DNA from: Methanosarcina sp.
Lineage (GTDB): Archaea > Halobacteriota > Methanosarcinia > Methanosarcinales > Methanosarcinaceae
NCBI RefSeq assembly: GCF_028693135.1
Contig: NZ_JAQUVZ010000036.1
Span: 1-36,667, forward strand
Length of the DNA: 36,667 nucleotides
Reading direction: 5' to 3'
Shown: piece after piece, positions 1-36,667 of the stretch
Position numbering within the stretch: the stretch's first letter is position 1
Layout: every line of letters begins with the position of its first letter
Translations under genes and position numbers: made by a program
The notes under the pieces: generated by a model
What the model was told of the DNA's origin: nothing
The model's database searches: none
Seen by the model: the letters and a program-made list of their open reading frames with translations, nothing else

Positions 1-399
1 GATACAGGAATTATGCCGTATTTTGTCGAATTCGGCGGCCCTGTGAACAGTTTTGGAACTAACATCAATGGATATTTACTAGTAGGTTTCCAGGGATACA
101 GTTCCGAAAAAGTAAATGAATCACTAATTGATGAAATATATCAAGTAATAGATGTCCGCTGCGAACAGGAAGGCGTAAGCGACGTACCAGTCGTTTTTGA
201 GTTTATAGGATATATAACAGAAGCTGAAGAACTTTTACCAGAAGATGAGATCCCAAATGTGAATGAAAGTGATGACGCCAACTTATCAGGTAATGAAGAA
301 GAGACTGCTGTTAATGAGACAACCAATCAGATGCCTGGCTTTACTTCAATAATGGTCATTTTAGGGCTTTTATTGCTTTTGATCGTCAAGCGTTCATAA
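1..399 (+). CDS. C-terminal part of a PGF-CTERM surface protein (5' partial)
   Basis: The reading frame is open to the left edge (four codons precede the first ATG at 13), so this is the C-terminal part of a longer gene. The visible protein has a globular stretch (residues about 1-70 of the part starting at the ATG), an acidic Asn/Glu/Thr-rich linker, then PGFTSIMVILGLLLLLIVKRS-like ending: a PGF motif, one hydrophobic helix and a basic tail. That tripartite end is the PGF-CTERM sorting signal, which archaeosortase A processes so that the protein is lipid-anchored at the cell surface. It ends with TAA. The linker has several N-x-S/T sequons, as expected for an exported glycoprotein. I do not recognise the globular part. 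The same anchor type occurs in two of the surface proteins at 16960-21620. Confidence 0.75.
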   Translation, partial: DTGIMPYFVEFGGPVNSFGTNINGYLLVGFQGYSSEKVNESLIDEIYQVIDVRCEQEGVSDVPVVFEFIGYITEAEELLPEDEIPNVNESDDANLSGNEEETAVNETTNQMPGFTSIMVILGLLLLLIVKRS

Positions 400-697
400 C
401 TGCTTATTTCAGCCCAATACCCTACAATTTACTACAGGGGTGGGGGAAAATAAATCAGGGGTCAGGAAATGAGGAAAGGGATTAAGATGATAAGATCGGA
501 AGCGGTTAAATCTTCGAATCTGTTGTTGTTCGTTTTTTCTGTCGCTTTTCGTTTTCAATTTCTTTCGGGTTCATCTTTTTCATTTATTTTTGGAAAAGGC
601 CGGCTTCCTTCGTCAGCCGGTGAGTGCATGGGGACTAAGAATCAATATATACAAACCTTCTCAGGGTTCTATTTTGAGTCCTAAAACGGCTATCTCA
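400..697. other. Gene-free gap between convergent genes
   Basis: No convincing gene. The left gene ends at 399 on plus and the right gene ends at 698 on minus, so this is a shared 3' region. About 520-595 is a T-rich tract on the plus strand (several runs of five to six T), which could act as a U-rich archaeal terminator for the left gene. Short open frames here have no ribosome binding site and overlap the next gene antisense. Confidence 0.5.
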
Positions 698-1519
698 TTA
701 CTTTTTTCTAAACGCAACCTTCTCCCCACAGTACTTGTGAAGTTTTTTCGTTCCTCCTGCTTCGCTGACAATGGTAAGCATGGTCTCAGGGATGGTGATC
801 CGGGTGCCCATTACTGCTGTAATTCCTCGCTTGAAGAAAGGTTCCGGATAAAGAGGGGCGCTTGGACCGAGCAGGACAACTTCTCTAGCCTCTCCTTTTT
901 GGGCAAGAAGGTCGTCGAAGGTCCTGTTGGCGAGAGTACTTGCACTGAGGATGATCACATCCGCTTCAGGGAGGATCTCTCTGGCTTTTTCCGATGGCAG
1001 AGTCCTGGTTTGAGGAGCTTCGATTTCACGCTTTTCAAGGACTGTGAGTTTCTCGGTTATTTTCAGGATTTTCGGGACGAGAGGGCCGAAATAGCCAATC
1101 ATTGCAACCCTATCCCCGGGCTTTATAAGGTCCAGAATGTCCGAGCAGGAACGCTGGAAGTTTTCAGGTTCCAGGTCATGGAGCATATGGGAAAGCGCAT
1201 TTACGGTTGCCACTCCTACTGCTGCTTCAAGGGGATTTTCTGACAGGGCAAGTTCAAGCACTTTATCCGCAGTTTTGCCTTTCAGGGTTTCCGAAAAACC
1301 CAGAGCAGGGCAGCAGGAAAACTCGTTGAGGGGGGTGCAGGCAACACCTCCGTAGTTTTCGGAAAGCAGGACCCCGGTATAGGCGAGCCCTATCCTGACA
1401 TCCTGTACTTCGATTTCTTCAAGGACTGGTCCCAGGTCTTTTTTGAGTGCACTTACGAGGGAGGACAGGATTCCAGTTTCTTTTTCTCCTTCCTCGTTCA
1501 TTTTTATCATTTTTATCAT
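698..1519 (-). CDS. DUF364/DUF4213 family protein (putative heavy-metal chelation)
   Basis: 273 aa. The N-terminal part (about 10-110) resembles DUF4213. The C-terminal part (about 120-270) resembles the Rossmann-like DUF364 domain, including GDRVAMIGYFGPLVP at about 135-149 and a later GPSAPLYPEPFFKRG segment. Pfam describes both domains as putative heavy-metal chelation; no reaction is established. The start at 1519 is supported by a strong Shine-Dalgarno (ggagg, five bases upstream). Two further ATG codons follow in frame (MIKMIKM). It lies 100 bases downstream of modD on the same strand, as the last gene of the molybdate/tungstate operon, which suggests a role in handling molybdenum or tungsten after uptake. 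The exact function is inference from context; the family assignment is fairly secure. Confidence 0.72.
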   Translation of the reverse strand: MIKMIKMNEEGEKETGILSSLVSALKKDLGPVLEEIEVQDVRIGLAYTGVLLSENYGGVACTPLNEFSCCPALGFSETLKGKTADKVLELALSENPLEAAVGVATVNALSHMLHDLEPENFQRSCSDILDLIKPGDRVAMIGYFGPLVPKILKITEKLTVLEKREIEAPQTRTLPSEKAREILPEADVIILSASTLANRTFDDLLAQKGEAREVVLLGPSAPLYPEPFFKRGITAVMGTRITIPETMLTIVSEAGGTKKLHKYCGEKVAFRKK

Positions 1520-1619
1520 TTTTCCCTCCTTTTCTCCTTTTTATTCTTCTTTTTCCGGGGGTTTGCTCTTCCGGGATATTTTATTTCTGGCATGCAGTTA
1601 CCTTTTTCTTCTTTTTTTC

Positions 1620-2414
1620 TCAGGTCCTTTCGATCTTCGTTGTAAAGTCAAGGGGATTTGCGTAATAAGGAGCGCTTATAACGATAATGTCAACAAGAGG
1701 GGCGTATTCAGGAATCCTTTGCGCCTTAATTCCGCCCACTGCAAGCTCGAGTTTAGGGTTGAGTTTCTTAAGTTCGGGTCCTAGTTCCCGCAGTTCCTCA
1801 GGGGAGAGATGGTCAAGGAGCATGATATCCGACATTTCGGCATATTTGAATGCTTCTTCCCTCGATCTGGGCTCGATTTCTATTTTCTTCATAGCCCTGA
1901 GTTCTCCCAGTTCTCCGGCAACTTCCAGGTGGTTCTGGCTGAGCTGGATGGAATCGCTGAGAGAGTTCCTGTGAATGTCCCCCCCGCCTGCCCGGACGGC
2001 TTTGAGCTCAAATATCCGGGAACCGGGATGGGTCTTTCGGCTTGTTGCAATTATAATGTCAGGGTTTGCTTTTCTGGCTGCGCTTACGAAAGAAGAGGTT
2101 TTGCCTGCTATGGCACACATGATGGTAAGGAAAGTCTGAGAAACCCTCCACAATTTGAAAAGGGTTTTAAGTTCTCCTTCGGCTTCGAATATGCTGTCCT
2201 GAGGTTCGAATTTTTCTCCATCCCTGAGGTATTTCAGGACCTTAAGGCCCCCCTTTTTTTCATAATATTCGGCCAAGTCCTCGGCACAGGCGCAGACTCC
2301 GGCTTCCCTGGTCCGGATCCTGAGCGTTCCTTTTCCTTCAAGCCTGAGCAGTTCTGCACTTTCATCCTGGTAGGGGCAGTCTTCGTAAAAGTAAAGGTCA
2401 AAAAGGTCTATCAT
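1620..2414 (-). CDS. modD: ModD, quinolinate-phosphoribosyltransferase-like protein of Mo/W transport operons
   Basis: 264 aa from the ATG at 2414. The protein has the type II phosphoribosyltransferase fold signature of nicotinate-nucleotide pyrophosphorylases: SRKTHPG at about 125-131 and GGGDIHR at about 143-149, both substrate-phosphate-binding motifs in that family. ModD is the paralogue found in molybdenum transport operons; its real substrate is not known. I prefer ATG 2414 over an in-frame TTG at 2426, because the GAGG ribosome binding site lies six bases before the ATG and overlaps the TTG codon. It follows modC after a 210-base gap that holds a 12-bp tandem repeat, and precedes the DUF364 gene. 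Length is close to other ModD proteins. Confidence 0.85.
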   Translation of the reverse strand: MIDLFDLYFYEDCPYQDESAELLRLEGKGTLRIRTREAGVCACAEDLAEYYEKKGGLKVLKYLRDGEKFEPQDSIFEAEGELKTLFKLWRVSQTFLTIMCAIAGKTSSFVSAARKANPDIIIATSRKTHPGSRIFELKAVRAGGGDIHRNSLSDSIQLSQNHLEVAGELGELRAMKKIEIEPRSREEAFKYAEMSDIMLLDHLSPEELRELGPELKKLNPKLELAVGGIKAQRIPEYAPLVDIIVISAPYYANPLDFTTKIERT

Positions 2415-2458
2415 GCTTTGCCTCAAAAATTCTTATTTTTATGTTGCTATTTGTTTTT

Positions 2459-2542
2459 CTTGACGTTTTTCTTGACGTTTTTCTTGACGTTTTTCTTGAC
2501 GTTTTTCTTGATGTTTTTCTTGACGTTTTTCTTGACGTTTTC
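2459..2542. repeat. 12-bp tandem repeat, 7 copies, between modC and modD
   Basis: Seven consecutive copies of cttgacgttttt. The fifth has T for C and the last ends in C. The array lies in the modC-modD gap, 45 bases upstream of the modD ATG, so it falls in the operon's intercistronic mRNA. Because 12 is a multiple of three, one minus-strand frame reads K-T-S-R over and over, but that frame is not in phase with modD and has no ribosome binding site. Confidence 0.95.
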
Positions 2543-2624
2543 CTTGCTGTTAGTTTTTTCGTATCAATTTCGTTGTTCCCGATCAATGTCCATTTTGAAT
2601 GCTTTTAGGTTATCTCTGGCGTGT

Positions 2625-3686
2625 TTACCTTATTATCCTGGCATTTGAAGCTTTAAAGACGGCATAGATCTCCCTTCCCGGTTCGAGACCCAGCATTTCA
2701 CATGAAGTCGGCGTAATAACTGCTTTAATTTCTGCACTCCCCATCTTTACCTCGACCACGACCAGGTGTTCTTTTTTGAAAATTCCTGAAACTTTTCCCT
2801 TCAAAATGTTCCGGGCCGAACTTTCCACAGTCTCTCTGGCAAGAATGACTTCTTCCGGGCGGATGGAGACAGTGACCTCTTCTCCGGGTTCGGCGGGGTC
2901 TGTAGAATAGATTTCCAGGCCTTCGGCTTCAACTACTGCGAGTTTTCCTTCGAGAGCCTTTACCTTTCCTTTCAACACATTGGTGCCCAGAAACTCGGCC
3001 ACGAAATCCGGAGATGGTCGCTTGAAGACAGATTCCGGGTCTCCTGCCTGCATAACTTCCCCTTTTCTTATGACAACCACCCGGTTTGCCAGGGCCCAGA
3101 CATCTTCAAAATCATGGGTCACGTGCAGGACAGTGGTACTGTAATCCGCAATTGCCTTTTTCAGCATCTCCCTTAACTTTTCCCGTGTTCTTGTATCAAG
3201 GGCGCTGAAGGGCTCGTCCAGAAGGAGCAGCTTTGGTCTTGCAACCAGGCTTCTTGCAAGGGCTGCCCTTTGCTTTTCTCCTCCGCTAAGAGTAGTTGGT
3301 TTTCTGTGCAGGAGTTCGCTTATCCCGAGGACTTCAGCAACCTGCTTTACTTCGGTTTCTATCTGCTTTTTGTCCTTTACCTTTTTCCTGAGGGCATATG
3401 CTATGTTTTCGAAAACGTTCATGTGGGGAAAAAGCATGTGGTCCTGGTACACTATGCTGATATGCCTCATGTCGGGAGGAAGGTCGGTAATATCTTTTCC
3501 TTCCAGGATAATCCGGCCTTTTTCGAGTCCGTAAAATCCTATTATGGTTTCAAGGATCAGGGACTTTCCGCTGCCTGAGGGACCGATCAGCGCCAGATAA
3601 TCTCCTTTTTCGGCTTTGAGTCCTATACCACTGAGTTCGAAACCCCCAACGTCAAGGCAGAGGTCTCTGATCTCAAGGAAACTCAC
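2625..3686 (-). CDS. modC: Molybdate/tungstate ABC transporter ATP-binding protein
   Basis: 353 aa. The N-terminal ABC ATPase has Walker A GPSGSGKS at 35-42, Q-loop Q81, signature LSGGE at 133-137, Walker B LLLLDEP at 153-159 and the H-loop H191. After residue 235 comes a regulatory extension ending in a TOBE/Mop-like domain (about 290-353), which binds oxyanion in ModC/WtpC proteins and can give feedback inhibition. It energises uptake through the permease encoded just upstream. The start is GTG at 3686, overlapping the permease stop codon (GTGA), with ggagg six bases before it, so translation is probably coupled. Molybdate and tungstate cannot be told apart from sequence alone; wtpC is the alternative name. 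Confidence 0.9.
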   Translation of the reverse strand: MSFLEIRDLCLDVGGFELSGIGLKAEKGDYLALIGPSGSGKSLILETIIGFYGLEKGRIILEGKDITDLPPDMRHISIVYQDHMLFPHMNVFENIAYALRKKVKDKKQIETEVKQVAEVLGISELLHRKPTTLSGGEKQRAALARSLVARPKLLLLDEPFSALDTRTREKLREMLKKAIADYSTTVLHVTHDFEDVWALANRVVVIRKGEVMQAGDPESVFKRPSPDFVAEFLGTNVLKGKVKALEGKLAVVEAEGLEIYSTDPAEPGEEVTVSIRPEEVILARETVESSARNILKGKVSGIFKKEHLVVVEVKMGSAEIKAVITPTSCEMLGLEPGREIYAVFKASNARIIR

Positions 3687-4489
3687 AGCTTTCCTCCTTC
3701 GAACCTCTCGAAACTAAGGATTGCAAGAAAAGCAATTCCCATCAACAAAATTCCACTTGTGATTGCCATTTCCAGGTTCCCGTAGGAAATGTTCAGGTAA
3801 AGGGTCACAGGCAGGACTTCGGTATGCATATAGGAGCCTCCCGCAAGAACCAGGACGGCCCCAAAAGCCCCTATGCACCGGGCAAAGGTAATAACGCTCG
3901 AAGCAAAGAGTCCGCTCCTGGCCATCGGGAGGGTCACATGCCTGAAAGTTTCGAATTCCCCATACCCGAAACTCCTTGAGACCTGTTCGTATCGCGGGTT
4001 GATGTCTTCAAAGGTAGAGTAGATAACCCTTACAGCATAAGGAAAAGCGACAAAAAACTGGGCAACCACTATTCCGAGCTTGCTAAAGATCACCTTTATT
4101 CCTGCCATCTCAAGGTAAGGTCCGAGAAATCCGTGTCCGAAAAGAAGCAGGAGTGCAAGGCCCATGACCAGTTCAGGAAACGCCATAGGAAGCCCAAGTA
4201 CTGCCTTTACCATCCTTTTTCCCGGAAAAGAATAACGGGAAAGGGCATAGGCTGTTGGGATTGAACAGCACATGACAGAAAATGTCGAAGCTGACGAGGT
4301 CAGCATTGAAAGCTTCATGGAATAGAACATCTCTTCCGAAAGCAGGGATGAGATTATTTCCGAGGGTTTCAGGACGAAGAGCAGAACCCCTATGGATGAA
4401 AAAAGTAAGAAAGTGAAGAAGAAGGCAATGCCTACTGTGAGGTTCCTGAACCAGGAGTTGTTCATTCCCGGGGATCTTAAGAATTGCAT
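3683..4489 (-). CDS. modB: Molybdate/tungstate ABC transporter permease
   Basis: 268 aa integral membrane protein of the binding-protein-dependent transport permease family, with about six hydrophobic segments. The cytoplasmic EAA-type loop is visible as VSRSFGYGEFETFRHVTLP, the contact with the ATPase. It forms the membrane channel that receives oxyanion from the lipoprotein encoded upstream. The assigned ATG at 4489 overlaps the end of modA by 13 bases, which fits translational coupling. A second in-frame ATG at 4465 gives a slightly shorter N-terminus, but neither has a good Shine-Dalgarno. The 3' end overlaps the GTG start of modC. wtpB is the alternative name. Confidence 0.88.
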   Translation of the reverse strand: MQFLRSPGMNNSWFRNLTVGIAFFFTFLLFSSIGVLLFVLKPSEIISSLLSEEMFYSMKLSMLTSSASTFSVMCCSIPTAYALSRYSFPGKRMVKAVLGLPMAFPELVMGLALLLLFGHGFLGPYLEMAGIKVIFSKLGIVVAQFFVAFPYAVRVIYSTFEDINPRYEQVSRSFGYGEFETFRHVTLPMARSGLFASSVITFARCIGAFGAVLVLAGGSYMHTEVLPVTLYLNISYGNLEMAITSGILLMGIAFLAILSFERFEGGKL

Positions 4490-5295
4490 GGCTCAAAGCC
4501 CCATTTTTCCCAGGTCTTTTCTGCCTCTTCTCCAGCAATGTAAGTGTTGAAAGCCTTTGCCAGTTCCGGGTCTTCGGTGTATACGGAAACTGCTGTAGGT
4601 ATGGTTTTTATTTTATTCTGTTTTTCAGGAATCTGGATAATTTTGAGTTTCCCGCTGGCTTCTCCCCAGTTTGCCATGTCTTCCCAGATAATTGCCGCAT
4701 CTACTTCTTCGGATACAACGTAGATGAGAAGCTGGTTTACGGTTGCAGTTCTGACAATTGTGTTATTCTCAACTTCGGGAAGGATGCCTGCCTTTTCACA
4801 GATCGCTTCCGAGACTCTGCCTATTGCAGGCCCGTTAGGGTCTCCAAGCGCCAGTTTTACTCCGGGTTTTGCAAGGTCTTCAAGCCCGCTTATGTTTGCC
4901 GGGTTTTTATCAGGAACTGCAATTACCGGAATATGCAGGGTCAGGTTTGTCACGCTGTCATTGAAAACATAATTCCTGTCCATAGCCTGTTTGGTGTAGT
5001 AGTAGTCCCCGGGAATAAAAACATCACACTCTTTTGAGGTCAGGATTCCGAAGATTTCGGCACTTCCTCCGTAGCGCACCTCAACATCTGCCCCGGTCTC
5101 GTTTTCAAAATTCCCGATCAACTCGGTCATGGGCTTTATCAGCCCGGCTCCGGAACAAACCGTGATCTGCCTTCCCTCAAACTCTTTTCCCTGGTTTTCC
5201 AAAACAGGTGTAGATGCTCCTTTTTCAGCACACCCGGAACCAGCCAGGGTTATTGCCAGTATCATAATAATTATGAATGCGCAGACTTTTTTCAT
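4477..5295 (-). CDS. modA: Molybdate/tungstate-binding lipoprotein
   Basis: 272 aa solute-binding protein. The N-terminus is a lipoprotein signal peptide: basic MKK, a hydrophobic core, and lipobox LAGSGC with Cys22 as the lipidated residue. The mature part is a two-lobed ModA-type binding protein, with early GAGLIKPMTELI, then YGGSAEIFG, and GDPNGPAIGR, a motif typical of ModA. It captures oxyanion outside the membrane and delivers it to the permease. It is the first gene of the operon modA-modB-modC-modD-DUF364, all on the minus strand. At 272 aa it is closer to bacterial ModA in length than to the longer archaeal WtpA, but substrate preference is not provable here. Confidence 0.88.
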   Translation of the reverse strand: MKKVCAFIIIMILAITLAGSGCAEKGASTPVLENQGKEFEGRQITVCSGAGLIKPMTELIGNFENETGADVEVRYGGSAEIFGILTSKECDVFIPGDYYYTKQAMDRNYVFNDSVTNLTLHIPVIAVPDKNPANISGLEDLAKPGVKLALGDPNGPAIGRVSEAICEKAGILPEVENNTIVRTATVNQLLIYVVSEEVDAAIIWEDMANWGEASGKLKIIQIPEKQNKIKTIPTAVSVYTEDPELAKAFNTYIAGEEAEKTWEKWGFEPCNS

Positions 5296-5339
5296 TCAAA
5301 TACCTCTTCAGATTGAAGTTCAATGATATGTCTGAACAC

Positions 5340-5400
5340 ACATAACGGTTAATATAGTTTTTTATAATAATATTCTGTACAAATATTACATAAAAGTATT
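5340..5400 (-). promoter_or_regulatory. Probable promoter of the mod operon
   Basis: In the AT-rich gap upstream of modA, the minus strand reads TATTATTATAAAAAAC around 5355-5375, a good archaeal TATA box, 60-80 bases before the modA ATG. No molybdate-responsive operator could be identified by eye. Confidence 0.4.
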
Positions 5401-5467
5401 ATGGGATTCAGGCTGCTTCTCAGTCCCGAATTCTCAAAAAACGAAATGAAGGCGTTTTCCTCTGTAT

Positions 5468-6109
5468 TTAAAGTTCAAATATTCTATTTCTATATTTATC
5501 GAGTTCTTCAGCCCCTTTTTCCTTTGAAAGGCTGCTCACCTCGTAGATAATATGGGACGGCAGTACTTTCATCCCCATGTACTCAAAGATGCAGTGAGTT
5601 ACCGACTCAAGGTGCTTGTTCAGGTCCCCATGTGCCCCTCCTTCGGAATACCACTCCTTTGAAGCTCCTGTGGTGGTGGCAATCATTGCAGTTTTTCCTT
5701 TCAGGAGCCCGGTCTCATAGGCACTGCTTGTGATAGGGTTGAATCCAAAGCCCGGAGCCAGGACCCTGTCTATCCAGCCTTTCATTATCGCGGGCATGGA
5801 CGTGAAGTATATCGGGAACTGAACGATGAGGAGGTCTGCCCACTTTACTTTTTCCATCTCCTCTTTTATGTCAGGCGCAAAAGCTCCGGTTTTCGAGGCA
5901 TGGATTGCTTCAAGGAAAGGCTTGAAAATATCCGGCTTTTTTCGTTCTGTGAAGTCCCCTGCATTGAGCACGGGATTGAAGTTCATTGCGTAAAGGTCTG
6001 ACAGTCTTACTTCGTTGCCTTTTTCTTTCAGGGCAGCGAGAGCTGTGTTTTTCAGGGCGGCATTAAAGGATGTTGGCTCAGGGTGTGCATAAACATAAAG
6101 AATTTTCAT
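5468..6109 (-). CDS. NAD(P)H:quinone oxidoreductase-type flavoprotein (Flavodoxin_2 / NQO family)
   Basis: 213 aa. The N-terminus MKILYVYAHPEPTSFN is the family's phosphate-binding start. The later FPIYFTSMPAIMKGWIDRV followed by GFGF matches the NQO1/MdaB/KefF-like signature (FP-x-PA-x-KGW-DRV). Such proteins bind FAD or FMN and reduce quinones, or act as electrophile detoxifiers, with two-electron transfer from NAD(P)H in the cytoplasm. It reads alone on minus, with a TATA box about 40 bases upstream. It is one of several flavin or redox genes in 5.5-10.7 kb around an HxlR regulator, which supports a quinone or electrophile defence role. The substrate is not known. Confidence 0.85.
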   Translation of the reverse strand: MKILYVYAHPEPTSFNAALKNTALAALKEKGNEVRLSDLYAMNFNPVLNAGDFTERKKPDIFKPFLEAIHASKTGAFAPDIKEEMEKVKWADLLIVQFPIYFTSMPAIMKGWIDRVLAPGFGFNPITSSAYETGLLKGKTAMIATTTGASKEWYSEGGAHGDLNKHLESVTHCIFEYMGMKVLPSHIIYEVSSLSKEKGAEELDKYRNRIFEL

Positions 6110-6147
6110 TTAATTCCCCCTTATTCTATCCATAAAATTCATTTCCT

Positions 6148-6157
6148 TTTATAAATA
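6148..6157 (-). promoter_or_regulatory. TATA box for the NQO-like gene
   Basis: The minus strand reads TATTTATAAA, 39-48 bases upstream of the ATG at 6109, followed by AAGG. This spacing puts the transcription start about 15-20 bases before the ATG. Confidence 0.5.
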
Positions 6158-6319
6158 AGTAAGGCTGCCTCTTTCTTTGAGGCAAAAAAGGTTGTTTTCC
6201 GGTATGTGGTGATATTATTATATTCTGAATTCCTGTCGGGCTGAAGCTTTCTTTTTTATCTTCTGTATGCAGGCGGGCTCAAGGAGCTCAAGGGGCTCAA
6301 AGCATGCGAAAAAGAGGGC

Positions 6320-6366
6320 CTGAAAAACCGTTTACGGTATTTAGATTACGTAAACCAGCTTTTCAG
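6320..6366. promoter_or_regulatory. Long imperfect inverted repeat between two flavoprotein genes
   Basis: ctgaaaa and gtttacg in the left arm pair with cgtaaac and ttttcag in the right arm, around a 12-base loop. It lies 57-103 bases downstream of the stop of the Isf-like gene (6423, minus), and over 200 bases upstream of the NQO-like gene. It may be a terminator hairpin or a regulator site; sequence alone cannot decide. The rest of the gap 6110-6422 shows no gene. Confidence 0.45.
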
Positions 6367-6422
6367 GGAGTGCTATAAATTATACCTTCAAATAAATATT
6401 ACACATTAGCCAGGAGTAAGAG

Positions 6423-6998
6423 TTATGCATTGAGTTTTTTCAAAAGCCATGCCATATTTTGTCCCAGAACCTGCATGGTCTGGACGCCCTCTTCGTCTTT
6501 TTCGACATCCCCTTCAGCAAGCCCTATCCCTATATTCCAGTAACTGGATCCTGGAATTATCATCTGGGAAATCGTGAAGAAGTGGTTGATAGAATCGAAG
6601 GCATGGACAGCTCCAGCCCTCCTTACTGCAACAACGGCTGCTCCTACTTTCCGCTTGAAAATAGAGCCATTTGCAATTGCAACGAAACCTGCTCTATCCA
6701 TAAGGGCTTTGAGCTCAGGCGTCAGGTCTGCGAAATATGTGGGTGAGGCAAGGATTATGCCGTCGGCTTCAAACATTTTCTCAATGCAGTCATTGACGAT
6801 GTCTTTGTCAATTACACACTTTCGGTCTTTGTTTTCAAAGCATTTTGTACAGGCTGTACAGCCGTGGATACTTTTTCCCCCTACCTGCACTGTCTCGGTT
6901 TCGATCCCTTCTTTTTCAAGCTCTTCAAGGACGTGCTTTATGAGAGAGGCTGTATTGCCTTCCTTCCGTGGGCTTCCGTTAAATGCGACGACTTTCAT
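6423..6998 (-). CDS. Isf-like iron-sulfur flavoprotein / NADPH-dependent FMN reductase family
   Basis: 191 aa flavodoxin-fold protein. The FMN phosphate loop GSPRKEGNT is at 8-16, and [18 protein letters not shown] is the second flavin-side motif. Cysteines C47, C50, C53 and C61 form CX2CX2CX7C, the compact 4Fe-4S motif of the Methanosarcina iron-sulfur flavoprotein Isf (described as CX2CX2CX4-7C). Isf proteins move electrons from ferredoxin and have been linked to reduction of O2 or peroxide. A role in oxidative or redox stress is therefore likely, though the partner is not shown. The ATG at 6998 follows a GGGGGAT ribosome binding site. It is monocistronic on minus, with AT-rich promoter DNA at about 7020-7050. 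Confidence 0.82.
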
Positions 6999-7104
6999 TG
7001 TTTATATCCCCCGATTAATTTCTGCATTTATATCTTATATGTTTGATGGAACTCCTTCAAAAAACGAATGGGAGTAGAATTTGAGGAATAAATGAAAAAG
7101 TAAA

Positions 7105-7404
7105 TCACAGCTTTTTTCCGTATACATTAATTTCAGTTTCTTTCTCAAGACATTCTGAAAGCAAAGGAAACATTTCTTTAAAATGATTGGAGTTTAAGTG
7201 TTCGTCCAGGCTGCTTTTATCTTTCCACTCTTCTAACATAGTCAGGATTTCTGAATTCTCTAATTCCTGATACACCCCATATTCTATGCAGCCTTCTTCT
7301 TTTAATGATTCTTCAACAAGGTTTTTACACAAATCCATAAATTCTTGAATTTTTTCAGGTTTGACCTGGTTTTTTGCAACAACTCTTATAGTCAATAAAA
7401 TCAC
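7105..7404 (-). CDS. ABM-domain protein, putative quinol monooxygenase (YgiN-like)
   Basis: 99 aa, a single antibiotic biosynthesis monooxygenase (ABM) ferredoxin-like domain. It has an opening beta strand (LTIRVVAKNQVKPEK), EGCIEYGVYQ and the LEEWKDKSSLDEHLNSNHF segment typical of the family, with the conserved E/W and H residues. Members act on quinols or other aromatic electron-rich compounds, or bind haem. The listed start is GTG at 7404. TTG at 7395 is also possible, since GGTGAT lies just before it and fits the anti-SD well. It starts 51 bases after the nitroreductase stop on the same strand, so the two probably form an operon in the redox-defence island. Confidence 0.78.
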   Translation of the reverse strand: MILLTIRVVAKNQVKPEKIQEFMDLCKNLVEESLKEEGCIEYGVYQELENSEILTMLEEWKDKSSLDEHLNSNHFKEMFPLLSECLEKETEINVYGKKL

Positions 7405-7455
7405 CCGTTTGTACAGATTCTTGATTCTCTCAGTATTACGGCATCAATCACGGAA

Positions 7456-7980
7456 TCATTCTTTCTTCTGACCGTACCTGTTGTGGTAGACTTTTTCTTC
7501 CCTGTACCGGTCCTGAGGTTCTGGTTTTTGAGCCGGATAGCCGATAGGTACAAGCCCCAGAGGAAATACATGATCCGGCAATCCAAAAGCTTTCCGGAAG
7601 CCTTTAACCTTATCTGTCATGGGAAAAATCCCTGTCCAGACCGCCCCAAGCCCGAAATCGTGAGCTGAAAGCAGGAGGTTCTGAATGGCTGCCGAGCAGT
7701 CCTGAACCCAGTACCCGGGAGCTTTTTCCTGGGTAGTATCCCCGCAGACCAGGATTGCAAGAGGAGCTTCCCTGCACATGCCTGCATAGGCGCTGTATGT
7801 GGGAATTTCATCAAGGAGTTTCCGGTCATCAATAACAATAAAGACCCAGGGCTGGGCATTAACTGCAGACGGAGCGCTCATTGCAGCCCTGAGCAGTTCG
7901 GTAATAAGCTCCCTCGGAACTGGCCTATCTGTATATTTTCGAATACTTCGGCGAGTGTGGATTGCTTCAAGAGTTTCCAT
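7456..7980 (-). CDS. Nitroreductase family protein
   Basis: 174 aa. The N-terminal RRSIRKY (10-16) and SAPSAVNAQPWVFIVI are the FMN-binding signatures of the nitroreductase superfamily, and GLGAVWTG is the third conserved motif. These dimeric FMN enzymes reduce nitroaromatics, quinones or flavins with NAD(P)H. The ATG at 7980 has AAGGAG seven bases upstream. It is the first gene of a probable two-gene unit with the ABM protein. The bacterial parallel is the pairing of nitroreductases with HxlR regulators (YodB/HypR) in quinone stress. Confidence 0.87.
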   Translation of the reverse strand: METLEAIHTRRSIRKYTDRPVPRELITELLRAAMSAPSAVNAQPWVFIVIDDRKLLDEIPTYSAYAGMCREAPLAILVCGDTTQEKAPGYWVQDCSAAIQNLLLSAHDFGLGAVWTGIFPMTDKVKGFRKAFGLPDHVFPLGLVPIGYPAQKPEPQDRYREEKVYHNRYGQKKE

Positions 7981-8109
7981 ATTCAGACTCCTTATCCATT
8001 TCTAAAAGATCTCTAATAAGAGTAGGGCGGAGGATAATCTCTTCAGTTTTCTCTCGCCCTTTTTACTGCCTTTCCCTGTTTTATTTTCCTTTATTTTCCT
8101 CTAATCTCT

Positions 8110-8667
8110 TTATTTTAACAGGTTAAGGCCTGTGTTTTTTGCTTTTTCCATAAGCTCGGAATCGTCATTTACTTCCCCGGGAGCGTGGTATCCAACACCC
8201 ACGAGGGTATCCTTTACTTCCATGCGCATGAAGTTGGAAATCTGCCCTTTGAACTCCTCATAGACCCCTTTGAAAGCTGCCGGGTCAGGCATTCCCTGAG
8301 TTCCTATAATCACAGCCTTTTTTCCGGCAGGGAGGCGGGGGGAGAAGTCAGCGTTTATAAGGGAATAGCAGCGGTCAAGGAAGAGTCGCATCTGACCTGT
8401 AAACTGGCCAAAGTAAATCGGAGAGCCAAATACAACGCCATCAGCTGCTGCAAGCTCATCAAATAATTCCATAAGGTCGTCTTCAAGCTTGCACTTATCA
8501 TGGCTCTTGCAGTAGTTGCAGCCCTGGCAGCCTTTGTAGTCCATCTCATTGAGGAAGAAGTTTCGGGTCTCTGCACCTGCTTCTGCTGCGCCTTCGAGGA
8601 CCTGCTGGACAAGGACATTTGTATTTCCATTCTTTCGGGGACTTCCAACTATACCTATAACTTTCAT
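8110..8667 (-). CDS. Isf-like flavoprotein, divergent from HxlR regulator
   Basis: 185 aa flavodoxin-fold protein, related to the gene at 6423-6998. The FMN loop GSPRKNGNT is at 8-16. Cysteines C47, C50, C53 and C59 give CX2CX2CX5C, within the Isf range for a compact 4Fe-4S cluster. GSPIYFGQFTGQMRLFLDR is the second flavin-side motif. The ribosome binding site AGGTGTC lies just before the ATG at 8667. It is transcribed divergently from the HxlR gene across a 168-base control region, so it is the most likely direct target of that regulator. Its electron donor and substrate are unknown. Confidence 0.82.
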   Translation of the reverse strand: MKVIGIVGSPRKNGNTNVLVQQVLEGAAEAGAETRNFFLNEMDYKGCQGCNYCKSHDKCKLEDDLMELFDELAAADGVVFGSPIYFGQFTGQMRLFLDRCYSLINADFSPRLPAGKKAVIIGTQGMPDPAAFKGVYEEFKGQISNFMRMEVKDTLVGVGYHAPGEVNDDSELMEKAKNTGLNLLK

Positions 8668-8835
8668 TTTGACACCTTTTATCTCTTTTATCTGTTAATT
8701 TGAGCCTCTTTTTACAAAATAGAGTCTCTTCTGTCAGTAACGTGCATTTGCTGATATTTAATCTACAGCAACTATACTTATATACCATACATGCAATCCG
8801 GATACTTAGTAACAAAAAGGATAGTATGAAAGCTT
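8668..8835. promoter_or_regulatory. Divergent control region between Isf-like gene and hxlR-type regulator
   Basis: A TATA-like CTTATATA at 8777-8784 serves the plus-strand regulator. A minus-strand TTAAATAT at about 8755-8762 could serve the flavoprotein. Candidate operators are the inverted repeat ttgctg-N12-cagcaa at 8748-8771, which covers the minus TATA, and the short palindrome TACTTAGTA at 8803-8811. Bacterial HxlR boxes are similar short dyads, but which one is used here is inference. Confidence 0.45.
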
Positions 8836-9219
8836 ATGGTAAATGAGGCAAAAAATAATAAACACTATCATTGCCCTGTTGAAGCAACTCTGGACGTAAT
8901 AGGCGGTAAATGGAAACCCCTCATCCTCTGGCAATTGCGAGCAGAGAAACTGCGGTTTTCAGGGCTTCAGCAAAGCATGCAGGGGATTTCTCCTAAAATG
9001 CTCACAAAACAGCTCAGGGAACTCGAAGCAGATGGGCTTGTCCTCAGGGAGGCTTATCCTGAAATCCCGCCCAGGGTTGAATACTCCCTGACTGAATTTG
9101 GAAAAACCGTGCTTCCGGTTTTGGACGCGCTCTGTGAATGGGGAAATGGTTACCTCGGCAGGGAGTGCGTTCTTGATAAAAATAAGGACGTAAAAACCGC
9201 AGACAGTATTTCGCAGTAA
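8836..9219 (+). CDS. HxlR-family winged-helix transcriptional regulator
   Basis: 127 aa. The family hallmarks are CPVEATLDVIGGKWKPLILWQL at the N-terminus (opening Cys13, GGKW), then LRFSGLQQSMQGISPKMLTKQLRELEADGL and the PRVEYSLTEFG wing. Cys13 is at the position of the redox-sensing cysteine of bacterial YodB/HypR-type members (Cys6 in YodB, Cys14 in HypR). Two further cysteines are C100 and C111. It probably acts as a dimer repressing or activating genes in response to thiol-reactive compounds. It is divergent from an Isf-like gene and close to a nitroreductase, an ABM protein, an NQO-type flavoprotein and a MATE pump, its likely regulon. The ATG at 8836 has only a weak upstream Shine-Dalgarno. 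Confidence 0.9.
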   Translation: MVNEAKNNKHYHCPVEATLDVIGGKWKPLILWQLRAEKLRFSGLQQSMQGISPKMLTKQLRELEADGLVLREAYPEIPPRVEYSLTEFGKTVLPVLDALCEWGNGYLGRECVLDKNKDVKTADSISQ

Positions 9220-9236
9220 CTGTTCTTTCAGTAGCA

Positions 9237-9290
9237 GTCAATTCCCTGAAATAGGTCAATTCCCTAAAGCAGGTAAATTCCCTTCAACCG
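9237..9290. repeat. 18-bp imperfect tandem repeat, 3 copies, across the MATE gene 3' end
   Basis: Three adjacent 18-base units beginning gtcaattccct (9237-9254, 9255-9272, and a more diverged 9273-9290), with a partial fourth (ggtcaatta) at 9290-9298. The array includes the last codons and the TGA stop (9256-9258) of the MATE gene. It lies between the convergent HxlR and MATE genes. Confidence 0.8.
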
Positions 9291-10659
9291 GGTCAATTAT
9301 CACATTTTCTCCTTTTTCAGCAAGCAGTTTGAATTCCCGGATTACCATGAACAGGGTTACTGCAAAAGCCAGGGTGTCTGCAAGCGGGAAGGCTGCCCAG
9401 ACCCCGAAGAGCTCCAGATACTTCGGGAGTATAAGCACCAGCGGGATCAGGAAAAGCACCTGCCTGCACATGGATAGGAACAGGGAAGGTCTTGCTTTGC
9501 CGAGCGCCTGGTAAAGAGCTCCTCCAACAACCTGAAAACCCACAAGGGGAGTTGCCAGCACCACAATTCTTACGGCGTATTTTCCTTCAACTATCAGCTG
9601 GTGGTCTCCGCTGAAAATCCCAAAAAGCTGCTCCGGAAACAGGTAGAGTAACAGAAAACCTGCAATGGACATGCCTGTGGTGATAATGATGGCAAGCTTT
9701 ACCGATTCCCTTACACGCTCATAGTTTTTTGCTCCGTAATTGAAGCCTACAATCGGCTGAAGGCCCTGGATAATTCCGAACATGGGCATGAAGGTAAACA
9801 TCAGGAGCCTGTTAATTATCCCGAAAACAGCAATTGCTATGTCTCCTCCGTAGAAGGCAAGGAGGTTGTTCAGGATTATTACCATGAAGCTGCTTGACAC
9901 GTTTCGCGCAAAAGGGGACACCCCTATTTCCAGGACTTCTTTTATAATTTTGCTGTCCGGCCTAAGGTCAGCAGGGTGAAAATTGAGTGTGCTTTTCCCG
10001 CTCAGGAAGTAGTGGGCAATGTAAAGCACTCCTATTGCCTGAGACAGAACCGTTGCAATGGCTGCTCCCTTAATCCCCATTCCAAAGCCAAAAATAAAGA
10101 TGGGGTCAAGTATTATATTGAGGCCCCCGGACATCATCATGGAGTTCATGGCAACCTTTGCATTCCCTTCGGCACGGGCAACAGCATTTGTCACCATTGC
10201 AAGTGAAAACAGGACAGTACCGGAAAGGATTACTCCCAGGTATTCAAGGGCATAAGGGAGAATAGTGTCAGTCGCCCCGAACGTTTTCAGGAGTGGTACG
10301 ATATAGAGAAGCCCTGCCCCTGTTATCAGTAAGCTTGAAAACAGGGAAAGGAAGATCAGGTTTGCAAAAATTTTGTCGGCTTTTTTCTGCTCTCTTTCCC
10401 CAAGGCGGCGAGATATGATGGATGCGCCCCCGATGCCGATAGCAAGGCTTACAGCCATTCCGATCATCTGGATCGGGAATGCAACTGCAATTCCTCCGAT
10501 TGCCTGGATGCTCTCGGCTCCATAGGCCCTGCCGACGAATACCGTGTCCACAAGGTTATAGAAAGCCTGTACAAGCATTCCTATAGTTGCGGGTAATGAC
10601 AGTTTAAAAAGAAGTTTTCCTATTTTTTCGTCTGCCAGCATCCGGCTTCTTTCATCCAT
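9256..10659 (-). CDS. MATE-family multidrug/Na+ or H+ antiporter
   Basis: 467 aa polytopic membrane protein with about 12 hydrophobic helices in two halves. The N-terminal half has LPATIGMLVQAFYNLVDTVFVG, the classic MATE start, and GIGGASIISRRLGE. The second half has GIIQGLQPIVGFNYGAKNYER, the repeated motif. MATE proteins export cationic drugs, flavin-type metabolites or toxic organic compounds in exchange for Na+ or H+. The ATG at 10659 is preceded by GAGGAAT at good spacing. It is convergent with the HxlR gene, and may be part of the same detoxification island. Its last codons lie in an 18-bp repeat array. The substrate is unknown. Confidence 0.9.
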   Translation of the reverse strand: MDERSRMLADEKIGKLLFKLSLPATIGMLVQAFYNLVDTVFVGRAYGAESIQAIGGIAVAFPIQMIGMAVSLAIGIGGASIISRRLGEREQKKADKIFANLIFLSLFSSLLITGAGLLYIVPLLKTFGATDTILPYALEYLGVILSGTVLFSLAMVTNAVARAEGNAKVAMNSMMMSGGLNIILDPIFIFGFGMGIKGAAIATVLSQAIGVLYIAHYFLSGKSTLNFHPADLRPDSKIIKEVLEIGVSPFARNVSSSFMVIILNNLLAFYGGDIAIAVFGIINRLLMFTFMPMFGIIQGLQPIVGFNYGAKNYERVRESVKLAIIITTGMSIAGFLLLYLFPEQLFGIFSGDHQLIVEGKYAVRIVVLATPLVGFQVVGGALYQALGKARPSLFLSMCRQVLFLIPLVLILPKYLELFGVWAAFPLADTLAFAVTLFMVIREFKLLAEKGENVIIDPVEGNLPALGN

Positions 10660-11185
10660 TTTTTAATTCCTCAGAACTGTTCCCACATTTTATTTCTAAT
10701 TGTTTTTATATTAGAGTATGAAACTTACAAGAACAGTTAATTGAATATAGTCTTATCGATGTTATGGTTTTATGAAATCGGAAGATAAGGCCGGAAAACT
10801 TTATGTGGCTATCTTCCGTCTGCCTTTCGTCTGCCTTTCGTCTGCCTTCGGATAACTGGTCAAGCAATTATACACCACTCAACAAGTAAAAATAAATCCT
10901 CTCCCTCTGTGTTGGTATAGTACCAGGGATCGGTTTTTATCTGGCTTATTCGGTAGACAGTATAAACGATTTAATGATTCTCAGAATAACAGTTCTCCGA
11001 AAACAGCCCTCAAAAATAACTCTCAAAACGGGTTCCAAAATATTTATTTACTGTTGTTGGAGATAGTTATTTACGGTTCTTAAAGATGGTTAATGACAGT
11101 TCTCAGAAAGATATTAAGAGAAACTATATGTTCCTAAAAGAAACTGTATGTTCCCCTATTCTAAATAAATTAATAAAGTCTCAAT
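10660..11185. other. Intergenic region upstream of MATE and XPD genes
   Basis: No gene seen. It holds a minus-strand TATA-like TAATATAAAAAC near 10700-10716 for the MATE gene, an 11-bp repeat at 10817-10849, and a palindrome TGGTA-TAG-TACCA at 10913-10925. There is also a 16-base direct repeat (agaaact[a/g]tatgttcc) at 11119-11134 and 11139-11154, and a plus-strand TATA-like CTAAATAAATT at 11161-11171. Confidence 0.5.
10817..10849. repeat. 11-bp tandem repeat, 3 copies
   Basis: Three copies of cgtctgccttt (the last ends in c) in non-coding DNA between the divergent MATE and helicase genes. Confidence 0.85.
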
Positions 11186-13573
11186 ATGAATAAATTCCGA
11201 TGGACTGTTCAGGGTTCAGGAAACCGGAGAGGTATCAGGGTTAAGCGTATGATGCAAAAGAACGGATACATGCGATATTTTACAAAAAAAAGTTGCTATC
11301 CAAACCAGGCAGAAGCCATGGAGAAGATTCATTCGGCTCTCCTGCAGGAAAAAATCGTGCTTTTTGAAGGGGCGTGCGGGACAGGCAAGACCCTGAGTTC
11401 CCTTGCTCCTGCTCTTCATGTGGGGAAGAAACTCAACAAGGTCGTAATCATAGTCACAAATGTCCACCAGCAGATGGTCCAGTTCATCCATGAGACCAGG
11501 GATATCAACAGGGACAACAGTATAAAAACAATTGTTTTCAAGGGCAAGACATCCATGTGTCCAGAGAATCTCGACTATGAGGAGTGCAAGCTAAAAGGGG
11601 AAAACACCTACGACCTCCTTGAGTTTGAGAGGGAGGTCTCTTCAAAGGAAAAAGAACTCAAAGATGCCTCGGAAAAACACAAGCGGACAAAAGACCCTGC
11701 CCTCTACGCCCTCAGGAATGAGCTTGAAAAAGAAATCGAGGAAGCCCGAAAAAAGGCTCAGTCCTTGAGAAACCACTCCTGTTCAAAGCTTTATGAAGTC
11801 CTCAAATTTGAAGGAAATGATTTTTCGTCCTGGCTTTTTTCGGATGTAAGAAGCCCCGAAGATGTTATGGAATATGCGGAAGACCGGGGCATGTGCGGAT
11901 ATGAGCTGCTTAAAAAGGAACTCAAAAACACAGAACTTCTGATCTGCAATTTCCATCATGTGCTCAGTGCTGACATCTACATGACTCTCCTTAAATGGCT
12001 TGAGCGAGACCCTGAAGACATCATTCTTATCTTTGACGAAGCTCACAACATTGAGGCTTCAGCCCGTTCCCATTCTTCCGTAATGCTTTCCGAAATCTCC
12101 ATTGAAAAAGCTCTTTCTGAGGTCGGGGAGATTCCTGAGTCTGACAATTCTCCTACATTCGGGGGAGGCTTCGGATCAGGTCTCGGGATTCCTCTTGACG
12201 AGGACTATGCCTCCCGAATCTATGCAAAAAGGCTTTTTTCCTGTTTACTGACCTCTATAAGGGATACTTATGACTCAAAGTTGAAGTTCGGGGAGAGGAA
12301 CAGGCTTGGAAAACATTGGCAGGACATTCAGATTAGCGACCCTTATGAGCGCCTTGATGTCCTGAAAGTTCGTTTTTTGCGGGATACAAAGAAAGAAGGG
12401 TTTGCAGACGAAGAACAGGTACTTACCCGGCTGCGGGAAATCGGGGAGTTCGGAGGCAGGCTGGAAGAGATCTATGCTGAAAACTACAAAAAAGGGCTTC
12501 TTTCCGTTCCCAAACGTTCCCAGATCCGTTATGTTGCGGATTTTCTTTCTTCTTATCTTGTGCTTTCGAATCGGCAGAACTATTATCCGATCCTGAACAT
12601 GCGCAGAGACTTTAAAAGCGACAGGGTAATCGGCAGGCTTGAACTTTTCACCTGTATTCCCAAGAATGTGACCCAGCCTTTGCTTGATTCCGTTTATTCG
12701 GCAGTGCTGATGTCAGCTACCCTTCGGCCTTTCGAGATGACCAAATCCACACTGGGCATTACCCGGGAAGTGGAAGAAATCACCTATGGGACTACTTTTC
12801 CACAGGAACGAAGGCTTACTCTTGCGGTTTCAGTCCCTCCCCTCTTTGCAAAAAACAGGGACAGCCCGGAAACTCTGGAAAGTTTGAAAGAAGCGCTTCT
12901 AGCTGCCACTGCTGCATCGCCAGGGAATGTGGTCGTTTATTTCCAGAGCTATGCGGAAGCCCTCCGCTATAAAAAACTCCTTGAGCCCGAACTTTCAATC
13001 CCCATTTTCCTTGATGAGATAGGGGTCTCGGCCCAGGAGGTCAGGCAGGAGTTTTTCAAAATAGGGGAGCAGGGAGGAAAAGCTTTGCTCATAACCTATC
13101 TCTGGGGAACATTAAGTGAAGGCGTTGATTTCAGAGACTCCCGCGGCAGGACCGTGATCATCGTAGGTGTGGGATATCCGGCTCTGAATGACAGGATAAA
13201 AGCGGTAGAGTCGGCATATGATACGGTTTTCAACTGTGGGGACGGCTGGGAGTTTGCAGTCCAGGTGCCAACTACCCGGAAGGTAAGGCAGGCAATGGGA
13301 AGAGTTGTCCGCTCTCCGGAAGACTTCGGGGTAAGGATCCTCCTTGATGCCCGCTACCAGGGTTCCCAGATGCGCAAGCTGGGTAAATTTTCGGTATTCG
13401 GGTACTTCCCTCCCGAAGAGAGTAGAGAGTTTCTCGATGTAGCTCCAAGGGATGTGGGAAGCCTGGTAAAAGAGTTTTTTGCAAATGTAGTGCCCTATTC
13501 CCCTGAAAAAAAGGAGCCGGAATCTCCGGCTTCAAGGCGGCTGGATTTCGGGAGCCTTGCAGAAAAGCTCTGA
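11186..13573 (+). CDS. XPD/Rad3-type (DinG-like) superfamily 2 DNA helicase
   Basis: 795 aa from the first ATG. Q-like motif YPNQAEAM lies near 38-45, Walker A GACGTGKT at 62-69, DEAH box at 284-287 and motif VI QAMGRVVRS near 703. Cysteines C125, C134, C199 and C237 lie between motifs Ia and II, where XPD has its 4Fe-4S cluster. Between C134 and C199 is a Lys/Glu-rich, coiled-coil-like insertion (about 145-195), which helps explain why it is longer than typical archaeal XPD (about 550-650 aa). It is a 5'-3' DNA helicase by family, likely in repair. The start is uncertain: a TATA-like box at 11161-11171 would place transcription start near 11186, favouring ATG at 11249, 11252 or 11270. Confidence 0.88.
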   Translation: MNKFRWTVQGSGNRRGIRVKRMMQKNGYMRYFTKKSCYPNQAEAMEKIHSALLQEKIVLFEGACGTGKTLSSLAPALHVGKKLNKVVIIVTNVHQQMVQFIHETRDINRDNSIKTIVFKGKTSMCPENLDYEECKLKGENTYDLLEFEREVSSKEKELKDASEKHKRTKDPALYALRNELEKEIEEARKKAQSLRNHSCSKLYEVLKFEGNDFSSWLFSDVRSPEDVMEYAEDRGMCGYELLKKELKNTELLICNFHHVLSADIYMTLLKWLERDPEDIILIFDEAHNIEASARSHSSVMLSEISIEKALSEVGEIPESDNSPTFGGGFGSGLGIPLDEDYASRIYAKRLFSCLLTSIRDTYDSKLKFGERNRLGKHWQDIQISDPYERLDVLKVRFLRDTKKEGFADEEQVLTRLREIGEFGGRLEEIYAENYKKGLLSVPKRSQIRYVADFLSSYLVLSNRQNYYPILNMRRDFKSDRVIGRLELFTCIPKNVTQPLLDSVYSAVLMSATLRPFEMTKSTLGITREVEEITYGTTFPQERRLTLAVSVPPLFAKNRDSPETLESLKEALLAATAASPGNVVVYFQSYAEALRYKKLLEPELSIPIFLDEIGVSAQEVRQEFFKIGEQGGKALLITYLWGTLSEGVDFRDSRGRTVIIVGVGYPALNDRIKAVESAYDTVFNCGDGWEFAVQVPTTRKVRQAMGRVVRSPEDFGVRILLDARYQGSQMRKLGKFSVFGYFPPEESREFLDVAPRDVGSLVKEFFANVVPYSPEKKEPESPASRRLDFGSLAEKL

Positions 13574-13623
13574 AAAGGAAATAGCTCCCTTACCCCTGCC
13601 CAGTTCTTCAAATATGGTTTTTT

Positions 13624-16341
13624 TCAGGCCTTTGCCACCACTATATAATTGTTTTTTGTTGTCGTAGTGCTGCCTGCTGAATTGGTTACTGTCAGCTTTA
13701 TCGTGTAACTGCCTGCTGCTGAATATGTATGCTTTGGATTCTGGATTGTTGAAGTAGTTCCGTCTCCGAAACTCCAGTTCCATGCAGTAGGCGAACCTGT
13801 AGAACTGTCCTTAAAGTACACATTCAGGGGTGCAGTTCCTGACCTCGGAGAGCCCCAGCAGTTTATAACTGGTTTTTGTGCAGTTGTCTCTGCAGTTATT
13901 GCAGTTATATAACTGGATTTTGTCACCGTATTGCTGCCTGCAGCATTGCTTACCGTAAGTGTTACCGTATAGCTCCCTGCAGCCGAATATGTATGTGTTG
14001 GGCTCTTCTGAGTTGAACTGGTTCCGTCTCCGAAATTCCAGCTCCATGCTGTTGGAGTTCCTGTACTGGTGTCAGTAAAGGTTACATCCAGAGGTGAATT
14101 TCCGGAAGTAGGAGATGCCGAAAACGCAGCAACAGGAGTTTGTGCAGCTGTTCCTGTAACTGTCATGTAATTGTACTTTGATAGCACAGTACTGCCGGCT
14201 GCATTGCTTGCTGTCAGCTTTATCACGTAATTTCCTGCTGCTGAATATATATGCGTTGGATTCTGTTCTGTTGAAGATGCTCCGTCTCCGAAATCCCAGT
14301 TCCATGCTGTGGGTGCTCCTGTAGTAATGTCCTTAAAGGTCACACTCAGCGGCGCATTTCCTGATCTCGGGGTGCCCCAGAAGTTTACGACTGGCTTTTG
14401 TGCAGTTGTCCCTGCAGTTATATAACCGGACTTTGTTGCCGTATTGCTGCCTGCAGCATTAGTTGCTGTAAGCGTTACTGTGTAGGTTCCTGCTGTTGAA
14501 TATGTGTGTTTTGGGTTCTGGATTGCTGAATTAGCCCCATCTCCGAAATTCCAGCTCCATGCTGTTGGAGTTCCTGTACTGGTGTCAGTAAAGGTTACAT
14601 CCATAGGTGAATTCCCGGAAGTGGGGGATGCCGAAAACGCAGCAACCGGCGTTTGTGCCGCCGCCGCTCCTACACTTATGTAATTTGTCTTTGTTGCTGT
14701 ATTGCTGCCTGCGGCATTAGTTGCTGTAAGCGTTACTGTGTAGGTTCCTGCTGTTGAATACGTGTGTACAGGGTTCTGGATTGCTGAATTAGTCCCATCT
14801 CCGAAATTCCAGCTCCATGCTGTTGGAGTTCCTGTACTGGTGTCAGTAAAGGTTACATCCATAGGTGAATTTCCAGAAGTAGGGGATGCCGAAAACGCAG
14901 CAACTGGCGTTTGTGCAGCTGTTCCTGTCACTGTTAAGTAATAGTACTTTGTTAGCGTATTGCTGCCTGCAGCATTGGTTGCTGTCAACTTTATCGTGTA
15001 GCGTCCTGCGGATGAATATATATGCGTTGGATTCTGGTCTGTTGAATATGTTCCGTCTCCGAAATCCCAGTTCCAGGTAGTAGGCACTCCTGTAGTAATG
15101 TCTTTAAAAGCCACATTCAGGGGCGCATCTCCTGATCTTGGGGTGCCCCAGAAGTTTACGACCGGTTTTTGCGGGGTTGTTACAATTATATAGTTTTCTT
15201 TTGTTTTTGTGTCGGTTCCAGCCGCATTGCTTGCTGTAAGTGTTACTGTGTAACTTCCGGCTGCTGAATAGGTATGCACTGGATTTTTCTGGTTTGAAGA
15301 TGTCCCATCTCCAAAACTCCAGTTCCACGCAGTGGATGTTCCTGTGCTTGTATCAGTAAATAAAACATCCAGAGGCATGTCTCCTGAGGTCACATTGCTG
15401 TTGAAATCCGCATCAGGGGCTGCCGGGTTGGATGGGTTTACAAGAGGAAGGTAATCTGAGTATATGCTGTCTGGTATATTGTATTTGGAGTCGGAAATTC
15501 CATCTCCATCCTTGTCCACTGCGGTATCGGAAAAGCCTGTGCCACCAGGTTTTCCCCAGAAGTTCCCGCCAATATAGGTCCCATGAATTATGTTTTTGCC
15601 GGCGGTTTTTGTAGTATTATAGGCATTTCCGGATCCGCTTTTAATGGTCATAGCGGTGTTATTGAAATAGTTGTTATAAACGAGGTTTCTGTCACTCAGG
15701 CCGCAAACATAGAGCCCTAAAACACTGTTCGAAGTCACGGTGTTGCCTGAAAGCGTATTATCATCAGAGGAGCCAATATGGATGCCACGGGCGTCGTTAG
15801 AAGCCGTATTTCCGGAAATGGTATTTTTGCTGGAGCTCCCAAGCACAATTCCATAATAGCCGTTATTCGTAATTGTGTTTTTCGAGACGGTGCACCCTTT
15901 GGAACTTACAAGATAAATTCCACGCCCGTTGCTCATGAGCTTGTTGTTCTCAATTATACAATTATTGCATCCGGACAGATAAATTCCTGAATAGCTGGAC
16001 CCACTTGCTCCAATAGCTTTAATCCCGCTAATTTTTACATCATTCGCCTGTACGGAAAGTACATTGACTGTTGAGCTTTTAGCTTTAATTATTGTATTAT
16101 CAGGTTTTCCTGACTCCGACCTGATAGTGAGGCTATCTTTAGATATTATGATATTTTCGGTATAGGTCCCGGGTTTTATGGTTATTACATCACCTGATAT
16201 TGCATTGTTTACGGCAGTTTGTACTGAATCTCCTGGCTGGACAATTATCTCAGCCGCTGCTCCAATACCTGCAACTAATAGCAAAATGAGAAAAGCAATT
16301 AGTAAAACGATTCCTTTATTTCGAATTTCAAATTCCTCCAT
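13624..16341 (-). CDS. Secreted beta-helix (NosD-like) protein with seven PKD domains
   Basis: 905 aa. The N-terminus has a signal peptide (hydrophobic core IVLLIAFLILLLVAGIGA, about 11-30). Residues about 32-300 form a right-handed parallel beta-helix of NosD/PbH1 repeats (NNCIIENN, GCTVSKNTI and similar) closed by a DKDGDGISDSKY calcium-site-like motif. From about 310, seven PKD domains of about 85 aa follow, each with the WxWxFGDG motif. Two alternate types open VVNFWGTPRSG or VAAFSASPTSG. PKD domains are beta-sandwich adhesion or spacer modules. Unlike its two neighbours, it has no PGF-CTERM anchor and ends soon after the last PKD, so it may be released or held non-covalently. The assigned ATG lacks a good upstream Shine-Dalgarno. 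It is first in a row of three paralogues. Confidence 0.85.
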   Translation of the reverse strand: MEEFEIRNKGIVLLIAFLILLLVAGIGAAAEIIVQPGDSVQTAVNNAISGDVITIKPGTYTENIIISKDSLTIRSESGKPDNTIIKAKSSTVNVLSVQANDVKISGIKAIGASGSSYSGIYLSGCNNCIIENNKLMSNGRGIYLVSSKGCTVSKNTITNNGYYGIVLGSSSKNTISGNTASNDARGIHIGSSDDNTLSGNTVTSNSVLGLYVCGLSDRNLVYNNYFNNTAMTIKSGSGNAYNTTKTAGKNIIHGTYIGGNFWGKPGGTGFSDTAVDKDGDGISDSKYNIPDSIYSDYLPLVNPSNPAAPDADFNSNVTSGDMPLDVLFTDTSTGTSTAWNWSFGDGTSSNQKNPVHTYSAAGSYTVTLTASNAAGTDTKTKENYIIVTTPQKPVVNFWGTPRSGDAPLNVAFKDITTGVPTTWNWDFGDGTYSTDQNPTHIYSSAGRYTIKLTATNAAGSNTLTKYYYLTVTGTAAQTPVAAFSASPTSGNSPMDVTFTDTSTGTPTAWSWNFGDGTNSAIQNPVHTYSTAGTYTVTLTATNAAGSNTATKTNYISVGAAAAQTPVAAFSASPTSGNSPMDVTFTDTSTGTPTAWSWNFGDGANSAIQNPKHTYSTAGTYTVTLTATNAAGSNTATKSGYITAGTTAQKPVVNFWGTPRSGNAPLSVTFKDITTGAPTAWNWDFGDGASSTEQNPTHIYSAAGNYVIKLTASNAAGSTVLSKYNYMTVTGTAAQTPVAAFSASPTSGNSPLDVTFTDTSTGTPTAWSWNFGDGTSSTQKSPTHTYSAAGSYTVTLTVSNAAGSNTVTKSSYITAITAETTAQKPVINCWGSPRSGTAPLNVYFKDSSTGSPTAWNWSFGDGTTSTIQNPKHTYSAAGSYTIKLTVTNSAGSTTTTKNNYIVVAKA
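13880..14905. repeat. Near-identical PKD-encoding DNA repeats
   Basis: A block of about 106 bp starting ctccgaaattccagctcc and ending gcagcaac occurs three times almost unchanged (about 14027-14134, 14541-14646, 14797-14904), inside PKD repeats 6, 4 and 3. PKD repeats 3 and 4 are nearly identical throughout. The low divergence suggests recent duplication or gene conversion between domains. Confidence 0.85.
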
Positions 16342-16540
16342 CCATTCAAGAAAGTTAGGGGTGACAGCTGTATCAGGGGTGAAAATTGTATTATTAGTAA
16401 TTCATGAAAACATATACTCAATGTCCAATGAATGTCCAATAAATGTACAAATGTAAAGCTCTGCGTTTGAGCTGAATTTATCTCTACTCCAGAGTAAAAT
16501 CCCTGCGTCAATCACTTTAACTACGCGGGAATGTATATAA

Positions 16541-16580
16541 ACCAATATAAATATATTGATTTAAATTAGTCCTTTTATAA
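16541..16580 (-). promoter_or_regulatory. Conserved promoter block upstream of surface-protein gene 1
   Basis: About 32 of 40 bases match the block at 19571-19610 upstream of gene 2. Read on minus, the core is ATCAATATATTTATAT, a TATA-type element, about 200 bases before the start codon. This implies a long 5' leader of roughly 150 bases or more in both genes. Confidence 0.5.
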
Positions 16581-16795
16581 AACTAAAAAACAGCATCCAG
16601 ATCAGTAAAGTAATCCTTTGGTTGTAAGGCAATAATTAGTTTTTTAACTTCGTTAAACAGTTCCCCATATTATATTCATATTTTTTTTATTAACAATCTG
16701 CCAGTCTCTTATGGAGTAAAGAATTCATATGGATTCAGAAATCAAGGAAAAAAGCTGAGAAAATTGGATCTTTAAAAATGGGATATGTAGTCTAC

Positions 16796-16875
16796 GGGCT
16801 GTGTAGAAAAATAGGTCTGTAGAAAATGGGCTGTGTAGAAAAATAGGTCTGTAGAAAATGGGCTGTGTAGAAAAT
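16796..16875. repeat. 32-bp tandem repeat, 2.5 copies
   Basis: Two perfect 32-base units (16796-16827, 16828-16859) starting gggctgtgtagaaaaatagg, and half of a third (16860-16875). Non-coding, in the 3' region of surface-protein gene 2. Confidence 0.95.
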
Positions 16876-16877
16876 GG

Positions 16878-16900
16878 GATGAAGGGATAAACCCTTCATC
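16878..16900 (-). terminator. Hairpin downstream of surface-protein gene 2
   Basis: A perfect 9-bp stem, GATGAAGGG-ATAAA-CCCTTCATC, starts about 60 bases after the TAA of the gene at 16960-19395. A weaker homologous hairpin (19727-19742) with the same CCTTCATCAATC flank follows the third paralogue. This suggests a conserved transcript end or mRNA 3' structure. Confidence 0.5.
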
Positions 16901-16959
16901 AATCGCTTTTCTGCACCAAAACCGATTCCTGGCTTTGATTTCCTTTCTTTTGTATTCTT

Positions 16960-19395
16960 TTAGCTTTTCTCCTTTCTTTTATACAGGAAAACTGCAAGAA
17001 TGCAGGCTATTCCGTAGATAATTCCAAATCCGGGCGCCTTAGTGTCTTCCCCCTGCGCAGAGGTCTGTTTAACTTCTTCCCCCATGTTTTTCACATCCTC
17101 TCCCTCAGCGGAGCGAGTTTCCTGTTCAGGCTCTGTTCCTGTTGCATCTTCTTCGGAGAGGCTTTTTGCCTTTCCTGTTATTGCAAAGGAAGAGAATCCC
17201 GGAACCTTGGCTGTGAAGTACAGGAATTCCTCGTCTTCTTCTGAGAGGTTGACTGGCAGCTGTACCCAGGCTTTGTCCTCGTACCTATTAAGGGCAATTG
17301 AAGCCCTGTCTATACTTTTATTCTGCATCCAGGACTTTTCAACTTTGAAACATAGCACAGGGTTTTCTATGTTCTTTGAGGTTGCATATCCACCGTTTCC
17401 AACCCATACGTTAAAGGATTTATATACCTCATCCGAAGGCAGTTCTGAAACAAGAACTGACTTCTTTTTTAATTCCTCGGCAATGGTTGTGGTCTTTCCA
17501 GCTGTCTTTTTTGCATCAAAGCTAACATATACAACGCAGGTTGCATTCTTTGCGAAATCAAACTCTACGGCCTTGCCATTTGTGATGTAAACCTGTGAAA
17601 GTTCTTTGGTTTCAACGTTTCTTGCAGGTTCGGGGGATCCCCCTCCGCCACCGCCACCGCTGCTGTGACTGCTTCCTCCGGAACTCCTCTCTTTCAGCAC
17701 CTCTATTTCGAGAGTTTTTGAAACCGCGCCGTTTTCATTGCTTACCGTCAGGTTTACAGTATAGGTTCCTGGGACTTCATACACATAAACCGGATTTTGG
17801 ATGGTAGAATCAGGCTGCCCGTTATTATCAAAGTCCCAGCTCCATGAAACCACATTTTGTGATAGGTAGGTAAACTGGATCGCAAGAGGGGCAAGACCCT
17901 GAGTGGCGTTGGTACCGAAATCTGCAACAGGAAGTGCTAGTTCAGGGGGTTGAAGGGCAGTTATCGAACCTGTTTTAGAAGACCCCCCGTTTGCATTGCT
18001 TGCTGTGAGCGTTACCGTGTAAGCTCCTGCTGAGTAGTATGTATGTACAGGGTTCTGGTCTGTTGAAGTAGTTTCGTCTCCGAAGTCCCATTCCCATGCA
18101 GTGGGAGTTCCTGTACTTTTGTCAGTAAAACTCACATCAAGTGGGGCTTCTCCTGAGGTTACATCGCTGCTGAAATCAGCAACCGGAGGTACTGGTTCGG
18201 GTTCAGGCTCAGAGGCCTGGGTGACGATTATCGTACCTTCTTTTGAGGATGCTCCGTCTTCATTGCTTACTGTAAGCGTTGTCGTGTAAGTTCCTGCTGA
18301 GGTGTATATGTGTACGGGGTTCTTATCTGTTGAAACGTTTCCGTCTCCGAAATCCCAGTCCCATGTAGTGGGATCTCCTGTGCTTTTGTCAGTAAATTTG
18401 ACCGTCAGTGGGGCTTCCCCTGAGGTAACATCGCCGCTGAAGTCTGCAACCGGGGGTACGGGTTCAGGCAAGCTAGACGGGTATACAAGAGGCAGGTAAT
18501 CTACGTATGAGCTGCTTGGCAGAGTGTATGTAGAGTCGGAAATTCCATCTCCATCATTATCTACTGCTGTGTCGGAGAAACCTGTTCCATCCGGTTTTCC
18601 CCAGTAGTTTCCTCCTATGTAAGGACCGTCAACAATATTCGGGCCTGAGGTTTTTGTAGTATTAAATCTACTTCCTGACCCGGTTTTAATGGATATTCCG
18701 GTGTTATTGAAGTAGTTATTATAAATCAGATTTCGGTCACACAAGCTACAACTATAAAATCCTACATTATTGTTCAAAGTGACAGTATTGCCTGAGACGG
18801 TGTTATCGTCAGAGCTGCCCAAATAGATGCCGCGCTCGGAATTGGTAACCGTATTTCCAGATATGGTGTTGCCTTTTGAACTCTCAAGCAAAATCCCATA
18901 ATAACCGCAATTTATAACTGTATTACCTGAGACCGTGCACTCTGTAGAACTTACGAGATAAATTCCGCGCCCGTTAACTGTGAGTTTGTTTTGTTCAATT
19001 ACACAGTTATTGCATCCGGATAGACGTATTCCTGAGGCGCTTTGTGCAGTTGCTGCAGCAGCTGTTATGCCGCTAATTCTGACATTATCTGCCTGCACAA
19101 AGATCGCATTGTCTGTTGCAGTTTTAGCCTTAATCATTGTATTGTCAGGGTTTCCGGAAGCCGACCTGATAGTTAATCCATCTGTATATATTTTGACATT
19201 TTCGGTATAATTCCCGGGTTGTATGGTAATTACATCCTCTGAACTTGCATTGTCAACAGCAGCCTGTATCGAATCTCCTTTCTGGACTGTAATCTCAGTC
19301 GCAGTTCCGATTCCAACACATAATATCAAAATGAGAAAAGCAATTAGTAAAACGGTTAATTTATTTTTAATTTCTAATTCCTCCGTCCATTCCAA
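16960..19395 (-). CDS. Surface protein: beta-helix, three PKD domains, PGF-pre-PGF domain, PGF-CTERM anchor
   Basis: 811 aa. It has a signal peptide (core LTVLLIAFLILILCVGIG), a NosD-like beta-helix (about 34-300), and PKD domains beginning at about 313, 402 and 485. A Ser/Gly linker with a run of seven glycines follows, then the PGF-pre-PGF domain (about 590-750; YITNGKAVEFDF, NPVLCFKVEKSW, FSSFAITGKAK). It ends in PGFGIIYGIACILAVFLYKRK plus EKS, a PGF-CTERM signal. It is probably anchored in the outer leaflet after archaeosortase A processing. The start at 19395 is TTG, and no better start is seen. The N-terminus aligns in frame with paralogue 1 (EWxEE[F/L]EI[R/K]NK). It ends with TAA. Role inferred: adhesion or cell-surface structure. 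Confidence 0.87.
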   Translation of the reverse strand: MEWTEELEIKNKLTVLLIAFLILILCVGIGTATEITVQKGDSIQAAVDNASSEDVITIQPGNYTENVKIYTDGLTIRSASGNPDNTMIKAKTATDNAIFVQADNVRISGITAAAATAQSASGIRLSGCNNCVIEQNKLTVNGRGIYLVSSTECTVSGNTVINCGYYGILLESSKGNTISGNTVTNSERGIYLGSSDDNTVSGNTVTLNNNVGFYSCSLCDRNLIYNNYFNNTGISIKTGSGSRFNTTKTSGPNIVDGPYIGGNYWGKPDGTGFSDTAVDNDGDGISDSTYTLPSSSYVDYLPLVYPSSLPEPVPPVADFSGDVTSGEAPLTVKFTDKSTGDPTTWDWDFGDGNVSTDKNPVHIYTSAGTYTTTLTVSNEDGASSKEGTIIVTQASEPEPEPVPPVADFSSDVTSGEAPLDVSFTDKSTGTPTAWEWDFGDETTSTDQNPVHTYYSAGAYTVTLTASNANGGSSKTGSITALQPPELALPVADFGTNATQGLAPLAIQFTYLSQNVVSWSWDFDNNGQPDSTIQNPVYVYEVPGTYTVNLTVSNENGAVSKTLEIEVLKERSSGGSSHSSGGGGGGGSPEPARNVETKELSQVYITNGKAVEFDFAKNATCVVYVSFDAKKTAGKTTTIAEELKKKSVLVSELPSDEVYKSFNVWVGNGGYATSKNIENPVLCFKVEKSWMQNKSIDRASIALNRYEDKAWVQLPVNLSEEDEEFLYFTAKVPGFSSFAITGKAKSLSEEDATGTEPEQETRSAEGEDVKNMGEEVKQTSAQGEDTKAPGFGIIYGIACILAVFLYKRKEKS

Positions 19396-19808
19396 AAGTT
19401 GGGGGTGATATCTGTATTATGAATAAAATTCCATTTATTGCAGCAAATCTGAATATTCGTCATATTCTAATAATGTACAAATCTAACTCTAAATATTTAA
19501 TAACTGAATTTATTCTGTCAATCTATAACTCTTTATATTAATAATTTGTATTAAATTGGAAATAATGTTAACTGATATAAATATACTGATTTAGATTAAT
19601 ACTTTTAAATAGAGATAAAATATGTCATATGAGGTTGAAGTCCGGAGCACATCTGGATAAAAGAGTTACGGGATAAAAACCAGGATAAAAGATTGATCCG
19701 AACCCGAAAATGTGGAAAAGCAGGGCGAAGGGTGAAACCTTCATCAATCATTTTCCTGTGTTGAAATCTGCACTCAGTTTTTGATTTGATTTCCTTTCTT
19801 TTTTATTC
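19396..19808. other. Intergenic region between second and third surface-protein genes
   Basis: No gene. It has the 5' leader and promoter block (19571-19610) of gene 2, then the 3' region of the third gene with a small hairpin (GAAGG-N6-CCTTC at 19727-19742). The flank CCTTCATCAATC is shared with the 3' region of gene 2, so the duplication that made the paralogues included 3' non-coding DNA. Confidence 0.55.
19571..19610 (-). promoter_or_regulatory. Conserved promoter block upstream of surface-protein gene 2
   Basis: Homologous to 16541-16580 (about 80 % identical over 40 bases). The minus-strand core is ATCAGTATATTTATAT, about 176 bases upstream of the start codon. Confidence 0.5.
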
Positions 19809-21620
19809 TTAGCTTTTCTACTTTCTTTTATACAGGAAAATGGCGAACAGGCATATTATCCCGTATACTATTTCAAATCCTGGAGCCTTCGTATCTCCTT
19901 CCTGCGCAGCGCTCTGTCCCACTTCTTCTCCCATGTTTTTTATCTCTTCATCTGCGAGTCGAGTTTCCTGTTCAGGCTCTGAGCCTGATGCGTTTTCTCC
20001 GGAGAGGCTTTTTGCTTTTCCTGTTATTGCAAATGAGGAAAATGCCGGAACTTCGTTTGTGAAGTACAGGAATTCCTTATCTTCTCCTGAGAGGCTGGCT
20101 GGCACTGGTTCCCATTTTTTATCGCTGTATCTGTTCAGGGTAATGGAAGTCTGGCCTACCTTTTTAGCCTTTATCCATGATTTTTCAACCTTGAAACAGA
20201 TGACCGGGTTTTCGATGTTCTTTGAGGTTGCAAATCCACTGTTGCCAACCCAGACATTAAAGAACTTATATACTTCTCCGGCAGGCAGTTCTGAAACAAG
20301 AGCTGACTTATCTTTTAATTCCTCAACAATCGTTGTGGTCTTGCCCACTGTATTTTTTGCATCGAAACTCACGTATACGACACAGGTTGCATTCTTTGTG
20401 AAGCCAAACTTTACGGCTTTGCCGTTTGTGATGAACACCTGTGAAAGTTCTTTGGTTCCAACGTTTCTTGCAGGTTCAGGGGAGCCTCCGCCGCCAACAC
20501 TGCTGCTGCTCTCCCCACTGCTCTTCTTCTCTACATCTATTGTCGTAGTTTTTGAGGACGTGCCGTTCAGGTTGCTAACTGTCAGGTTAACGTTATAATT
20601 TCCTGGAATTTCATAGACGTGAACAAAGCTTGCCTCGTTTGAGTCCTCTATTCCGTCATTGTTAACATCCCAGCTTCTTGATGTTGCATCCTGTGAAAGG
20701 TCTGTAAAGAGGACCGAAAGAGGAGCATTTCCGCTGGTGGTGTTAGTTTTGGAATTTGCTACAGGGAGTGCCGTTGCAGGCTTTTCAGCAGGAGCTACAA
20801 GAGGTAGATAGTCAATGTTTACCTCATTCAATTTGTATGGTACATCAGCAAACCCGTCTTCGTTGGCATCAGAGTTCGTCTGGGAAAAACCATCTTCTGC
20901 AGGTGTTGCCCAATAATTTCCACCAATATAAGGGCCTCCAACAATGTTTTTTCCCGGTGTTTTCGTAGTATTCCAGGTACTGATATCAACAAATTGTACA
21001 TTTCGGGTGTTGTTGAAATTATTATTATAAATTAGAGTACCATAAGAATCTACCATATCTAATCCTGTTTCGCAGTTTGAAATTTTATTGCCACTTAATT
21101 TATTATCATTACTGGACCAGAGTAAAATTCCTTCACTGCAATCAAAAATATAATTATTAATGATTGAGCCTCTTCCCCCTTCATTCCCATTGTAAACTCC
21201 AATGCCTGTATGAAAATTAGAAATTTTATTATTCTGAATAGTACAGAAGAAAGAAGAGTCGATAACGCCTGAGTAACCTGAGCTACCCGTGCCTATTATA
21301 TTGAAGCTCTTAATTGTAATATTATCAGCATTCAAATTGAAAGCATTCTCTGTAGCTCTGATTGTAGCATTATATTGATTGCTTGATACAAGAACCAGAT
21401 CTGGCACTGTAATGGTAATGTTTCCAGGATAAATTCCGGGATTGACAATAATCGTATCTCCAGAACTTGCATCATTCACCGCAGCCTGTATTGTTGCATA
21501 ATCTGCGGGTCCGTCCTCGTCCACAGAAATTGTTGCAGCTGATGCACTCCCTACGATAACCAGGTAAAGTGCAAAAATTACTACAAATAAAATTATACCA
21601 TTTCTTTTTACTTTCTACAC
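19809..21620 (-). CDS. Surface protein: beta-helix, one PKD, PGF-pre-PGF, PGF-CTERM; two in-frame UAG codons (candidate pyrrolysine)
   Basis: 603 codons if UAG is sense. With UAG as stop, only 19818-21524 (568 aa from GTG) is open and it lacks a signal peptide. Upstream in the same frame lies a perfect signal peptide (KVKRNGIILFVVIFALYL, then VIVGSASAA). The only start codon before it is GTG 21620, followed at once by TAG (21615-21617). GAGGGG sits six bases before the GTG. At the 3' end TAG (19818-19820) is followed by AAA AGC TAA. The paralogue at 16960 has GAG AAA AGC TAA there, so one base change made E into UAG. Domains: beta-helix to about 255, one PKD at about 285-370, PGF-pre-PGF, and the PGF-CTERM. 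Alternative: a decaying gene with two nonsense mutations. Confidence 0.75.
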
Positions 21621-22389
21621 AATAAACCCCTCTAAATATATTTTTGCATTTCATTCTAATTTATATTGCCAGTTACCGCGCCATATTATTGTAATTTATT
21701 AGAATTTACTCTTGTCTAATGCGGCTCTATTTTTATAGTATATAAATAAAGCTTTCAGCCCAACTTTTTGATTTTTAATATTTATTCCTTTTACAGGATT
21801 AGTACTGTTATATAATATTAACTAACTCATGTTATATTATTTCAATAAGTTCTCCCCTTTTCTCATTGTCTCTGTTCCTTAATAAAAGTCTCAATGAAAA
21901 GTCTCAATGAAAAGTCTCAATAAAAAGTCTCAATAAAAAGTCTCAATAAAATGTCTCAATGAAAAGTCTCAATGAAAAGTCTCAATAAAATGTCTCAATA
22001 AAAAGTCTCAATAAAAAGTCTCAATAAAAAGAGCACTATATTTTCGAAAGTAATCCATTCAAAATAATTCGGATATTTATCTCCACAGGTGGGAAGACCC
22101 CTTTCTCAACAGTTCCGGCTTTACCGGAAATGGCAGGGAGAGGTAGTTTACTTGAAATTAGAGGGGAAAATAGATATAGACTTTGAGGAGTTATAAAAAA
22201 GGAACTAAAATTCTCGCTCAAAGAATTCTGTTGTGAGTGGGAGAGTTACGCTTGAAACTGTGAATACAGGATTCCTCAAATATAATGAAGTTTATATTTT
22301 ATCAAACCATACTGGAAATATAACGAAGATACATAACATTTATTATTCATATAAACAAATGATACCGTACACATCGGGGGATAAAAAAG
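21621..22389. other. Divergent intergenic region with repeat array
   Basis: It holds the GAGGGG ribosome binding site (21627-21632) of the minus gene and a minus TATA-like TTTATATACTATAAAAA near 21733-21750. It also contains the 13-bp array, a short hairpin TTCCGG-CTTTA-CCGGAA (22113-22129), and the ribosome binding site GGGGGAT for the plus gene at 22390. At 22068-22196 one plus frame reads like a protein end (see findings) but has no start, so no gene is called. Confidence 0.5.
21888..22030. repeat. 13-bp tandem repeat, 11 copies
   Basis: Eleven consecutive 13-base units, gtctcaat[a/g]aaa[a/t], exactly 143 bases. Three sequence versions alternate in blocks, as expected from slippage and unequal crossing-over. 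There are no spacers, so it is not a CRISPR array. It lies in the gap between divergent genes (third surface protein and the gerW-like gene). Confidence 0.95.
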
Positions 22390-22833
22390 ATGGGTGTAGA
22401 AGAGACTATTAAGGAAATTGCAAGCGAACTTGAAAAAATTGCAACTACAAAAACTGTCGTTGGAGAGCCTATTACTGCTGCCGGGAAAACAATCATTCCT
22501 GTTTCCAAAATCACAATGGGCTTTGGAGCCGGAGGCGGGGAAGGCAAAAAGGATAATGAATCCGGGTACGGTGGAGGCGGAGGTGCAGGTGCGAAGATCG
22601 AGCCTGTTGCTTTTATTATGCTCTCCGAAGAGGATGCAAAAATCTTCCGGATTTCTGAGAAAGGCGATGTAGGGTCAATTCTCAGTTCTCTTCAGGAGGT
22701 TGTGCCTGATATTCTGGAGAAGATCAAAGGCAAGACCGGTAAACATAAAAAAGAAGAGGGCTCGGAAGGCCGTGAAACGGAAGTCAAATCGCACGCGGAA
22801 CCAGATGTAGAGAAAGGGGGCTGTTTCCAGTAA
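22390..22833 (+). CDS. GerW/YtfJ-family protein
   Basis: 147 aa. The N-terminal two thirds match the Spore_YtfJ/GerW family: VVGEPITAAGKTIIPVSKITMGFGAGGG, a glycine-rich loop (GYGGGGGAGAKIEP), then VAFIMLS. In Bacillus, GerW/YtfJ is a spore protein, but homologues are widespread in non-sporulating bacteria and archaea with unknown function. The C-terminal tail (about 110-147) is charged and low in complexity, ending in GGCFQ. The ATG follows GGGGGAT at good spacing. It is followed 104 bases later by a DUF2953 membrane protein. In Bacillus subtilis a DUF2953 protein (YtfI) is also next to YtfJ, so the pair is conserved. Confidence 0.85.
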   Translation: MGVEETIKEIASELEKIATTKTVVGEPITAAGKTIIPVSKITMGFGAGGGEGKKDNESGYGGGGGAGAKIEPVAFIMLSEEDAKIFRISEKGDVGSILSSLQEVVPDILEKIKGKTGKHKKEEGSEGRETEVKSHAEPDVEKGGCFQ

Positions 22834-22937
22834 ATTCCTTCGGGTTAAACTCTTTTAAGGGATTTTCCAGGAACCTGAACTAAAGGTAAGGGTCTTCAGG
22901 ATAGTCAGGACTATCTTTTCCCATCAACCTGTTTAGC

Positions 22938-23804
22938 ATGCTTGCCATCTACTTCTTCCTTTTAGTTTTTCTGCTTGTCTTATTCATACTTTTTACAGCT
23001 ATAGTCCTCACTTTCAAGCTCAAGGTTCTGAGCGTGGAAGAAAAGAAAGAACTGGGAGGCATGTTTACTGTAAAATGGCTGTTTTTTTCCCATACTTTTT
23101 TAATCGGAGAGCCGAAGGAAAAAAAAGGGCCTGAACAAACTGAAAGCAGAGAAGAAGACATTATAAAAGCAGAACCCAAAATGCAGGCAGAAAAACGCAG
23201 GGAGCCCGGAGAAAAGAAACCTGAAGAGGAAACAGTAATTCTCGAGGGTAAAGAGAAAATTACGACTAAAGAAAAGGTTGAGGGTAAAGAAAAATCTGGG
23301 ACTAAAGAAAAAGCTGAGATTAAAGAGAAAAGAGGAATATTTGCCCGAATAAAAAGGAAAAAAAGAGTTAGTACGGAAGAGGAGCCGGAGACAAAAGAAG
23401 GAATGACTGCCAGGGAAAAACTTCACTGGGGTCTGGAAGCTTACAAAGCCCTTCGAAAACCTCTGTTCCGTCTGTTTTCTGATATGTTTAATGCAATAAA
23501 AATCAAAAACCTGAAAGCTGACCTTACTTTCGGGCTTTCCGATCCTGCGGAGACAGGGATGCTCTGCGGGGTTATACATTCTCTTCTGGGAACGGTTTAC
23601 AGCCGCTGCCGGAGCTGTAGTTTTTCTGTATGTCCGGTGTTTATGGAGTCACGGCTGGATTTCCGGGGGAGTGCGGAGATCCGTATAAAAATATATTCGC
23701 TGATTTTTCCATTCCTTAAATTTATATTTAACGGGAAAACTTTATCTTTTACTTATTCGATTGTTAAGGAAAAACTTCGGGGTAGTTCGAAGGTTAACTC
23801 CTAA
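22938..23804 (+). CDS. DUF2953 membrane protein
   Basis: 288 aa. One N-terminal transmembrane helix (about 3-27), then a short domain (VLSVEEKKELGGMFTVKWLFFSHTF), a very charged Lys/Glu-rich linker with repeated KEK(V/S/A)xxKEK units (about 55-150), and the conserved C-terminal DUF2953 part (LKADLTFGLSDPAETGMLCGVIHSLLG and RLDFRGSAEIRI). Function is unknown. The linker is degenerate and repeat-like at the DNA level (aaagaaaa runs). It has no strong ribosome binding site. It sits between gerW-like and mptG genes, with 28 bases to the mptG start, so it is probably in the same transcript. Confidence 0.78.
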   Translation: MLAIYFFLLVFLLVLFILFTAIVLTFKLKVLSVEEKKELGGMFTVKWLFFSHTFLIGEPKEKKGPEQTESREEDIIKAEPKMQAEKRREPGEKKPEEETVILEGKEKITTKEKVEGKEKSGTKEKAEIKEKRGIFARIKRKKRVSTEEEPETKEGMTAREKLHWGLEAYKALRKPLFRLFSDMFNAIKIKNLKADLTFGLSDPAETGMLCGVIHSLLGTVYSRCRSCSFSVCPVFMESRLDFRGSAEIRIKIYSLIFPFLKFIFNGKTLSFTYSIVKEKLRGSSKVNS

Positions 23805-23832
23805 GCTTTATGAATAAGCAATGAGGATACAA

Positions 23833-24804
23833 ATGAATATGATTAATGTAGTGTCTCCATCCAGACTGCATCTTACCCTTATTGATCTCAATGCAGAGAT
23901 CGGCAGGGTTGATGGGGGGGTAGGAATTACTCTCGAGTCACCCAGCCTGGAAATTTCGGCAGCTGAAGCGGACTCTGTCGAAGTGGTAGGGGATTCCCTT
24001 CTCGCAGGCAGGATGCTAAAAGCAGCAAATGCTGTGCTTCCTGCAGGGAAAGGCATCAGGATTCGTATTAAAAGGGATCTTCTTGACCACGTAGGGCTCG
24101 GCTCCGGAACCCAGGCCGCACTTTCGGCAGCAACAGCCGTAAATGAAATTTACGGACTTGGAAAAAGTGTCCGGGAACTTGCAGTTATTGTAGGTAGAGG
24201 CGGGACGTCAGGAATCGGGGTTGCTGCTTTCGAAAGCGGAGGTTTCATTCTGGATGGGGGGCACAAATTCAAGAATAAAGGTGCATTTTCCCCTTCCGCA
24301 GCCAGCCATATGCCTCCGGGCCCTGTGCTTTTCAGGAGGGACTTTCCTGAATGGCATATTGTCCTTGCAATTCCCAATACCAAAGGTGTCCATGACGCAG
24401 AAGAAGTCGATATTTTCAAAAAAGTCTGTCCCATCCCTCTTAAGGAAGTTCAGGAACTCTCTCATGTGATTCTCATGCAGATGCTCCCTGCGCTAATCGA
24501 AGAAGATCTGGAAAGTTTCGGCAGGGCAGTCAACCATTTCCAGACAGTGGGCTTTAAAAAGCGGGAAGTTGAACTTCAGCCCAAACCTGTGCTCGATGCC
24601 ATGAAGTATATGCAGGACAACGGAGCCAGTGGTTCAGGAGTCAGTTCTTTTGGGCCTATCGTCTACGGGATTGTCGGGAGTCCGGGAGAAGGCAAAAAAC
24701 TCCAGAAAGAAGTCCAACGTATGCTTGACGAATCACTCGGTGGAGAAGTACTGCTTACAAAGGCAAAGAATCGGGGTGCGGACATCTTCGGAGGTTCCAA
24801 TTGA
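23833..24804 (+). CDS. mptG: Beta-ribofuranosylaminobenzene 5'-phosphate synthase (methanopterin biosynthesis)
   Basis: 323 aa, GHMP-kinase-fold enzyme. It joins 4-hydroxybenzoate (or p-aminobenzoate) with PRPP, releasing CO2 and pyrophosphate: the first committed step to the arylamine part of methanopterin/sarcinapterin. Evidence is SPSRLHLTLIDLN at the N-terminus, the GHMP glycine-rich loop DHVGLGSGTQAALSAATAVNE, GRGGTSGIGVAAFESGGFILDGGH, and the late GVSSFGPIVYGI. I chose ATG 23833, since GAGG lies six bases before it. An upstream in-frame ATG at 23821 has no ribosome binding site, and one at 23839 is spaced further away. The stop codon overlaps the TTG start of nop5, which links pterin synthesis with rRNA modification genes in one transcript. 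Confidence 0.92.
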   Translation: MNMINVVSPSRLHLTLIDLNAEIGRVDGGVGITLESPSLEISAAEADSVEVVGDSLLAGRMLKAANAVLPAGKGIRIRIKRDLLDHVGLGSGTQAALSAATAVNEIYGLGKSVRELAVIVGRGGTSGIGVAAFESGGFILDGGHKFKNKGAFSPSAASHMPPGPVLFRRDFPEWHIVLAIPNTKGVHDAEEVDIFKKVCPIPLKEVQELSHVILMQMLPALIEEDLESFGRAVNHFQTVGFKKREVELQPKPVLDAMKYMQDNGASGSGVSSFGPIVYGIVGSPGEGKKLQKEVQRMLDESLGGEVLLTKAKNRGADIFGGSN

Positions 24805-25811
24805 AAATCAACACCTGGTTTGGAATACTTGAAATCGGCAGCAAAGGAGAAGTCCTTGCCTCCGATCCTTTTCCAAAAAATATACGGGAGCTTGCACTCC
24901 GTTCCCTCTCTCTGAGGGAAAGCAGGCAGAATCTCCCTCCCGAAGGTTTTGACCTGAAAGCTGCAGCTCTCGAGTGCAAGTTTGTAGAGTCCCCATCGGA
25001 ATATTATTCCCTTTTACATGAAGTCACGCTGGATGCTGCAAAAATTCAGGTCTCAGAGGCCCTTACTCCTGACCAGCGCATAGTTCAGGCAGTAGAAGCC
25101 CTGGATGACATCAATGAGACCACTAATTCCCTTTCGGAAAGGCTTTTTGAGTGGTATGGAGGTTATTTCCCAGAATGCGGGCTCAACGGGGAAGCTCTTG
25201 CGCTTTTTATCGTAAAATACGGCTCCCGTGAGAATGTTGTTCCTGATGATCCTCTTTACTTAAAAGCCAGAGATTCCATGGGTGCAAAACTCGAAGCTGC
25301 AGATGAAGCGCTCCTTAAATGTTTTGCAGAGAGCGTTTGCAGTCTCTATGAGCGGCGGAAGCAAATTGAAGCTTACATCGAGAGCAGTATGGAAAATCTT
25401 GCCCCCAACCTGGCTATAACAGCGGGGCCCATGCTCGGGGCAAGGCTCATAAGCATTGCAGGCAGCCTTGAAAAACTCGCTGCTTTTCCGTCCAGTACAA
25501 TTCAGGTAATAGGAGCAAGTAAAGCTCTCTTCAAACATCTTCGGGAAAGGGCTCCGTCCCCCAAGCACGGAGTAATCTACAGCCATCCCCTTATCAATAC
25601 CTCTCCCTGGTGGATGCGGGGGAAAATTGCACGAGCCCTTGCAGCAAAACTTTCTCTTGCTGCTCGAATTGACTTTTACTCTGGGAAAAGAGACTCTTCT
25701 CTGCCAGAAAAACTGGAAGAAAAAATTCAGAAAATCCGGGCTTTAAACCCCAGGCCTCCGCAAAAAAGGCCGGAAAGTGGAGCAAAACCAAAAAAGAAGA
25801 GGAGGAAGTAA
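24801..25811 (+). CDS. nop5: Nop5/Nop56-Nop58-type box C/D snoRNP protein
   Basis: 336 aa. Nop5 bridges fibrillarin and L7Ae on box C/D guide RNA for 2'-O-methylation of rRNA and tRNA. The N-terminal part is the fibrillarin-binding domain, a central helical coiled-coil domain follows (about 90-190), and the Nop domain is plain: NLAITAGPMLGARLISIAGS, ASKALFKHLRERAPSPKHGV, and HPLINTSPWWMRGKIARALA. The C-terminus is Lys/Arg-rich. The start is TTG at 24801, supported by a strong GGAGG six bases upstream, inside the end of mptG. The start overlaps the mptG TGA. It is somewhat shorter than many archaeal Nop5 proteins. It is followed directly by flpA. Confidence 0.93.
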   Translation: MKINTWFGILEIGSKGEVLASDPFPKNIRELALRSLSLRESRQNLPPEGFDLKAAALECKFVESPSEYYSLLHEVTLDAAKIQVSEALTPDQRIVQAVEALDDINETTNSLSERLFEWYGGYFPECGLNGEALALFIVKYGSRENVVPDDPLYLKARDSMGAKLEAADEALLKCFAESVCSLYERRKQIEAYIESSMENLAPNLAITAGPMLGARLISIAGSLEKLAAFPSSTIQVIGASKALFKHLRERAPSPKHGVIYSHPLINTSPWWMRGKIARALAAKLSLAARIDFYSGKRDSSLPEKLEEKIQKIRALNPRPPQKRPESGAKPKKKRRK

Positions 25812-26495
25812 ATGCCTGACGTCAGGACGCTTTCCGATGGGATTTTTGAGGTTACGAAGGGCAAAAAGCAGCTTGCCACAAAGAACCTGGACCCGGGAAA
25901 GACTGTTTACGGAGAAAAGCTAATCCCGGTTGAAGGGATCGAGTATCGGACCTGGGACCCTCGCCGGAGCAAGCTTGGAGCCATGGTCCTCAAGAAGTTC
26001 AATATTCCCCTTAAGGAGGATTCAAAGGTGCTCTACCTGGGGGCAGCTTCAGGCACAACGGTCAGCCACGTTTCCGATATCGTCTCTGAAGGGGCAGTAT
26101 ATGCCGTTGAGTTTGCTCCAAGAAGCATGCGCGACTTCATAGGGCTTGCTTCCAGGCGTAAAAACATTATCCCTATCCTTGCTGATGCGGGAAAACCGGC
26201 AAGTTATGCTCATATTGTTGAGCCTGTAGACCTTATCTTTCAGGACGTTGCCCAGCCCAATCAGGCAGAAATCGCTGCAAGAAATGCTGCACGCTTTTTG
26301 ACTAAAGGTGGGTATCTCATGCTTTCTATCAAGGCTCGCAGCATCGATACTGCGGCAAACCCGAAGGAGGTCTTCACGGAAGAAGTAAAAAAGCTTGAAC
26401 AGGCTTTTGAACCCAGATTCGAAATCCTGACTGCCAGGGATCTTATGCCCTACCATGAAGATCACCTTGGAGTTCTGGCAAAGTTAAAAGAATGA
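25812..26495 (+). CDS. flpA: Fibrillarin-like rRNA/tRNA 2'-O-methyltransferase
   Basis: 227 aa, class I SAM-dependent methyltransferase, the catalytic subunit of archaeal box C/D RNPs. SAM-binding motif I is LYLGAASGTTVSHVSDI (about 76-92). AVEFAPRSMRD is motif II, DLIFQDVAQPNQAEI the acidic motif, and GGYLMLSIKARSID carries the catalytic lysine. Length agrees with the archaeal family. The ATG at 25812 directly follows the TAA of nop5 (25809-25811) with ggagg a few bases before, so the two proteins are translationally linked. It ends with TGA. Confidence 0.95.
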   Translation: MPDVRTLSDGIFEVTKGKKQLATKNLDPGKTVYGEKLIPVEGIEYRTWDPRRSKLGAMVLKKFNIPLKEDSKVLYLGAASGTTVSHVSDIVSEGAVYAVEFAPRSMRDFIGLASRRKNIIPILADAGKPASYAHIVEPVDLIFQDVAQPNQAEIAARNAARFLTKGGYLMLSIKARSIDTAANPKEVFTEEVKKLEQAFEPRFEILTARDLMPYHEDHLGVLAKLKE

Positions 26496-26506
26496 ATCCT
26501 ACTCTT

Positions 26507-26544
26507 CTGAAGGCTGAATTTTTCGGGAAGTCATAAACCTTCAG
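26507..26544 (+). terminator. Inverted repeat downstream of flpA
   Basis: ctgaagg (26507-26513) and ccttcag (26538-26544), with a 24-base loop containing a run of five T, begin 11 bases after the flpA stop. Possible transcript end for the mptG-nop5-flpA unit. Confidence 0.35.
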
Positions 26545-26547
26545 CAG

Positions 26548-26585
26548 GAAACTTCTGAGTCTTTAGCTCAGGGGTAGTTGACTTG
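26548..26585 (+). mobile_element. IS605/IS1341-type right-end remnant
   Basis: ctgagtctttagctcaggg (26555-26573) plus gtagttgac resembles right ends of IS200/IS605-family tnpB elements, where this DNA forms the 3' hairpin (CTGAG-N7-CTCAG) of the guide-like RNA. The same 19 bases occur inverted at 29851-29869. The left side is the flpA gene, so only the end is left. The family assignment is from memory of such ends, not a search. Confidence 0.4.
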
Positions 26586-26594
26586 ATAAGGATT

Positions 26595-26674
26595 CTCTGA
26601 ATGGTAGTATCTCTGAATGGTAGTATCTCTGAATGGTAGTATCTCTGAATGGTAGTATCTCTGAATGGTAGTAT
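26595..26674. repeat. 16-bp tandem repeat, 5 perfect copies
   Basis: Five perfect copies of ctctgaatggtagtat, just right of the mobile-element end and left of the ArsR gene stop. No spacers, so not CRISPR. Non-coding. Confidence 0.97.
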
Positions 26675-26737
26675 AATAATCACTTTCACAGAGGCTACTT
26701 TCATAGAGATTATTTAGTTAAAGCTGCTCTGGCTGCT

Positions 26738-27283
26738 TTATCTCTTTATATTCACAAACAGCCTTTTTTTAGTGATCGGAATTAGCTTTTTCCACTCAAC
26801 TATGGTATCTTCATAAAATGTATACTCGTCCACAGTCTTATCCGAGAATTTGCCGTCCACTTCATATACATAAAAACCCTCTTCTCCGTCTGTAGCTACA
26901 ACTTTTACCCGGTCTCCCATTTTCCTTACCTCTACAGCGGTTACGCTTTTCAGGGCTTCAAGCAGACTCGTACCTTCTTCCACCTCAAGCCTCGTGTTTT
27001 CTGCAAAGTGGTCCAGGAAAGAATAGACATTGTTCAGTTTTATGCCTATCATATGAGTATTTCCAAACTTTTTCCTTTCTACCAGTTTGGCTTTTTCCAG
27101 CACTTTCACATGTTTTGCAGCTACAGGTACGGAAATCCCTATTTCCCTTGCAAGGCCGGAGATGTGCTTATCCCCTTCACTCAGGATTTCCAGAATAGAG
27201 AGACGTGTATCGCTTGAGATCGCTTTGAATAGGTTTTCTCCACCGCCGTTCATTCCTGAATTCTTCATTACACTTACTACCAT
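26738..27283 (-). CDS. ArsR-type winged-helix regulator fused to a DUF4430-like domain
   Basis: 181 aa. Residues 17-82 are an ArsR-type winged helix (FKAISSDTRLSILEIL, HISGLAREIGISVPVAAKHVKVLEKAKLVE). Residues about 98-168 read as a DUF4430 domain: LEVEEGTSLLEALK, then GFYVYEVDGK, and DEYTFYEDTIVEWKK, matching the family's xxEGxSLLDAL / WxYxVNG / VxDGDxIEW layout. InterPro calls DUF4430 transcobalamin-like C-terminal, a fold used for cobalamin binding in transcobalamin and intrinsic factor. No cysteine metal site is present, so a small-molecule ligand (perhaps a corrinoid) rather than a thiol-bound metal is inferred. It is divergent from the DUF2162-exbB-exbD-like operon. The first ATG is used; 27268 and 27253 are alternatives. 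Confidence 0.8.
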   Translation of the reverse strand: MVVSVMKNSGMNGGGENLFKAISSDTRLSILEILSEGDKHISGLAREIGISVPVAAKHVKVLEKAKLVERKKFGNTHMIGIKLNNVYSFLDHFAENTRLEVEEGTSLLEALKSVTAVEVRKMGDRVKVVATDGEEGFYVYEVDGKFSDKTVDEYTFYEDTIVEWKKLIPITKKRLFVNIKR

Positions 27284-27318
27284 GATTATCTTCTATTTTA
27301 TCTCAACTACTTATAATT

Positions 27319-27333
27319 GTTGCCCCTAGTAAC
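27319..27333. promoter_or_regulatory. Possible autoregulatory operator near the ArsR promoter
   Basis: GTTGCCCCTAGTAAC (imperfect dyad, GTT...AAC ends) next to a minus-strand TTATAAGTAG TATA-like element at 27306-27315. It resembles the half sites at 27652-27669 only loosely. Confidence 0.3.
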
Positions 27334-27651
27334 GCAAGTAAAGTATGTCATTCACTCTATTAGTTGCTTTTTTTATTATTCATTTTAACAAATTTACTTT
27401 ATTATTTCCTTCTTCATTTTTCTTTCTTCAAAAAAATCTCATGGTTAACAGAGTGAATATTTACATAATTTTTGTTAAATTTTACTTTCCATTTGCTACT
27501 CAAGCCAGAAGATCCCTTTTTAATGTATGTAATGTATCAATTTTTCCTCCTGCAGATTTTTCCACTTGGTTTAATTATTTATTCTGAGCTCTGGTCGACG
27601 ACAGCCAGGATGTTTAACCTTTATTTCCAAAAATGTAATCAATAGACACTT
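27334..27651. other. AT-rich gap between ArsR and DUF2162 genes
   Basis: Nothing recognised. A short plus-strand open frame (27345-27587) is Phe/Leu-rich from base composition, lacks a ribosome binding site and resembles no family I know. A TATA-like TTTATTTCC lies at 27620-27628, upstream of the operator at 27652. Confidence 0.5.
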
Positions 27652-27669
27652 GTTATCCAGAAGGATAAC
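27652..27669. promoter_or_regulatory. Palindromic operator upstream of DUF2162 operon
   Basis: GTTATCC-AGAA-GGATAAC is a perfect 7-bp dyad. It is followed by GAACGTTACCC, so a third half site (CGTTACCC) forms a second, imperfect dyad with GGATAACG. Such nested half sites suit a dimeric ArsR-type repressor. TTTATTTAA at 27692-27700 is an alternative TATA element, and AGAAGGTAC at 27718-27726 is the ribosome binding region for the ATG at 27728. Confidence 0.5.
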
Positions 27670-27727
27670 GAACGTTACCCAAAAACCAGTTTTTATTTAA
27701 TCCTATTATAGATGCTCAGAAGGTACT

Positions 27728-28417
27728 ATGGACTCTTCTACGTTGACTGTTATTGGAATTTTAATAGGTATCCTTATCTTCGGGATTAAAACTGGATTAG
27801 GTTGTGGATTTTCAAACATCACTACGCGAGAAATTCTTACAATTGCTGGAAGTTACTTTTTTCTTGCCCTTTTATTCGGAAGCATTGCTAACCATATAAG
27901 CCTGGATGCTTTTGAGCGTCTTTCTTCAATGGGTATGGGAGTCCATGTTCTTGTCTCCCTGCTTCTCATAGGGGCCGGGATTTACACCCAGAAACAGTGG
28001 AATTCAGGAAAAGATGTTTCCAGACACACTTTCCTGGCTATATCCATGCCCTGTCCGGTCTGCCTGGGGGCTCTTGCGGTATCCTGCATGCTGCTTTCAG
28101 AAAATCTCAACTTTTCCGGGATAAAAATAGGGTTTCTTGTAGGAATTGCTTTTTTTACTGCAGTTGTAGCTTCTTCTTTTCTTTTCAGGTTTGGGAAGAC
28201 CCGGCTGGGAATGACTCCCGAAACTATGGGAAGCGCCATGATGCTTCTTGGAATTTATTATCTTTTAGGGGCTCTGCTAATCCCGGCATATATGAAAACA
28301 AAACAGATGAACCTGGCTCCTATGCAAACGGGAGAAACAAGCATTTTTCCCCTTCTGGCTTTCGGGGTCCTGGTCCTTGCAGGTTTTTTCCTCGGCCATG
28401 TGAGGTCTAACCAATGA
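27728..28417 (+). CDS. DUF2162 family membrane protein, predicted transporter
   Basis: 229 aa, about six to seven hydrophobic helices. Notable motifs are GIKTGLGCGFSN in helix 1, MPCPVCLGALAVSC with a CPxC pair in the middle, and a final helix before the GHVRSNQ end. This agrees with DUF2162, described as a predicted archaeal transporter. The thiols could bind a metal or be redox active. It is the first gene of the operon with an ExbB-type proton channel (ATGA overlap at 28414-28417) and a DUF2149 protein, so it may be the substrate-specific membrane part of an energised complex. It has a dyad operator in front and an ArsR-DUF4430 regulator opposite. Substrate unknown. Confidence 0.78.
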   Translation: MDSSTLTVIGILIGILIFGIKTGLGCGFSNITTREILTIAGSYFFLALLFGSIANHISLDAFERLSSMGMGVHVLVSLLLIGAGIYTQKQWNSGKDVSRHTFLAISMPCPVCLGALAVSCMLLSENLNFSGIKIGFLVGIAFFTAVVASSFLFRFGKTRLGMTPETMGSAMMLLGIYYLLGALLIPAYMKTKQMNLAPMQTGETSIFPLLAFGVLVLAGFFLGHVRSNQ

Positions 28418-29043
28418 GTAATATGGATCTTTTATCCCAGACGATGTACGTATTTTCATCGGCTTTGCTGTATCCGGTAATGATACTTCTGACAATCCTT
28501 GCCTTTGTTTCACTTATTCAATTAGGAGAATTCATCTCTGAGTATTCAAAAAGGAATAGAGATCGGAACAACCTGGAAATTGGTTGCAAAAAAATACGGG
28601 ACAGTCTTCTGAATTCGGCTTTTTCGGAAGCATCAAGGGCTCTTGAGAGCTTAAAACAAAATTACATGGTCACGTCCTTTGCAAGAGAGGCTGCAAAATA
28701 CCTCGAAGAGCGGAATTTTCCTTCAATCGAGAAGCTCTCTGAGGAATACGAGATAAGAATGGCAAAGCGCCTTGAAAACACGAAGATCATTTCAACGGTT
28801 GCCCCTATGCTCGGACTTATGGGGACGCTGATCCCGCTGGGACCTGCCCTGATAGGGCTTTCGCAAGGAGACCTTGAAACCCTTGCACAGAACCTGATGA
28901 TTGCCTTTGCAACTACCGTTGTAGGGCTCTTTTCTGCCGGAATAGCCTATGTGCTTACCCAGGTCAGGAGGCGCTGGTACTGGGAGGATATGTCGGATAT
29001 CGATTACATCCTGGATATACTTGAGGAGAAGAGCGAAAATTGA
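28414..29043 (+). CDS. MotA/TolQ/ExbB-type proton channel protein
   Basis: 209 aa. It has an N-terminal helix (about 12-35), a cytoplasmic domain (about 38-125), then two helices with the family hallmark APMLGLMGTLIPLGPAL (about 129-145) and ATTVVGLFSAGIAYVL. In ExbB/TolQ/MotA this pair forms the ion path that uses the proton gradient to drive a partner (TonB, TolA or the flagellar motor). The ATG overlaps the stop of DUF2162 (ATGA), with GAGGT upstream. The partner ExbD-like gene follows 27 bases later. An archaeon with no outer membrane has no classical TonB job, so what it drives is open. I name no gene symbol because exbB would imply the bacterial role. Confidence 0.85.
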   Translation: MSNMDLLSQTMYVFSSALLYPVMILLTILAFVSLIQLGEFISEYSKRNRDRNNLEIGCKKIRDSLLNSAFSEASRALESLKQNYMVTSFAREAAKYLEERNFPSIEKLSEEYEIRMAKRLENTKIISTVAPMLGLMGTLIPLGPALIGLSQGDLETLAQNLMIAFATTVVGLFSAGIAYVLTQVRRRWYWEDMSDIDYILDILEEKSEN

Positions 29044-29070
29044 TTGCGTTCTTTGAAAAGGAGGAAAACC

Positions 29071-29502
29071 ATGAGAAAATCCCGAAGGTACAGGCGAACC
29101 GGACTTTTAAATGACTCCGATGAGCAAAACCCCATGACCGGGGTTGCCAATCTCTTTGACGTTGCAATGGTCTTTTCCGTGGCTTTGCTGGTAGCCCTTG
29201 TGATGTCTTACCATCTTCCTGAGCTTCTAAGCTCTAATGAGGATATTACTATTGTGAAAAATCCCGGAGCTGAGGACATGAAGATAATCATCAAGGAAGA
29301 GGGGAAACCCATAGAAGTCCTGAATATGACCGAAAACATCGGTGGAGGCACAGGGGAAGCTTTGGGGACGGCTTATAAGCTGGCTGACGGCAGGGTGATT
29401 TATGTTCCTGAAGATTCGGAGGGGAACGGTACATCCACCTCAACTGATACATCTGCTTCAACCGGTACATCCGCTTCAACCGGTACATCCGTTTTAGATT
29501 AA
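29071..29502 (+). CDS. DUF2149 protein, ExbD/TolR-like
   Basis: 143 aa. After a basic N-terminus comes NPMTGVANLFDVAMVFSVALLVALVM (about 20-45), a single transmembrane helix with an Asp (D30) at its start. This is the same layout as ExbD/TolR, where the equivalent Asp is protonated by the channel. Outside the membrane lies a small domain (about 60-115; VKNPGAEDMKIIIKEEGKPI) and a Thr/Ser-rich tail with TSASTG repeats. DUF2149 is the family name; the ExbD analogy is inferred from layout and its place right after the ExbB-type gene. I use ATG 29071, since ggagg lies six bases upstream; an earlier in-frame TTG (29044) is less likely. Confidence 0.8.
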   Translation: MRKSRRYRRTGLLNDSDEQNPMTGVANLFDVAMVFSVALLVALVMSYHLPELLSSNEDITIVKNPGAEDMKIIIKEEGKPIEVLNMTENIGGGTGEALGTAYKLADGRVIYVPEDSEGNGTSTSTDTSASTGTSASTGTSVLD

Positions 29503-29719
29503 TTTTTTTCCACGATTTACGCAAGTTTAGTTTTTGTGGCCTGAATCTGTGGAATTTATCTGGGATTCAGAAAAAAGAAGTTTTAGGTATGACAAAAATA
29601 TAACTTCTAATTTTCAGTTTGGGAATTGATCTATAGTTCCATTCCCCAAATAATCATTCTTGGCAAAAAAACCCCTTGATATTATATTTGAATCATTCCT
29701 TAATCTCGTATGTGAAATG

Positions 29720-29749
29720 CGGCGTGAAATAATAACGCCGTATTTTTTT
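29720..29749 (+). terminator. Intrinsic-type terminator
   Basis: CGGCGT-N9-ACGCCG stem (29720-29740) followed by TATTTTTTT. It is about 220 bases after the ExbD-like stop, which itself is followed by a T run. The DNA between 29503 and 29719 shows no gene. Confidence 0.6.
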
Positions 29750-29784
29750 CTGGGTTAAAAGTATCTAAAAAGTATCTACTTAGT

Positions 29785-29823
29785 ATGAAAGTATGTGAGA
29801 TTCTCTTCCTCACATATTTTCAT
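29785..29823. repeat. Long hairpin beside the TnpB-like remnant
   Basis: Two 15-base arms (atgaaagtatgtgag and ctcacatattttcat), 14 of 15 paired, around a 9-base loop. It is just outside the right end at 29837-29869, and may be the termination or subterminal hairpin of that element. Confidence 0.6.
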
Positions 29824-29836
29824 GCGGGTATAGTGG

Positions 29837-30060
29837 CTAGTTAACACTAACCCTGAGCTAAAGACTCAGAGGCTCCCTGTGTCCTCCTTCAGACTATTGT
29901 CCACAAGTAAAGCAGGCTCTACCTCGTGTTCCACGGGTGAAAATATGTGCTTGAGCTTCCTTTCGGATTCCAGGTTTCACTGGCACAGTCTTTAGTCCTT
30001 AGAGAATGAGTATGATAGTGAAGTTTACCCTGTTAACCAACTTGCGAGAATTGCATTGTG
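29837..30060 (-). pseudogene. Remnant of an IS605/IS1341-type tnpB 3' end with right end
   Basis: The minus strand carries the right-end block gtctttagctcagggtta (29869 downward), directly after a frame ending KEDTGSL then TGA. Upstream it reads FSPVEHEVEPALLVDN, like the variable C-terminal tail of archaeal TnpB-like proteins, where a short tail ending in xGS(P/L) runs into the right end. The frame breaks a few codons further upstream (TGA at about 29972) and continues in another frame. No catalytic or zinc-finger part of TnpB could be found. It is therefore a decayed fragment at best. Confidence 0.35.
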
Positions 30061-30319
30061 ATTACAGTAAAATACCTCAGTCCTTTCTTGGTTTTAGCTT
30101 CGGAAATCAGCAAGATCGTTTTGACATTAATGGTAAGCAGAGTACAGTGATTATTTATTTTTCAGACAGTCTCTTAGAGTAGAATTTCCTAATTTCTAAA
30201 GGATGCTTTACATGCTTATAGTCGGAAGTTCAGGTATCGAAAACGTCGTTTTGGTGCTTGATATAATTGACCATAAAAATGCGACTTAAAAAAGAAAAAA
30301 TTTAATGGAGGTTTAGAGG
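30061..30319. other. No gene recognised
   Basis: Between the TnpB-like remnant and the ribosome-binding-site repeat cluster. A short minus-strand frame (LISEAKTKKGLRYFTVITM) looks protein-like but is truncated. Likely decayed mobile DNA. Confidence 0.4.
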
Positions 30320-30431
30320 AAAATTACTTCCGGAAGACTGCAGTTTCAAGGAGATGTAAAATGGCAAATTACTTCTGGGAAACTGCAGATTTAAGGAGGT
30401 TTAATTTAATGCAGATTTAAGGAGGTTTAAT
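30320..30431. repeat. Direct repeats carrying strong Shine-Dalgarno sequences
   Basis: A 33-base block at 30320-30352 (aaattacttccggaagactg...) recurs at 30366-30398 with six or so differences. The block gcagatttaaggaggtttaa then recurs back to back (30384-30403 and 30411-30430). Each ends in an aaggag or aaggagg motif. Confidence 0.75.
30361..30420 (+). CDS. Possible 19-aa small ORF
   Basis: ATG with AAGGAGA and correct spacing upstream, 19 codons (MANYFWETADLRRFNLMQI), ending in TAA. It overlaps the repeated Shine-Dalgarno block, so it may be a chance product of duplication. No relative recognised. Confidence 0.2.
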   Translation: MANYFWETADLRRFNLMQI

Positions 30432-30476
30432 ATGCTGGCCTGGAAGTCAAATCAAGTACATCTGATTTGCTTGTAA
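30432..30476 (+). CDS. Possible 14-aa small ORF or leader peptide
   Basis: A perfect AAGGAGG ribosome binding site followed by ATG and 14 codons (MLAWKSNQVHLICL) to TAA. No gene follows directly; the next open frame is 30641. Could be a leader peptide or a broken gene start. Confidence 0.25.
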   Translation: MLAWKSNQVHLICL

Positions 30477-30640
30477 TATATAACAACGTCTAAATATATA
30501 ACTATTTCGTATCCATGTGAACTTGCTCCTAAAAAAAGAAAATATCAAAACAAGTTAAAATGATTAAGTTATTAAATGAGGAACACGCAAAAATAGTCCA
30601 TACTAAATAAACGACGTCATTTGTTGGGAGATTACCCAAT

Positions 30641-30886
30641 ATGTCACATTTAATAATTCCAAAATACGTTTTGGATGATATTAACAAGTTCATACAAGTA
30701 AATTATATGAATTATCATGATTCTTTGCCACACTCTTTAATTATTGCTCAAGCATTTTGTTTGAGGTTTAAAGATTATGGAAATGAATTTGGTGTATCTG
30801 AAATAACCGATGCTGTAGAATATGTAAAAAATAATCAACAGAAAACGAGAGCAGTTAATCTGAACAAAAAAACGTTTGATCCTTGA
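30641..30886 (+). CDS. Hypothetical small protein
   Basis: 81 aa, start ATG with GGGAGAT eight bases upstream, stop TGA. The N-terminus (MSHLIIPKYVLDDINKFIQVNY) is amphipathic and helical. The body has a QAFCLRFKDYGNEFGVSEITDAVEYVKNN segment with a small-helical-protein look. No domain recognised. Composition is AT-rich compared with the housekeeping genes to the left, as is the whole 29.5-32.8 kb stretch, so it may have come with mobile DNA. Coding is supported by the ribosome binding site and a reasonable amino-acid mix, not by family membership. Confidence 0.5.
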   Translation: MSHLIIPKYVLDDINKFIQVNYMNYHDSLPHSLIIAQAFCLRFKDYGNEFGVSEITDAVEYVKNNQQKTRAVNLNKKTFDP

Positions 30887-31693
30887 AGACCTGGAAAATC
30901 TTTATTAAAATCAATAGCCTGGTAAGTTCTATTTATGGTATCGATCCTCCAAACCATGATAACAACATTTGAGACTTTTTATTATTTTCTGGGTTTTTGA
31001 TTGATTGCATCGACTGCCGGTGGAATTAATGGTACATTTTGGCGATCCCAGAAATTGTTAAAAATTTGTAACTATTCAGCCTATGCAAAATAGGTCTATC
31101 AATATTGATTTCAACTTAATTTATAAGTGTAAGTACCAACCAGTGAAAAACGAAAAAACGGTGTTAATAGCCAGCAATTGAATAAAATGAACTTAGAGAA
31201 TTTTGCCCGTTGAATTTTACGAAAGATGGTTCTTGATTTTGTTTTACCCGGGCTGCTAGTTGACAATATGCTCATTTTTCTATAAAGTTATAACTTTTAA
31301 AAAGTTATCAAATCAAAAACTCGATATTAGTAGACCAGTTTCATGTACCGTGTACAAAAAATTGACCTCGAATTAACAGCAAATTCAGGGCACTGCCAGA
31401 ATATCACAGATAAGTATCGAAAAGGACTGAAAAATGGACATAAAGCTGGCAAAAAAGGCAAATAACCATAAACGGATCCACCTTTTAAATGTCAGCTTTG
31501 TATTTCCAGTTCTTGTTTCAGTTTTTGTATAACTTAATTTGATAGAAGCACACATTTTCTACTATAGAATTGGGCCTCATGACCATGTTTTCTTTATACA
31601 AATTTAAGTTTTATCTTGTGTGTTATGAGTTTTGACAGTTTTCATTTTTCCTATATTATACTGTGTCGATGCAATTCGTTTAGATCAAAGACC
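30887..31693. other. Long AT-rich stretch without a clear gene
   Basis: No gene supported. It contains a perfect palindrome ATAACTTTT-A-AAAAGTTAT at 31290-31308. A very short frame around 31120-31175 (YKCKYQPV...) faintly recalls IS200 TnpA starts but is not enough to call. Probably degraded mobile-element DNA. Confidence 0.4.
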
Positions 31694-31816
31694 TTATTCA
31701 GTCTTTTCACAACTCAACAGATGCTTCTTTTTTCCCCCTCGTTCATCTTCAGGATGGATCGGAGCTACATGAGCAACTTCTTCTTCCTTCGTCTCTTCTT
31801 TCTTTTCTTCTGCCAC
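31694..31816 (-). CDS. Small acidic/basic 40-aa protein, GTG start
   Basis: 40 codons plus TAA. It starts with GTG at 31816, preceded by GGGGGTG(T) about seven bases upstream, which matches the anti-SD well. A TATA box (TTTATAAG) on the minus strand near 31850-31857 would place the transcript start about 15-20 bases before the GTG. The protein is highly charged (MAEEKKEETKEEEVAHVAP at the N-terminus, then a GGKKK segment). No domain recognised. The match of promoter, ribosome binding site and charged reading frame makes it more credible than other short frames here. Confidence 0.5.
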   Translation of the reverse strand: MAEEKKEETKEEEVAHVAPIHPEDERGGKKKHLLSCEKTE

Positions 31817-31974
31817 TAAGTTACACCCCCTATAAAGAATTATTAAAGCAAACTTATAAATTGGGAAATTTACTCCATACTAAATCCCCTATTAAATATA
31901 GCTTTGAGATTTAATAGTTTTTTGGCAATTATCTAGGCATTGGTGGCTCTCCTTGAATCGTCGCATAAAGTGAA
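31817..31974 (-). promoter_or_regulatory. Promoter region of the 40-aa gene
   Basis: Minus-strand TTTATAAG near 31850-31857 with AATTT before it. The rest is AT-rich, without a gene. Confidence 0.4.
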
Positions 31975-32380
31975 TCAATTACCGACATCATATTTTTCAT
32001 TAGTCCAAACTAAGGTAACCAGACCTATCCATTTTACAGTACGATAATGTTTTCCACTCAACATAATATGAAAAAAAGCCATTTCTTTTGCGTATGGTTT
32101 ACTTTTGCGTATGGTTTACTTTTGCGTATGGTTTATTTAATGTTGAATCGTCAACAATTAGAAAGCCTTCCTTAGGTTTGACATGACTTTTTTCTTCATC
32201 CCATAGCGCTTCCGTGTCTGGAGGTTGCCTTTGAAGTAAGCGAATAAAAGAGTCATGAACAGGAGCATTATCTACGATTGGATAACATCTAGCGGCTTCA
32301 GTACAGCTATAAACTTTAGATGTCGCAATGAGAATATCAATGTAATCAATGTCAATACACTTGGGTGGATTTATATCCAT
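31975..32380 (-). pseudogene. Broken IS701-like transposase (N-terminal part)
   Basis: From ATG 32380 the protein matches the N-terminus of IS701-type transposases: SCTEAARC, APVHDSFIRLLQRQPPDTEALW, and FLIVDDSTLNKPYAK, the first catalytic Asp region. It then shifts frame and stops at 32099 (NHTQK). The shift comes from a 17-bp sequence present three times (32085-32135). With one copy the frame would go on as KPYAKEMAFFHIMLSGKHYR and TVKWIGLVTLVWTNEKYD, the next conserved part, to a TGA at 31975. The remaining two thirds of the gene are missing. It is dead in its present form. Confidence 0.75.
32085..32135. repeat. 17-bp tandem triplication inside the transposase remnant
   Basis: Three perfect copies of cttttgcgtatggttta. 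The two extra copies add 34 bases, which breaks the reading frame of the transposase just after the KPYAK codons. Confidence 0.95.
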
Positions 32381-32742
32381 AACTCCATACGTTTTTTATA
32401 TTTATCTACATGTATTTATATTTCAAAGGATATGATGTTTTTGTTCTTTCAAGTTCGTAAATCCTGTATATATTACATAAAAACGCTATCTTTTCCCCTT
32501 TTTACCTGAATGGCTAATATCTGTAAGCTAAAAACCGTATTTTATGTATCTTCTCCCCTAATGCTCCAAATGTTGAAGATATTAAACAGAATCGGCTGCC
32601 CTGTTTTTTTTGGAAGTTCCGAAGTTGGATTTAAAGTCATAATCGATAATTCCCACTTTCATTTCCAAAACTTGATGGCTGTTGTTCTGTAAGTTCCGAA
32701 AATTAGTAAACTTTTAATCAAAACTAAACTAGTGGACAAGGC
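32381..32742. other. Region upstream of cobN-like gene
   Basis: No gene supported. The DNA is AT-rich with short frames lacking ribosome binding sites. A TATA-like aacttttaatc lies at about 32709-32719 for the cobN-like gene. No cobalamin riboswitch elements were seen. Confidence 0.4.
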
Positions 32743-32799
32743 ATCCTGGGTATTTTTCTATTGGGGTGCCCCAGGATTCATGATACATTGACTGGGGAT
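32743..32799 (+). promoter_or_regulatory. Alternative hairpins in the cobN-like leader
   Basis: The segment ccccaggat (32769-32777) can pair with atcctggg (32743-32750), with tgggg (32762-32766; TGGGG-TG-CCCCA), or with ctgggg (32792-32797), which overlaps the ribosome binding site GGGGAT before the ATG at 32803. These pairings exclude each other, so a translational switch is possible. Seen by eye only. Confidence 0.35.
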
Positions 32800-32802
32800 A
32801 AG

Positions 32803-35800
32803 ATGCGTACGGCAAAAAGCAGGTTAGTGGTTTTATGTGCGGTGGTTTTTTTACTGCTTGCGCAGAATGTATCGGCTGATGAAAATCAAGTAAATATTAC
32901 TTTTATCTGTTATGATGGAAACGCCCTTGCTGAGGCAGAGGAGTCCAATCCATACAATGCAAGTATAAATGTAACTTTCATTTCTGCTTATTCCAACTTT
33001 ACTAATACCACTTTTGAAAACCAGGATGTAATATTTACTTACATGCTATGGTCTCAATTCCAGGATATCGGGGATGACCTTGAAAGTGCTCATGAAAACG
33101 GAACAGCGCTCATAGATATCACCTCTTTGATGGATCCGGCACATATCAACACCTCAAGTTATGACCTTATCCTGTCGGGGACCAAGCCTTATAATTCCAC
33201 TGAAGAAAAGTACTTCTATAGCATGGGTCCGAAAGGAGTTTTGCTGAAAAACACCGAAAATTTCCTTATCTATCTCGCAAAAAATTACGGGGATAAACCT
33301 GAGCTTACGGACAGCTGGGTTTACGATGACCCCATAGAATTCCCTGAAGCTGCGCTCTATCATCCGGATGCCGTTTCTTCTTTGAATGAATCGAAGCCTG
33401 ACTGGTTCGAAAATACCTCTGATTACCTTGAGTGGTACTCCAACTCAACTATCGTAAATGAGTCTAATCATGTTTACGATAAGAGCAAACCCACCATAGG
33501 GATCTGGTTCCACTCTTCCGATTATACAGCGGGAAACCTTGAGGTCATAGACTATCTTATCCGAGATCTTGAAGGAAAGGGCTGCAACGTAATTGCAGGT
33601 TTTGAGACCTTCAATGATATCCATAAGTTTTATTTTGATGAAAACGGAGAACCTCTTGTCCAGTGCATAATTTCTCTCAAGAGTTTCCGTTTGAATTACG
33701 AGGACCCTGATAAAGGGATACAGGAACTTGAAGACCTTGACGTCCCGGTCTTAAGAGGCATGGTAGTTTCAAATCCTGCCAATTCTATAGACGTAGCTGA
33801 CCGCAACAGAGGCATTCCCAGCAGTGAGGTCGTGTACAAGACCCTGCTTCCGAGTATTGACGGAATTTTTGAGTACATTGTAATAGGAATTGATAATTAC
33901 GACCCCGAAACCGGGGAAAATAGCTATGAACCTCTACCTGCTCAGGTTGATTGGATGGCCAGCAGGGCGATAAACTGGGCGGAACTGAAGTTAAAGGATA
34001 ACCAGGACAAGAAAGTCGCCGTAATATACTACAATTATCCTTCAGGAAAAGACAACATCGGGGCAAGTTACCTTGACACCACCCAGAGCATGTTCGACCT
34101 TCTTAACGAGATGAATGAAAGCGGGTATGAAGTCTCCGGAATTCCGGATAACAGCAGTGAACTCCTGGAAATGATGCAGGCACAGGGTATCAATGCCGGC
34201 TCCTGGGCTCCGGGTGTCATGAACGAAATGGTAGAAAACAGGACTGAATGGGGACTGCATCTCATAACCATGGAAACCTACAAAGAATGGTTTGAGTCCG
34301 AAATTCCAGAAGATCTGCGGTCTCAAGTAATAACGGAGTGGGGAGAACCCTGGGCTGAAGATCTTCCTCAGAATAAGAGCCTCATGATCTATGAGAACGA
34401 GACTGGGCAGTACATTGTAATCCCTTCCGTACGTTTCGGAGATGCCTGGCTCATGCCCCAGCCTGCCAGAGGCTTCCTGCAAAATGACGACACCCTTTAC
34501 CACAGCAGCCTTGTACCTCCCCCGCACCAGTACATAGCTTTCTACCTCTGGTTAAACCATGAATGGCAGCCTGATGCAATTATTCATATGGGGACTCACG
34601 GTACACATGAATGGCTTCCAGGTTCTACTTACGGTATGAACCGGACTTCCGACTGGGCACCTTTACTGCTGCAGGACCTGCCAAACATCTATCCTTACAT
34701 AGTTGCAAATGTGGGAGAAGGGCTGACTGCCGAATACAGGGGCAATGCCCTGATTATCGATCACCTGACTCCGACTCTTGAACGCAGCGGGCTTTATGGA
34801 GAATTGCTCAACCTTTCAATCAGTGTGGAGCAGTATTATGATCCCGGGCTTTCTACACAGACAAAGGCAGGGTACCAGACAGCCATAATCGATCAGATAA
34901 TCGCACTTAACCTGAACGTTGACCTCGGAATCGAGAATGCGACTGAGCTTCGAGATTACAATGAAGAAGAGTTTGGGGATTTTGTAAAAAATATCCTTCA
35001 TGAATATCTCGAAGATGTGGAAGGAGAAAACATTCCTTACGGGATGCATGTCCTTGGCCGGGTGCCCTCTACAAACCTGACAGATCCTGAAAAAGACGAA
35101 CTTTCCGGAATGGTAAGGTCCATGCTTGGAGGAGACTTCAAGGATAATATCACTTTTGCCTTTTATCCTGAATCCGTTTACCCTCTCGGGATTCCGTCAA
35201 ATGATACTAAAGTGAACAGGCTTGTCTGGGAAATCGTAACCAATAATACCAATGTTTCAACGGCTCAACTTGACGTTTTCGGGGAAACCAACAGTTCGGT
35301 TACCCTTGATCTTGAACAGGGGCTGGAGTATAGACAGCGGCTTCTTGATAGTGATGTGGAGATTAACAGAATCCTCTCAGCCCTGAACGGAGGCTTTATT
35401 CCCCCGGGACCGGGAACGGATCCTGTTATGAACCCGGACGCAGTGCCTACGGGGCGCAACTTCTACGGTATCAACTCAAAACTCTATCCTTCAAAGGCAA
35501 CCTGGGAGCTTGGCAAATCCCTTGCAATCCAGCTGCTTGAGGACTATCATGATAAGTACGGGGAGTATCCTGAAAAGGTTTCATTCTCAAGGTTCGGGGT
35601 AGAGTTTATCCGCGACCATGGGACTCTGGAAGCTGAAGTGCTCTACATGCTTGGAGTGCAGCCGGTCTGGGATGAATACGGGTATGTAACCGGGGTTGAG
35701 GCTATCCCTGAAGAGGAGCTGCTTCCTAACTATGATACGGAAAAACCGGGAAGACCTCGTATTGACATTGTCTATACAACCGCCGGTATGAGGGATGCTT

Positions 35801-36667
35801 TTCCGGATAAGATCAAAATGGTAGATCGTGCCGTGAAACTTGCAAGTTCACTTCCTGCCGGAAACTATCCAAACTACGTAAACGACAGCGCCCTTGCAAT
35901 ATATGATTCCCTGCTTGCGGCAGGCTATGACAATGAAACCGCAACCAAGCTCTCCACAATGCGCTGCTTTGCAGTAATGGACGGGACTTATGAAATAGGG
36001 GTCTCAAATGCTATCGGTGCAAGCGGGAGCTGGGACGACGAAGCGACGATTGCAAATGTATACCTGGATAAGATGGGGTATGCTTACGGGGAAGATTTCT
36101 GGGGCATAAAATCCAGGGAACTCCTTGAAGGAAACCTGAAAAACGTTGAAGCCTCCGTACATTCGGATTCGTCAAACCTTTACGACACCCTTGACAACGA
36201 CGACTTCTTCCAGTACTTCGGCGGCCTGAACCTGGCAACAAGGCATGTCAGGGGAGACGGAAGGACCCCAGAGATGTACGTTTCGGATACAAGAGATCCT
36301 GAAAGGGCTCAGATGACAGGAATGGGGGAGTACCTGAGCAAGAACCTGAGGTCCAGGTATTTCAATGAGAAATGGATTGAAGGGATGCAGGGCGCCGGGT
36401 ATTCGGGCGGCAGGATGATGTCCGAGTTCGTGAACAACCTTTTCGGCTGGGAGGTCAGTGACCCTGATCTTGTGGATGACAGTGTCTGGGAGCAGACCTA
36501 TGAGACCTATGTTAATAACCCTTCCATGAAAGAATGGTTCAAGCAGAACAATCCCGATGCTTACCAGTCGATAACAGCCAGAATGCTCGAAGCTGTCAGG
36601 CATGAATACTGGAAACCTTCGGACGAGGTTATCGAAAGCCTCGCAAAAGAATATGAAGAATCGGTAG
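32803..36667 (+). CDS. cobN: Secreted CobN/BchH-like chelatase family protein (3' partial)
   Basis: The frame is open from ATG 32803 to the window edge, 1288 codons, no stop (I checked the frame line by line). It starts with a signal peptide (MRTAKSRLVVLCAVVFLLLA, cleavage probable at VSA), so it works outside the membrane. The body is the large subunit fold of cobaltochelatase or magnesium chelatase: PQPARGFLQNDDTLYHSS, PPPHQYIAFYLWL, and IIHMGTHGTHEWLPGSTYG at about 593-611, with later FSRFGVEFIRDHGTLEAE. Many N-x-S/T sequons. CobN inserts cobalt into a corrin ring in the cytoplasm with CobS/CobT. The exported version has no obvious CobS/T partner, and such paralogues are common in Methanosarcina. 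It lies after the ExbB/ExbD-like operon, suggesting a shared role in metal or tetrapyrrole uptake. Confidence 0.88.
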   Translation, partial: MRTAKSRLVVLCAVVFLLLAQNVSADENQVNITFICYDGNALAEAEESNPYNASINVTFISAYSNFTNTTFENQDVIFTYMLWSQFQDIGDDLESAHENGTALIDITSLMDPAHINTSSYDLILSGTKPYNSTEEKYFYSMGPKGVLLKNTENFLIYLAKNYGDKPELTDSWVYDDPIEFPEAALYHPDAVSSLNESKPDWFENTSDYLEWYSNSTIVNESNHVYDKSKPTIGIWFHSSDYTAGNLEVIDYLIRDLEGKGCNVIAGFETFNDIHKFYFDENGEPLVQCIISLKSFRLNYEDPDKGIQELEDLDVPVLRGMVVSNPANSIDVADRNRGIPSSEVVYKTLLPSIDGIFEYIVIGIDNYDPETGENSYEPLPAQVDWMASRAINWAELKLKDNQDKKVAVIYYNYPSGKDNIGASYLDTTQSMFDLLNEMNESGYEVSGIPDNSSELLEMMQAQGINAGSWAPGVMNEMVENRTEWGLHLITMETYKEWFESEIPEDLRSQVITEWGEPWAEDLPQNKSLMIYENETGQYIVIPSVRFGDAWLMPQPARGFLQNDDTLYHSSLVPPPHQYIAFYLWLNHEWQPDAIIHMGTHGTHEWLPGSTYGMNRTSDWAPLLLQDLPNIYPYIVANVGEGLTAEYRGNALIIDHLTPTLERSGLYGELLNLSISVEQYYDPGLSTQTKAGYQTAIIDQIIALNLNVDLGIENATELRDYNEEEFGDFVKNILHEYLEDVEGENIPYGMHVLGRVPSTNLTDPEKDELSGMVRSMLGGDFKDNITFAFYPESVYPLGIPSNDTKVNRLVWEIVTNNTNVSTAQLDVFGETNSSVTLDLEQGLEYRQRLLDSDVEINRILSALNGGFIPPGPGTDPVMNPDAVPTGRNFYGINSKLYPSKATWELGKSLAIQLLEDYHDKYGEYPEKVSFSRFGVEFIRDHGTLEAEVLYMLGVQPVWDEYGYVTGVEAIPEEELLPNYDTEKPGRPRIDIVYTTAGMRDAFPDKIKMVDRAVKLASSLPAGNYPNYVNDSALAIYDSLLAAGYDNETATKLSTMRCFAVMDGTYEIGVSNAIGASGSWDDEATIANVYLDKMGYAYGEDFWGIKSRELLEGNLKNVEASVHSDSSNLYDTLDNDDFFQYFGGLNLATRHVRGDGRTPEMYVSDTRDPERAQMTGMGEYLSKNLRSRYFNEKWIEGMQGAGYSGGRMMSEFVNNLFGWEVSDPDLVDDSVWEQTYETYVNNPSMKEWFKQNNPDAYQSITARMLEAVRHEYWKPSDEVIESLAKEYEESV

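Follow-up and report, generated by a model that had tools for sequence, protein, structure and literature searches.

Does Methanosarcina read an amber triplet as pyrrolysine (Pyl) when it forms the second codon of a surface-protein gene? The question is raised by a gene on the minus strand of the window, by which we mean the whole stretch of DNA analysed here (36,667 nucleotides; contig C60, complete, from a 4.22 Mb Methanosarcina assembly of 89 contigs). The initial annotation had described a GTG start with a ribosome-binding site six bases upstream, followed by UAG as codon 2 and by a signal peptide in the same frame, and all of these elements are present in the sequence. The features discussed below are, in window coordinates:

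21627-21632, minus strand: Shine-Dalgarno-like GAGGGG, separated from the GTG by a 6-base spacer (TTTATT); identical in the syntenic gene of genome G011
21618-21620, minus strand: start codon GTG; GTG, ATG or TTG in homologues
21615-21617, minus strand: codon 2, TAG; Trp (TGG) in 13 subfamily leaders
21534-21614, minus strand: signal peptide KVKR...SASA-A, called by eye and by homology
19821-21614, minus strand: open frame of 598 codons with NosD/parallel beta-helix, PKD and PGF-pre-PGF domains
19821-19886, minus strand: PGF-CTERM-like tail APGFEIVYGIICLFAIFLYKRK, assigned from its motif and basic tail, with an archaeosortase in the genome
19818-19820, minus strand: TAG at the usual stop position of the family, from the comparison of family tails
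19809-19811, minus strand: next in-frame stop, TAA, two codons past the TAG, after AAA AGC
16960-19395, minus strand: tandem paralogue in which GAG replaces the stop (EKS extension), from the ORF list, tail comparison and profile search
13624-16341, minus strand: tandem paralogue with NosD and PKD repeats, from the ORF list and profile search

The reading frame and the encoded protein

Beyond the TAG at codon 2, the 598 codons of the amber gene contain no further stop or frameshift. The earliest ordinary in-frame start after this TAG is the GTG at 21522-21524, inside the mature domain, which agrees with the earlier claim that no start lies between the UAG and the mature domain. In the table-11 ORF list the gene begins only at this GTG (21524), so the signal peptide is lost under ordinary annotation, as had been predicted.

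Profile searches placed a NosD-type beta-helix at residues about 66-238 of the protein, a PKD domain at residues 284-361 and a PGF-pre-PGF domain at residues 380-532 (TIGR04213, 196.5 bits, cut-off 28). With Pfam PF18204, the tail of the amber gene scored below the cut-off used and that of the paralogue at 16960 above it. The protein combines a signal peptide (by eye), a PGF motif, a transmembrane segment and a basic tail, and an archaeosortase (TIGR04125) was found in the genome, on contig C66; these are the features of a PGF-CTERM surface protein. The domains, leader and tail are those of the other PGF-CTERM/NosD/PKD surface proteins of Methanosarcina, whereas the amber second codon occurs only in the present member. 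In Haloferax volcanii, the C-terminus of the S-layer glycoprotein is processed by the archaeosortase ArtA (PMC4343526). As codon 2 lies within the signal peptide and the end of the tail follows the PGF motif of archaeosortase processing, any Pyl would be confined to the precursor: signal peptidase and archaeosortase should, by analogy, cut off both UAG positions and leave a mature protein without Pyl. If membrane fractions were analysed by mass spectrometry for their terminal peptides, both UAG sites would probably escape detection.

The locus is syntenic with contig C33 of G011 and with G010, most of the flanking DNA being about 80-94% identical and dS being about 0.15-0.30 for five flanking genes. 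The middle part of the amber gene is closer to a paralogue on contig C59 of its own genome and to G008 than to the syntenic genes, and hence the gene is a mosaic. The three-gene NosD surface cluster as a whole (window 13624-21620) is also mosaic between species, which fits an exchange among paralogues. Near the start of the middle paralogue (window 19320-19395), the ATG of related leaders is replaced by ACG, and the closest ordinary start codon, a TTG, lies three codons further upstream. Between the amber gene and its upstream neighbour lies a tandem array (window 21884-22031) with 11.4 copies of the 13-base unit AAAAGTCTCAATA.

Codon 2 and the C-terminal TAG in relatives

We searched 31 genomes of the genus for GAGGGGTTTATTGTGTAGAAA, the stretch that runs from the Shine-Dalgarno-like site through GTG to codon 2. 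It was found exactly in the window and, with one mismatch, in G011 (GAGGGGTTTATTGTGTGGAAA), so that the syntenic G011 gene differs from the window at 1 base in 21 across the start, reading GTG TGG instead of GTG TAG. The syntenic gene of G010 starts with ATG TGG. Altogether, TGG is codon 2 in 13 subfamily leaders, including those of G011 and G010 and the own-genome paralogues on C59 and C7; more distant leaders have AGG, CGG, CAG, TCG or CTG, and TAG was found at codon 2 in no other leader compared. Since the syntenic genes and the 13 leaders have TGG and none has TAG, the TAG arose on the present lineage from Trp; on this sequence comparison, it is a lineage-specific change by one G-to-A transition.

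The leader matches that of the syntenic G011 gene at 22 of 27 residues and is, by this measure, a genuine coding sequence. Five of the six differences between the two leaders change an amino acid and one is silent, hence the leader itself shows no sign of recent purifying selection. Elsewhere among the leaders, that of L268 has a TAA just upstream of its candidate start, and an AUA start is possible there.

For the C-terminus, it had been proposed that the UAG is a sense codon equal to the GAG of the paralogue at 16960, which would put a second Pyl third from the end. Of 41 distinct family tails, 25 have TAA directly behind the K/R-rich end, so that most relatives have a stop at this position and not a sense codon. 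Within the G011 cluster, one tail has the sequence KRK TAA AAA AGC TAA, with downstream bases identical to those of the amber gene, which ends in YKRK, the TAG at 19818-19820 and then AAA AGC TAA. Judged by these tails, the TAG is an ordinary stop, and a Pyl third from the C-terminal end was rejected. As TAA stands at that position in 25 of the 41 tails, GAG is the unusual state, and in the 16960 paralogue it looks like a lost stop and not like the ancestral state. In summary, the alignment of this locus in other Methanosarcina, which had been suggested for both UAGs, shows a sense codon (TGG) in place of the one at codon 2 and reveals the other as the usual family stop.

Capacity for UAG decoding and UAG-containing genes in the genome

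That the host is equipped to decode UAG, as initially assumed, is supported by a tRNA-Pyl with anticodon CUA, which adjoins PylS-, PylB-, PylC- and PylD-like frames (PylB and PylC assigned by HMM, PylS and PylD from their location and sequence similarity). The PylS-like frame (L112:7486-9129), at 547 codons, is longer than the M. mazei enzyme and has a long Ala/Pro/Ser-rich repeat linker. A scan of 1.84 Mb, or 44% of the genome, yielded 1,033 gene-like ORFs, of which 23 end in TAG. Five of these 23 run on as a single protein: three mtbB-like, one mttB-like and one aldehyde dehydrogenase (one mtbB named by HMM; the mttB and the two other mtbB by length and sequence likeness). The pylB of this genome itself ends in TAG, and TAG-terminated pylB is known in other species (PMC2933860). 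In the aldehyde dehydrogenase (L176; G000 C59:111957-113318), the in-frame TAG is codon 248, 14 residues ahead of the conserved Cys in an NAGQSC motif; close relatives mostly have CAG there, and otherwise GAG, AAG, AAA, CAA or CGG. A search for PYLIS-like RNA structure downstream of the UAG at codon 2 and of that in the aldehyde dehydrogenase found nothing unusual (z -1.3 and -0.2). Of the TAA/TGA run-on candidates from the first 1.55 Mb, ten were read; apart from an ambiguous one at C26 41492, they resembled adjacent genes or spurious extensions. A scan of coding signal for 5' interruptions produced nothing but noise.

Parallel cases occur in other genomes. The signal peptide of a PGF-tailed NosD/PKD surface protein of G014 (C36:99047-100450; L267/L287) contains a TAG; at this codon, ten close relatives from other genomes carry Leu, encoded by TTG in eight of them and by TTA in two. 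An aldehyde dehydrogenase of G016 (L198, C64) has a TAG as X in AEIIT-X-EMGKP, which is Lys in the copy of the present genome, and a NosD protein of G023 (L266, C10) has an internal TAG in an otherwise open gene; pylB is present in G014, G016 and G023. A survey of PGF-pre-PGF and NosD domains, with 300 or so matches, contained no in-frame TAG, but two TAA in one match and a TGA in one, and hence we do not conclude that TAG is enriched relative to other stops.

Origin and likely effect of the codon-2 UAG

The reading that we favour, with modest confidence, is that a leaky change from Trp to UAG at codon 2 is partly read as Pyl and is nearly neutral in one of many paralogues. In this scenario, the G-to-A transition would have turned the TGG into UAG on the present species' own lineage. 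As the cell makes Pyl-tRNA(CUA), we infer that some of the ribosomes probably insert Pyl at codon 2 and complete the protein, and partial Pyl decoding is plausible on the sequence evidence; the remaining ribosomes would terminate after one residue. In M. acetivorans, the readthrough of an amber uidA reaches 20-30% (PMC2933860). The outcome would be less of an otherwise normal precursor, from which signal peptidase would remove the Pyl-bearing signal peptide and archaeosortase would be expected to remove the tail after the PGF, both steps being deduced from the motifs. The mature surface protein would then be free of Pyl, and the change would be tolerated as nearly neutral, with no use made of Pyl chemistry. 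Likewise, readthrough of the normal stop at 19818 would add just Pyl-Lys-Ser to the cleaved tail.

The nearest precedent is Thg1 (tRNAHis guanylyltransferase) of M. acetivorans: according to PMC2933860, the amber codon was gained in that species only, Pyl was detected, and Pyl is dispensable for activity (citing Heinemann et al. 2009). As in Thg1, the amber gene has a lineage-specific in-frame amber where its orthologues have a sense codon, in a host with tRNA-Pyl and PylS/B/C/D, and its frame beyond the UAG is intact with all domains. Unlike in Thg1, where Pyl is proven by proteomics, the amber gene is known from sequence, and its UAG, as codon 2, belongs to a segment that should be removed by cleavage. 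The methylamine methyltransferases MtmB, MtbB and MttB, in which UAG is read as Pyl in the same group of organisms, include types found in the present genome (mtbB and mttB), but in these enzymes the UAG is conserved and Pyl is catalytic, whereas the codon-2 TAG is found in the present genome only and replaces Trp. The amber gene is thus best grouped with the known neutral UAG acquisition in Pyl-decoding archaea, for which Thg1 is the precedent.

The main rival, possible though we hold it for doubtful, is a recent nonsense mutation, by which the UAG would mostly terminate and leave the gene effectively silent, as a young pseudogene among the redundant members of a large family. Termination after one residue leaves no product unless the UAG is suppressed, the genome holds many paralogues (57 matches), and codon 2 is without obvious constraint (AGG, TCG, CGG or CAG in more distant leaders). 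The branch dN/dS is slightly raised: subject to the caveat of recombination, it is 0.62 (5-95% 0.35-1.40) for the N-part of the amber gene against 0.40 and 0.29 on the branches of its relatives, and 0.30 (0.19-0.71) for the C-part against 0.16 and 0.14. This also fits a relaxed constraint, and with their wide intervals the estimates are too noisy to date the change; the selection data fit a gene that was functional until recently or is still leaky, without deciding between them. Against silence, the 598 codons show neither another stop nor an indel. According to a rough neutral model, in which the indel rate is assumed, a gene silent for 0.02 substitutions per site would keep its frame intact with a probability of about 0.025; as the branch leading to the closest relatives measures roughly 0.1, any silence could only be recent.

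It is unlikely that the TAG reflects a wrong base call or misassembly at 21616, or that the sequenced strain carries a rare allele in a species that has TGG. It is a one-base difference in one strain, in a draft of 89 contigs, but the locus has a single matching place in an assembly rated as nearly complete, and a collapse of copies is unlikely because the nearest paralogue differs by 16%.

Regulatory readings have still less in their favour. An expression valve gated by Pyl, in which UAG next to the start or in the signal peptide ties the output of exported proteins to the Pyl-tRNA pool while cleavage leaves their mature form Pyl-free, would have the present gene and that on C36 of G014 as its examples, and is in our judgement quite improbable. 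We regard as slighter still the chance of a switch at this gene, by which the output of the surface protein would track the level of Pyl-tRNA, mainly during growth on methylamines. A UAG at codon 2 does put all of the product under UAG decoding, and the G014 case is a second, independent UAG in the signal peptide of a surface protein; the codon is, however, conserved in no orthologue, a lineage-specific change fits drift better, and the RNA structure downstream is not notable. Least probable of all is initiation at a non-standard codon downstream of the TAG (AUA or AUU at codons 9-10, for instance), with the UAG in the 5' untranslated region: the related leaders L021, L023 and L268 seem to be without an ordinary start near a G-rich Shine-Dalgarno-like site, but the Shine-Dalgarno here is placed for the GTG and likewise precedes the GTG TGG of G011, codons 9-10 have no such site before them, a start at these codons would leave the signal peptide without its KVKR part, and the sole nearby ATG is out of frame and stops after two codons.

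If the amber gene is not expressed, it would be a one-base pseudogene within a redundant family. If it is expressed, the leaky UAG would be a natural case in which a Pyl-decoding archaeon has acquired UAG neutrally, here at the extreme position of codon 2, and would show that annotation misses signal peptides in such genomes. The amber gene would also offer a clean test of the extent to which UAG is a sense codon in ordinary Methanosarcina genes.
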